Source: Tubiluchus corallicola (Eukaryota > Priapulida > Priapulimorpha > Priapulimorphida > Tubiluchidae). From it: a stretch of 64,000 nt of DNA. The stretch spans positions 186,001-250,000 of the forward strand of contig JAQGDQ010000189.1 of NCBI GenBank assembly GCA_030141605.1. Reading direction: 5' to 3'. A model generated the notes under the pieces. It saw only the letters and a program-made list of their open reading frames with translations. It had not been told where the DNA came from and searched no databases. This document shows positions 1 through 64,000 of this stretch, piece by piece. The position numbers and the translations under genes are program-made. How positions within the stretch are numbered: position 1 is the stretch's first letter; each line of letters opens with the position of its first letter.

Positions 1-6
1 ATATTT

Positions 7-249
7 GTGACAGTGCAGCATGTTATAACTCATTTCTTTTTGTGACAGTGCAGCATGTTATAACTCATTTCTTTTTGTGACAGTGCAGCATGTTATAACT
101 CATTTCTTTTTGTGACATTGCAGCATGTTATAACTCATTTTTTGTGACAGTGCAGCATGTTATAACTCATTTCTTTTCGTGACAGTGCAGCGTGTTATAA
201 CTCATTTCTTTTTGTGACATTGCAGCATGTTATAACTAGTTTGTTTTTG
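7..249 (+). repeat. 35-bp tandem array ending in the QKI 3' splice site
   Basis: Seven units of about 35 bp (one is 32 bp) built on GTGACAGTGCAGCATGTTAT followed by AACTCATTTCTTTTT. Each unit contains a branch-point-like TAACTCAT, a pyrimidine run and then GACAG or TGCAG, which is the layout of a 3' splice site. The last unit degenerates into the longer T-rich tract and the real TTTTTTGCAG acceptor at 250-259. Confidence 0.9.
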
Positions 250-259
250 TTTTTTGCAG

Positions 260-3200
260 CCGGACGGTGAGGACGATCTGAAGAAATCGCAGTTGATGGA
301 ACTGGCTATAATGAATGGAACATTCAGAGATACAAGTGGTACCACGCAGACACCGCAAAAGCTGACCCAGCAGCGTAAGTCATTCGCTATGGAGCAAATA
401 TAGTAAACTCTGCATAACTCAAATTTTCGCCTAGAATGTCGGCGGAACGGATGAAATCCTTCGTTTTTCCCACAAAATACATTGCTTAACTCAAACAAAA
501 AATTATAGTCCATTTAAGCAAAATATGCGTCATTTACTTCACCTAACTCAATTTATACTCTGGAAAAATAGAAAACAACACAAAAACAGGATTGTCTTCC
601 GGGAAAATTCAGATGTCTTACAAGTTGCACCTCCCCATTATTTTTTCCGGGATTGACCTTAATTGAACTTAATTGATCTTTCCGCGAAAGTCTACTACCA
701 CGTAGTAACACTTTACTTTATCAGACATGACTGATAAAATAGGATCAGTGTTGATGAAACTGGGCACAGGACTTGGAGCAGATGAAGATAACTGAACACT
801 TAACTGAGAGTGTGAAAATAATTGAACTACTGATGGCAGTACCTATGACATTGGTAGCCCCACTGTCATATTGTTTGACAGTGTTGTGTACATGTACTTT
901 TGTAACATAAAAAAATCGTGTTTCACTACATAATTTGTCATTCTTTATGTAATTGTCATCAAATCTCGTTATTCATGTAGAGAAGGGTCGAACTTTCTGC
1001 CTTCTATTTAGCTAGCCGTCTGGAGGAGGGGTTTAGAGTTTCTGTGCTAGAAAATGGTCAAGTATCATGTCAAAGTTTTTTCGGTCCGGCTGGATTTCAG
1101 TTATGCGGACTGTAGTGAATTCTTGAAAGAACCAATCAGCACCTGGTAAACTTGACAAGTATCATGTCAAGATAGGAAACGGCACATGAAATTTAAAGTT
1201 TTATTAAAAACGGGACAAGTTACCTTGTCTGTAGTTAACAGAGTGAGTGCAAATGAAACAGCAATGTTACCTTCCTTACCTTTAAAGGAAGACAGTATGA
1301 TTTTTGATATGCTACCCCATTTTCAAGTACAGAAAAAAGTATGCATTTTAGCACCACTAATACTGCAAAAGCATATCTGGGAATTGAATAATAGATTACA
1401 GTTTTAGTTAATAGCGAGCGAGTCCAACTATTGGTGACATCACAAACGAACATAATTATGAACAGCAAAAATATTTTACGAGCGTGTTGCATGTGTTTGT
1501 GAAAGGGAAGATTGAAGTACAGTTCTACTGTAAGATATTTAGTGTGTTGTACAAAAACTAGGCAAGTTATAAGATAAAAATCCCAATTTCAAATTTACCA
1601 CTGTGCTCACACTTGAGCTGTTGGACATGTGCAGTACTTTACAAACTAACACATCTGAACTGAGTGATACAGCACCTTTTTTATGTGCAACGCGTTTCCA
1701 AAATGCAGACACTACTGCTGGTTTAATTAGCAAATGGCAAAATTAAACAGTGAAGAACTAGTGGCGCGAATGTGAAATTGTGTTTGTGTGGAAATAATTT
1801 TTTCACGTAACTCATTTGTGAAAAAATAGTATGTTTCCTTTCAATATTTTAAAGAGCAGATTGTTTATACATACAGGGATGAGAATGACAAATTGTAAAA
1901 AACTCTGAAACAGGCCGGGGGTTCCTAGGCCCCCGTAGGGGTTCAAGGGGGCGAAGCCACCATTGGAGCCAGCAACAAATTGCAATTTTATGACCATAGA
2001 GAGCCTCTAAGTGGACTCAAAGTATCAATTACCTTGTTTCATGCATAATTTAAAATACCCAACTATCAAGGATACATGATACCTAATTGTCTCAAAAACG
2101 CCTAAGTACTGGCCGTTCCTATGCAAAAGTATAAAAAAAACTGTCTGCAATTGACTCAAATAACTCGGCATAATTGATTCTATATTTTTATACGTAGAGC
2201 TATACATGAGGTTACACTGATGTACGCGATGTAAACAAAGTGACGGGCTGCCAACTAGCGGTCAGTTTGTGAAATAATGTACTGGGTCCGTAAAAATTTT
2301 CTCGACGAATTTACGCGATTTACAAAAATGGCACTACTGGTCTTCCAAAAACTCGGAATTACACGTATCCGTGGAAAATTCTCATCCCTGTTAAGTCTCT
2401 TAGGTCTTGTTTTCTTAAAAAATGTTCTCTTATCAAAACTCTGTTTGTTCTGATGTATTCGCCAGTGTATATTTCAGAATTCTGGACAAAAGTTTTAACG
2501 TATGTTTTCTTTCACTTTAGAACAAACTGCCAGATTGATTGCACCACCGATGACTCTGCAGTCTCCCACTCTACGCTCCCCCACCGCGGTCGGCCACCCC
2601 CTGATCGTGCAGCCGAGATTTCACGTGCCCACATCTCAAGCACTGATGGCGGGCGGTCTGCCTCCGCCGCTCGTCTCGCCACCGGATCATCACGGGGTCA
2701 TCCTCTCCCCGTACGACTACCAAGCGTACCTGACACCCACCCTGCTGGAGTACCCGCCGCTCGATCAGCACGTGCAAGTCGGTGGGTTGCTTACAAGATA
2801 ACGCATTTTGCATGAATTTAGTTTAGATTTCTTGTCCGACAGGTGGCGCTAAGATTGTGCATGAAATAGTGGCGCCGCATTCTGGAAGAAAGAGCGTAAC
2901 TCTTTCACGATGACCGTGCTTAGTCATGTAGTTGACTGTTATGACAGTATTATAATCAAGATCAAAATATGTGAAGTAATTCCATTGTTATAACTCAATG
3001 TTTTGAAGAGAATATATTATAGCTTTACGAGGTTCAATGGCAGAAATCATGTAACTTATTAAACGCACGGTTTTGGATCATTAAATATATCGTTGCTGCT
3101 TTTGTAGTTAGTGATACATAAGCTGGCAAAACTTAAATGTTCTCATTCACATTTCTCATGTCGTACAATGTAAATAGTTTGATGCGATCATTACGAAGGT

Positions 3201-5264
3201 TCACGCGCCGCCGTTCTAAACCAGATGCCGTTTTTCGGACGTTTCTTGGCATGTTTCATGTCGAATCTCGTACAAAAGCCTTTAGTTTAGCTGCAGCTCT
3301 CTGTGCAAGTTGAAACTCGTTACACTCGATCATGTGCAACTAGATGTAATGGGGCTGATTGCAAATATCAGATATTCTATATTATATTATAGTTATTATA
3401 TTACATGAATATTTATATATTATATAGAATTTTTTCTTGTCTTGTGATTTGGTGACTGGTGAATTTATTCATATATTAATTGGGTTTGTCAGGGATGGGA
3501 TATGATAGATTATATTTGATGATTTATGTTGTATATTTTGTAAGCTGCCGGGTAGAACGGTGCATCGTCATTCAGGTAAAATGACTAGAACTATTCGGGA
3601 CCAAACGTGAACGCAACTTGTAAGCTAACTACGACGACGATGTTCATGTAATCATTAACCTGCGAGCGCGTCTATGTTAGCTTGCGTTGTTCTGTAGAAT
3701 TTAGCAACGTTTGCGCCCGGAAAACGATTTTTCCCGTTAGCGATAACTGTTTGTCAAGAATTCATCGAAAGTTTCTAACGTGCCACATATTTGCCTGAAA
3801 TTATATTAGACCGACAGATTTTATTGGTAGATTTATGATGTGTTGAGCTGTCTGTCATTTTAGTGCACAACGTACTCATGATTTTTGTTAATGCGTAACT
3901 ATAGTTGAGTTTTTGTTTATTTTATTTTCATCATTTTTGCCTGTTTTTTGTTACGATTGATATTTTGTTTGATGTCCTGCACATTTGGTGACTTGCTTGC
4001 TGCTTGATAGGTACTGCGGTTAGTTTCATTTTAGAATGATGTGTTTGGAAAGCTTTGACTTTTTGCTTGAGTTTATATCTTATTGTAGGTAGATGTTCTG
4101 TGATTTTTTTCGCACCTGTGTGTTGGGTTTGCCGTAGGTCACTTACGTGAAATGAAGTTGTTGTCGTTGTTGTTGTTTTATTTTTATTTTTACGACTCGC
4201 ACTTTTCTGCTTGTATAATTACAGTGGCGTAGCAAGTGTTTGAGGCGCACAGGGGCGAAATAACTTCCGGCGCTCTACCCCTTTAATGTTTCGACTTGCC
4301 TCGTGGGCGAAGCCACAAGTTGTGCACATTTTTGAGTCCCGAGGCCAGATTTTCGTTTTTCGACATGATTGGATAAAGATGAAAGAATTTTTTCTAAGAA
4401 TCACCCCGAGTTTGATTAGTGGTACTGCAGCAGAGTAACTCTTTTCTAGGCATGAATTGCTGAATGAATATTCAGCTGCTGCATTAAAACATGTAAAGAT
4501 TGTAAAAGATACAGAACACTACAGGTTTTCACAAAAATACATTCTGCATTTAGAGAAACGTCACTGTTTCTCCCAAAATTATGGATCTGCTAAGCCACAT
4601 GACACCCCCCCCTTAAGTAACAACATTAGCCTTTTTTTCTAAGCTGTATGTGGTAATCAAGTCAGCTATGATGATCTCTGACTAGGAAATTTTGCTGTAG
4701 TTTGAAAACTTTTGTTAATTATTTTGTTACTATCTGATTAGTAATTAATAATTAACAGTCATAGAACTCGATGAATTTTGCGCCCTGTCTCCCTTGCTTA
4801 CTGTCCCCCCACCTTGCTACGCCTGTGTATAATTATGAGTAGAACCACCATTGTAGCTGAGCACGTTGCATGCTACACATGTTGCACGCCATGCACAAAT
4901 TTGTAATTGTTGTGTATATTGTTATTTGACAAATAAGATGTTGATATTTTTCCAGTGCAATTAAATTTCAGTTTCACCGAGTCTGTCATTCGATACATTT
5001 GAATATTTCCCTTATGTCATTCGATACATTTGAAGATTTCCTCTTATGCAATCTTGTAACTCACTTTTTTACGTACTAACTGACACTTACTAATGCTAAA
5101 TTGTAATAATTCGGATTTCGTAAGCCCATTTCAGATGCATAACCCACGGACTGATTTACTAACCAATCATGTCTTCTCATCCAGGTGCAGTTGCCAAGCA
5201 GAGGCGACACATTGCTAACGTCAGAGACCACCCCTACCAGAGGGGCGCCGTCTCAATGTCCTAG
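260..5264 (+). CDS. QKI: Quaking (QKI) STAR-family RNA-binding protein, 3' half (partial)
   Basis: Quaking regulates pre-mRNA splicing, mRNA stability and translation by binding ACUAAY-type sites. Three coding exons are visible: 260-374, 2521-2781 and 5185-5264, together 151 residues plus TAG at 5262-5264; the KH domain lies to the left of the window. The first exon encodes GEDDLKKSQLMELAIMNGTF, the end of the QUA2 region, close to [20 protein letters not shown] of vertebrate QKI. The middle exon is rich in Pro and His and ends near YDYQAYLTPTLLEYPP, matching the vertebrate PYxYPYxLAP...LEYP segment. The last exon encodes GAVAKQRRHIANVRDHPYQR, which matches the QKI-5 tail that carries the nuclear localisation signal, so this is the nuclear isoform. 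Splice phases (1 and 1) agree throughout. If the second intron were retained, the protein would end after GLLTR at 2799-2801. A donor-like AAAG/GTTAGT follows the stop at 5268, so the 3' UTR may be spliced. Confidence 0.92.
1150..1800 (+). repeat. Dispersed repeat R1, copy A
   Basis: A 550-650 bp sequence recurring in the window at 12225-12720 (inverted), 16520-16965 and 52870-53440, with partial copies at 56195-56290 and 62635-62790. Shared landmarks are GAAGAACTAGTGGCGC near the right end, GTGTTGTACxAAA in the middle and GGAAGACAG near the left. No coding capacity or clear terminal repeat was recognised. Confidence 0.75.
1874..2390 (+). mobile_element. R2 non-autonomous DNA transposon with 13-bp terminal inverted repeats
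   Basis: Bounded by CAGGGATGAGAAT on the left and its exact complement ATTCTCATCCCTG on the right. No transposase and no convincing target duplication. An inverted second copy is at 21785-22307. Its middle part is shared with the R3 elements (CCAACTAGCGGTCAG, GATGTAAACAAAGTGACG). Confidence 0.75.
2782..5184 (+). other. QKI intron before the nuclear-isoform terminal exon
   Basis: Intron of 2.4 kb from donor GTGGGT to acceptor CATCCAG. Alternative QKI terminal exons would be expected here in other animals, but no second tail exon could be recognised. Three ACTAAC or ACTAAT motifs lie in its last 110 bases. Confidence 0.6.
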
Positions 5265-6784
5265 AAAGGTTAGTTACCGTAGCATTTCGTCTCGTTTCAT
5301 AACTGGCAGCTCGCTCGTGTGTTTTTTTAACATTCGTTCATCTATCAGTCTACGACGAGCACTTTCAGAGTTCGATGAGTGACCGCACTACGCGCTGCTC
5401 GGCTCTGTAAGTGACCCCTTTCCCTCTAGTCACTATGACTTATCGTAGCCAATTAGAGATGTGATAGTTTCAGCGTTTCACCTTCCCGTTTTTTATCCTC
5501 GCCTGTTCCGAAATTAACCCCCCTATTTTAAACACAAAAGATGTGGTCAACTTTTACATTTTTACAAAGCAGTTGCTTAGCGACAGATTTGAGTATTGTG
5601 TATAAATCATCGTTGTTGCGATTAAATTGACGTGTTGTAGTTAAATAGCTTTGCTGCATTACTGTGGCGGTACATTTGTAATTTTGTTGAAATTCTGTTA
5701 CAAGCAAGCACGTTGTTGTTAAAATTTTTGGCCTTTTGGCACCAGTGTATGTTGACGGGGATCGTGTCGGTTCGCGTTCGACCAGCGAGCTCCGACACGT
5801 TCCAGATTTTTGCTCAATCACTGCATAATTATATTTATACGAGTTTTGACCGATTTATGTATATTTGAACGTGTTCTGTATATTTTGAATGTACTTGTGT
5901 ATTTTGGGGATTTTTTTTGAATGGGATTTGTCACGTCCTTGAATTTGATATGTAAAATATTTGATCTATTTAAGCACTTCATAATAAATTACTGCAAACG
6001 CCTATACTCATTATTTTTCTTTTCTTACGATCGTTAATTAGTGTGTGTTTACAGATATGATACAAACAAAGTCACGTGTTCGTCAATTTCTTTCTACTAA
6101 CTACAGCAACATCGTTAACTTTTGTTGATAAAAACTCTCTCTTCATTGCGTTTAGTGGTTATTATTTTTTAAATTTTAACGATTAACGTTTAACTGATGG
6201 TTTATATAACAGTTTTATCTTGCTAGCTGATTTGTCTCCTGCTTCTACTAACACTGGCTTCATGATCATTATTTGAAGAATAACTGTTTCTTGCTGTTCT
6301 TATCTTTTTGCGCTGTATCATCTGCGTTTTCTGATAGGAAATCCTGTCTAACGCATTTAGTGCACCATTGATCATGAAGAAGTGTTTGGAATTGGCAGCC
6401 GACACTCGTTACCTAGTAATAATAAATTAATAATCGTTCATTTTCTTAACCAATAATATTTCCTGTCCTATACTCAGGTGCCGTGTTCTTTGCACTAACA
6501 TTGTTTCTTTATTGTTTAACATCTAGCTACACCACTGGTCTGCAAACTAACAAATCCCACCCTCCGCTGGTCACGTGACCATGGATAGGCGAGCTGATTG
6601 GTAGAAACGAACCAGGGGGACTAACAAGTGATGGATGGACTGCTTATGTGCGTGGGATTCATGCTTCATAACTTAACACCTACTACTACTGCTCTGTAAG
6701 ATGTTATGTTGTATCGAAGCTACTAACAAAAAGATCATTCATTCTGTTCGCTCTTATTAACATGTGGTACGGTGCGTTACTAAC
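5075..6784 (+). promoter_or_regulatory. Cluster of quaking-response-element-like ACTAAY motifs
   Basis: ACTAAC or ACTAAT occurs on the sense strand at 5075, 5089, 5158, 6096, 6247, 6494, 6546, 6620, 6722 and 6779. The first pair is 8 bases apart and fits the bipartite STAR-protein site (ACUAAY then UAAY). Three motifs lie just upstream of the QKI terminal exon and seven lie in the presumed 3' UTR or 3' flank. Only one complement (GTTAGT at 5269) was found in the same interval. Confidence 0.6.
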
Positions 6785-8037
6785 TTCACTGGTAAGAAAC
6801 ATTTGCAGACAATGTGCCTAGTTTAGGCAGAGTGTGTCAAACTTTTCTAGCTACATGTATATTGCATTATATCGTAGAAATTGTCAACAAGCTATTCATA
6901 CTTTAACTTTGCTTGACTGCTATACCATTAGAGACCGAAAAAGATCATCTATGGATCAAGCAAAAATACAATTGCTTGGCTACCGTAGTATTTATTGTAG
7001 ATTTAAGTGAATTTCACAACAGAATCGGTTATTGTAAACTAAAATAAGTTTTCCAAACGTGGCAAAATCTCTACAAGTAAGCACATGCCATTATACACTA
7101 AACTAAAAAGCTGATCAAGTAATTTGGAGGTACAGTTGAACAATCATATTATCTGAAGTGGAAGCAAATCTACATTGACAAGTCTGGAGAAATGTGAGAG
7201 ATTATTGGTGCAAAATATTCAGTCTGCCACTTGTTCTTAAGTTCACAGCAATAACGTTAACATTAACCTTTACAGTATGCATCAATGATTTAAGATTCTC
7301 TTTATTCATCCTACCAGTGTGTGCCTCATTATTGGTTACTTCTGGTTGAAATGAACACTGCCATCTGTAGGAGGTGATTGTAACTTGTGTGCTGCCATCT
7401 GTAGGAGGAGATTGTAACTCTTCTGTTGTTTGTGTACACAGTAGGATACTTGTTAGTTTTGCAGGCCATTAACTGTGATTAAAGCTTTCTATGAGATAAG
7501 TGGAAAAAAGTTTTTTTAAATTCACCCTGTACAAGTTAGTTATAAAAGCTTTGATCACGTTTAGATCTGATTACTATAATGTGAGAAATAAGATCGCTGA
7601 CATAATCAAATGCCCAGAAATGCATTTTTGAACATGGTTTGTGCCAATAGCAACTGTTATTTCGAGGCAAGCGTACTTATTATTGACTGAGAGCACGGAT
7701 TATTTTAGCGCTACTGTCGTTGTCGATGAAGCATCTCTTAGTATTTGGATTGAATGGCGAATTGATGCTTTCATAAAGTGGTTTTATATAGGTATGTCGC
7801 GCACCATCTCATGAAAAATTTCAGGTGTTGCGACTACATTTGCATAATATTTGAATTTCAACATTAGGATTCCACTTTAATGCCGAATGTTTGCAAAATA
7901 TTTTACAAACAGCGTATTGTATCGTCTAGACAAAGAATGACAAACATTACCTAATAATTTAGTTATAATCATTGCTATCCTTAAGTACTGCAAAAAGTTT
8001 TTGCTTCTGAAATTAAGATGTTTCTAAAAACGTTATA
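5265..8037 (+). other. QKI 3' UTR / downstream flank, no coding gene seen
   Basis: AT-rich sequence behind the QKI stop. A poly(A)-signal-like AATAAA lies near 5984. Where the transcript ends cannot be told. A short duplication around GCCATCTGTAGGAGG lies at 7360-7420. No other gene was recognised. Confidence 0.5.
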
Positions 8038-8585
8038 CAGTCAACCTCGGGTATAAGGTACTTGCTTATAAGCGACCACCAACACCGGTCCCAATTCTTC
8101 GTAACATTTTTCCTATGTAAAAATCTTCGTATATAAGGTACTCGGATATAAGGGACATTTGCCTATAAAGGACCACCAACACCTGTCCTGATTTTTCGTA
8201 CCGTTTTTCCTTAAAAAAATCTTCGTATATAAGGTACTCGGATATAAGGGACTTTCGGTTATAAGATATCTTCAGGTTCCTCGTAATAGGAACCCAGGTA
8301 AATTACCTCACATATAAGGAACCCTATGATCAAAGTGAAATTGATCGATTTTTAACCTCAACTTTTCGCAAACTCGGCCTTCGAACAGCTCGGTTTCTAC
8401 AGTCACATTCATCTCTCATCACTGAAGGAGCTTCCTGCATACCCCATAAAAATATGGGTAAAAGTACAGAAAAGAACAGATCTAAATACACCCTGAGTCT
8501 GACTCGACTTCAGCTATAAGGGACATCGGATTTAAGGGGCAATATTTTCCTGTCCGGAGGTGTCCCTTATATCCGAGATTGACTG
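8038..8585 (+). mobile_element. pogo/Tigger-like non-autonomous element
   Basis: Terminal inverted repeats of about 22 bp: CAGTCAACCTCGGGTATAAG on the left, and on the right the complement of CAGTCAATCTCGGATATAAG, two mismatches. Both ends are flanked by TA (8036-8037 and 8586-8587), the pogo/Tc1 target duplication. Inside, GATATAAGGGAC motifs repeat. No transposase frame. Confidence 0.85.
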
Positions 8586-8929
8586 TAGATTACATACTTG
8601 CATTGTTCCAGAAGGTTTTGACTTTGATTACTGCAAATGAATGTCCACTAATTACCATCATGAACATACACACATACATATATATATATTTAGAACATTT
8701 TTAATATTAGTTAGGTATACATAAATACTATACAATTGTAGTATATATTATAGTTTATTTGCCATTGTTTTGACTTTATTGGTACTAGAACATTTATTCA
8801 TCGTTGTATCAAAAAATCGTCACTTATTGTTGAATTTTGTTGTGAATCTCGTGATGTGCCATCTTGCCCACATGGGGGCACTTGTGTAGACTGTACGCAA
8901 GATAAGAATTTGTCTTCCTCATGTCCACA

Positions 8930-9190
8930 AATGACTGATAGAACAGATTATAAAGAATAACAATTAAATAAACAAATTATTAAAGTTTGCCTGTAGATGG
9001 CGCCAGCTACAAACTAATGTTAAATGGGTTTTAATTAATCTGAAAGGCCATTTCGTGCTCTTGCAAATGACTGATAAAGCTGTTTATAAAGAATAACAAT
9101 TAAATAAACAAATTAATAAAAAAGTTTACCTTTAGATGGCGCCACCTAGAAACTAAAACTTAAAGGGCTCTAGGTAATTTTAAAGGCTGT
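8930..9190 (+). repeat. Two-copy tandem duplication of about 125 bp
   Basis: Two copies each contain TAAAGAATAACAATTAAATA followed by a TAGATGGCGCCA(G/C)CTA motif. They are noncoding and lie between two transposons. Confidence 0.7.
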
Positions 9191-9335
9191 TTTGTGCACC
9201 TGTTTTATTGCATGAGTAAAGGTCCTTATGTTTGTTTAAACTTTTTGTACTTTCTGATTTTTTTGGAAACTGGAATTGAACACTCGCTGAAAGAGCGTGT
9301 TGTCAAACGCTACATGATTGTTACAAAGTAATTAA

Positions 9336-10619
9336 CCCTTAGGCGACCAAAAGGTTTTTGTATTACGATGAAGACCAAGCGGGGTAACAAATTACCCCAA
9401 AAAAATTTTGCTTAATATGTGTTACTAACTGGATAGAATGACCAACTGGCCATTGAAGAGTTCCTGGTAGTATAAAGCCAAGTTCAAATTGGCATAGGGT
9501 TACCATATTGTCTGAGTTGAAAAAGAGGACCACATGTCGAGCATTTGGCTTCCCAGTAATACTGACCTGCGCGAAAACACGGGTACTTGGCCTTCATTTC
9601 ATCTGTAAATGCACACTGTCGTTTCAACGTTGCTACTTTCTAATTAACTTTTACCAGTTGCTCAAAACTGCAAAACAGCAAAACTATACAAATTTAAAAA
9701 AATTCACATAAAACACAAACAAAATGGCTCCTGGAAGCCAACGTCATTTTAGGTCGTTAGCGAATACACCGAGTATCGACAGCAGTGTGAGTCGTGTGAC
9801 CCATATTGATGTGCGCATCGCTTACTTTTGTCAGTAAATATGTACACAAAGCTTTTACAAGGGTTGCATTTTGAGGTGTTAGCAACATATTGTATTGAAA
9901 ATTAACGAGCTTTTCTTTGTCTTGTACTGTCGTACACCTCTGCAGTTGGCAACGTCCGTACATACTTACGGATTGAGGCAAAACCCGGACAGAGGCCCAA
10001 AAAGAGGAAACGCGGACGTATGGTAACCCTAAATTGGCGTAAATGTCTGTGGGCTCCGAGGATAAAATTGGTGTTCCACCATGTTGCTTATCAAGTCTTG
10101 TGACAACTCTTCTAGTTAGCATAATGATTTTCACTGTTTAATTCTGAGACATCCACTTTATCTTCACTTAATGGATGTTCTAAAATTTCATCTTTATCAG
10201 CTGCACAGCAAAAGTTGCCACCATATTACTAAATGAAAAATGACCACAAACATGAAATTTCCTCAGCAAATCATTAGAAAAATGAGGCTTTACAGAGCTC
10301 TAGGTTGGCATGGAGGTTTGCAGCACTACTCAGTTGTCAAGGTAAACAAACTGCGTTGCTACAAAGAAACTGTGTAAACTGCAAAATTTTGCCTACATAA
10401 AAGACAAAAGCGGGGTAATAAGTTACCCCACATCAGGTGATATCTGGCACTTGAGCTTTGTAAATGCATAGTACTTTTCAACAAAACCAAGGTATGATTG
10501 TAATAAATTAAAAACTACATAATCACTACTGTTTGAATATTTTTCATGCTATACGTCAATATAGAAATGTGAGCAAACATTCCTCGGGTGATTTTTACCC
10601 CACCGTGGTCGGCTAAGGG
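9336..10619 (+). mobile_element. piggyBac-like non-autonomous element
   Basis: Flanked on both sides by TTAA (9332-9335 and 10620-10623), the piggyBac target site. Inner ends are CCCTTAGGCGACCA and the complement of CCCTTAGCCGACCA. GCGGGGTAA-xx-AxTTACCCC palindromes occur near both ends. No transposase; about half of it is a later insertion. Confidence 0.85.
9495..10031 (+). mobile_element. hAT-like element nested in the piggyBac-like element
   Basis: Perfect 13-bp inverted ends TAGGGTTACCATA / TATGGTAACCCTA. The 8-bp flanks AATTGGCA (9487-9494) and AATTGGCG (10032-10039) form a near-perfect hAT-type target duplication. An open frame of 125 codons on the complement (9757-10134) resembles nothing known. 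Confidence 0.85.
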
Positions 10620-10623
10620 TTAA

Positions 10624-12224
10624 CCTTTGACAATAAGTTTAGGGCAAGTCAATAGGAAGCATCAGTAAAGGCCCAAGTGTTTATACGAGTCACTGTAATG
10701 GCCAGAGGAGTGGATATCAATGGTAAAACGTTGTTTCCAAAATAGGCTATTTTCGATTTTTGCTACAAAACTTGCCGCTTAGGCTTGGAGGAACTGTCGT
10801 CTCAATGTGATTCTGCCCCCAAGATGTAAGGTGGTGATTTTGAATACAATTTGAATACATTTTTACACTTGCGCCATCTACAGATTGGTTCGTGAATTAT
10901 CACAGAAATGTTTTCACTTTAAATAAAACATTTTTAAGTGAATTAACGGCTACTGTAGCAGTAACAAGTGGAAAGCCATAATTATGTGATCTAAAAAAAT
11001 GAGATATTGTTTGTGTATGTATAAACAAGAGCTTATATTGTTTGTATATGTACAAACAAGGCCTTTCGGATTAACAGTGCCAAACATAATACAGTAGCCA
11101 AAAAATCGCCATTATTAAGGTTTGTTCACACTGTTCATGTCACCTATCTAATTAGTAATAACTTTCCGTGATTTTACTCTTGATTGCGAGTACGATAAAC
11201 AAACGCCGTTGATGCCTTATAAAGAAAATACTCATGTTATTGTTGTACAAGTAAAATGTTCTATTTTTTATGGCAAAAGTTTGAATATTTTAGTGTTTAA
11301 ATAGACAATTGCATAATGTAGTGAAAAAATGTTCTAGTTTTCTAAACTTTGTATAACACCGTCTTGCAAAGAGTTAAGAAATGATAAAATTTTAGTTTCT
11401 ATGTAACAGTTTTCTATGATACCAGAATTTGTAAAGTACTTAGTTTATTTTGGTATGAAGAACCATGTTACTTGTCGCATTGTTGTAGTAAATGTTAACA
11501 ATGTTTATAGTAAAAAAATGTACATTTATCAGAACTATGTCAGGCCTATGAAGGTGTTATAATTTGTTTTCTAAAAATAAGAAAAAAAGCGTTGAAAAAC
11601 AGATTAGATTTGCAGAAAAGATGGACAAAGAGATGATTTTTTTTTGTTTTGAGAGATAAATACTTGTATTCTATGCTAAATGATTACAATTCTGATGTCA
11701 AAAATGACTAAAGAGTAATTATAGAAATATGCATTCATATGGAAATAATTTGCACTAGTAATAAACTATATTGCATATCATAAGCTTTGTGTTCATTGTT
11801 CACTGAATTCTTTTAATTTTTATTATTGTATGATGATCTCTGAATAAGAATTCAAGCTAGATAAAAAGGAAAAAACTTTGTCTAATGGCTTAATGCTGGT
11901 TGGCAATGCTATTTCAATTCCGACTGTTGACCTCGAATTTTTAGCTGTCAGACAACAGAAATCAAATAAGTATATCAGAGCTAAGTAAGAATAAGACAAA
12001 CTAAATCTTGTATAAGAAAAAGAAAGCTGATGTACATTTAGATTAAACAAAGAAATAAACTTATGTACACCAACATTACAAGCAAATAAGTTAAGAAAAT
12101 GTATGCCTTTTTGAGCCTCCCTGTATTAGCAAAACCGGACCCAATCTTAAGCTGCAGGTCAAAACAATCTACTATTTAAAATATTCAAAGGAAACATACT
12201 ATTTTTTTAAAAATGACTTACGTG
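10624..12224. other. Intergenic stretch without a recognised feature
   Basis: AT-rich spacer. TGTTTGT(G/A)TATGTA(T/C)AAACAA occurs twice at 11009-11060. No coding frame, RNA gene or element with ends could be supported. Confidence 0.5.
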
Positions 12225-12720
12225 AAAGAATTATTACCACACAAACACAATTTCACGTTCGCGCCACTAGTTCTTCGCCGTTACATGCATTTCACCATTC
12301 GATAGTTAGACGGGCACTAGCACCTGCACTTCAGAAACACATTGCACAAAAACAGGTGCTGTACCTCTCAGTTCAAATGTGTTAGTTTGTGACAAACTAC
12401 ACACGTTCAACAGCTCATGCATGAGCACAGCAGTAAATTTGAAATTCCATCTTAAAATGTACCTAGTTTTAGTACAACACACTGAATATCTTACAGTAAC
12501 ACTGTACTTCAATTTTCACTTTTGCAAACACATGCAACACGCTCGCAGGATATTTTTGCTGTTGAAAATCATGTTAGTTTGTGATGTCCTCATTAGTCTA
12601 GCTTGCCCACCATTAATTAAGATTTTAATCTATTATTTAATTATCAGAAATGTTTTTGCAGTATTATTTGTGTCATGATGTATCCTGTACCTTTAACAAC
12701 GGGGCAGTATATGAAAAATC
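12225..12720 (-). repeat. Dispersed repeat R1, copy B (inverted)
   Basis: The complement matches copy A, including GAAGAACTAGTGGCGCGAAC and the following GTGAAATTGTGTTTGTGTGG. Short open frames through it are incidental. Confidence 0.75.
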
Positions 12721-12814
12721 ACACATGAAGTTTTCCTTTGAGCAATTTCAGCCAAATTTCTCACTTGAAATATCCTTTTTCCAACTCTGCTTTTTCAAGT
12801 TTTGTTTAAATTAT

Positions 12815-13405
12815 TTCCAGCATGAAACATGCCCGTTTCAAATGCTCATTGATATCTAATTGCTAAGACTTCTGCACTGAATTATTTCCAGCATGAAACA
12901 CGCCCGTTTCAAATGCTCATGATTGCTAAGACTTCTGCATTGAATTATTTCCAGCATGAAACACTGCCGTTTCAAATGCTCATTGATATCTAATTGCTAA
13001 GACTTCTGCATTGAATTATTTCCAGCATGAAACACGCCCGTTTCAAATGCTCATTGATATCTAATTGCTAAGACTTCTGCATTGAATTATTTCCAGCATG
13101 AAACACGCCCATTTCAAATGCTCATGATTGCTAAGACTTCTGCATTGAATTATTTCCAGCATGAAACACGCCCGTTTCAAATGCTCATTGATATCTAATT
13201 GCTAAGACTTCTGCATTGAATTATTTCCAGCATGAAACACGCCCGTTTCAAATGCTCATGATTGCTAAGACTTCTGCATTGAATTATTTCCCGCATGAAA
13301 CACGCCCGTTTCAAATGCTCATTGATATCTAATTGCTAAGACTTCTGCATTGAATTATTTCCAGCATGAAACACGCCCGTTTCAAATGCTCATGATCAGT
13401 TTATT
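12815..13405 (+). repeat. Tandem array of about 9 units, alternating 62 and 72 bp
   Basis: Each unit contains TTATTTCCAGCATGAAACAC, GCCCGTTTCAAATGCTCAT and GCTAAGACTTCTGCATTGAA. Long units carry an extra TGATATCTAA that short units lack, and long and short forms partly alternate, suggesting amplification as a dimer. It lies downstream of BTF3. Confidence 0.9.
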
Positions 13406-13707
13406 TTTCCAGCAAATAACAAATTCAAAATCCACGTAAACAGCATTTCATTGTAAACAAACAAACAAACAACTTCGTTTATAATGTTTCCAGAAAATGC
13501 AATTAGCTCAACAATGTAACTGTTTCAGCTACAAGACACTGGCATGCTTGAACCGTCTAAAAAATTTGCGGAGCAGATATAGCAAAATGAAACTAAAGCT
13601 ACAGTGACACGAAGGTACAATTTTCTCAAAAAACAAAAAAAAATCAAACCATTAAAATGCCTAAAAATACAATAATGAAATGAATGGACAGTACTGTACA
13701 CAATGAC

Positions 13708-13751
13708 CAGATGGCGCTGCTATTACGCACGAATGCCCACAGCGCCATCTG
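13708..13751. other. 12-bp perfect inverted repeat CAGATGGCGCTG / CAGCGCCATCTG
   Basis: Two exact complementary 12-mers separated by 20 bases, lying 75-118 bases past the BTF3 stop on the transcribed side. Transcribed, it would form a stem-loop in the BTF3 3' UTR. The half-site CCAGATGGCGCT also resembles the core of bilaterian CTCF motifs. Confidence 0.6.
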
Positions 13752-13825
13752 CACGCAATAACTCGATTTAATGCCAATGCACAAACGTCATAGAAAAATT
13801 AAATTCCGTAGAAGGTACGCTTATG

Positions 13826-16800
13826 TTATATTCCCTCTGTTCTCGACGGTTCATCAAAATTCTCCACTAAATCTGAAACCAAATAAAGACCCTTTTTAAA
13901 ATGTGAAAATGTAATAAAATCACAGTCAACAATAGGGTCCACTTAACTGCCTCAGGACAACACCACTCTTACAAGACCTATAGCATTTCTATTACTGTAC
14001 GAGCACAGACAGAGCATAACTAAATCGTATATACTAATTCTACTGGTATGTTACATATATATATATATATAAGATTCGAGGCTACAGCTCCGACGACGGC
14101 ACCATTTGCGGCGATCTATACATCAGACGAAAGGTCTCAATCTAGTGTCGTGCCATTGGGGGTTTATTTTCCGAATCGGGCCCACCTATGGGTGTCATAG
14201 GTGTATTTAGAATTTGCGAGAGGACCACGGCATCGCGTAACGGGCATTTTCCCAGACTCAACTCCGGATTTTTTCAAAATTTTGACCAAACAGCATGCGG
14301 AAAAAACGTTCTAGCGGCGCCTGGTGGGACTTTCAGAAGGAGATATGCGGCTCTTTAGAAAGAGGAAGAACGGGGCTACACGATGATGTGGGCTATATTT
14401 TAGGACACGTCCACCGAAAGGAGTATCGACGGGTTAATTAGATGTTCTATTTTCGGCAATTTTCGCTTGGAAAACTGCTCACGCAAAGCCATTGTTATGA
14501 CGTAATCCATTATACTCTGTTTATAGCTTCAATTCAGTAAAAGCTGCTGCTGGCTTTGCGTTAGGTTAGCACCTAGCAATCCTAAAATGTTTGACTGATC
14601 AATATCTTTAGCACGTATTTCATCTCAATCACTTGCAGTTCTGAGGTAGGACATATGCACCTCTGAACGTGGTTAAAACACCCCTGCCGTTACAACGTCT
14701 AATCTTATCTAAGCTTTGTTTTAGGAGGCAGACAAAGAGTACCTACCTGGCACTTCATCGTCGTCATCATCAATACCATCCGTCGCAACTGGTACTGGTC
14801 CACCTGCTGGGAAAAAATTGTAAATTGTAAATAAATTATTGTAGATAAAACTAGATTAAACAAATTGTAAAACAGTAAATTGGCAATGAAGAAAATCGTT
14901 ATTTATTTCACTAACAAAAATAGAAAAAACACATTACTTATTACAATTCCTGAGTATATAATAGATAATAACAATTGAACCACAATGGGATAATCGTTTT
15001 ATTTTTTAATCAGTTTACAAGACCACACAGCGTGTTGAACTCGCGAAGCCATTTTTTCCAACTTGCATCCTAAGATGACAATTAGTAAAAACAATGAAAT
15101 GCAAAATTAATCCGGCATGTCTCAATGGATTCTTAAGCAAAAGTTTTCCAAAAACTATATGCATCTCATGCCAAATATTTGGGTATCTGTGTTTTGGGGC
15201 TAGGAAAAGTCATAGAAAAAGTCGCAATTAATTTTGGCCATGGTTAAGATTAGGATTAAGGCTATTTTTTCTGTGACTTTTTTATGTGTGAGTTTTTTAC
15301 CTGTGTCTTTTTTACCTGGATTCAATTTCTAATGTCTTTTTAAAGTTTAGATTGCGCTATTAAGCACTAACTTTACACCTGTTAACTTGTACAATGACCT
15401 TGAGAATTCAGTTTTACTTGTTTAACCTGACTTTGAAAATCTATTTTGGGTCAACAACTAACATTAGCTCAAAGAGCTATTATCGTCGACTGTAAATAAC
15501 AACCTACATCTACATAACAGAGACTATTATTACCCCACTTTTACCCTAAATACCACGGCGTCAGGCAGGGCAACAGCAGGTACCTTTTTTAAAGTCTTTG
15601 GTATGACCCGGCTGCTCGTTCGAACTCAAGACCTCCCAGACGGAAAGCAGACACATTACCACTAGACTAAACCATCTGGTCTGTGTATATACTATGTATA
15701 TACTTGTATAGTAGTAATAGGCAACATCCGTCGTATAACTGCATCAGTCAGTTAATTGGGTCAAAACACTTTCTGCCAAAGTGAGTCTATTAAACAGTGC
15801 CTACTGTACTTACCGTTTTTATTCGAGTATAACGCGCACCCCTAATTTCCGATGAAAAATCAGTATAAAATTTTGTTTCACTTTTTCTCGGCTCAGACCA
15901 AGCATTGTAAGTGACAAACGTTGTTGAACACGTGCGTTGTTGAACAACTCTAGTGTCTAACATTCGTCTCTGGTGCAGTGAATTCTCGACTAGCTGCTCG
16001 ATTTCCGTGGGTCAGGCACCGTCTGACAAACCATCTAGACTTTGCGCCCTCTGATAAAGTCTGCTGATATTGATACACTCAGCGTGTCAGCCCAGCCCTC
16101 GTTTATAACTCGCATTCAAACTTTGAGTTCTTTTTAGGTAGAAAATATTGCGCGTTATACTCAAATAAATACGGTAACTTTCTACAACTCACCACTAGAC
16201 TGCATGCTGGCTCCGAGGCTACTCAACCTCTTTAAACTCGTCAAGCTTTCCGCGCCGAGCTGATTTAGGATACCCGGCAGCATCTCTGTGATCTGTTTCT
16301 GTTCTGCGTGACCCGTGATGGCGAACGTGTTGGCGGCCAGCGACGCCTGCACCTTGGGGTTGTTGAAGTGGATCACCGACCCGTCGTCTTTGATCATGTT
16401 CACCTTTATAAGAGAAAAATGAGTAATAATTTTCAAATAACTTGTCTAAAATTTTACACCAGGTGGTGCTAGCATAAAAGTTCTGCCCTACACTGCCTTC
16501 ATCAGACACTGCCTTCAGAAAAAATGCTTCCAGAGATGCATTAAAAGAAGACACGATGGTTTTTCATATACTACCTCATTTTCAAGTCCGATAAAAAGCG
16601 GACAGTTATTGCTGCACAAGCGTTTCCGATAATTAAACATTATACATTTAATATTTCGTATATTAATCGATTATATTAGATTTTTCGTATATTAATTCAT
16701 TTTCAAGTTCGATAGAAAGTATACATTTTAATGCAAACAATACTGCAAATGTTTTTCTCATAATTATAGATTAAAATCTTAAAATAAACGGTGGGCGAGC

Positions 16801-18833
16801 CCAACTATTGATGATATCAAAAAATAACATAATTTCCAACAGCAAAAATATTCCACGAGTGTGTTGCACGTGTTTGTGAAAGCGAAAATTGAAGTGCAGT
16901 GCTACTGCAAGACATTCAGTGTGTTGTACTAAAATTAGCCAAGTTTTAAGATAAAAATTCAAATTTCAAATTACACATGTTTGTTTCATTTTACACAGTA
17001 TTAAAACAATAGCTAAAAATTTTCTAAAGCAGCAACCCCAGGAATTTTAGCTACAAGCTGCCACTCGTACCCAAGTCTGATTTTTGTTACCCGCTTACAC
17101 ACTAACGAGCATAGCATGTGATGTTGCTTTACAACTTTGCAACAGTAACAAACGTGTAACCAATAACTAACAACAAACTCCACTTTTCAAATAAATATAA
17201 AGGCGTTGAAGGCATGGACATAAATTGTAAAATACCTCTTCAATTCCAGGAATATTGTTTACGGCTAATTTTTTTAAGGAGCTTTGTAATTTTTTGTCGT
17301 CTGTCGTGGCCGTTCTATGTACGACTTTCTTTTTTCTCCGAGCGGATCCCTGGAAAAAAGCTTGACATCATTACGCTGTAATTCATTTAGCCAAACTAAC
17401 TGCTGCTCCAATATTCTATGTAGCTTCTCCTTTAAAAATAAAATTTTTCGTCATAATTTTCTGAGTACATTCTTCTCAGAACTTTGCGTGGCAAAATACT
17501 AGGGTTGTAACGATACACCTAGATCGCGATACTAATGTCACATGACGATACACCTAGATCACGGTACGATACACATCACGATACTAATGTCACATGACGA
17601 TACACCTAAATCATGATATGATACACATCACGATACTAATGTCACATGACGATACACCCGAGTTAATGTTTTCAAGCTTTGCAAACTAGTAGCCATTGAT
17701 AACAAGTGCTAAACATATTCTATCAATCAATAATTTTAGGCTCATTAAATGCTCAAATAACAAGACAAAGTTTGAGCTGCAAAAAACGCATTTTTGAAAA
17801 AGTCACAAAAAATGACAGCAAGTCACAAAAGAAATAAATTATATAGTCTGGAAATCAGTTTAAATTAAAATGACAAAAATCAAAAATGTACTAACAAGCC
17901 TCGAATAATCAACTCATTTAAAAATGCATCTGAAGAACAGAAATCTAACATTAAAAAACAGGAAAGTATCGAAAAACAACATAAATAACCATCAGTGATG
18001 ATAACACATATTATATGCATTTCGGCATTTACAGGTAAACCGGGCGATTGTTTAGACTCAATCTCATTTTAATTTACTGTCCAAAATATACATTTTCTTA
18101 CCCATAAAAGTTAACAATTGTTCCTTATATTTGAATAATTAGCTTAGAAAGTTAATTAACTGCAACCGAACACAGCTATTGCTTATGACTGAAACTAACC
18201 ACAGTTTGTGCAATGCTAGGCGTCTTCCCTTGTGCGTCAAGCACGTTTGCGTAAGTGTTACTGTTTAAACGCATGACGTCACGAAAATGGGCTTTACATC
18301 ATATGACGTCAGAAACTAACACTGCAGTTCATGATCATGCTTATCACGGTACCGCCTTCTATTTGATGGCCACACGAATGTGACAAAAAGGCGCCGCTGC
18401 CAATCTTAGTAGATTCACTGAGCCGCGCGTAGCTTTGAAAGTTTAACAACATTTGAGAATCCTAGGTAATTATTATCTAATCTAAGCTTTGATTTAAAAA
18501 ACTTATTGTAGTTTTTAATATTTCAGAGCATTCTTTATTCTGAACTAATGTTTACACAATTATCTGGTTTTCCTTTAAAAATATTTGAAGTGGAAAGTTA
18601 GTGTACCCAATGTTACTGTTTTTACTTTTTAAATCAGTTAGGAAAACAGCAACTGAACATCAAAGACAAAATTTACGAATCAGAAGTTCAATTTCAACAA
18701 GCACATTCAATTCAAGATCTTTTTTCCTAGCAAACATTAACTGACGAAAGCAAATAACGATGTTTCAACCAGAAGTTACCTTTCCGCCTATCCGCACTTG
18801 AGACTGAAGCTGCTTAAGTTTTTCTGGATTCAT
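13826..18833 (-). CDS. BTF3: BTF3 / nascent polypeptide-associated complex beta subunit
   Basis: BTF3 pairs with NAC-alpha to form the NAC dimer, which binds ribosomes at the exit tunnel and shields nascent chains. Five coding exons, read on the complement: 18833-18780, 17349-17236, 16403-16193, 14806-14747 and 13872-13826, totalling 161 aa, the usual length of the short BTF3 isoform. Exon 1 gives [18 protein letters not shown]; exon 2 carries the ribosome-binding basic run RRKKK and HRTAT; exon 3 is the NAC domain with [20 protein letters not shown] and [12 protein letters not shown]; the tail is acidic ([16 protein letters not shown]). Phases are consistent (0, 0, 1, 1). Exon 4 starts at a NAGNAG acceptor, so forms with or without one Ala are possible. 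A 3' splice site lies 10 bases before the ATG (exon edge 18843), so a 5' UTR exon, not located, or a trans-spliced leader is implied. It is transcribed head-to-head with NASP. Confidence 0.95.
14058..14572 (+). repeat. Dispersed repeat R4, copy A
   Basis: Starts in a short (TA)n run and continues with ATTCGAGGCTACAGCTCC. It matches the complement of 29433-30100 over most of its length, including AAAAAACGTTCTAGCG(G/T)CGC, CACGATGATGTGGG and the CTTTGCGTTAGG end. It sits in the last BTF3 intron. Shared microsatellite edge and length suggest a mobile element, class unknown. Confidence 0.7.
15520..15685 (-). mobile_element. tRNA-derived SINE-like sequence
   Basis: On the complement, from about 15680 leftwards, an RNA polymerase III A box (TGGTTTAGTCTAGTGG) is followed about 42 bases later by a B-box-like GAGTTCGAAC, the spacing found in tRNA genes. 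The cloverleaf looks degenerate and unrelated sequence follows, so a SINE head or tRNA pseudogene is likelier than a working tRNA. It lies in a BTF3 intron, same strand. Confidence 0.55.
15811..16176 (+). mobile_element. MITE with 25-28 bp terminal inverted repeats
   Basis: Left end TACCGTTTTTATTCGAGTAT then AACGCGCA; the right end is the complement of TACCGTATTTATTTGAGTAT then AACGCGCA. ACT flanks both sides, a possible 3-bp target duplication. It ends 16 bases from BTF3 exon 3. Confidence 0.8.
16520..16965 (+). repeat. Dispersed repeat R1, copy C
   Basis: Resembles copy A around GGGCGAGCCCAACTATTG(A/G)TGA, ACGAGTGTGTTGCACGTGTT and the stretch ending AGATAAAAATTCAAATTTC. It lies in BTF3 intron 2. 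Confidence 0.7.
17505..17660 (+). repeat. Three-unit tandem repeat of about 62 bp
   Basis: Units contain CATGACGATACACCTA and CACATCACGATACTAATGTC. The sequence opens with GGGTTGTAACGATACACC, a style common at hAT-element ends, but no matching right end was found. Confidence 0.7.
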
Positions 18834-18944
18834 TTTTTAAAACCTGGAAAAATTATAAAAATTAATACAAATTTCCACATATGTAAGTGGGTAGGTAAAG
18901 AACTAGTTTTTAAAGGGAAAGAGGCTTTGCGAATTTTAAAATAC

Positions 18945-19303
18945 ATTCATATCTCGGTTTACTGGACATATTTACCGATGCTAAGCTAATACACTAGGTG
19001 CCCTGTATGACTCACGGTAAAGTAGAATCAATCATCTAATTGTCTCAAAAACGTCTACGAGCCTCCTATGCAAAAGTATATAAAAACTATTAACTCAAAT
19101 AACACTGCATAATTGACTGTATACTTTTATACAAAGAGATATACACGTGGCTACACTGATGTAAACAAAGTAACGGCCCGCCAACTAGCAGTGAGATCGG
19201 GAAACAACGGACCGCGGGGGACTTTTTAACAGTCCAGATTTTGTCAGATTCTTCCAATATCTGTGAAAGCGAAGTCCGGCGAACTGAGATACGAGTGTAT
19301 GTC
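18945..19303 (+). mobile_element. R3 element, copy A
   Basis: Left end ATTCATATCTCGGTTTACTG and right end complementary to TACACTCGTATCTCAGTTCG: imperfect terminal inverted repeats of about 25 bp. Related copies are at 37520-38131 and 43851-44283. Noncoding. Confidence 0.65.
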
Positions 19304-19424
19304 CCAAAAATCTTCCCATGTCACTTCGTATTACGCTTTTCAACCCGTTTGAAAAATTTGCGTGACCGAAAAAGAAAATTTTTGGAAGTTTAAAATTACC
19401 ATGCCAGCTGGTAAAACATCTCTG

Positions 19425-19632
19425 GTTCACTATTCCAGTGTGCACCAGAAAACGTCGCTGCTTCGCTATCCCAGCATGCCCCAGAAAATGTTACTGGTTC
19501 ACTATCCCAGTGTGCACCAGAAAACATCACTGGTTAACTATCACAGTGTACAGCAGAAAACGTCACTGGTTCACTATCCCAGTGTGCAGTAGAAAACGTC
19601 AATGTTTCACCATCCCAGTACATTTTCATTAA
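19425..19632 (+). repeat. 36-37 bp tandem array, about 6 units
   Basis: Units are variants of GGTTCACTATCCCAGTGTGC followed by ACCAGAAAACGTCACT. Two open frames cross it only because the unit lacks stops; no start context or homology supports a gene. Confidence 0.85.
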
Positions 19633-20374
19633 ATACCAGTTAGTAATAATGTTATGGACAATTTTATTATTTAGTGAGCATTTCTATTATGTTATCTCAA
19701 TATAGTGATCCACTTTGTGTTTGTGACAATGCCTTTAGCAGCATCAGTCTGAAATTTTAAGCCTCCCGAGTTAGTGAAACTGACTATTACCAAGGCTCCC
19801 ATATTATTAAATTTAAAAATGTACTAAATTTGCCTTTATTAAATTTGTATTAGGGACACTTGGTTAGTACTATGGAATATATCATAAAGTAATGTAACGA
19901 ATAGTGGAAATTGCAAACTAAGCAATTCCCACTTGCCTGAGTAACTGTATTCAACATACAGACTATGTTCAAAATACCGACACCTAACACTACTCACTAG
20001 GCTAAAAATAGAACAAACAAATTAAGAAACGCAATATTTATACAATACATAAACAGTTTTGATAAAAAACGAACGGAAGCAAGATTGATATGAATCAACG
20101 ATAAGATCACAGATTTATAACATGCAGCGAAAAATGGAAAAAATATCTCACAATGACTAAAACTACACGAGGTTTACCTATAATATCTAATATGTCTGAA
20201 GTCTCCAGAAATCACGTTTTCGTTAGACAATTTTTTTTCATTTATACTTAGAAAGTGTGAAATTTTAACAAATTTAACACTAGGAATGCACAATCGATTT
20301 TTTTCTGCTTGTTCTATGAATTAAATTGTACGTTCGAATCGTAATTACTAGATATATTTTTTCATTTATATCTA

Positions 20375-20398
20375 CACGTGACGTCATTTTCGCGGGAA
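20375..20398. promoter_or_regulatory. NASP-proximal E-box / CRE / E2F-like cluster
   Basis: CACGTG (20375-20380) overlaps TGACGTCA (20379-20386), followed at once by TTTTCGCGGGAA (20387-20398), which fits an E2F site. It lies about 185 bases upstream of the NASP start codon in an otherwise AT-rich spacer and may serve BTF3 as well. NASP is a known S-phase gene in other animals. Confidence 0.6.
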
Positions 20399-20582
20399 CC
20401 CGGTGCGGCACTACCGTTCCACGAGCGTAGAAGCCTTTATGTTGTTGAGATTGCAAAATTATTGTGCTAGTTTTTCTTACATTGTTTACTGAGTTTTTTT
20501 CTTAATTTTGAATTTATATATTAATTCTTTTGCACTGTTTATACTTAGCTGGAAACTTTAAATAATACTTTCTTGCTACAAA

Positions 20583-23500
20583 ATGGCCAAAGACGATGAT
20601 ATTAGTGAACCTTCTACCAGCAAGGAACAGTGGTAAACTATTATAACCTAACTTTCTTCGGGTTTTACTTACCAAAAAATGTATGTTACAGAAGCAAGAC
20701 AGTAAAATATATTAGTTAGAAGTGTTAGCTTACACGCTCACTGTAAAGTTTGTTAAGTCAGCATGTATTGTCTAGTAATATAGAAGAATTAGTTATTAAA
20801 AGAATAATTAAACTTGCATTATATTATTTCTAATTTTTATTTCTGTGTTAATAGTGTGCTACTGTTGTAAAGACATCTAAGTGTAACACACTTGCAGTAT
20901 AAATGTAAATATTTTCTATTGGTTTCTTTTTTAATGGTTCTGAAGAAAGTTAACTTGTATGCAATCACATAATTAATATACAGTAAGACTGTTGAACACA
21001 AATTGAATTTTTGAGGTATATTTTTTTATAGTGAAACCGATGTAGACAAGGTTGCAGCCACTCTATTTGCTGAAGGGAAACGTCATTTAATAGTAGGTGA
21101 AGCAAGTCAAGCAGTAGACAAATTTCAGGAAGTTTGCAAACTTTTGTAAGTTATCCAGCCTTTTTCTTGGTTTTTTCTTAGTTCTTCCGTTGATATGCAA
21201 GGCAAGCAAGAAACAGACTCTCAGAAAACAGATAATGTTTTAGCAAAACTTAATTTTGCTCTCAATCTTTCAGACTGCAAAGCTTTACAGGCCAGTCCTT
21301 AATATTGTAGAAATTTACATTATGTAAATTATTAAACTAAACGTCCCATAATGAAAGCTGAAAGCCTTTTTATTGCTTTGTTTAAATTATCTACTGTTGT
21401 ACCAGTCTGTGGCACTGTTATGATTACGGCTTAAGCAAGTGCACTCATAGAAACCCCATATTCGTCCACAAAGTAATTGGAAATTAAGGTTTTAAACTTT
21501 GCTAGGATTGGTGCAGCAATCGCCATGGCAACAAATTATTCCATTCATTTACTACTTTCACAGTAAATCAATATTCACGAATGTAGAGACGTGACCGCTT
21601 TCTGAAAAGTTTTTAAATATGCTCTCTAGTTTTTGATTCAACAACTAAGTTAAAAATATTTTTGGCGCAATGTTTTCTTTCCCAGACTTTGTTTTATAAA
21701 CCTCAATAAAATCTCCAAGCCATCTTCTGTATCTTAATTCAAGTGCGGTCAAATGGAAATACTTCAATCTTTTGAAATATGCATGGATGAGAATTTTCCG
21801 CGGATATCCGGAATTCCCAGTTCTTGGAAGACCAGTAATGCCATTTTTGTAAATCGCGTGAATTTGTTGAGAAAACTTTTACGGACCCAGTACATTATTT
21901 CACAAACTGACCGCTAGTTGGCAGGCCGTCACTTTGTTTACATCATGTACATCAATGTAACCACGTGTATATCTCTGTGTATAAAAATATAGGATCAATT
22001 GTACGGAGTTATTTGAGTCAATTGCAGACAGTTTTTATATAATTTTGCATAAGAGCTGCCAGTACTTGGGCGTTTTTGAGACAATTAGGTATCATATATC
22101 CTTGATAGTTTGGTATTTTAAATTATTCATAAAACAAGGTAATTGATATTTTAAGTCGACCTAGAGGCTCTCTATGGTCACAAAATTGCAATTTCTTGCT
22201 GCCTCCAATGGTGCTTCACCCCTTGAACCCCACTGGGCGCTTAGGTGGCCCCAAAACCTCCGGCCTGTTTCTGACTTTTTTGCAATTTGTCATTCTCATC
22301 CGTGAATATGTGAGATTTTGTACAACCAGATATTATTCTTATAGCACACCCTAGAACTCCTTCCATAAGCAATGCGTCTTTCTGAGGGCGACAAGAAAAA
22401 TACTTCTGTTTTTTTATCACAAACGTGGCCTGGAATTTTATAATTTTCTTTGTTCACAAGCATATATGAGTGCATAACATGGACATAATTTAAAACTGTT
22501 TAAAGAGCTGCCACATCTTGACATTCGTAAATATTCACTTTCTGTGAGATGTATGAATAAATGGAATAATCTGGCTGCCATGGTGATATAGCCGTACCAA
22601 CTTCAGTAAAGTTTAAATCCTTAATCGACAATTATTTTGCAGAAAAATATGGGGTTTCTATGAGTGTACTCGATTAATCCCTATAATGACAGTATAACAG
22701 TATATATTTAATTTAAAACTCTAATGCAGTCATATAAAAGCGAATTTTTTAAATTTAAAATGCAATAATTACTATAATATCATTGTTTTGGCAAACATCT
22801 AATCATGCCTTTCTACGGTTAACTCTTGGCCGGGGTTGCCGTTTTGTGTGATGCTGATTATTGTATTGAAGGCTAGAAGTGTCACATTTTCAGCCAAATC
22901 AGCGCATTAACGGCCGAATAGTGTTGCCGTTTATACCATAATTATCACAACATACGTTCATGCCGTACCAAAAAGAGTCTATACAATAATTTAGTACTGC
23001 AAAGCAAAAAACTAAGACAAATGTGCATTGAAAAAATTTGAAACATACTACTAACCATACTACTAAAATAAACAAACTGAATTTAATATTCCACGATTTA
23101 GCTTCGAACATTCACAAAGCTTTAAAAAAATTTGAATATTTTTTTTCCTTCCTACTAACATCTTTTGGCCGGTCTGATAATGGGGATTTCAAAGCTGCAC
23201 ACGGTATTTTAGCTGAGGTGTGACCAAACCAGTGTATAATTTCATTTTCTTTATTTCTTGATATTATGTGCCTCTTTGTCACCCGCAAGATTTTACTTGC
23301 TTTTTAACATAACGTTTCAACCTTTTAATTTTATATACAACACTACTTTTTTGATTTGTCGGTAAATGCAGCTAACTATTTTATACACTTTTTTGCTGTA
23401 TTTAAAAATTATATGTGTTCTTTTTTTAACTTTTTTTAGAGCTGAAAAATATGGTGAGGTTGCTTTTGAATGTGCAGACGCGTATTATCATTATGGCGCT

Positions 23501-26500
23501 GCCTTGCTGGATCTGGCTAGAGTGGAAAATGGGGTTCTCGGAAACGCTTTGGATGGAGGTAAATTAGTAATGAAGTTCTCTCTCATATTGGCACACTAGT
23601 GTGCAAGTGATGACTCGTCCTGCGATAATAAGTGACCTGCAAGTTACTAGAGTACGGTTCTCACTAGATCTGAAGTGACCTGCACGTTACTAGAGTACGG
23701 TTCTCACTAGATCTGATGCGACCTGCACGTTACTAGAGTACGGTTCTCACTAGATCTGATGTGACCTGCACGTTACTAGAGTACCGTTCTCACTAGATCT
23801 GATGTGACCTGCGCGTTACTAGAGTACGGTTCTCACTAGATCTGATGTGACCTGCACGTTACTAGAGTACGGTTCTCTCTAGATCTGATGCGACCTGCAC
23901 GTTACTAGAGTACGGTTCTCACTAGATCTGATGTGACCTGCATGTTACTAGAGTACGGTTATATTTCCTAGAGTTACTAGGAAATATTTGATGATGTCCT
24001 GTATTCGGAAAATCCGGAGGATTTTTTCCTAGCAGGATCTTACTTGAGAACAAGAAAAAATTAACTAGGCAAGGTTCTACCTAGCTGCTAAAACTGTTAC
24101 TATTACAATAACATGGGATGCGAGGCGTTGTCAAGTGTATGCAAATGCATTGTCTGGTACAGCTAACATTTAATCGTCAGTCGCTGGAACTGTGAAAAGG
24201 CTTATTGTACCGCGCTACGCGATAATTTGAGTCACGGGTTTCGAGTTACGCGATTTTCATTAAAGGGGAAAACGAAAGGGAAAATCCGTTCTTCAAGATC
24301 TGTTCGAGATACGCAAGAATTCGAGTTATGTCTCTTTGAGTGACACATACTAGGTAATTTACTGTTTAAGTTCCGGTGTTTTAACTGCTAGGCTGATTAT
24401 AATAAGACGAAGCATCACACACAAGAGCCTGTGAGCATCTGTGTTGTTATAGACAGGAAAGTTGTTTTCAAGGATTTGGCAGTCAAGCTCTCAGAGAACG
24501 TTCGCAAACGACAACTAATAATGTCTCTGTTCTTCAACTAAATTCCAAAGTTATGAAAAATATCTTTTCTCAATTTTATGAGTTTATAATACGGTTTATA
24601 ATAAGTTTAAAATTTTGGCATTTATAGACTTTTACGTTTTTCAGTGTCATTTTCAAGCCGTAGCAGGTACATTTCTGTATTTCTTAAATGATAATTAATA
24701 ATTAATTAACAGTTTTCATTCTTGGTGTCTTTTCCTTTAAATGTATAATCGCTCTGAAAACTTCCATTTACATGTCGTGAACGTTTTCTTAACAGTTTTT
24801 GTTCATTTGCAGCTCCGATCAATGAATCCGAAACTGAAAAAGACAAAAACGATAGTCAGTTTGAGAATGTAGAAGCCATGACAGGTACATTTCTTGTCTC
24901 ACGAAACAGTTTTGACTCGTTTTTGCTTCTGATTTCTCATTTTGCTTTGTGCAACCTATAACTTCTATGTTAATTTCATTATGTAATAGGGCTGAGACAG
25001 TTGGACTTTTTAACTGAAGCTACGAGTCCATGTTCACGTGATGCGTGATCTGTGATCCGTAATGCGTAATACGTATTGACTGTTTTCACGTGTCCGTAAA
25101 CATTGTGCGTATCAACAAAACTGACGGCACTCTTTCTGCCATTTTTGGTCGCTATTCGTGAAAATTGCAAGTAATAATTTTTTAGAAACCATGTTTCAAT
25201 CGAAATTCAGCTGTGACATTAGCTTGTTATTGTACTATTAGACGGAAGAGATACAGAAGAAAGCACAGGTTTTGGGTGCACACCATTTTGCAGAGTAGAG
25301 AACAATATGGCATGTACTATCATTAAAAACTGCAGTTAGATGTACAGCACATAACTACATGCTTATTCCACTTTTCACAAGTGTTGTTGTTTGTACGTCC
25401 TACGGTGACCAAAACTCACCTAACTAGAATTTTCAGAAAACTAAGCAGCGAAAATGTTCACCGGAAACTTGAAAACTCTCAATAATCACCTAGGCAAAGA
25501 CTATTTCCCATGTGTGTATTGCTGCGTGATGCGTGTTCGGATGATAGTGATCACGTTCAAATGAATATGGATCACACATGGAAACTCTTCTGCACAAACT
25601 GTTGTATACGCATTACAGATCACGCATTACGTACACATATAGTCGTACGTTAAGTGTCTAAACGTTATTAACTGCGATCCGTTAACCTTTCCCGATGACA
25701 TCATACCAAAATACCGAATACACATGACGAACTAATATGAAGAAATTGCTTATTTCTAACCCCATTATATAATCATAGAAATTCACTCAACTTGGTATTT
25801 CTTTAGTTTACGAATAAATTATGAGCCATTTTAAATCTTTGAAGAAGTTTTTGAACAACAAAATTCAATTTATGAAGAAATACCTGCGACGCAATTACCC
25901 CTCCGAATCATGATGTGTTTACTGACACGTCGTAGAATCACCACGCGTGCAAACTCGTAAGAATAAGCGGTGAGGTTCAAATCTAGCATGCGCCAGCGAG
26001 AATGTCCAACATGGCGGGCATCCTCGTAACACACGCGAGTGAAAAACTTTTTACAATTTACCATTTGGAGGCTTCTAAGGCAACCAGATTAATTGAAACA
26101 ATGTTGTTAATAGTACAGTTTTATGTAAGCGGGACTTTGCTAACTGCGTACGAAAACTCATCATTACAACTCGGAAAAGATACAAGGTTTCATTATTATG
26201 GATACGTAGAAAACTCGACTAAGTAACGATTAAACGGTTAGTGATTTTCTAAACTGTTAATCGTCTCAGCCTTATTATGTAATTTTAGAAATTTTTGTCG
26301 TATTTTGACTCTGTTTAACTTCTTTTTTGTTTGTAAAGAAGATGAGAAGAGGACGCTGTCAGAGGAAGTTGGCAAAGCGTTGGAAGAGAATGCGGAGGAA
26401 CTGGATCGATTGAAAGAACAGAAAGACGAAAAAGGTGAAGGTAGGTTTTGTGATGTTTTCATTTTGCTAAGCTGATCTAGTTATTTTTCCATTCTATTAA

Positions 26501-28812
26501 TAATTCCAAACTGCTTTTACCGGGTGGAAGTGAACAGCTTTAAACTTTCAGCAGACATGTTTACAGCAATAGTGCCTGTTTTTTACGCTATTTGCTTCAG
26601 CATGAAGATTGCTGGTATTGCTTGTGTTACAAGCATGGCAGCAGAAAAACTACTAAACGGAAGTGGTGCTACCAAACCGCTGGCGTAGCATTGTCTATTT
26701 TTATTGTCGTTTATTGGCGTAGCATTGTCGTTTCTTTTATTTTAGAATTCTGCCTGCCCAATGTCTACAATAGACGTGACGGGCGTATGATGATGATATG
26801 ATGATGACATAAAAACTACCATTCTTGTTACGGAAGTGGTGCTGACAAGCCACTGGCGTAGCAGTGTCTAGTTTTTTGCTGGATTACTGATGCGTTTACT
26901 GATATGACATAAAAACTAAGCAATATATTCATAAATTGCTGAAAATTTTTATAAATATCTTTCACATTCTTTAAAAAACTAAGGCTGTTCGGGTAATTAA
27001 ACTGTTGCGTATATTTTTTCTCTTACCTGCTCTAATTTTTTCCATATCGGTGTTTCACAGTCGGTAGTTTTACACATACAAAAACAGAAATTCAAACATT
27101 GCAAAGTCCGGCGAAAATTTCTGCTGGATCGGATCACAGGATCCATTATAATTTGCAGATATCCGGATCCGTTGCGTCCGTTAAAAAGCTTCGCAACTTT
27201 TGAAACCTTCTTACTCTGTTTGTATAATAACGAGTGTTTTTAACGCAGATGATACCAAGGAGAAGGAAGAGGAAGCTTCCGGCGTGAGCAAAAAAGAGGT
27301 TGACGAAGAAAAGAAAGAGGAGGAAAAAACTGAAAAAGAAGCGGCAGAGAAGACGAATGAAGTAGCCAAAGTAGTAGAGGAGGCTGAGGAAAAAGAAGAT
27401 GACGGCAACGAGGAAGGTGAAGATGAAGAAGCTGAAGATGAAGAGGAGGAGACAGCGGAAGGAGAGGGTGATGCCGCTGCCGATAGTAGTCAAAGCGAGG
27501 GAGAGGTGAACGAATTATTATGTTGTTTATGATGTACAATCAAACCACTTCTGGGTACCCGCCATCCGCCAGGCAAATTAATATACATACTTGTTCAATG
27601 GGGGAATACCTAGTGCTACTGACCTAGATATTATGCCAGCTGTACGAACCTGCTATATGCTCTGTTGAGTCACAGACGCTGACCAGACGTCACGTGTTGT
27701 ATAAAATAATGCATGTTTTCATGCTGTATGGTACATGTACATCGTACAGTCATCATAGGACGATATTGATAACTCTGACATTGTTATCAATGCTACGTTC
27801 AGTCACAGACACTGACCAGACGTCACGTGTTGTATAAAATAATGCATGTTTTCATGCTTTGATTGTTTTCAAGCTGTATGGTACATGTATGGTCATCATA
27901 GTGTGATAGTGACTCAGACATTGTTATCAATGCGCTATGCAGTCATAATTGCACTGAGACAAGACTTGGTATTTTTTTAGCCACGAGAAATTTCATATTT
28001 GCTTGTTTTCTAAGAATCATTCAAGCAAATCCCAGCAAGAAATTTGTAGTTACGACTTGACCTTTTTTTACATGTACATGATTAGTGGAGTGGTAGGCCT
28101 ACAGCTTACTGCGTGCATATATAGGTGGCAGGTTTTTTATCTAAACAAAATGATTGGATCAAAGATAATTGGTTTTTAGTGAGTAATTAATTCACAAATA
28201 ATTAATTTCATAAATTTCTTTTAATTCATTAACCGCTACAGTGAAAATTGAGAGCTCTAAACAGTTTACGCAATGTTCCCTCGCTACTTCGCGGTTCGTT
28301 TATTGCTGACTCGCTGTTTCGCGAGTTTTCAAAATTATTAATGTGAAATTTTTCGCGGTATTTTCGCTGTTTAGTGGGTTTTTGTGGTACTCCATCTATT
28401 TTTGCACATGCGTAGTTCGTATTGTACAGTAATGTATAAATTTGATAAATTTTGCATAAAAAAATCACAAAATGTATCAAAATATATTAAAAATATTAAT
28501 TCTAACATTAAAAGAATATTATAAATCGTAACAAATTACTATTTACAATAAATAGTGTATTTATTCGGCGTATGAATACACACCAAAAACAAAATGTAGT
28601 ACCTGCGCCCGCTTGAAATGCTACTTGCCGATGTGAGATTGTACACAACACACGATTGGTTGATTGTTGGAAAGCTTTTTAAAAGGTGCATGCACAGTAT
28701 GGGAAAAGTTATTTAGGGAATGGGAAATGGTTATGTATGAGAGTGCGGGGAGGGTTTATAAAAACCTAAAATAATGTATACCTACTAAAATAAGTATAGC
28801 GTCCCTACTTCG

Positions 28813-28846
<34 letters not shown>

Positions 28847-31800
28847 AACACTCGTTAAACCGGACTAATTGGGGGAGGGGGGTACGGTTTAGCTGATTGT
28901 CCGATTTATCCGATATGCCTATACATGGTCTATATTATACAGGAATAATCACCTTAATAAGGCCTATATACATTGCACTATATACTATACTGTATATTAC
29001 TTTAAAATAGTTAACCTGTGAGGATAAAGAAATTAGCGAGTGCTTTCGATGGGGTAAGCAAACTGAATTTTGGCGGGAATCGTAGCAGCCTGAGCGGCAC
29101 CGCGAGCCGCTTCGACCTGTCAATGGCTCGTGGTGAGTTGGTAGGCCGTGTTGTGTTTAGCGCTCCGGCTCGGTCGGAAATCGGTCAGTTTCCTTTACCA
29201 CAGATGACGTCCGTCTTATCCGATATCCGGGCTAACGGGGTCCGGTTTAACGAGGGTCGACTGTATATATCAAAACTGTGGTTCATTGTTTGGCTAAGTG
29301 CTAGAAATAATATTATACTAGCAAAGGCCCCGCAAAAGATTTTGCGTATAAATACACGTGTAATGAATAATACGCGAACATCCTACCTAGTCCTCATTTA
29401 TAACACTAAGCCCGTAACATCCTGCCTACTTACCTAACGCAAAGCCAGCAGCGTTTACTCCTGCCTACTGTATGTTGCAAAGCAGCTTTTTGCTGAATTA
29501 AAGTTATAGAGACAATGGATGACGTCAGCACAATGGAATGCGGTCAACACGGTTTTCTAAGCGAAAAATGTCGAAATTTGCGGAAAATAAAACACGTAAT
29601 TAACTCGTTGATACTCCTCTCGGTGGACCTGCCCTAACATATAACCCACATCATCGTGTAGCCCTGTCCTTCCTCTTTGTAAAGAGCTATAAATCTCCTC
29701 CCGAGAGTCCCACCGGGCGACGCTAGAACGTTTTTTCTGCAGGCTGTTTGGCCAAAATTTCGAAAAAATCGCGAGTTGGGTCCGGGAAAACGGCCGTTGC
29801 GGGACCCCGTGGCCCTCTCGCGAATTCTAAATCTGCCTACTACACCCACCGCTGAACGGGCTATCTATCCATACCCAGCACCCCCCTCGGCCCGTTCTCT
29901 ACATCTCAGCCGTATAACTTTTGCAAAAAACGGCCGAAAAAGGGCCATTTTTGGGGGGTTTTCGCCTCCCCCTCCTCCCGGTGGGCCCGATTCGAAAAAT
30001 AAACCATCAATGGCACGACACTAGATCGAGACCTTTCGTTTGATATATAGATCGCCGCAAATGGTGCCCTCGTCCGGGCTGTAGCCTCGAAAATTATATA
30101 TATATAAATTAAGCCCATACCAAGAATATTAATATAAGAGTAAGTATAGATTGCTTATGTAGGGCGCCGCTTCTTTCTTTTGACACCGAGTTGCTTGTTT
30201 ATATGCACTCAGCTTATCATTGTTATCTGCTGACAAGTAGAAAATTGCGCAGATTTTTAACAATTCCGACTCCTTTAGCAATAAATTCACAGGCGACTGC
30301 GATTCCACGGCTTGGAAGTTTCTATAATTACAGTTGTGTCCTTCTAGCGATGAAAAATATCTGAGTTTTCAATTTACCTTGCATAAATTTCGTTTTAAAT
30401 GAATAAAAAAATCTTTGTTTTATTTAGAATCCTGACGATGTTCCCCATCTGCAGTTGTCGTGGGAAATGTTGGAGTTGGCACGAACCATATTCTGTAGGA
30501 AGGAGGACGAGGAATCGAAGTTAAAGGTGGCTCAGGTGTTCCACAAGCTGGGTGAACTTGGCATGGAGCAAGGTTTGTACCGGGGTTTTACGATAATTTG
30601 CACAAATGCACATTTTAAAGTTGAGACGGGTAACCATTTTAGCCTTGTGTAAGAATTCTATATTCTTGACCTTTAATGAATCCAGCATTCATTAGACTTA
30701 CGCAGCAGTGATATAAATGCAGCACATTGGCATTATAGGACCTTTACAAGGTTGAGACGGTTAAACATTTAACTGACTGCTAATTGGTGTAATCGTTTAG
30801 AAAATCACTAATAGTTTAATCGTTGCTTAGCCAAGTTTTCATTAACCTTGCGTGCATTAAGACGTACAAGGTTGAGTGAAATTCTATGATTATGTAGCGG
30901 GGTTAATGTTGTGCAATTTCTTCCTATTAGTTCCTTATGTGTATTTGATATTTTAATAAATGTATGACGTCATCGGGAACAGTTAAACTTTTAAACTTTT
31001 AACCGACCGCAATTAATAACGTTTAAACACTTAATTAAAAAGCTTAATCGTCTCAGCTCTAACACGTTTACGAATTTCTGTCGATCCCCCAAGAGTTCAT
31101 CAATGACGTCAAATACTAAAGCACTCAGAAGACAACCGCGTTTTTCTTTAAAGTACTCACAAAAATTTGTTTTGTTATATAAATAGTAGCATCAGAAAAT
31201 ATTGCAAAATAAGAATTTCGTTTCTGTACTGTGTGGAACGCTGTTGGAACTGCAGCGCCCCCTATTTTCACTCGATGTTGTCTTTTTTCTTTAGTTCTTT
31301 CTCTATACTTATACATTATATAATCCTTAAGCTTAATGTCGGTAGCCATTTTCTACTTTGTGAAAAAACTACAAAAATCATTGTGTGAAACTGCACACTT
31401 CACAGTTCCAGCGATGCGGTGTTTGGCTGTCGTGTTCATGTGGCCATACGCACATGTCTGAGATAAGAAGCTGCACGCTAGGTTGTTGTCAGGGTTCCCA
31501 AGATCAGGGAAAATCCTTGAAAATACGGGCTATCCTGGAAAAGTCAGGGAAAAAGATGATTTGCTAAAAAGTCGGGGAAAATGATGAAAATAGGGCGAAA
31601 AGTCTGGGAAATTGGAAAGGGTTGCAAAATTAATCACCGTAAACCGATATTTTTCCAAACATATTTTTCAGCGATTCGTGTTCAAACAAAATTTTGTTCT
31701 TTCAGGCTCCCAGTTTTGATTTCTGTTCCAAAAATAATAATTGGATTAAGAAAGTTTATTTAATGTCATTAGTGTAATCTTTATAACACTACTGTAACTG

Positions 31801-34800
31801 TGCCGACACATTATGTATCAGTATATGTATGAATGTTTGAGCATGTATACTAGTAATGCAATTTCTGCTTATCTTGGTCATGGAAAATCAACATTTGGTC
31901 CGGGAAATTTATTTTAAAATTCTGTGGGAATCCTGTGTTATGCGAAAGGAAGGTCGTCTTTCTTTTTAACTAAATTTTCTTTTTATGTTTCTTTCGTTTT
32001 ACAAAATATTAAAACAATGGCTAAACGTCTTTTGAAGCATCACCCCCACTAATTTTAACTAAGAGCCACCATTGTTTCTGAGGCAATGTTGACTGTGCTG
32101 TGACAGTTTAGGTCGTAAACTGTTTGGTTTTCTTTGCAGAAACGTACGAACAAAGTATTAACGACTTCAACGAATGTTTGAAACTCCAGCAAGAGCATTT
32201 GGACGAAGATGATAGACTTATTGCGGAAACGTATTCTTTTACAGTAGAGTATTTCAATAATAACTGGTCAGCCAATGCCTTGTTCTTCCTGGAGTAAATG
32301 CAGACAGTTCTCTTGGGCTGTAGCAAGCAGGCGATCAATAAAATAGTGTGTACGTTCATGCAAGTGTACACCAGACTAAGCTACTCAATGGGCTAAGTTG
32401 CAATGTCGGGAAAGGGTGTGGCTGAAGTTAGTGTAGACTGTTGTAGACTGGTTCACTCTGGTGGTTGAGACAAAGAATATGAAATTGTGTTGAACTGTGG
32501 AGACTGAAGTTAGTGTAGACTGTACAAACTTTCTCTGTACCAAAGTGTCCTTGTACTAAACTTTCTCTGTACCAAACTTTCCTAGTACCAAACTTTCTCT
32601 CTACCAAACTTTCCTTGTAACAAATTTTCTCTGTACCTAACGTTCCTTGTACCAAACTAACTTTATCTGTACCTAACTTTTCTTGTACCAAAGTGTTTCT
32701 CTGTACCAAACATTCCTTGTACCACAGTGTTTCTCTGAACCGAACTTTCCTTGTAGCAAACTTTCTCTGTACCGAACTTTTCTTGTACCAAACTTTCTCT
32801 GTACTTAACCTTTCTTGTACCAAACTTTCTCTGTACCAAACTTGCCTTGTACCAAACTTTCTCAGAACGAGACTTTCCTAGTACCAAACTTTCTCTGTAT
32901 CAAACTTCTTGTACCAAACTTTCTCTGTACCATTCTTTGAAATCATCTCACAATACAAGTAAATATTCTGCCACCTCTTTAAGAAACTCCATGAAAATCC
33001 CCATATTAGAAGCCCACAGAGATTATCAAACTCTCCTGTTTCTCTATAAATATATCAACAATATTAATTCTCCTTTCAAAAACAATAAGCTCCCACTTCT
33101 TAAAAACCCCAGTATGAATAACAGAACACTAAATTTAAGAAACATTAGAACGAACAACCAATATGGAAAGAATTCCATTACTAAGCAAGCAATACAACTT
33201 TGGAATTCATTACCGACATCACTAAAACACAGCAGCTCTTTATCAATATTCAAGTCTAAATTAAAAAAAACATTTAATGACTCGTTTTGAATATCCGACA
33301 TACGAACACGATGATACTTACTCAAATCATAATTTTATTTTTCCTAGACCTTACTAAACTAGTTTATATTTTATTTTTTGAATTTCTAGATGCACTTATA
33401 GTTTAGCTTGCACCAGATGCATTTGCCCAGAACAGTGTATGTTTTTTATATGAACTAACACTGATTGTCTGTCTTTTAATATGATGGTCAATGTTTTAAA
33501 ATGGCAAATAAAGATTTTACTACTACTACTGTACCAAACTTTCCTAGTCCCAAACTTTCTCTGTACCTAACTTTTCTTGTATCAAACTTTCTCTGTACCA
33601 AACTTTCTCTGTACCTAACTGTCCTTGTATCAAACTTTTTCTGTACCTAACTTACCTAGTACTGAACTTTCTTTTTACCAAACTTGTTCTGTACAATTTT
33701 TACCTTGTACTATATTTACTTGTACCAAAAGTATTTGTCAAAGCTTCACTAACATTGTAATTACCAGTTCCATTACTCTGTTACCAAATTTTCCCAGTAC
33801 GACAATTTTTCTATATCAAAAATTCCTAATAGCAAATTTTCCAGGTTAAAAATTTCCTCTTACCAAACTTTTTCTTAGTTTTTTATTATAAATGTCGCAA
33901 CCTATGGACTGGGTATATTTTTCTTGTACATATACAATTATTGCTAGCTCCATAATAATTGCATTTTCATTTTGAGTACAACTACATTATCAAGCCTTAA
34001 AAATATGTAATGGCCACCAATAAATAAAAAAATATAAACAAAATGAACCTAAAAGACTGTATCAACAGTCCATGTTTAGAATTAAATATACAGCAACAAT
34101 TTCTCCAAGACGCCATGCTTCCTTATTTACATCTGATAACAGTGCTTAGGCAAACTGCGTCTTATTTACCAGGATAAGTTTTCTGTTTGTTTGCATCACT
34201 TTGCTGTGATTAAGGTACAAAGGTCAGTCCTAATGTCAAGATAAACAATATGCACAAATTTTACTATCACAGCTTGTGGAATTATTTGCTAGAACATCAT
34301 ACTATCTCGTACAAGTTTTCGTGCTTGAAAATAAAATAGAGCATAAGACCATTTTGTATGCTGTTTGTATGATATTTTTGATACACAATATATATTAGCT
34401 ACTTCGGTTTTTCTGCTACCTGACTAAAATATTACAGTGCGAAGTGCTTTTGATTGTTGATATGGAAAAAATCGAGGAACTTATTTACAGTGTGTCAGAC
34501 GCCAATCAAAAATTGGAACTCGAGACGTTACTAACTGGTTACCAATTTGCTCATCTTGGTGCAGACAGAACACAACGGCTCAACAACCTGCTACATGCTG
34601 CAACGTACTTTAACATGCCTGAGCATGTTGATGAACTTCTCAACAGAGGAGCAGAAATAGAAAGTCTATCACCAATCACTAAAAAACGTTCAGAGGGAGG
34701 AACCCCCCTTGGAGTTGCATGTTGTTTGGGACATACCTCTCTTGTTGAGCAACTGATTAAACGGGGTGCTGACATAAACTGTCTTTCTAGAAGCAATGGA

Positions 34801-37800
34801 TGGTCGCCTTTAACAATAGCAGCTTCACAGGGACATACAGAAATTTGTGAAATGTTGTTGTTTCATGGAGCAGAAGTTGATGGCTTCCCAGAAAAGTATA
34901 AAATACGACCTATACAGCATGCATCACAGGAAGGCCACACTGAAATAGTGAAGCTGTTAATTAAATATGGCGCCAAAATTGATGAAGATCCTTACATTTC
35001 AGTTGATGGTCATCCGCCCCTCCATGCTGCAGCATTTCAAGGACAGTTTGGAACCCTTTTTCTGCTTCTTAAAGGTGCAAATGTCTTCTATGCAGATATA
35101 AACGGTAATATCGCTCTGCATTTGGCAGCAAGGCAAGGAAATGTTCATTGTGCAGCACTTCTGATTTTTGCGGGCTCTGACATTCTGGCAGAAAATAATG
35201 ATGGTGAGACCCCACTTTCCATAGCATGTATGAAAGGTAGACTGGATGTTCTTGAACTAACATATAAAAATATACTAGAGAGGTATTCGCACAAAGTAGT
35301 AAGGCAGATAGTAAATGAACGTTACACTGGAGGAAGTTTAATTCATCTGGCTTGTCAAACTGCTCACTTGTCAGCTCAAAGTGTAGATGTTGTTAAATAC
35401 CTCACTGATGTAGGTGTTCACACCGAAACGTTAAATGAATCTCATGAAACGGCTTATGACATGTGCATCCGACGAGCTTACGAAAAGGCATTGAACCAAA
35501 ATTACAAACAAATTGCAGGACTTTTTCTTTCTTATCGGTACTTTCAAATGTGGCAAGAAGTGTCTTCAGAGCTTTCTGTCACAAAGGATGATGAAACAGT
35601 GTCAAAAAACATTTGTGGAATGACTCCACAGGATTTGGTTTCCATGCCTGGACTAGGAACAATTTCAAATGTGGAAGAATTTGACTATATTAGAACCATT
35701 ATAAGGAAATTGTTAGGTGCTGTTAGCAGAATTCTTTACGAAACTCATCGCATAAGATTTGTGCCCATACTTGTTGGCAGTTCGGCTTGTGGAGTAAAGA
35801 TTGGCCAGCCAGATGAGTTTGATTTTTTTGTTGTGGTACAATATGATAAGCTGCACGGAGATTTCACAGCAGATTTACGAAAATTAAAGGAGACATTTTC
35901 CCAATCCCTGTGCAGAGCCGTGGCAACTGGTTTGCAAGAAGAGGAATTTAAAGAAAAAATTGTGCCAAACAGCTTTCCACATGTAGTGGAATGGAATAAA
36001 GTCTGTACATGTTTGAAATTATGTGTTCTGTTGCCAAACAAAAAAATAGCAATCTCTGTAGATGTGACACCATGTGCTGAAGAAGAGGGAGTACCAAAGA
36101 ATGCCAATGATAAATGGCCAGAGGATGTCAACAGTTATCACTACGTGCTCAAACCAGTTGAATCAAAAACAAAAGTTGAACCCGCATTTGCTGTTGCTGA
36201 ATGTGGATTTATAGAGAACTTAGACAACAACCATAAGATGGTGTTGATCCTCATAAAGGTGCTAGTAAAGCCTGTCCTGTATTCTTGCAACAAAGAAATA
36301 CATTTATATCCCAGTCATCTTGCTTCAACATTCCACTCCTGTTTGGTCAGTGCAGATGTCAACTTGCCAGAATTATACAGAGGAATAAAGTATCAACCAG
36401 ATAAGGTCATTGACTCATATATGATAAAAGTGGCCTTCTTGCATGAAGTGGTTACCACTATAGATGGCTGGGGCACAGAAAACTTGAAAGCTTGAGCTGT
36501 CTCTATATTCCAGTACATTGGACATTGTTGCCGAGAAGGCACAATGTTTCACCCACTTCTAAATGATGTCAATATCTTAGAAGATCTGAAACATAAAGAA
36601 ATGAGTGGCATTCCATTGTTAAAATTGGCAGAAGACGCAGCACGTGCTATAGAAAACAAATTAGCTGATGGCACCATACCATCAAATGAAGGTCTAATGG
36701 AACCAAAGTTTGAAAAGTACCATGCTATGCTAAAAACACATGCACTAAATCAGGCGGAAGTAATATGGGTCAAGGCGGCAATTGAGAGATTTGTATTTAA
36801 GATCCGTTTGGGATTGGATAGAACAAAGTGATAAGAAACATCAAAGTGCATCTTAGAAATGCATTAGTCATTTGGCTAAATCTAGTCATCAGAAATCCAA
36901 TGTTTTAATAAGTATTACACAAAATCCAAGCAAATATTTGTATTTGGGAACTCAATGTACATTATCACTTGTACGAAATCGACGTATGCAAAAAATTTCA
37001 ACTGTCCAGTCACAACACTCTGATATACTTTGGCCTCAAGTAGCAGAAAAGTCATAGGTCTTATAAGACGTATTTTCAGTGGCGCGGTCCTGAAAGAGTT
37101 AATCTAGGTTTCAAATGTAGCCTTGTTCACATGGGTTAATTGCCACTGATGGGTCTGGAAGTGCTTCCTTTTCAATTGTGGTGTTCATGGTCTCCATTTG
37201 AATGAATCCTTAGCCTCTTGACAGACATTATAATATCGGTTTAGCTTACAACTACGACAGAAAGTACGAAGACGCCGTCAAGTATTTTGAAAATGCCGTG
37301 AGGATCATCGAGGGAAAAATCTGTAAGTTTTTCTTTCTCGTAGCGAATCATGTTGCTTTGTGCTACAATTGTTAAATTTATGAATTCATTTTGTGCCATA
37401 ATTCTTGAATTATTAGTTCATGATTTATGAATTTGCACTGGTGACTTTAATGATATCACGATCAAAGTTGTTAAACACATTATTGTACATTGTTAGTCAA
37501 CATGTATGCTCACATCGCACATTGGTGGACAAAAACGGGGAGACGTCAGTCTGCGTTTTCCGGTCCGTATTTACTGACACTAAACTAATACACTAGGCGC
37601 TGTGTATTAGGGTCGTGGTAATGTAGAATCAATTGCCTAATCGTCTCAAAAACGTCTAGTACGCGCTTCTCCTACACTAGGCGCTACGTATCAGACTTGT
37701 GGTAATGTAGAATCAATCCCCTAATCGTCTCAAAAACGTCTAGTACGCGCTTCTCCTACACTAGGCGCTACGCATCAGACTTGTGGTAATGTAGAATCAA

Positions 37801-39033
37801 TCCCCTAATCGTCTCAAAAACGTCTAGTACGCGCTTCTCCTATGCAAAAGGATATAGAAACTATCAGCAATTGACTTAAATAACTTCACATAATTGACTC
37901 TAATTAAGCCAGTTAAACACGCTGACATACAAGCTACACACGTGTCGTTACACGCTGCTTGGTTACATTGATGCAATGATGTAAACAAAGTGACGTCACA
38001 CCAACTAGCAGTCAGCTCGCGAAACAGCAGACTGTGTCCGTAGTACGCGGGACTTTTTAACGGTCCATGTTTTGTTCGATTTTTCCGATATCCGTAAAAG
38101 CGACGTCCGGCAAACCGAGATATGAGTCTAATACAAAATAACACAGTTGTTTGTTTAGGGATTCTATTATTTTACTGCACTTTCTACTGTGGCTGGACTG
38201 GACACTTAATTTATAAACTTTTGTCCATTTGTAATTTATTGTTAATCATTAGGATGTAATCTTTCAAATTTGTCTTTTTTACTTCCAGCAAAACTTCGTG
38301 ATGCTTTAGAGAAAACAGATGAGACGGGTGAGTATAGAAAGTTGAAAGGTTTTGTCAAACATCCCCAGGCTTTAAAGGAAAAGACAAGTCATTTCTCATT
38401 TGTCAATTATAGAGCATAAACCTAAAATAAACTACCTCTGAATAGAAATTTTCAGGTGTGATGGTTGCCGTCATTCGCTTAAAAATTTTGATGTAACTGG
38501 GAGACTTCGTGAATTTCCGTAAGCGCATCGTGGCTTTCCGTAAGCGCACCGTGGCTTTCCGTAAGTGCGTGCTGCTTAAACTAATCCAAACTTCTGCAGC
38601 TTACCTAATGTTCATGCAAAAATATCACACAATTAGCAATCTGTTTTTTTTTAATCATCCCTTATTTTTCGTCAGCCAATGAATGAATGACGTCATTGGA
38701 AGAAGAATGGGTATTGAAAATAGAAGCACCCAAGCATGAAGTGATCCCGACTAGAAAGTGATTTTACTAATTACAGGAGGCGCTTGTCGCAGTTTCATTA
38801 CTAAATGTGTCAAACACTTTTGGAGAATATTGAAATCATCCTAATTTATCAGAAGGCCTGGCTTTTCTTTTAAGATCTTAGGCTCGTCGTCAATCCATTA
38901 TTCTGTGATCGATCGTATGACTACTTTCACTTAATATTCTAGTAGCTATGTCTGTTGTAATGACTTTGAGTGATCTTTTTTTAATGTGCTCTTAGTACAT
39001 GCAGATTAGAAAGTCATTAAAGGAAAACACCAC

Positions 39034-39071
<38 letters not shown>

Positions 39072-42000
39072 TTCTTTATTTGTCGTTAAAATGGCTCACT
39101 CATTATAATAAAATTGAGTAATCCTCAGCGTAATGTTAAAATAACAACACTGTTCAAGACAAATGTGTCCAGTGCAGACTAAAAAAACTAAAGTGCAAAA
39201 TTAAGGGCTAATTATATACAATAAATGAACATATTTACAAACACAATATTAAAATATTTATTACAAAAATTATTTTTATTATCCAAACAATATTACAAAA
39301 ATACATTAAATTTTACATGACATATTTTACACTATATATACATTTAACATGACACAATTAACAGAAACATGCTTTACATTACATAAATTCTAGTATAAAC
39401 TCTAAATAATATTAAAGACTAGTGGTTAAATAGTTTGAGGAACAGTCGATTGAAAATGAGTAGTGAACTTTTTTATAGAACTCACAGAAGAGAAGAAAGA
39501 GGACATCAACAAGGAGCTAGGAGAATTGCGAGACGTTTTACCCGACATCCGAGGAAAGATTGACGACGCGAAGGAGAGCAAAGCGAATGTTCATTTGGTA
39601 CAAGAATCTGGTGATCAGGTATCTTTGCTTGTTTTCATTGAGGTGTTCTCTTGATCGGCTACATACATTAGTTGACTTTTGTATTGTTTTTCATCTTTGT
39701 CTTCTTCTTTCTCTTAACCTGTTTTCATATCTTTGCAAAGATAACTTTTGTTGTAAAATTAACGTTGTATTTATTTAATGAATTGGTGATGGGTTTTGGT
39801 TTGAAGTCATCTAGTCTGTCATTCATTTCCCGTACATACTTGATCTGAATTGTCGAACATCTAACGAACAAAACTTTGTCAATCATATTAAAGAATGATG
39901 CAGTAAAGAAAACAACACCCAAAAAACACACAAACAAACACCCAAAAAACACACAAACACCACCCAAAAAACACACAAACAAACACCCAAAAAACACACA
40001 AACACCACCCAAAAAACACACAAACACCACCCAAAAAACACACAAACATATAGGGCAGTGTGCCTCAAGAAAGTACAGCTATTGCATGTAATTTGTGCAG
40101 TTCTTGGGCAGTGTGCCTCAAGAAAGTACAGCTATTGCATGTAATTTGTGCAGTTCTTGGGCAGTGTGCCTCAAGAAAGTACAGCTATTGCATGTAATTT
40201 GTGCAGTTATAGGGCAGTGTGCCTCAAGAAAGTACAGCTATTGCATGTAATTTGTGCAGTTCTTGGGCAGTGTGCCTCAAGAAAGTACAGCTATTGCATG
40301 TAATTTGTGCAGTTCTTGGGCAGTGTGCCTCAAGAAAGTACAGCTATTGCATGTAATTTGTACAGTTATTGGGCAGTGTGTCTCAAGAAAGTACAGCTAT
40401 TGCACGTAATTTGTACAGTTATTGGGCAGTGTGTCTCAAGAAAGTGCAGCTATTGCATGTAATTTGTACAGTTATTGGGCAGTGTGTCTCAAGAAAGTAC
40501 AGCTATTGCATGTAATTTGTACAGTTATTGGGCAGTGTGTCTCAAGAAAGTACAGCTATTGCACGTAATTTGTACAGTTATTGGGCAGTGTGTCTCAAGA
40601 AAGTGCAGCTATTGCATGTAATTTGTGCAGTTATTGGGCAGTGTGCCTCAAGAAAGTACAGCTATTGCATGTAATTTGTGCAGTTATTGGGCAGTGTGCC
40701 TCAAGAAAGTACAGCTATTGCATGTAATTTGTGCAGTTATTGGGCAGTGTGCCTCAAGAAAGTACAGCTATTGCATGTAATTTGTACAGTTATTGGGCAG
40801 TGTGTCTCAAGAAAGTACAGCTATTGCATGTAATTTGTGCAGTTCTTGGGCAGTGTGCCTCAAGAAAGTACAGCTATTGCATGTAATTTGTACAGTTATT
40901 GGGCAGTGTGTCTCAAGAAAGTACAGCTATTGCATGTAATTTGTGCAGTTATTGGGCAGTGTGCCTCAAGAAAGTACAGCTATTGCATGTAATTTGTGCA
41001 GTTATTGGGCAGTGTGCCTCAAGAAAGTACAGCTATTGCATGTAATTTGTACAGTTATTGGGCAGTGTGCCTCAAGAAAGTACAGCTATTGCATGTAATT
41101 TGTACAGTTATTGGGCAGTGTGTCTCAAGAAAGTACAGCTATTGCATGTAATTTGTACAGTTATTGGGCAGTGTGCCTCAAGAAAGTACAGCTATTGCAT
41201 GTAATTTGTACAGTTATTGGGCAGTGTGTCTCAAGAAAGTACAGCTATTGCATGTAATTTGTACAGTTATTGGGCAGTGTGTCTCAAGAAAGTACAGCTA
41301 TTGCATGTAATTTGTGCAGTTCTTGGGCAGTGTGCCTCAAGAAAGTACAGCTATTGCATGTAATTTGTACAGTTATTGGGCAGTGTGTCTCAAGAAAGTA
41401 CAGCTATTGCATGTAATTTGTGCAGTTATTGGGCAGTGTGCCTCAAGAAAGTACAGCTATTGCATGTAATTTGTGCAGTTATTGGGCAGTGTGCCTCAAG
41501 AAAGTACAGCTATTGCATGTAATTTGTACAGTTATTGGGCAGTGTGCCTCAAGAAAGTACAGCTATTGCATGTAATTTGTGCAGTTATTGGGCAGTGTGC
41601 CTCAAGAAAGTACAGCTATTGCATGTAATTTGTACAGTTATTGGGCAGTGTGCCTCAAGAAAGTACAGCTATTGCATGTAATTTGTACAGTTATTGGGCA
41701 GTGTGCCTCAGAAAGTACAGCTATTGCATGTAATTTGTGCAGTTATTGGGCAGTGTGTCTCAGAAAGTACAGCTATTGCATGTAATTTGTACAGTTATTG
41801 GGCAGTGTGCCTCAAGAAAGTACAGCTATTGCATGTAATTTGTACAGTTATTGGGCAGTGTGTCTCAAGAAAGTACAGCTATTGCATGTAATTTGCTATT
41901 GGGCAGTGTGCAGAAAGTACAGCTATTGCATGTAATTTGTACAGTTATTGGGCAGTGTGCCTCAAGAAAGTACAGCTATTGCATGTAATTTGTGCAGTTA

Positions 42001-45000
42001 TTGGGCAGTGTGCCTCAAGAAAGTACAGCTATTGCATGTAATTTGTACAGTTATTGGGCAGTGTGTCTCAAGAAAGTACAGCTATTGCATGTAATTTGTA
42101 CAGTTATTGGGCAGTGTGTCTCAAGAAAGTGCAGCTATTGCATGTAATTTGTACAGTTATTGGGCAGTGTGTCTCAAGAAAGTGCAGCTATTGCATGTAA
42201 TTTGTACAGTTATTGGGCAGTGTGTCTCAAGAAAGTACAGCTATTGCATGTAATTTGTGCAGTTATTGAGCAGTGTGTCTGAGGAAAGTACACTTATTAT
42301 GCAGTGTATGCAGGGCAGTCTTGACCAGTGTAAACAGCGGCTTCGAGAATGCACTCAGACCCTTAGTGTGCTTTCAACAACCCTTTTTAGCGTAAATTGT
42401 GTCAAGCATTTTTTACTTCCTTAAGAGTCGACTATTAGCCATTAATCAACCCGCTATCTTTCTTCCTTAGAGTCGACTATTAGCTATGAATCAATCCGCT
42501 ATCTTTCTTCCTTAGAGTCGACTATTAGCTATTAATCAACCCGCTATCTTTCTTCCTTAAGAGTCGACTATTAGCTATTAATCAACCCGCTATCTTTCTT
42601 CCTTAGAGTCGACTATTAGCTATTAATCAACCCGCTATCTTTCTTCCTTAAGAGTCGACTATTAGCCATTAATCAACCCGCTATCTTTCTTCCTTAGAGT
42701 CGACTATTAGCTATCAATCAACCCGCTATCTTTCTCTGCTTTTTTGCAGGCTGCTGCTTCATCTGCCTTCCAAAAGACGTCAAATGAGCCAGAAAAAACC
42801 GTCACAAGTATAACACATCTGGTAAGAAAAAAGGTGAGCATTTTTCTTTCCAGCTTTTAAGATCTCGGTTTTTAGTTCACTGTTCGTTGCCGTTTATTAC
42901 CGATAAGAGGGGAATAGCCGACCGATCGTGGTATATTGACTGAACTTGGGTAATGCCAGATTTGGTTAGTGGAGAGGGAGCCACTAGGAAAATTCCTCAA
43001 CTTGCTGCTCTGAATTCATTAAGTTGAGAGAGGAAGTGGCTGGTTCTAAAAGGATCATGCGGTATAATTTTTTACATTTTGGTCCTGCCATATAGTGATG
43101 GACGATTAATCGAGATTAGAACCATACATAAATCGACATAATCGGCTGTTGAACAGTAATTCAGTTAAATAAGATTAATCGACAACAGAATATATGTGTT
43201 ACACGCTGACTGAAAAACAGTGTTATGCACAAATAAACGGAATTCTTGCATTTTTTCTTCATTTTTCTCACCTTACATAATGTGCACAATTGCAAACCTA
43301 TTCGCTTTCACGTGACGCGTGCAGTTGACATAGTAATAGAGTAGCTAATGAATGTACTTGTTTATAAAAAATAGTTTGCAAGAATGAAAATAGTAGACAA
43401 CGACGAAAACCATGAAGAAGTTTATAAGCTGTATTTCGGTGCTGCAACGTATGGAAAATGAAACACTAGGAAATTACCGCAAAAGATTAATCGCGATGTC
43501 GAATTAGAAGAACAAGATTGTAATCGAATTATAAAATTACAAAATTGTCCATCACTGCAGTTTTCTTTGTAAGTTGTCTCAGTGACACTCAGTTTTGGAA
43601 CTGAGTAGTAAACAGTACAGCTAGTCATCGACTTGTGACCGCAATACCTTCCGGCAAATTGGTCGCAAGAGAAATTGGATGCAAGTCAGGCACGTATATG
43701 AAACATGTTCACGCCCCCACCCCCGCGTGTAAGACGTTGTGTATGGCCCAGTATGGCGGCGCTCACAATGAATTTATCAAAAGATTTAACAATTTAAATT
43801 AATTTGTTTGAAAAATAGAAGGAAATATGAATTATAATTAGCTTTGCGCATACACTCATATTTCGGTTTGCTGGACAAAGGCGGGGAGATGTTGGTCCGA
43901 ATTTGCCAGTTGTCCGTATTTTCCGTTACTAAGGCGATGTAGTAGGTGCCGTGTGTTAAACTCACGGTAATGTAGAATCAATCACCTCATTGTCTCTTTG
44001 ACGTCTAGTACGTGCCGCTCCTATGCAAAAGTGTATAAAAACTGTCAGAAATTGATTCGAATAACTCTGCATAATTGACCCTAAAGCACTTAAACACGTT
44101 GATTGAACCGCTAGACACGCTGACATAAAAGCTACACGCATGTCGTTACATGCTGTTTGGATGTAAACAAAGTGCCGACCCGCCAAATAAAGGTCAGCTT
44201 GTGAAGTAACGGACAGTGCCTGAATTTTTTTCGAATTTCCGATATCTGTAAAAGCGAGGTCCGGCAAACCGAGATGTACGTGTAATTAAGTTAAGTTATG
44301 GTCGGGTCGTAAAGTGGAACAGATGTAACTCATGTATGTCTTAACTACCTGAATTAGCTACTTCGTGTTCGTGCTACTTAGAAGCCCTGAAATATGATTT
44401 TCTCCTGCAACTGTAAAATTAGTGGACATGTTTTTTTCATCAAAGTCCAGAATTCTATTCAACCATTGTTTTTTCATAGAGAAAGCCTGAAGATGAAGAA
44501 CCGATCGGTGGCGACACCTGCAAAAAGGCAAAACAAGAGGATAGCAATGGTGAACCATCAATAGTTAACGGAACAAATGGTTGTGTGGATGAACCTATGA
44601 ATGAAGCGGAGCAGGTATTCATTTGTGACGTTTGAATTTTGAATGAAACGGAGCAGGTATTCATTTGTGACGTTTGAATTTTGAGTGAAGCGGAGCAGGT
44701 ATTCATTTGTGACGTTTGAATTTTGAATGAAGCGGAGCAGGTATTCATTTGCGATGTTTGTATTTTGAATGAAACGGAGCAGGTATTCTTTTGTGACGTT
44801 TGAATTTTGAATGAAGCGGAGCAGGTATTCATTTGTGACGTTTGATTTTTGAATGAAACAGAGCGGGTATTCATTTGTGATGTTTGAATTTTGAATGAAG
44901 CGGAGCAGGTATTCATTTGCGACGTTTGTATTTTGAATGAAACGGAGCAGGTATTCTTTTGTGACGTTTGAATTTTGAATGAAACGGAGCAGGTATTCAT

Positions 45001-47516
45001 TTGTGACGTTTGAATTTTGAATGAAACGTAGCAGGTATTCATTTGCGACGTTTGAACTTTGAATGAAGCGGGGCAGGTATTCCTTTGTGACGTTTGAATT
45101 TTGAATGAAATGAAGCAGGTATTCATTTGTCACATTTGAATTTTGAACTTTGTAGAAAACAAGTTTGAAGTTTGATTGAGAAACCTGTGAAAGTCTGATG
45201 TTTGCTAGCACGTCTCACCACTTTTTTTGATGATACCGGCCTTGTGAGCTGTGATACCGCATCTTCCAGTTTAATTCTTCATTTAATGCACAAAATTTAA
45301 TTTTTAGCCATTTGATTTTTAGATGTTTGTTTTTTAAACTTGTGTTTAACAACGGTGAAACAGATGTTTTTATTACAGGCACTTAAAAACACTTATAGTT
45401 AAAACATTACCACTTTATTAAAACGTTTTTATTTACATAGTGAAAATCATGTCAAACGTTTTGACAGAGCTACTGCTGTCATCATCAGTGGTAAATTTTT
45501 ACAAACAAAAATCAGTTCGTGTAGGCAGAGCCTAAAGTATAAAACACTAATTATGTATTTAACAGAAGCCAAATAGGTAATGAATAAGCAGACCAGTAGA
45601 AAAGAAATTCATACAGTAGATTATGCACTAATTATGTATTTGCAAAAAGCCAAATAGGTAATGAATAAGCAGATCAGTAGAAAAGAAATTGATACTGTAA
45701 ATTATGCACTAATTATGTATTTACACAGCCAAATAGGTAATGAATAAGCAGACCAGTAGAAAAGAAATTGATACAGTAAATTATGCACTAATTATGTATT
45801 TACAAAAGCCAAATAGGTAATGAACAAGCAGACCAGTAGAAAAGAAATTGATACAGTAAATTATGCACTAATTATGTATTTAACAGAAGCCAAATAAGTA
45901 ATTTATACATGATTAGTGCATAATGTTCTATACTGTAGGCTTTGCCTATATAAACTTTTTGTGTTTGCAAAAATTTACCACTTATGATGACTGTTGTGTT
46001 TTGTTTCTCTCGGAAGGCTCGTAGAGAAAACCAGAAAACACGTCGTCAAATTAAACTAGTTTATTATGCGAGAATTCTACAACACAAAAGTATGAATGAA
46101 AGCGAAATGTTTACAGTAAATGTGATAATCTGGAAATGTTAGAGTGTCTGAGAATCCGAGTATACAGGAGAATGAGAGAATGTGCTTCAGCGGCAAGCTC
46201 CGCCTTATATATCAGTGCCAAGGAATATTCTAGAAAGAAACTTCTAGAAAATTCTACAAGGTAAGACGTAATTCTACTACGCTATGGAACATTCTTCAAT
46301 GTTCTATTTAATTCTAATAGATGCCATCGATCTCCACAATAATGACAGCAGTAATCCTATCGAAACGTTTGACATTTTTTAAATTAAAAATTTTAATAAA
46401 GTTGTGACGTTTTAACCTATAAAATAGTTTTAATTGCAAAAATTGAAGAGTAAGAAACAACTTGAAACAGAATTTGATACAGTAAATGATGCATCACTGA
46501 TATTAGATTTTTTAGATTTAATAGTTTTGTTTCAAACTTTACAAAGTTCATATACACATCACTAATTAATACAAATAATACAATAAATTATGACACACAA
46601 CAATGACACAAATAACAATTAACGATATAACAAACTACGCCAATGACGTCTAATTACAGAAGTAAAGTTTGCATCACTGTTTAAAATGTTCTTGCTTATA
46701 AAATTTTCACTCTTATTCAGCCTGACGTATAAACTGTATGCACATTTTCTGTGAATCACATCAAAATAAATAATATTAAGTCTAGTAGAAATATATCTGG
46801 TGCTCGAATCATATGAAAAGTTAAACAGCTTCCGTGTTGATACATTATATGCAACCTTGAGTTTGCTAAGATTGTAAGAATAAAAATGTTTCCAAGTGGA
46901 CATACAATAAAAAGTAGTGCAGTAAGCATTAAACAATTGTCTCTTCAACTGAGGCTATCTTGTATTAAATCTGTGGTTTCCTAAATTTTTGTAAGTGGTG
47001 TTGATAAGGCATTGGAAAAGTAGTGTTTTAATCGTACTGTTCAGCTGAGTCATTGCTATTATTAGAGAGATGATTCAGCTGATATCTGTAGTGATAGTGA
47101 CACAACACTGCATTTTCAGTAGCAGAGTGATAGTGGACTGGTGTTGTAAGAATATCCATTTTATTTGTATATTAAGAGATTTCTGCTTTTGTGCATTAAC
47201 TGTTTTTCCTAGGCCAGTATGCCCATTCACGTGTACCTTTTGTAGATAAACTAAACGTACAAGAAGGTGGCAACTAGCATTCTCACAAACAAAATGTTAA
47301 AATGACTGCTAAAATTTATTCGAATCGCAGAGCTGGTTTGTTGTGCCGGAACTTGCTCATTTCTTTGTTTAGCTTTTTTTTTGGAGTGTGGTCTCGTTGA
47401 ACTGCCTAGAGTTTTATCATAATTGGAGGAATGTTGTTCATGTTTTTGTGTAGGGCGTTACAGCAAAAAAGCTGGAAGACGTCTCAAAACCCATGGAAGA
47501 TACGCCTGCAAGTTAA
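20583..47516 (+). CDS. NASP: NASP histone H3-H4 chaperone (N1/N2, Sim3-like)
   Basis: NASP binds H3 and H3-H4, keeps the soluble histone pool and feeds chromatin assembly in the nucleus. Fourteen coding exons with matching phases: 20583-20632, 21032-21145, 23440-23558, 24813-24884, 26339-26440, 27249-27505, 30428-30572, 32140-32230, 37225-37322, 38289-38327, 39479-39618, 42750-42833, 44480-44614 and 47454-47516; 502 aa, TAA at 47514. Residues about 18-94 form the first TPR ([20 protein letters not shown]-like; the exact text is [20 protein letters not shown]). Residues 95-238 are a Glu/Lys-rich acidic insert, the histone-binding tract. Residues 239-350 are the SHNi-TPR repeats ([33 protein letters not shown]). 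Residues 350-405 are helical and charged ([20 protein letters not shown]). [15 protein letters not shown] near 430-444 plus KKAKQE is the bipartite NLS seen in vertebrate NASP. Exon 12 has an internal donor-like GTAAGA that would drop VRKK. An AATAAA at 47877 may end the transcript. Length is close to somatic NASP. Confidence 0.95.
21442..22666 (+). mobile_element. Long-inverted-repeat element in NASP intron 2
   Basis: CACTCATAGAAACCCCATAT at the left (21442) is exactly complemented by ATATGGGGTTTCTATGAGTG at the right (ending 22666). The similarity runs inwards, for example CCATGGCAA against CTGCCATGG. It encloses the R2 copy, which must be a later insertion. No transposase. Confidence 0.75.
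21785..22307 (-). mobile_element. R2 element, copy B (inverted)
   Basis: Ends GGATGAGAAT and ATTCTCATCC. The inside matches copy A at 1874-2390 in reverse order, including CTGACCGCTAGTTGGCAGGC and GTAAATCGCGTGAATT. Confidence 0.75.
23632..23960 (+). repeat. 43-bp tandem array, about 8 units
   Basis: Units run GTGACCTGCACGTTACTAGA then GTACGGTTCTCACTAGATCTGAT with few changes. It begins about 75 bases after NASP exon 3, inside intron 3. Confidence 0.92.
24060..24210 (+). repeat. Dispersed repeat R5, copy in NASP intron 3
   Basis: Contains GCTGCTAAAACTGTTACTAT and GTCGCTGGAACTGTGAAAAG. The same sequence follows both DTL genes (51190-51440, 62250-62500) and stands alone at 58685-58950. Confidence 0.65.
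27620..27960 (+). repeat. Tandem duplication of about 150 bp in NASP intron 6
   Basis: Two copies share GACCAGACGTCACGTGTTGT, ATAAAATAATGCATGTTTTC and TGTATGGTACATGTA. Confidence 0.7.
28843..29263 (+). mobile_element. pogo/Tc1-like MITE beside a (TA)n run
   Basis: Left end AGTCAACACTCGTTAAACCG then GAC; the right end is complementary to CAGTCGACCCTCGTTAAACC then GGAC. Both ends are flanked by TA-rich sequence, the left by a long (TA)n tract at about 28815-28842. Open frames inside are not transposase. Confidence 0.75.
29433..30100 (-). repeat. Dispersed repeat R4, copy B (inverted)
   Basis: The complement matches 14058-14572 and also ends in a (TA)n run (about 30098-30110). It is longer than copy A by about 150 bases in the middle (29845-29990). 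Located in NASP intron 6. Confidence 0.7.
31490..31935 (+). mobile_element. hAT-like MITE in NASP intron 7
   Basis: CAGGGTTCCCAAGATCAGGG at the left, and the complement of CAGGATTCCCACAGA at the right. The AAxTCxGGGAAA words repeated inside are typical of a widespread animal hAT family. No clear 8-bp target duplication. Confidence 0.55.
32280..32420 (+). repeat. Dispersed repeat R6, copy A
   Basis: GGGCTGTAGCAAGCAGGCGA then TCAATAAAATAGTG and CACCAGACTAAGCTACTCAA recur with few changes at 60110-60210, upstream of the second DTL gene. Function unknown. Confidence 0.65.
32530..33860 (+). repeat. Minisatellite of TGTACCAAACTTTCT-type units, split by a LINE fragment
   Basis: About 50 loose copies of a 14-16 bp unit (TGTACCAAACTTTCCT, TGTACCTAACTTTTCT and similar), decaying towards 33860. 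Bases 32934-33530 are a foreign insertion. Several open frames on both strands are by-products of the repeat. Confidence 0.88.
32934..33530 (+). mobile_element. 5'-truncated non-LTR retrotransposon (LINE), 3' end
   Basis: The frame from about 32935 to 33290 encodes the usual C-terminus of a LINE reverse-transcriptase protein: [14 protein letters not shown], then [20 protein letters not shown] and [10 protein letters not shown] before TGA. The 3' end reads GGCAAATAAAGATTTTACTA followed by a short (CTA)n tail, as in CR1/L2/Jockey-like elements. Minisatellite units resume on both sides, so it was inserted into the array. The bulk of the reverse transcriptase is absent. Confidence 0.8.
34462..36495 (+). 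CDS. Ankyrin-repeat cGAS-like receptor (Mab-21 nucleotidyltransferase), cut by in-frame TGA
   Basis: Intronless 677-codon frame in NASP intron 8, same strand. Residues about 35-340 are ankyrin repeats ([55 protein letters not shown]). From about 410 a Mab-21/cGAS nucleotidyltransferase begins: GSSACG at 439-444, then the catalytic E452-F-D454 within [11 protein letters not shown], as in cGAS KI..P.EFD, and the third acidic residue D534 in ISVDVTP. The catalytic triad is therefore intact. No cGAS-type zinc thumb was recognised. cGAS-like receptors sense RNA or DNA and make cyclic dinucleotides that activate STING; the ligand and product here are unknown. The frame stops at TGA 36493 inside the C-terminal helical lobe, but the same frame continues the domain to 36831. 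Upstream, CTGCTACCTGACTAAAATAT then TACAG at 34437 is a good 3' splice site, so the true start may follow a leader exon. The frame is open from 34444 but the first ATG is 34462. Confidence 0.88.
   Translation: MEKIEELIYSVSDANQKLELETLLTGYQFAHLGADRTQRLNNLLHAATYFNMPEHVDELLNRGAEIESLSPITKKRSEGGTPLGVACCLGHTSLVEQLIKRGADINCLSRSNGWSPLTIAASQGHTEICEMLLFHGAEVDGFPEKYKIRPIQHASQEGHTEIVKLLIKYGAKIDEDPYISVDGHPPLHAAAFQGQFGTLFLLLKGANVFYADINGNIALHLAARQGNVHCAALLIFAGSDILAENNDGETPLSIACMKGRLDVLELTYKNILERYSHKVVRQIVNERYTGGSLIHLACQTAHLSAQSVDVVKYLTDVGVHTETLNESHETAYDMCIRRAYEKALNQNYKQIAGLFLSYRYFQMWQEVSSELSVTKDDETVSKNICGMTPQDLVSMPGLGTISNVEEFDYIRTIIRKLLGAVSRILYETHRIRFVPILVGSSACGVKIGQPDEFDFFVVVQYDKLHGDFTADLRKLKETFSQSLCRAVATGLQEEEFKEKIVPNSFPHVVEWNKVCTCLKLCVLLPNKKIAISVDVTPCAEEEGVPKNANDKWPEDVNSYHYVLKPVESKTKVEPAFAVAECGFIENLDNNHKMVLILIKVLVKPVLYSCNKEIHLYPSHLASTFHSCLVSADVNLPELYRGIKYQPDKVIDSYMIKVAFLHEVVTTIDGWGTENLKA
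36496..36831 (+). pseudogene. C-terminal lobe of the ankyrin-cGLR, beyond the in-frame TGA
   Basis: Same reading frame as the gene above (36544 is a whole number of codons from 34462). It encodes [20 protein letters not shown] and [11 protein letters not shown], which corresponds to the last part of the Mab-21 domain (in cGAS, the segment around YFLQCLRTEKLENYFIPEFN), then a Lys/Glu-rich tail ending TGA TAA. No frameshift separates the two parts, only one stop codon. The piece could be a lost tail of a pseudogene, a readthrough extension or the result of a sequencing error. An internal ATG at 36544 alone would make a 95-residue fragment without a fold of its own. Confidence 0.75.
36940..37120 (+). 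repeat. Dispersed repeat R7, copy behind the ankyrin-cGLR
   Basis: Contains AATTTCAACTGTCCAGTCAC, TTGGCCTCAAGTAGC and GCGCGGTCCTGAAAGAGTTA. The same order appears at 59960-60400, and its right part at 49065-49110, in front of the two DTL genes. Confidence 0.65.
37520..38131 (+). mobile_element. R3 element, copy B, with internal tandem triplication
   Basis: The right end GTCCGGCAAACCGAGATATG then AGT matches other R3 ends. Inside, about 85 bp (ACACTAGGCGCTACGTATCA ... TCTAGTACGCGCTTCTCCT) is repeated three times between 37585 and 37840. The left end is blurred. Located in NASP intron 9. Confidence 0.65.
39035..39068. repeat. (AT)n microsatellite
   Basis: Pure AT dinucleotides in NASP intron 10, next to about 350 bases of very AT-rich sequence without other features. 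Confidence 0.9.
39900..40040 (+). repeat. AC/A-rich minisatellite
   Basis: Repeats of CACCCAAAAAACACACAAAC with small changes, directly left of the 53-bp array. Open frames on both strands (Cys/Phe/Val or Lys/His/Thr repeats) are artefacts. Confidence 0.9.
40043..42275 (+). repeat. 53-bp satellite-like array, about 42 units
   Basis: Units are near identical: GGGCAGTGTGCCTCAAGAAA, GTACAGCTATTGCATGTAAT, TTGTGCAGTTATT. Variant positions (GTGTGCC/GTGTGTC, TTGTGCAG/TTGTACAG, GTTATT/GTTCTT) come in runs and mosaics, as expected from local unit exchange. It fills most of NASP intron 11. Confidence 0.96.
42425..42749 (+). repeat. 45-46 bp array ending in the NASP exon 12 3' splice site
   Basis: Seven units starting AGTCGACTATTAGC at 42426, 42471, 42516, 42562, 42607, 42653 and 42698. 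Each carries a branch-point-like ATTAATCAAC, a pyrimidine tract CTATCTTTCTTCC and, in most, TTAG. The last unit runs into TTTTTTGCAG at 42740-42749, the acceptor of exon 12. Confidence 0.93.
43851..44283 (+). mobile_element. R3 element, copy C
   Basis: Left end TACACTCATATTTCGGTTTG; right end complementary to TACACGTACATCTCGGTTTG. TA lies at both borders. Noncoding, in NASP intron 12. Confidence 0.75.
44600..45140 (+). repeat. 42-bp array repeating the NASP exon 13 5' splice site 13 times
   Basis: The end of exon 13 (AATGAAGCGGAGCAG) and the following intron bases (GTATTCATTTGTGACGTTTG) form one unit. The exon/intron junction recurs at 44611, 44653 and so on to 45115, exactly every 42 bases, 13 times. 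Twelve keep AGCAG or GGCAG before GTATT; the seventh has GCGG. In the sense frame each unit has a stop after VFICDV, so it is not coding. Long open frames on the complement (223 and 217 codons) are artefacts of a unit divisible by three. Confidence 0.95.
45540..45905 (+). repeat. About 80-bp tandem array, 4-5 units
   Basis: Units contain ACTAATTATGTATTTACAAA, GCCAAATAGGTAATGAATAA and GCAGACCAGTAGAAAAGAAA. It lies between the inverted copies of the Penelope-like motif. Confidence 0.88.
45992..46338 (+). mobile_element. Insertion with heat-shock elements (solo-LTR-like)
   Basis: A 347-bp block starting TGTTGTG and ending CTCCACA, flanked by ATGATGAC (45984-45991) and ATAATGAC (46339-46346), a near-exact target duplication. 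Its removal restores a continuous copy of the surrounding repeat. Inside, 46223-46254 reads GAATATTCTAGAA then TTCTAGAAAATTC, two three-box heat-shock elements, with TTATATA just before. TG...CA ends suggest a solo LTR, but an 8-bp duplication is unusual for one. Confidence 0.6.
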
Positions 47517-48032
47517 ACAGTTTTCTGGCAAAACTACTAGACTTTGGAACATCGAGACTGACCCGGTTACCTCTACAATTGCACCAACGCCAACAACTTC
47601 AGAAGACCTTAGTTTTTTGTATTTGTAAAATAATTGTGCTGACATTCATTTGTTAAAACCTTCTCCTGAAATGCACAATGTTGATCTGACGTAGGATTTG
47701 TAGTAAATTTGATACATTCCAGTTTTCTGTCTTATGTCATGTGGTAGACTATTTATTAGTAATCTTGTATAAATAATGTAATTTCAGTGGTTTTGTTTCT
47801 TGAATTTGTTTTCTACCAATAATGAATTTATTTATTAATCTCGAAAATACAAGTTGAAATGGAAACATGATATTCAAATAAATTTGTAGTAAAATATTTT
47901 GTTGGTATATAACTGTCTTTCGTCTTGTTGAAATCGAAACAAAACTTGTTAATAGTTTCTTACTCTGTGTGTGGAGGAGTTTTGAATGTGTGATGCTTGG
48001 GTCTGTTATCTGAAGTGATCTGGTTATTCTAC

Positions 48033-48385
48033 TAGGGGTGAGCATCGAACGTTCGAGTTCGAACATTCGAATCGAATTCGATTAGAACGAGTTTGTTTAG
48101 TTCGAACTCGATTTGAATCCAAAAAATAAATTCGAATAATTCAGCACTTCAATCACAAATGTTCCTGATCATTGAAACATCATGCAATTAGCATAATTTA
48201 GCTGTGATTTATCCACACAATTTTAAAGAAATTACTAGTTTTATTGCAGAACAAAATCTAGTGATATGCATGTTCGTTGTAAGACTAATTTTTACTGGTG
48301 GTTCGAAAATCGTTCAATCTCAATTCGAAACACTGAAGTTCGGTTCGATTCGAATTCGCTTTCTGGTAGAGAATGCTCACCCCTA
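48033..48385 (+). mobile_element. hAT-like MITE between NASP and DTL
   Basis: Inverted ends TAGGGGTGAGCAT / ATGCTCACCCCTA. Flanks TATTCTAC (48025-48032) and AATTCTAC (48386-48393) match at 7 of 8 bases. The inside is rich in TTCGAA-type palindromes. Confidence 0.87.
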
Positions 48386-48613
48386 AATTCTACTCTTAAA
48401 ACGCTATTAGTATGTCAGAATTATTAATAAAAAATAAATATACAAGAAATAAAGTCCAAATTTTTAAATGTTAAGTTTTATTATTTTTCTCTATTAATAA
48501 TTTAACTCAATTATACAACTGTCGTTTTCCGAACTCTTAAATAAAATGTGTCGTGGAGAGTGCGCAACGGATTTTTGAATGAGATTTTTCTTCCTAGATG
48601 GCGAAACGAAACC

Positions 48614-48621
48614 GGCGGGAA
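48614..48621. promoter_or_regulatory. E2F-like site upstream of DTL copy A
   Basis: GGCGGGAA within GAAACCGGCGGGAAAGTG, about 620 bases before the start codon and about 90 bases left of the point where similarity to DTL copy B begins. DTL/Cdt2 is E2F-controlled in other animals. The position is plausible for a promoter if a 5' UTR intron exists: 3' splice-site-like TTATTTCAG and TTTTTTAG lie 60-75 bases before the ATG. Confidence 0.5.
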
Positions 48622-48706
48622 AGTGCTTACAGTAAAATAAGTAAATAGCAGTGAAATAATGTGGGACATTTAGGCATGATTTCGTTTCAATTTTTGTTAC
48701 TACAGC

Positions 48707-51600
48707 TTAAGTACCTTTGCATTATGCATTTTTAAAACAACGGAGGGTGTAGTAAGTTACATTTTTCAGGAAAAATATTCTGTTAATGTTATTACGTAGT
48801 ATATGACTTGTCAGTAAATTGGATTAGTGTTTGTAGGCTGAGGCAAATCGTGTCACCCCAGTATTTATTATAGTTGCATCTGTCTTCTCAGTGCTTCATG
48901 TCGTATGTGCTGTTTTGTTATTTTTGTTTTATTTATTTTTTGAAATTCGGACAAATAAGGACTAGGAAATATTCTATTCTGTTCAAATGGATCTAACAAA
49001 ATATTGGCTAATTTTACAACAAGTAGTAATAAAGTGTAACATACAAACGACTCTTACAAGACCTATTCTGAATGGTGCCGTCCTGAAGGAGTTGGTCTTT
49101 AATTATTTTGACTGATGCTTTAGTTAATGTCTTCCATTTATAAAATAATGATTTAAAATTTATTTCAGTTTTTTAGCTCATTAAGTGGGATAGTTCCATT
49201 TGCCAGCAACAAACTCTAAAGCAGACTCATAAAAAAATGTCGAGATATCTGCAAAGCATTCCCGTGCAGACCTGTGCGAGGCAGCTCCATGGTAGGACGT
49301 CCTCAATATCCATATATTCAATGTTGGGCAGTTTCACTAGCTGTGCTGCTGACAATCATGCATTTCAGGGGTATGACTTCGAAATGGCTCCTCCTTTCGT
49401 CTGCAAGTTTTCGAGAACAGATCCGCACGTTTTTGTACTTGCCAACGAGGAAGGTACAGTGCACCTGTACGACAGCAACCTTCCAGGTGAAGCTAGTTTA
49501 ATAAGGACGTGGTCTGCTCATTCGAATGCAGTGTTCGATGTATCATGGATGCCGGGCGAATCAAAGCTTGTCACAGCATCAGGAGATCAGAAATGCATCT
49601 TATGGGATGTTACCACTAATGCACTTCTGGCCACATTGAAAGGTCACGTGTGCAGCGTAAAATCTGTAGATTTTTGTCGCGACGACAGAAATGTTTTGGC
49701 AACCGGATCGAGAGACGGAAACGTCATGATCTGGGATCTGCGAGTGAATAACAGCGGTGGATTTCATCGAGCCATGAAAGTCATTGCGAATGCACACGTG
49801 ACCCAGGAACGTGATGTCAGATCTGCACAGAACTCTAAAAAACGAAAACGTACTGCCGAATTTAAACCACATAGCGTCACCTCGGTCGCTTTTCAAAACG
49901 ACCACATGTTGTACTCGTCCGGCGCAATTGATGCAACGATAAAAGGCTGGGACTTGCGGACAGGTTACTACACCCACTTTCCAAAGTACCTGTTTCCTTA
50001 TTGTGGTAGAGGTGATCGCAGACGTGGTTTCTCACACATCATGTTCAATTCCGGATATACGAAACTTGTCGCTAACTGCATGGATAACGTGATCTATGTT
50101 TACGACTGCATCACTTTTTCGAGTGAACCCATCGCAAGGTTTGCCGGCCATTTGAACTCTTCGTTTTACGTGAAGTCCGCATTATCTCCGGAAGATCAAT
50201 TTCTGGTAACCGGATCCGGAGACGGCAATGCGTACATTTATGATTTCTCCAGACCTCGTGCAGTTCCATACGTTTTACAAGGTCATGAAGCGGAAGTGAC
50301 TGGCGTCACCTGGTGTCCAACTGACATCACGAAAATGGTTACATGTGGAGATGACACAACGATGATGTGGCGTCTGTCTCGCCAGCCGCATTCGCACCTG
50401 GACCTTGCAGGAACGGCAAAGAAGAGCGAAATTCCTTCAGGACGAATCAGTTGGCAACCTCTAAACACCCACACTGAGCTGGAGAAAACACCTAAGAAAC
50501 CGGTTCCGAAAACTAGAGCAGCATCTGCCGTTTGTTCAAGTCCGTTAAAAGAGAACAGTGGCAACATTGCAAAAGCGAGTGAATGTGCCAAATTCGGCGA
50601 CAAAGTGTGTGAATACTCGCAATCTCCAACGGCCAATTTACCAAATTCAGTTCTAGATGGTATGGGAGCACCACACGCTCAAGCGCATGTCAGTGAGAAA
50701 AAATCGGCTGCACAAAACTGGTTGAGAACTCTAAGCTTGAAAAAGCAAAAGGAGAACGGTTGTGAGAAGCGAAGAGGAAACGTGACGCCCAAATCGATCA
50801 TTCCGTCACCAAGCTTCTCAAAGACGAAGCGAAGGAGACGTTCTACTACAAATTGCAAAACACTGTTATCCTATTTTAATGCTGACCAAAACTCAAAACC
50901 TAAAACAAGCTAGTGAGCATTTTATAACATTTCAAAAACTATTTATTTTCTTAAAACTCGTTTGCGTGACTCACTCAGTGTTTTCACGGTCTTGTTGTGT
51001 GTATGGCCAGTTGCTGTAGATCAGAGGTTAAGTGTACCACAGCAATGCATCTTAAGTACAATCGTCACATGAGTTGTGGGTATAGCAAAGCCTTCTGCCG
51101 CATTAGTTCGGAAACTAACGTAACATGGAGTTTACTTAGTTATACATTAGTCTGTAGGTAAAGTGATTTACTAGCAGGATGTTGCTTAGCAGTAAGAAAA
51201 AATGAACTAAGTTAGGTTCTAGCTAGCTGTTAAAACTGTTATTATTAAAATAGGATGGGCTGCGATCCGTTATCAAGTGTACAGAAATGGGTTGTCTGGT
51301 ACACTTAACCTTTTCCCGATCATCGTCAATCGCTGGAACTGTGAAAATACTTACTGTGCAGGTTTTAAAAGTGCAAAGTAACTGTTTAGGTTTGTTTTAC
51401 TATTTTGTGAAAAGAGACGTGGATCAAAACGAATAATCTTGCTCAGAACTTTTCCTCTATAGGACGTTCACTTATCCCACTTTGGCTTTAAAATTACTCA
51501 ATATCCCTCTACTGTGACTTTTAATTTAGATTATAAATTAAGGTTTATCTTCATTGATACAAAATTTAAAGCAAAAAACACAAAAGTCCAACAGTCATTT
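48707..51600 (+). repeat. Segmental duplication, copy A (DTL-A block)
   Basis: Similar to 59087-62610 in direct orientation, from CCTTTGCATTATGCATTTTT on the left to CAAAATTTAAAGCAAAAAAC on the right, including 5' and 3' flanks as well as the gene. Copy A has about 100 bases after the stop (50917-51010) that copy B lacks. Confidence 0.88.
49237..50913 (+). CDS. DTL: DTL/Cdt2 (denticleless), CRL4 substrate receptor, copy A
   Basis: Cdt2 is the WD40 receptor of the CRL4 ubiquitin ligase that destroys Cdt1, p21 and Set8 when they are bound to PCNA on DNA. This intronless 558-residue protein has a WD40 propeller over about 55-385: VLANEEGTVHLYD, WMPGESKLVTASGDQKCILW, NVLATGSRDGNVMIWDLR, DQFLVTGSGDGNAYIYDF, EVTGVTWCPTDITKMVTCGD. 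Two WDxR (DWD box) motifs at 166-169 and 238-241 are the DDB1-docking signature. A basic KKRKR at 201-205 sits in the loop between them, where human DTL also has a basic segment. The C-terminus has KTLLSYFNADQ (541-551), matching the terminal PIP box of vertebrate Cdt2 (RKICTYF), which binds PCNA. It is shorter than human DTL (730 aa) because the disordered tail is compact. With intact motifs this is the likelier ancestral copy. Lack of introns would suit a retrocopy, but no poly(A) scar was seen. Confidence 0.94.
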   Translation: MSRYLQSIPVQTCARQLHGRTSSISIYSMLGSFTSCAADNHAFQGYDFEMAPPFVCKFSRTDPHVFVLANEEGTVHLYDSNLPGEASLIRTWSAHSNAVFDVSWMPGESKLVTASGDQKCILWDVTTNALLATLKGHVCSVKSVDFCRDDRNVLATGSRDGNVMIWDLRVNNSGGFHRAMKVIANAHVTQERDVRSAQNSKKRKRTAEFKPHSVTSVAFQNDHMLYSSGAIDATIKGWDLRTGYYTHFPKYLFPYCGRGDRRRGFSHIMFNSGYTKLVANCMDNVIYVYDCITFSSEPIARFAGHLNSSFYVKSALSPEDQFLVTGSGDGNAYIYDFSRPRAVPYVLQGHEAEVTGVTWCPTDITKMVTCGDDTTMMWRLSRQPHSHLDLAGTAKKSEIPSGRISWQPLNTHTELEKTPKKPVPKTRAASAVCSSPLKENSGNIAKASECAKFGDKVCEYSQSPTANLPNSVLDGMGAPHAQAHVSEKKSAAQNWLRTLSLKKQKENGCEKRRGNVTPKSIIPSPSFSKTKRRRRSTTNCKTLLSYFNADQNSKPKTS

Positions 51601-52527
51601 GATGACGAATTTATTAATTAGGGTACAAGTTACACAAATTTTATTTGTGTTAATCATTTGTGCACTTAGCCAAGTCGCATCCTATTTACATTTCGTTTCT
51701 ATTTTTACGAATTCAGTTATAAAAAATCTTATCCAATTTCTATAGCCACTGTATAAGTTTCCACACGTACATAGGTTTTAACAATAATTAGGAACACAAG
51801 ATGTTCTACTTTTTTCAAAGTTACGTTTCATTAAGTTTTGTTTCTTCATTTTCTCAGTTTACCTAAATATACAGCATCCGTTTATAGTTCACAGACAAAT
51901 ATACACCATCTTGAGGCAAGTTAAATAAAAACTTACGCACCACATAGCTTGACCATCATAGCAATAATTTATAAACGCGTATAATACAGGTCTCTATAAT
52001 ACAAACAATGATAACATTCACTACAGTGAGCATGTACATAATAAACATGTAATCAGTCACATTTGTTTTCTAAGCAAAAAAACGTTGAAATAAATGAAAA
52101 AGAAACACGAGGAAATAAAGGAGAATAAATAAGATTTAGCAAATGTTCATTGTGTGACATACTAACAGAACAAATCGACTCTCGTTTGCAGGAGGTACTG
52201 TGAAAATTTACTAACCAAATACAAAAGAATTAATGAAACTATTAAAAAATCGCCAGGGAATCAGTCACAATTAACCCCCCGCCTCCCAAAATGAAAGGTC
52301 AGTACAACTTCAGTTTATCAGCAAAATTTTCTAAAACTGAATGAATTTCTAAAAATGAAAGACGATTGATGCAAAAATCGCACTAGATAATAATGGTCGG
52401 CCACAAAATTCCAGCAGGACGCAGCAGTTGGTCTACTATTGCAAAAGCCAAAAAAGCGAGGGTTAACAATGAACGTGGTACGCTGTCTGCTACGTCAAAT
52501 AAAATAACGATAATAATTAAATTAATC
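50914..52527. other. Spacer between DTL-A and FAM162-A
   Basis: Holds the DTL-A 3' flank with an R5 repeat (51190-51440), then AT-rich sequence. The FAM162-A 3' UTR must occupy its right part. Nothing else recognised. Confidence 0.5.
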
Positions 52528-55127
52528 TTATAAATCCGTCTTGTAGCCTTCCTTTGTCAGTTTCATTCCCAAAGTTTTCGGACTGGTGAAGATGTTGTTC
52601 GATTTAATCTCATTTGTTTCGTTGTACGCCTTGTGCCACATCAAGTTCCTCTTTTCCACGGAGTCTCCCTGCTCCATTGCCTTCCTTCCGCTGATCATCA
52701 TCAGGCCGCAGGAGGAAACGGTAACGGCTAACGCCCACCACATGCACTTTATTCTGGCCCTGTCTCTGGCAGTTTGCATTACTTTGAACCTAAAGAAACA
52801 AAAAAATATTGTTCCACCTTGATCAACATCATGAAAATAAAATTTCTATCACAAAGTAAACGACCAAAAATATCACTGCGGTTAGAGTTAAAGGAAGACA
52901 GGATGATTTTTCATATACTACCTCATTTTGAAGTAAGATAAAAACTACACATTTTAACACAATTAATACTGCAAAAGTGTTTCTCATAATTGAATAATAG
53001 ATTAAAATCCTTATTAACGACGGACGAGCCCATCTACTGACGACATCACAAACGAACATAGTTTTCAACAAGAAAAATATTCCATGGGCGTGTGTTGCAC
53101 ATGTTTGCGAAAGAGAAAATTGAAGTTCTGCACTACTGTAAGAGATTCAGTGTGTTGTACTAAAATTCGGTAAGAATTAAGGTAAAAATTCAAATTTGTA
53201 ATTTACCGCTGTGTTCACATATGAGCTGTCGAACATGTGCAACATGTCACAAATGAACACCTCTGAATTGAGAGGTACAACACCCGTTTTTTTGTGTGCA
53301 ACACTTCCAAAATGCTGGCATTAGTGCTCATCTCAGTAGCGAATGGCGAAGAACTGGTGGCATTTGTAATAATTCTTTCACGTAAGTCATTTTTGGCAGA
53401 ATTGATGTTGCCTTTCGATATTTTAAAGAGTAGATTATTTTGACTTACAGTTTAAGATTGGGGCCAGTTTTGTTTTAATACAGTGGCTTCAAATAGATCA
53501 GTAATGTAATTTGTTTTTGTAAATAATGTTATAAAGCATCAAAGCTAATACTTTGGGTATTCAGAAGTCATACAAAAAATTATAAGAATAATTAAAAATG
53601 AGAGTTTTGAAATTACAAGAGAAAACTTGCATTTTTATTCATTAGTTCAATTAATTTCCACAAGCGTGTATTACAGTATCATAAATAACTGTTCTTAATC
53701 ATGATATTGTCTGTTCTCAAACCGCTAAAAAATGTCTAAATGAACAACTAAAACTGGAAATTTCAGGACGGAGTGGAAAACTTTATCCCTCAAAATATTT
53801 CAGTCGAACAAACTCGTGCCGACAATTAGGTTCACAGCGTTTCAGTTAAAATCAATAGATGAATTGAACCAGCTTGAAGCAAGCATGCTCAAACGGCAGT
53901 ACTGCGCATGCGCACAAGAAGCAGTAAAACACGCATTCAACATTTCTCGGCTTTCAGCTTCCTCTAAAGTGGCTGCTGGCAAATTTTTTGCAGCTTACAG
54001 CAGTCAGATTAAAATATAACAAAGTCTTAAGGCAATAATTTACAATAGTTATAATCCGTGTTGTATAAATTTGTAATCTAGGATCACGTACTTGTGCAAT
54101 ACATGAAGGACTGCAATCTGCACTTTGTTTTAAATACCAAATTAAACTCACCTAATTGTGTTTGGTACTTCCTCCATTGAGGCATATCGTTTTACCCAAA
54201 CCAACAACCTCTTATCGAATTTTGACGGGCTGTGTACGTGCGCCATCTCTGTCAATAAAAAATAGTATCAATTGCTATGAAGCTATTTATGTCAAACACA
54301 AAAAAATCAGTAATTACTACGTACAATAGTTTGCATAAATATGCGCGTGAATTAGTTGTTCAATGTTGTCCAGTTGTTCCGTGAAAAAATACAACTTTAT
54401 ATTAAAGCAAAGTTGAGAAATCTAGTATGTTGTAGCGTTATTACCCGTACATTGCTAGGCATCATTAGTAATTACAACACTGGATTAAAATTTACAAAAA
54501 TTTTAAAGTTTTTAATGCCAATAGAGATGGTGAGACCTCACTATATTAAGATAACGTGTTATTGCGTGTTATAGACATACACACACATATATATAGACAT
54601 GTACATTTGTATTACACATAATATACATGTACAGGAAAACTGTCGCTCGTGCATTCCAACATCATCATGACCATTACGGTATTGCAGACATTGAGCAGGC
54701 CGAACTCTAAACTAAATCTGCCCTCAAGACATGTAAATTAACGGCAAAGAAAACGTCACACCGCGATGCCAGTTCACAGAATAGCAAAAAGCAAATTAAA
54801 TTCAACTATATAAATTTAATATGATTTGAAATAAAGCTCAAAAAGGAATCTAGCTGCGTCGAAATAATTCAGTAGGAATACCTAGAGAAAAACAAAGCTG
54901 TTCTAATAAACTGGTTCATTTAAAACAAAATACAAAAAAGATTTTTGCATAATAATGCGATCCGGATGTCTGGTAAACGCCGTTTACACAGTAACAGCGA
55001 ACTATGATGATTAACCCAATTTTGAAATTATATTTTCCAATTTCTTACCTGTTTGTACAGCAGCCGACGTTCTAATGGTTCTCTGACAAAGACGAAACAA
55101 CGATTGTACTCCCTTTGTGCTACTCAT
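52528..55127 (-). CDS. FAM162-like mitochondrial membrane protein, copy A
   Basis: Three coding exons on the complement: 55127-55049, 54248-54152 and 52789-52528; 145 aa with matching phases. Residues 1-26 (STKGVQSLFRLCQRTIRTSA) are basic and hydroxylated without acids, as in a mitochondrial presequence. Next comes the family core, SPSKFDKRLLVWVKRYASME then EVPNTIRFKV, to be compared with the FAM162A pattern W-K-K-I-L-I-W-S-G-R-F-K...IPETV. The helix ARDRARIK leads into one transmembrane segment (about 74-93), followed by GRKAMEQGDSVEKRNLMWHK. Human FAM162A (154 aa, hypoxia-induced, linked to mitochondrial cell death) has the same layout. The gene is on the strand opposite to DTL-A. Confidence 0.85.
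52870..53440 (+). repeat. Dispersed repeat R1, copy D
   Basis: Matches copies A and C from AAAGGAAGACAGGATGATTT through GAAAATTGAAGTTCTGCACT to AGAACTGGTGGCATT. It lies in intron 2 of FAM162-A, near its last exon. Confidence 0.75.
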
Positions 55128-55308
55128 CGTGAAATTTATAGTTACGTCAGTAAGATTCGAAAGTTTTAATTTTTTTGATTCACGCAAAGCTGAACAAATT
55201 CGAAAGTTTTAATTTTTATGATTCACGCAAAGCTGAACAACTCAAAGGTCAGACAGCTGCTGTCTGTGAGTTCAGGCTGTACCAGTACGGGCTTATGAAC
55301 ATCACAGA

Positions 55309-55328
55309 TCACGTGACCACTGACGTCA
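55309..55328. promoter_or_regulatory. E-box plus CRE upstream of FAM162-A
   Basis: TCACGTGA (55309-55316) and TGACGTCA (55321-55328), each a perfect palindrome, lie about 180-200 bases before the start codon. ACGTG is also the core of the hypoxia response element, which is of interest because vertebrate FAM162A responds to HIF-1. Confidence 0.5.
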
Positions 55329-55382
55329 TACGTTCCTATGCCGCCAGACAAGCGATATGAGCAGAATCAGGAGGACAAATTC

Positions 55383-56917
55383 TGCAGGACAAATTCAGCC
55401 GTAGAGTCTCCAATGAGCAATGGCCGCTTCGTTTAATCGGTTGAAGGGTCATTTCTTGTCCATTTTACTCATTTAGTCAACACACCACGCTTACAACAAT
55501 AACCAAAGCAAACAAACGAATAACGCTGATGTCTCCAAAGTCCAAAGCAACTAGATTTTCCTGGCACCAAAAGAAAAGAGACACCTAATTTTCTGCACCT
55601 ATGCTCAAGCGAGTCATATAGTCGCTATTTGGTATTTTATTGTAATAAAATAAGCAATGGAGGTGTATGCAACACAAATTTAAAAATCCTAAATTTTTAA
55701 TCCTATTAGAACAATTCTAATTCTTGTACAATATAGCTTACAAATTTACTTTGATTTTACTTTGATTTAATTTGTTTTGAGAACTTAAAAATAAACAAAA
55801 TTTTTAAACATTCTGTTCCATACAGTTTTTAGTATTCATATGTAAATGTAAAATTAATTTAAAGCTGTGGGCTGAAATCAATTTTTTTCATAAAGAGAAT
55901 GTAACTTTAGCTCTTTTACCGTACATAGTTCTACTGTTTGAAGTTATAGCTATATATATATATATATATATTATTATATTATATTACAATATATTCTCTA
56001 TATAGAGCCACAGGCTCACAGCTGTCAAGTTTCAGATTAAGCTGTAATTTATTATAACATATGTCAGAAATGACCCGATTTCAACAATCCATAACATGAA
56101 AAAATGACACTGACATAATTTCCTTTTCAATAGATGGTTTAGAAGGCAACAACTGTTTATTATACACATATAATCGCAAATCGTGTGTAATACGTCAGAA
56201 ACTAACACATCTGAACTGAGAAGTACAGCGCCTGTATTTTTACCTATATTTTTGCAAACTGACTGTAGACCATAGCCTTAGAAACACACATTTGCAGCTG
56301 GTATAGCCACTATAATAAACACCTTAAAGAAACTAGGATCACTGAGTAATTTTATTTTGCTTTTCGCCTGTTTCAGAATTCCAGTTAACTGTCACAACAC
56401 AAAATATGCAGGGCTTATAACTTATACCTGAAAAAGAGTATAAGAACTCAGATTTTGAACTGCAAAAAAGGTCGCTATGCAAGGGTATAAAAATACATCA
56501 AAATGTGGAATTATATAAACAAATTTTGCAGTAAACACAATAAGTATCACAATATAATTCTAAATGGTTTATCACAGAGAAAAGTTGGCACTGTCTGTGT
56601 TACATAAATAAACAATAAATTTGCAGAATACAAAACTAAATATGTATCACAGCACATAAGTAATAAGTATAAACAAAAAAAGTATCTTTATAAAATTACA
56701 GTTTATGTATAAACTTGTATAAACTTTCCACAAAAATATTATAAAAACTAGAGTATCCTAAAAATACAAAATCCAGCCAAAATAGATCTTTGGTTCAATC
56801 TCACAGTGAACAAAGATGAAGAGAAAAATAAATAAAGATATTCGAATGAAAACCGAATTCGTTTAGTAAATGTTTTTTTATGAAAAAAACATTAAACAAT
56901 TATCATTCACTAAACTG
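55383..56917. other. Spacer between the two FAM162-like genes
   Basis: AT-rich. A (TA)n run lies near 55951-55970 and a fragment of R1 at about 56195-56290. No gene was recognised; the right part should contain the 3' UTR of FAM162-B. Confidence 0.5.
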
Positions 56918-57131
56918 TTATTTAGATTTTGATTTCTGTTCAGCTGCTTTTGCGGCTTCATTAAATTTCCTATGCCATTCTTTGTTACGCCTCTCCACCG
57001 AGTCGCCTCTCTTTTTCAGAGTCTTCCCTACCATAATCCCACCCGTTACGAAGAGGAGGATAGTTGCCGGGATGGAGTACGCCATGGTCTTAGCTCGTGC
57101 CTTGTCTCTTGCCTTTACCATTGTGATGACT
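56918..57131 (-). CDS. FAM162-like protein, copy B, last exon
   Basis: The complement exon encodes VITMVKARDKARAKTMAYSI, a transmembrane stretch (PATILLFVTGGIMVG) and KTLKKRGDSVERRNKEWHRK before a Lys/Ala/Glu tail. Charge pattern, membrane segment and GDSVExRN block parallel copy A, and the acceptor (GATTTTTAG, exon edge 57131) has the same phase. Overall identity is modest, so the duplication is old or this is a distinct family member. The expected upstream exon with the K-F-D-K...W block was not found in the next 1.5 kb. The gene may have a distant first exon, start at an internal Met, or be a remnant. Confidence 0.65.
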
Positions 57132-57388
57132 CTAAAAATCATCGTAAATACCGCAAATTAAGTAGTATGGACAATTCGTGTTCGTGTCACCTAGAACTCA
57201 CGGTTTTAAATTTGAAGCCAACTGGAGAAAAACTTTGGAAACGTGCAGACACAAACAGATCAATAGCAGTAAAGGAAAGCTGTGTTAAATAATGATTTTG
57301 ATTAAATTGGTGATTAAATTAATAATTCAAGATTAAATGCTTGACGATGCAAGATTAAACTATCGTCGTGGATAGAAGCCTAGTTAGG

Positions 57389-57670
57389 TGTGGCATCACG
57401 TGACCAGCCGATGTTCGACCGGCTGGCTCAGAAGTAAAAATTGATGATGTAATCCTTATGTGCAGAAGCTCACGGCGCATTAGGTAGTTAGACAAAAGTG
57501 TTTTGAGGCCCGCACCTCGGGAGAGATTAGGAACTGACTTGAAGACCGAGGGCTGGCATTACTATCCTCTTATATTTACCGTGTTGTGTTTGTTGTTTAA
57601 TAAATGTGTAGTTTATTAAATAAAGTCTTGATAGTTTGCCATGCCCATCGTGGCTACCTCACACGCCACA
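57389..57670 (+). mobile_element. Solo-LTR-like sequence
   Basis: Begins TGTGGCATCACGTGACC and ends CTCACACGCCACA, giving complementary TGTGGC/GCCACA ends. CTTATATTTACC and AATAAAGTCTTG stand where an LTR would have a TATA region and poly(A) signal. No target duplication was found, so confidence is limited. Confidence 0.45.
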
Positions 57671-58239
57671 CAATAAACAACAATAATGAGCAAGCAGCAT
57701 TAACCACAAGAATAAACAAACTTTAATCAAATTATTTTACTATAGCATCATCATTTCGGAAACACTTTAGACCATAACTCAGGAAAATTTAAGCCTCGCC
57801 AACTCACGGAATACCCAGATAGAGATCAGACTTTGTCTTCGTTGAAAAAAATACAATCGAAGGATGAAGACACTTTATCAAAATTACGTCACCATTAATT
57901 TTCATTAACTTTCATATGCAGTATATCACTAATTTATTATTTTTACTAAATTACCATACCTGTTGGATAAACATTCGTTATTTTTCACTGAGTGCCAGAC
58001 GTTAGTTGGGGGGGGGGGGGGCATACTGAATAGAAAAGTAAAAAATAACTTCATGTAATGTAATCGGTTTTGTACTGGAAAAAACTGAAGATGTAATTTT
58101 TAATGTTAGGAAAAGTCGACAGTAAATTAATCAATTTAAACAGGTAAGTAACTTCAAAACGGTAAGCGAAGTAAGCACAAATCGGCCATACTACTGTCAA
58201 TGTTCAGTGGAGCAAAGCTGGTATTGTAAGAAAGCTTTA

Positions 58240-58680
58240 AGAAAGGACTAAACAGCTTTTGTAATTCTCTATATTTAACCAATCACGACACGGTAAATTC
58301 AAAATGGCGTCTTCTAAACTTTTTCTATTCATGTCACGTGTTTTCAGATTATGATAATTCCCTCCATTTAACCAATCACGACATGGTAAATTCAAAATGG
58401 CGGCTTCTAAACTTTTTCTATTCATGCCACATGTTTTCAGATTATGATAATTCCCTCCATTTAACCAATCACGACACGGTAAACTCAAAATGGCTGCGTT
58501 TAAATTTTTTCTGTTCATGTCACGTGTTTTCAGATTATGATAAATCCTTCCATTTAACCAATCACGACACGGTAAACTCAAAATGGCTGCGTTTAAACTT
58601 TTTCTGTTCATGTCACGTGTTTTCAGATTATGATAATTCCCTCCATTTAACCAATCACGACACGGTAAACTCAATATGAG
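58240..58680 (+). repeat. 93-bp tandem array with CCAAT, YY1-like and E-box motifs
   Basis: Between four and five units of 93 bp. Every unit holds TTAACCAATCACGACA, CAAAATGGC (as AAAATGGCGGC in one) and, between units, TGTCACGTG or a variant, followed by TTTTCAGATTATGATAA. CCAAT recurs from 58279 at 93-bp steps. Because 93 is divisible by three, a 167-codon frame is open on the complement; there is no other sign of coding. Confidence 0.9.
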
Positions 58681-58684
58681 TATA

Positions 58685-58950
58685 TTATAACTGTTAAAAC
58701 CGTTGTTATTAAAATAGGATGCGATGCGAGACGTTATCAAGTGTACACAAATGCGTTGTGCAGTTAACCTTTGACGTTTTAACGATCATGGTCAATTGCT
58801 GGAACTGTGAAAAGACTTACTGTGCAGGTTTTAAAGTCCAAGTCGTTTTTAAGTGCAAAGTAACCGTTTAGGTTTGTTTTACTTTTTTACTATTTTGTGC
58901 TAAGAGATGTGGATCAAAACGAATAATAAACGAGAAAACATCAGATACAA
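58685..58950 (+). repeat. Dispersed repeat R5, solitary copy
   Basis: CTGTTAAAACCGTTGTTATT through CAATTGCTGGAACTGTGAAA to GTTTAGGTTTGTTTTACT, the same sequence that follows each DTL gene, here without one. Confidence 0.75.
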
Positions 58951-59086
58951 ACGACTGTATTAAAGTCTCAATTGATTATTATTATTATCACTAGTGGACC
59001 TCACACCCGAACTTTGGACCGAATCGGTTTAACTAACCTTGTGTCGTAATTTTTCGATTTTGCATGGTCTTCTCGCGGACGCGTTC

Positions 59087-62000
59087 TCAATTACCTTTGC
59101 ACTGTGCATTTTTAAAACAACGGAGGGTGTAGTAAGTTACATTTTTCAGGAAAAAAATTGTGTTCATGTTATTACGTATTATCTGGCTTGTCACTAAATG
59201 GGATTAGTTTTTGTAGGCTGAGGCAAATCGCGTCATCCCAGCATTTATTATAATTGCATCTGTCTTCTCAGTGCTCCATATCAAATGTGCTGTTTTGTTA
59301 TTTTTTGTTTTATTTATTTTTTGAAATTCGGACTAATAAATAAGGACTAGGAAACATTTTATTCTATTCTGTTCGCATGGAACTAACAAAATATTGGCTA
59401 ATAGTAATAGTAAAATGTAAAGGTGCTACTTTGCAGGTACAGGTAATAACATACAAACGACCTAGCAGTTGTATTTTGTCCGTAGCTTTTCCCAATATAA
59501 TTATTTTGTTGATGTTTTTATATATTGTTTCCCCGCCTATATTGATTCATATTGTTACCATTATTTTCAATATTTCTTCTTTTTATCATTTTTGCCTTTA
59601 TTGTTACCTCTTTTACACCAACTTACTATGTACATTGTTATTTTTTTTGTAGATTTTGTTGTAAATTTATAGGAACTCTACTTTAAAAAATAAGTTGCTC
59701 CTTCGCGACCGTAAGCGTCTGGTGCATTTTGTATGGCTTCATAAAAAACTTGGTCTCATTAAGCAGCTGTTTCATTATAATTGATAATTTTCGTAAGTTT
59801 CCGCTCCTCAAACAATGGGGTTTCCTGCAAAATTATAAATGAAATGCATTTGCCTACTTTAGGCAGATAAAAAATCGGTCTAACACGAAAACATTAAAAC
59901 GTAACTGCAGTGTTTTGCCCTGTAACAATGTACAGTATCACTTGTCTGGAATCAGCCAATGTAGAAAATTTCAACTATCCAGGCACAATACTCTGATACA
60001 TGTTGGCCTCAAGTCTAGTCTATTTTTAAGGAGAAATTCCTGTTAAAAGATGAAACAACCTTACTTTCTCTTTGGCTGATTGGTTGAGTTTTTGTAGAAT
60101 AGCAGCCGACTTGGGCTGTACCAAGCAGGCGATCAATAAAATGGTGCCATGATCACGGAAGTTTGCACCAGACTAGCTGCTCGATAGGCTAAGTTAGAGT
60201 GCCTGAAAGAAAGGGCGTTTTTCTTGTTTTTTTCCAATTAAATCACTTGTAAATGTTTAAACAATAGCATAGTCGGATACCCTGAATAAAACAGTACCTA
60301 ATTTGTAATCATTTAGTTATGTCTGTACTCATACAGCATCAAAAATGTCATAGGTCTTACAAGACCTATTTTGAATGGTGCGGTCCTGAAGGATTTGGTC
60401 TTTAATTATTTTGACTGATGCTTTAGTTAATGTCTTCCATTTATAAAATAATGATTCAAAATTTATTTTAGTTTTTTAGCTCATTAAGTGGGATAGTCCC
60501 ATTTGCCAGCAACAAACTCTAAAGCAGACTCATAAAAAATGTCGAGATATCTGCAAAGCATTCCCATGCAGACCTGTGCCAGGCAGCTCCATGGTAGGAC
60601 GTCCTCAATATCCATATATTCAATGTTGAGCAGTTTCACTAGCTGTGCTGCGGACAATCTTGCATTTCAGGGGTATGACTTCAAAAAGGCTCCCCCTTCT
60701 GTCTGCAAGTTTTCGAGAACAGATCCACACGTTTTTGTACTTGCCAACGAGGAAGGTACAGTGCACCTGTACGACAGCAACCTTCCAGGTGAAGCTAGTT
60801 TAATAAGGACGTGGTCTGCTCATTCAAATGCAGTGTTCCACGTATCGTGGATGCCAGGTGAATCAAAGCTTGTCACGGTGTCTGGAGATCAGAAATGCAT
60901 CTTATGGGATGTTACCACTAATGCACTTTTGGCCACATTGAAAGGTCACAAGCGCAGCGTAAAATCTGTGGATTTTTGTCGCGACGACAGAAACGTTTTG
61001 GCAACCGGATCGAGAGACGGAAACGTCATGGTCTGGGATCTGCGAATGAATAACAGAAGTGGATTTCATCGAGCCATGAAGGTCATCGCGAATGCACATG
61101 TGACCCAGGAACGTGATGTCAGATCTAAACCACGAAGTGTCACCTCGGTCGCTTTTCAAAGCGACCACATGTTGTACTCGTCCGGCGCAACTGATGCAAC
61201 AATAAAAGGCTGGGACTTGCGGACTAGTTGCTACACCCACTTTCCAAAGTACCTGTTTCCTTATTGTGGTAGAGGTGATCGCAGACGTGGTTTCTCGCAC
61301 ATCATGTTCGATACTGGATATACGAAACTTGTCGCTAACTGCATGGATAACGTCATCTACGTTTACGACTGCATCACTTTTTCGAGCGAACCCATCGCGA
61401 GTTTTGCCGGCCATTTGAACTCTTCTTTTTACGTGAAGTCGACATTATCTCCGGAAGATCAGTTTCTGGTAACCGGATCCGGAGACGGCAATGCGTACAT
61501 TTATGATTTCTCCAGACCTCGTGCAGTTCCGTACGTTTTACAAGGTCATGCAGCGGAAGTGACTGACGTCACCTGGTGTCCAACTGACATCACGAAAGTG
61601 GTTACCTGCGGAGATGACACAACGATGATGTGGCGTCTGTCTCGCCAGCCGCATTCGTACCTGGACCATGCAGGAACGGCAAAGAAGAGTGAAATTCCTT
61701 CAGGACGAATGAGTTGGCAACCTCTAAACACCTACACTGAGCTGGAGAAAACACCTAAGAAACAGGTTCTGAAACCTAGCACAGCATCTGCCGTTTGTTC
61801 AAGTCCATTAAAAGAGAACAGTTGCAATATTGCAAAAGCGAGTGAATCTGTCAAATTCGACGACAAAGTGTGTGAATACTCGCAATCTCCAACGGCCAAT
61901 TTACCAAATTCAGTTCTAGATGGTGTGAGAACTCTTAGCTCGAAAAAGCAAAAGGAGAATGGTTGTGAGAAGGAAAGAGGAAACGTCACGCCCGAATCGA

Positions 62001-62610
62001 AGACTCCGTCACCAAGCTGCTCAAAGACGAAGCGAAAGAGACGTTCTACTACAAAGTGTGAAACACTGTTATCCTATTTTAATGCTGACGAAAACTCAAA
62101 ACCTAAAACAAGCTAGGCAGTTGCTGTAGGTCAAAGGTTAAGTGCACCACAGCAATGCATCTTAACTACAACCGTCACATGAGTTGTGGGTATAGCAAAG
62201 CCTTCTGCTGCATCAGCTCAGTAATTTGCTCGGGAACAAGAAAAAATGAAGATTCTAGCTAGCTGTTAAAACTGTTATTATTACAATAGGATGGGCTGCG
62301 AGGCGTTATCAAGTGTACACACATGTGCTGCGTGGTACACTTAACCTTTGGCCTATTCACGATCATCGTCAATTGCTGGAACTGTGAAAAGACTTACTTT
62401 GCAGGTTTTAAAGTCCAAGTCGTTTTAAGTGCAAAGTAACTGTTTAGGTTTGTTTTACTATTTTGTGAAAAGAGACATGGATCAAAACGAACAATCTTAC
62501 TCAGAACTTTTCCTCTATAGAATGTTCACTTATCTCACTTTGGCTTTAAAATTACTCAATATCCCTTTAATGTGACGTTAATTTAGATTATAACTGATAC
62601 AAAATTTAAA
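59087..62610 (+). repeat. Segmental duplication, copy B (DTL-B block)
   Basis: Direct duplicate of 48707-51600. It is interrupted in the 5' flank by about 0.9 kb (59462-60355) that copy A lacks; that insert includes parts of R6 and R7. Flanks, 5' UTR and coding region are all similar, so this was a DNA-level duplication. Confidence 0.88.
60539..62116 (+). CDS. DTL/Cdt2, copy B (diverged paralogue)
   Basis: Intronless 525-residue copy of the DTL gene at 49237, intact from ATG to TAG. Both WDxR DDB1-docking motifs (VMVWDLR, IKGWDLR) and the C-terminal PIP-like KCETLLSYFNAD are kept. Two in-frame losses explain the whole length difference: 13 residues around KKRKR, the basic insert between propeller blades, and 20 residues after SVLDG containing QNWL. 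Many substitutions elsewhere are conservative, and no frame has been lost, which argues for selection on protein function. Because the candidate NLS and an E2F-like upstream site are both missing, altered localisation or expression is possible (inference). Confidence 0.92.
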   Translation: MSRYLQSIPMQTCARQLHGRTSSISIYSMLSSFTSCAADNLAFQGYDFKKAPPSVCKFSRTDPHVFVLANEEGTVHLYDSNLPGEASLIRTWSAHSNAVFHVSWMPGESKLVTVSGDQKCILWDVTTNALLATLKGHKRSVKSVDFCRDDRNVLATGSRDGNVMVWDLRMNNRSGFHRAMKVIANAHVTQERDVRSKPRSVTSVAFQSDHMLYSSGATDATIKGWDLRTSCYTHFPKYLFPYCGRGDRRRGFSHIMFDTGYTKLVANCMDNVIYVYDCITFSSEPIASFAGHLNSSFYVKSTLSPEDQFLVTGSGDGNAYIYDFSRPRAVPYVLQGHAAEVTDVTWCPTDITKVVTCGDDTTMMWRLSRQPHSYLDHAGTAKKSEIPSGRMSWQPLNTYTELEKTPKKQVLKPSTASAVCSSPLKENSCNIAKASESVKFDDKVCEYSQSPTANLPNSVLDGVRTLSSKKQKENGCEKERGNVTPESKTPSPSCSKTKRKRRSTTKCETLLSYFNADENSKPKTS

Positions 62611-62634
62611 GCAAAAAGCACAACATTCAAAGCC

Positions 62635-62790
62635 TGTTTTTCTTGTGCAATGCATTTCCGAAATGCAGTCACTAGTGTCCGTCTATCTAGAGAATGGCGA
62701 AATGCATGCAACAGCGAAGAACTAGTGGCGCAAACGCACTACTGTGCTTGTGTGGTAATAATTCTTTCAGTCAAGTCAGTTTTGTTGTTA
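62635..62790 (+). repeat. Dispersed repeat R1, partial copy
   Basis: TGCAATGCATTTCCGAAATG and GCGAAGAACTAGTGGCGC match the right end of R1. It marks where similarity between the two DTL blocks stops. Confidence 0.65.
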
Positions 62791-63224
62791 TTATTATTAT
62801 TAATCAACTATTCTTGCAACAGGGACATGCGAGAAGTTATACAAAAATAGTATAATCTCTTTAACTATCAGAAAAAAACAAATGATTTATGCACACAAAC
62901 TACAAGTATACCCAAATTGCGTAATATATTTATTTTTTCTAAAAACACGCTTCCACACAGACCAAAATGAAAGGCAGACACAATCTTCTTTCAATGTACA
63001 GAGTTGTTCCAGCACGTAATGGCAAAACTTATGCACAATCAAACTAGTAGCTTTAACATCTGCAGTACCACATACGTTCGTGTACCTAATAAACTATACA
63101 ATAATGTCAACAGACAAATTTCATGTATTATACAACAAAAGTCTAGCACCATAATCTTAGTCAATTTATACAAGCACTCACAGTGTTATAAAAAGAAAAC
63201 AACTGTTATTAGACGTTTATAAAA

Positions 63225-63725
63225 TGCTCAAAATATAAAAATGTCACAGCCATTTCGACTATAGCCTGCAGTCATCAAAAGTGATAGATTACGCAAGCAA
63301 ACAATCGGTATAAACAAATTATAATGCGATAGATGACAGGATGGTTTAATATAAACATCGTGTTTTGTGTCGTAAATCAACCAAATAAAAAAATTATTTA
63401 ACGGAATTGAGAAAACATCAGATACAAATGACTTTATTAAAGTCTCCATTGATTATTAACAAAAACAAGAACAACAATGGACGCGCGCTCAAATTCCGGC
63501 GCTAAACTAATTATAACGTTGCAGTGCCATCTATCGTGATTTATGTAAATTATGATTAACGAACAAACTCTCATCATTACATATAACCAGTACATTCCGT
63601 ATTGTAGACTCTGCCTATGTAAGTGGTTGTTTGTTTCTGTAATCTAACATTGATAATGACTGTGGACTGCAGTCGAAATGTCTGTGAAATTTTTTTTTAA
63701 CATTTTATAAGGTTTTAATAAAAGT
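63225..63725. mobile_element. Second Penelope-like / hammerhead-like inverted pair
   Basis: On the complement near 63290-63238, TTGATGACTGCAGGCTATAG then TCGAAATGGCTGTGACAT; on the plus strand near 63650-63720, TTGATAATGACTGTGGACTG then CAGTCGAAATGTCTG and TTTTAATAAAAG. The arrangement and motif order repeat those at 45420-46440, with different hairpin sequences (GACTGTGGACTGCAGTC can pair). Confidence 0.4.
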
Positions 63726-64000
63726 TATGATAGCCTAATCTTAAATACAGCAAAAATCTCAAAAATAAGTGAGCTCACAACTTTACTCAACAAACTTTAC
63801 CCTGTCTATATACGCCTGAGTTAAAAATACTCACAAATCTAAGGCCGATGTACAAAATATAGGATCATAAGGCACAATATGAGTAAAATTTGACTATAGC
63901 AAACTATAAAAATATAAAGAATTAAAAACTAAAAACTCTAATACTAATTAATGACTAAAAACAAAAAACAAATTTTGAAAAATGTATAAAACCTACATTT
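63726..64000. other. Right end of window, no feature recognised
   Basis: Very AT-rich sequence without a coding frame or repeat that could be supported. Confidence 0.5.

Follow-up and report, generated by a model that had tools for sequence, protein, structure and literature searches.

A gene that joins ankyrin repeats to a cGAS/Mab-21-type nucleotidyltransferase was located in a 64,000-nucleotide stretch of the Tubiluchus corallicola genome (hereafter the window), and it is best read, with a probability of about 0.6, as a truncated member of a dispersed, repeat-embedded and diversifying set of putative ankyrin-gated (ANK-gated) cGAS-like receptors (cGLRs). Frame translation of the window revealed an intronless open reading frame on the forward strand (34462-36495), which begins with the ATG at 34462, encodes 677 aa covering the ankyrin repeats and the N-terminal part of the enzyme, and ends with an in-frame TGA at 36493-36495. 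An earlier note on this DNA had described an intronless gene spanning 34462-36831; the intronless frame from 34462 stands, whereas the span as a whole is not one open frame, as the TGA lies within it. The same frame reopens directly after the stop for 111 codons (36496-36831, forward strand), which are homologous to the C-terminus of the intact siblings. At the site of the TGA, a sense codon is found in the 12 other close copies of the alignment, from which the close copy L016 was left out, and in the outgroup copy L015. The stop can be placed inside the Mab-21_C lobe because the Pfam family Mab-21_C clears its cut-off in the window copy (25.1 against 24.1 bits) only if translation is continued past the stop. 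Judged from its sequence, the window copy is broken, with part of the C-terminal Mab-21 lobe missing, and on account of the in-frame stop it is probably non-functional as a receptor.

Domains and superfamily membership

The ankyrin solenoid of the window copy (residues 40-270; 34579-35271, forward strand) was recognized by Pfam (Ank_2, E 2.4e-42). The earlier count of about seven repeats was borne out, with six lying in a 33-residue register and one earlier repeat read by eye. The nucleotidyltransferase (NTase) region, which was delimited by Pfam and profile searches, occupies residues 411-677 (35692-36492, forward strand). Its first two catalytic acids are found in the codons for E452, F453 and D454 (35815-35823), and the third, D534, lies in an SVDVTP stretch (36061-36063), both on the forward strand. 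All three acids, which had already been described as intact, are kept in 15/15 in-genome copies and in 4/4 diverged relatives. The proposed likeness of the KIGQPDEFD stretch to cGAS likewise held, as profile alignments to PDB sequences display a K-I-x-x-P-x-E-F-D block common to both.

The catalytic half of the window copy alone reached 13.9 bits for the Mab-21 family, which is under the Pfam cut-off of 24.1; a phmmer search with the NTase half alone returned 0 matches at E<=1; the best 60 of the 484 matches of the whole open reading frame were ankyrin-repeat proteins; and an AlphaFold model of the window protein as a single sequence had a mean pLDDT of 38.5; structural homology by AlphaFold2 is among the criteria applied to cGLRs in PMC9980059. 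The sibling L005 also remained under the same cut-off for Mab-21 (20.2 bits), its Mab-21_C domain scoring 29.8 bits, and the diverged relatives C918, C1560 and C2143 exceed the Mab-21 cut-off. The two Pfam families taken to represent the cGAS/Mab-21 superfamily were PF03281 and PF20266, and at E<=0.1 Mab-21 was detected in 16/18 members and Mab-21_C, a HhH/H2TH-like lobe, in 17/18. A profile built from 18 in-genome relatives retrieved 42 distinct PDB sequences at E<=1, every one of which is named cGAS, cGAS-like receptor, Mab-21 or uncharacterized (4jlx, 4kb6), and the best match was 8gjy, a cGLR1 (E 2.8e-11); a smaller profile, made from 11 close siblings plus L015, reached the PDB at E 0.032 only. 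By these profile comparisons, the family belongs to the cGAS/Mab-21 superfamily with both its NTase core and its C-terminal lobe, and the family assignment made earlier is upheld.

The active-site motif of cGLRs, given in the accessible text of PMC9980059 as h[QT]GS-x8-20-[DE]h[DE]h-x50-90-h[DE]h, was matched in its strict form by 0/19 sequences of the family. In all 19, the residue before GS is V or another residue where the motif requires Q or T, and V occupies this position in the aligned copies. The spacing between the second and third acids amounts to 70-87 residues in 15 copies, 90 in L019 and 99-110 in L020-L022. When the motif was loosened to accept any residue ahead of GS and a gap of up to 95, 17/19 sequences matched, L012 and L019 being the exceptions, and the match in L020-L022 falls elsewhere than the SVDVTP acid. 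In the alignment, the chain 7lz3, a cyclic GMP-AMP synthase by its PDB name, likewise has V before GS. The zinc-thumb motif H-x5-CC-x6-C is absent from all 19 sequences; a zinc thumb is missing from many cGLRs.

Host intron, gene copies and the TTAA element

The earlier placement of the gene within an intron of NASP, on the NASP strand, was confirmed by matches on both sides. Upstream, the segment 30428-30649 has matches to NASP chains of the PDB through query residues 3-51 (E 1.6e-7), and the exon directly downstream of the gene copy (37225-37322, forward strand) matches TPR proteins, with NASP lower in the same list (E 5.5e-5). Another NASP exon was read from the frame translation at about 32143-32231, and the host intron therefore extends over approximately 32232-37224 on the forward strand.

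This intron is one of many genomic sites at which the ankyrin-cGAS family resides. The window gene belongs to a set of at least 14 close copies with 86-92% DNA identity, which lie on one contig apiece; 10/14 are intact, with open reading frames of 794-851 aa, 4/14 are broken, and more diverged fragments are also present. The outgroup L015 shows 68% identity. The repeated unit common to the siblings corresponds to 33897-37042 of the window (forward strand) and has an abrupt left edge at 33897. Two sets of identical triplets (C2196/C2262/C2263 and C27/C1935/C2101) were considered as recent jumps and set aside, since identity of 100% over 5.2-5.6 kb makes them look like assembly duplicates. The possibility that the window copy arose by recent retroposition of an mRNA was rejected too: no poly(A) occurs at the 3' edge, the upstream flank is common to the siblings as far as ATG-565, and the close copies, L015 and L019-L022 all equally carry the ankyrin repeats and the enzyme in a single open frame. 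A viral origin is disfavoured, as viral contigs gave 38 pattern matches and 0 confirmed relatives. So is a phage origin: of 8 matching phage records, the 5 listed align at the ankyrin part and slightly past it, spanning residues 44-397 or 117-341.

At least one end of a TTAA-terminated element of about 700 nt accompanies 13/14 close copies when up to 5 mismatches are allowed. Terminal inverted repeats (TIRs) are present at both ends in L010, L011 and, with more mismatches, L009; ten other close copies have one element end each, and for L013 none was found at up to 5 mismatches. In 7/14 close copies, the gene is situated between two partial elements that point in the same direction. The window retains remains of the right-hand element (36928-37102, forward strand), from which about 345 nt are missing after 37042 in comparison with the siblings, and the TIR TTAACTCTTTCAGGACCGC (37084-37102, reverse strand), which is the common 3' end of the unit. 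The TIR 19-mer has 401 matches genome-wide, against 0 for the reversed control. For L010 an empty site was recovered: the repeat copies L058 and L059 run without interruption through a single TTAA, the match extending 16-17 nt past the junction; in a third, L060, it extends only 8 nt and TCAA stands instead of TTAA. No empty site was found in a search for that of L011. The genome holds 47 matches to PF13843 (piggyBac-type), and at the 16 loci examined, which contain 21 of them, no transposase with the family's ends was found; 4 of these loci carry two other TIR types.

How the copies spread admits more than one account. Their route may have been recombination between the abundant solo elements, in which a break in a solo would be repaired from a gene-bearing copy, and to this account, as opposed to transposition of the whole unit, we give an even chance. 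When the copies were compared with L010, identity in the inner flanks was 0.89-0.99 and for the most part 0.93-0.98, whereas in the outermost windows it was only 0.78-0.92 (left) and 0.73-0.85 (right). These low values, which roughly equal those between gene copies and solos, weaken the idea that the unit jumped in its entirety. In the outer 150 nt on the right, identity is 0.848 between gene copies, 0.800 between gene copies and solos and 0.779 between solos. In the left outer 160 columns, it is 0.845 between gene copies and 0.813 between gene copies and solos (0.734 versus 0.746 over the whole left part), a comparison that does not show the left ends to have travelled with the gene. Against recombination stand a tree in which the right-hand parts of 10 gene copies separate from 10 solo elements (support 82/98, the bootstrap not being settled) and at least seven 3' junctions where homology stops at the TTAA or no more than about 7 nt from it and the flanks differ. 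These two observations are not decisive, because every element end sits at a TTAA and gene conversion by solos after transposition would look alike. Ordinary segmental duplication, with the terminal repeats as bystanders, is quite unlikely as the general explanation and is disfavoured as the only route of spread; some copies did multiply in this way, as L007 and L011 have a common 5' flank and the pairs L005/L011 and L012/L016 common 3' flanks. The other readable junctions, by contrast, have different flanks and homology that stops at the TTAA, and the L010 site is empty in two other repeat copies.

Variation of the ankyrin face

Substitution rates were compared among 13 copies (78 pairs; the outgroup L015 and the broken L016 were excluded, and L009 was taken from its own later ATG). 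The ankyrin part has a dN/dS of 2.03 (bootstrap 1.49-2.87; 0/2000 replicates at or below 1), and the protein up to residue 745 has 1.19 (0.98-1.45; 80/2000 at or below 1); the bin 1-39 has no value owing to gaps. Residues 641-745 are constrained (0.46, 0.26-0.81), constraint is not clear for the NTase core 411-610 (0.86, 0.56-1.38), and the enzyme-lobe stretch 611-640 gave 2.33 with an interval of 1.02-8.00. The ankyrin dN of 0.138 (78 pairs) is higher than the rate in the adjacent non-coding DNA by a factor of 2.4 to 3.1; there, distances of 0.058 upstream and 0.045 downstream were obtained from 12 copies (66 pairs; L008, L015 and L016 excluded). In 6/6 disjoint closest pairs, drawn from 12 copies without the window copy, L015 and L016, the replacement rate exceeds the silent rate (pooled binomial p 7.7e-6). 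Within the 33-residue register, the ankyrin changes cluster at repeat positions 3, 5, 10, 13 and 14. The set of positions 2, 3, 5, 13, 14 and 33, which we take to be the binding set of designed ankyrin binders, was matched by 0/20000 random sets, although it was tested only after the variable columns had been seen. Judging from these codon comparisons, the ankyrin binding face is under diversifying selection and varies more than the enzyme part.

Such a signal could be an artefact of decaying copies under relaxed constraint, as broken copies and diverged fragments do occur and the interval of the overall dN/dS touches 1. This account is very unlikely, since relaxed constraint predicts a dN/dS near 1 rather than 2, and the excess of ankyrin dN over the non-coding rate, the register specificity of the changes, the ten intact open reading frames and the constraint on residues 641-745 all speak against it. 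The ankyrin face might instead diversify because it evades inhibitors of pathogen origin or keeps pace with self partners that evolve fast, in which case the enzyme lobe would sense a different activator, such as nucleic acid. Positive selection by itself cannot separate sensing from escape, and the fast stretch 611-640 lies in the enzyme lobe; on the other side, the changes fall on the ankyrin binding face in the repeat register, and the zinc-thumb motif is lacking in all 19 sequences, as a zinc thumb is in many cGLRs. We regard this alternative as doubtful, while still allowing it appreciable weight. A Mab-21-type scaffold devoid of enzyme activity, finally, is unlikely. The accessible text of PMC9980059 describes it as not understood whether Mab21L1-related proteins make a product, and the V in place of Q/T agrees with a scaffold, whereas the retention of all three acids in the copies and relatives and the same V in 7lz3 argue for an enzyme.

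Proposed function and known systems

In the preferred reading, six or seven ankyrin repeats and a cGAS/Mab-21 nucleotidyltransferase are fused in one open frame in a dispersed family, whose genes are associated with a TTAA-ended repeat element and appear to have multiplied together with partial elements. In the intact members, the concave ankyrin face would most likely bind a protein ligand or partner, be it of pathogen origin or a self protein that is guarded; binding may switch on the enzyme, and the resulting cyclic nucleotide may be read by STING proteins of the same genome, in which 22 matches to STING_LBD lie on 10 contigs. Between copies, the ankyrin face would be selected to differ, which would place a small repertoire of specificities on one enzyme. 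Tentatively, and with somewhat less than even confidence, we propose a repeat-borne receptor repertoire, in which a TTAA repeat multiplies a cGAS-like gene, selection rewrites each ankyrin face, and many specificities feed one nucleotide second-messenger pathway. The earlier suggestion of a sensor with an unusual input domain thus survives in part: it fits the diversifying selection on the ankyrin surface, but the window copy is probably not working and the architecture had already been described (PMC9980059).

An enzyme that changes less, with a diversified ankyrin face appended to it, would point to the recognition surface and to the residues worth swapping. The diversified face suggests that the ANK-cGLRs of this family see proteins or peptides and not nucleic acid, and the repeat element may represent a route for the expansion of cGLR genes in animals. 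The ANK-cGLR architecture itself is published (PMC9980059), and what is new here is the multi-copy state, the TTAA element and the selection on the ankyrin face. In the open-access literature that was searched, no transposon-borne cGLR and no selection on a cGLR ankyrin face were found, which does not prove their absence in print.

According to the accessible text of PMC9980059 (Li et al.), ANK-cGLRs are among the minority architectures and are named in the coral Stylophora pistillata, 87% of cGLRs are bare enzymes, and cGLR numbers are high in cnidarians and bivalves. These animal ANK-cGLRs resemble the window family in the fusion of ankyrin repeats to a cGAS-like enzyme and differ from it at the motif position where the window family has V rather than Q/T; the words "transposon" and "intron" have 0 occurrences in the main text, and no ankyrin-face selection was found in the accessible part of the source. 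Fungal NLRs with ANK, TPR or WD repeats, as far as the available text of PMC4986451 describes them, display the same diversifying selection at the repeat binding face, which is the concave one for ANK, but they employ a NACHT/NB-ARC switch instead of a nucleotidyltransferase, and repeat-number polymorphism is reported in the fungi. Vertebrate cGAS has the catalytic acids, the K-I-x-x-P-x-E-F-D block and the C-terminal lobe in common with the window family, which differs in its N-terminal ankyrin solenoid and in lacking the zinc-thumb motif. Elements of the piggyBac type have TTAA at their ends and in the empty site, together with terminal inverted repeats. The family resembles non-autonomous elements of this type in its TTAA ends and empty site, its TIRs and the abundance of TIR matches in the genome, and it departs from them in that a complete coding gene of host type is enclosed by two partial elements.

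The window copy and its setting in NASP

An open reading frame without introns, encoding 677 aa, is present on the forward strand of the window at 34462-36495. Ankyrin repeats cover about residues 40-270 (Pfam Ank_2, E 2.4e-42), and the second half of the ORF is a cGAS/Mab-21 nucleotidyltransferase. The earlier note had described a single intronless gene at 34462-36831; its lack of introns from 34462 holds, but the span is not one open frame, as an in-frame TGA at 36493-36495 ends the ORF. Beyond this TGA, 111 codons are open again in the same frame and can be aligned to the C-terminal end of siblings that are intact. Since the stop falls within the Mab-21_C lobe, which exceeds its cut-off (25.1 versus 24.1 bits) only if translation is continued past the TGA, the window copy is a truncated and probably dead member of a family whose intact copies lie at other places in the genome.

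The stretch 30428-30649 gave a match to PDB chains of NASP (E 1.6e-7), an exon at 37225-37322 matches many TPR proteins with NASP among them (E 5.5e-5), and frame translation showed a further exon at about 32143-32231. As NASP-matching pieces lie on either side, the gene is placed in a NASP intron of about 5 kb and on the same strand as NASP, which agrees with the position first proposed for it. This intron also contains minisatellites with a 16-nt unit (32520-32932 and 33529-33725) and an ORF at 32757-33290 that resembles the tail of a non-LTR retrotransposon; no Pfam match was obtained for 32928-33287. Related minisatellites are located upstream of several family members, namely L012 (ATG-1947 to -494), the window copy (32520-33725), L005 and the diverged relative L019. 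Downstream of the exon at 37225-37322 lies a 53-nt tandem array (40049-42292, about 42 copies, 96% matches), and at 49177-50913 a single-frame ORF, 578 codons long, encodes a WD40 protein (Pfam WD40, E 5.2e-34), which may be DTL/CDT2.

Family placement and dispersed copies

Taken alone, the enzyme half of the window copy scored 13.9 bits against Pfam Mab-21, where the cut-off is 24.1, and phmmer against the PDB returned no match at E<=1. A profile of 12 siblings (11 close copies and the more distant L015) yielded a single PDB match, 8gjy, at E 0.032, whereas a profile of 18 same-genome relatives reached the same entry (cGLR1) as its best match at E 2.8e-11; it is therefore the diverged relatives that carry the family placement. 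All 42 distinct PDB sequences matched by the latter profile at E<=1 are named cGAS, cGAS-like receptor, Mab-21 or uncharacterized (4jlx, 4kb6), which upholds the assignment of the C-terminal domain to the Mab-21/cGAS family. The catalytic triad reported at first sight was likewise recovered in the window copy as E452, D454 and D534, the last within SVDVTP, and the three acids are kept in all 15 copies (14 close copies and L015) and in all four diverged relatives. The [QT]GS position of the strict published cGLR motif is missed by these proteins, the aligned copies having V there, and the same change is found in PDB chain 7lz3, named cyclic GMP-AMP synthase. Because this position is missed, the family is filed under the cGAS/Mab-21 superfamily, as proteins that putatively work like cGLRs and may belong to the curated cGLR set.

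Searched at the protein level, the genome (343.5 Mb, 2344 contigs) gave at least 88 matches to the family at E<=1e-10. The close copies number 14 including the window copy, one contig each; ten siblings show 79-83% amino-acid identity, each of three more is divided over two matches (74-88%), L015 on C1860 stands at 68%, and the remaining matches are lower or fragments. A single intact ORF of 794-851 aa from a conserved ATG is present in 10 of the 14 (L005, L006, L007, L010-L014, L017 and L018), while the window copy and L016 are broken, as is L009 at its 5' end, and L008 terminates at 766 aa in another frame. Ankyrin and enzyme parts also share one open frame in L015 and in L019-L022, so the absence of introns from the coding part characterises the family and does not single out this insertion; this state applies to the coding part, and introns may exist outside the ORF.

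The length of the linker between ankyrin and enzyme parts varies among copies, and in L017 and L018 it contains a 36-nt unit in tandem. Elsewhere in this assembly (G000), C221 carries a tandem run of short family pieces (residues about 369-486) at about 62449-74826 near a broken copy, and C2284 (117428-120852) carries a copy with an in-place inversion of the middle part, which additional breaks have split. Two three-contig sets, L045-L047 and L048-L050, are 100% identical over 5.2-5.6 kb and are probable assembly duplicates.

The TTAA-ended repeat and the spread of the gene

DNA is shared among the copies far past the ORF, with 86-92% identity over the matched unit. Many copies have a common 3' end, ...GGTCCTGAAGGAGTTAA, beyond which the flanks differ, and its reverse complement TTAACTCCTTCAGGACC marks the 5' end in L007, L009, L010, L011, L016 and L018. 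When as many as 5 mismatches were allowed, 13 of the 14 close copies showed one or both element ends and L013 showed none. At up to one mismatch the genome contains 401 instances of the 19-mer TTAACTCYTTCAGGACCGC, versus 0 for the reversed control, and a second end lies 690-855 nt away in 8 of 16 sampled places, two of these 8 with 5 mismatches. In L010 the unit, bounded by TTAA on both sides, measures 4989 nt. Its gene region, which extends from about ATG-1479 to STOP+97, is flanked by the element's left ~516 nt and right ~480 nt; these run in the same direction and have about 280 nt in common. This direct arrangement is seen in 7 of the 14 copies (L007, L009, L010, L011, L013, L014 and L016); in L006 a complete element lies upstream instead, and in L017 an inverted element. 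The window copy, with its left homology edge at 33897, retains the right element part alone, which ends at 37084-37102 and misses about 345 nt after 37042.

When the flanks of L010 were joined by one TTAA, other repeat copies were found to be continuous across the junction, with a single TTAA in L058 and L059 and TCAA in L060; the match extends a short way past the junction, by 16-17 nt in the former two and 8 nt in the last. These matches are read as a TTAA empty site, and the same joined-flank test found none for L011. At least seven different 3' flanks occur among the readable ends (L005/L011 shared, L006, L010, L012/L016 shared, L014, L017 and the window), and 5' homology among L007/L011, L009 and L010 stops at most 1-2 nt from the TTAA. 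Some copies have outer flanks in common and are segmental duplicates. The idea that the unit simply jumped as a whole is countered by the outermost ends, which are less alike against L010 (0.78-0.92 identical on the left, 0.73-0.85 on the right) than the inner flanks (0.89-0.99, mostly 0.93-0.98). Identity between gene-bearing and solo elements, the latter being ~700-nt TTAA-terminated repeats without the gene, is 0.80-0.81, near the outermost level. The low outer identity could result either from recombination that brought the gene into pre-existing solo elements or from later gene conversion of the ends. In their right-hand parts, ten gene copies cluster separately from ten solo elements (82/98, a bootstrap that is not settled), and the left-hand parts are not set apart.

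Among 47 piggyBac-type transposase matches in the genome, 21 are held by the 16 loci examined, and no partner with this family's ends was found in these loci, where two other TIR types are present. Two other piggyBac-type families, one at loci L039 and L044 and the other at loci L041 and L042, combine transposase matches with TTAA terminal repeats of their own, TTAACCTTTATCTTACC and TTAACGGTTAATCTAC.

Selection on the ankyrin part and putative function

The dN/dS ratio was estimated over 13 copies (78 pairs) with intervals from a bootstrap over codons, and reached 2.03 (1.49-2.87) in the ankyrin part, with 0 of 2000 bootstraps at or below 1. The ratio was 0.80 (0.52-1.23) for residues 271-370, 0.82 (0.43-1.88) for the linker 371-410, 0.86 (0.56-1.38) for 411-610, 2.33 (1.02-8.00) for 611-640, 0.46 (0.26-0.81) for 641-745 and 1.19 (0.98-1.45) for all codons to 745; by these intervals, constraint is clear in the end of the enzyme part only. 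The dN of the enzyme core (0.058, residues 411-610) lies below that of the ankyrin part (0.138). The dN of the ankyrin part is larger than the adjacent non-coding distance (0.058 upstream, 0.045 downstream) by a factor of 2.4 to 3.1, and ankyrin dS (0.068) is near that distance, so that a high mutation rate is not the cause. The replacement rate exceeded the silent rate in all six disjoint closest pairs (pooled, 316.75 replacement and 58.25 silent changes; binomial p 7.7e-6).

In the 33-residue register of six repeats, replacement peaks at positions 13, 5, 3, 10 and 14; this set of five, picked with the data in view, has a ratio of 4.2 versus 1.1 elsewhere. In designed ankyrin binders, positions 2, 3, 5, 13, 14 and 33 are randomised. 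This set, not fitted yet tested once the variable columns had been seen, has a ratio of 3.3, and its replacement change exceeds that of all 20000 random six-position sets. The positions of this set lie on the concave face.

Above the Pfam cut-off, the genome contains 22 matches to STING ligand-binding domains, distributed over 10 contigs and in part possibly assembly duplicates; a cyclic-nucleotide pathway is therefore available, to which we infer that the ankyrin-cGAS family is linked. Alongside the observed homology, acids, selection and copy number, all from one assembly, the intact members are probably receptors, for which we infer binding, activity, product and signalling: the ankyrin face would bind a protein ligand and the enzyme part would make a nucleotide signal. 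The ankyrin diversification could also be read as escape from pathogen inhibitors, and the proteins as scaffolds without catalysis.

In searches of an open-access library, neither a cGLR family multiplied together with a TTAA repeat nor diversifying selection centred on a cGLR ankyrin face was found. cGLRs with ankyrin parts and large cGLR radiations are already in print (PMC9980059), and PMC4986451 describes diversifying selection at the inner helices and hairpin loops of fungal NLR ankyrin repeats.
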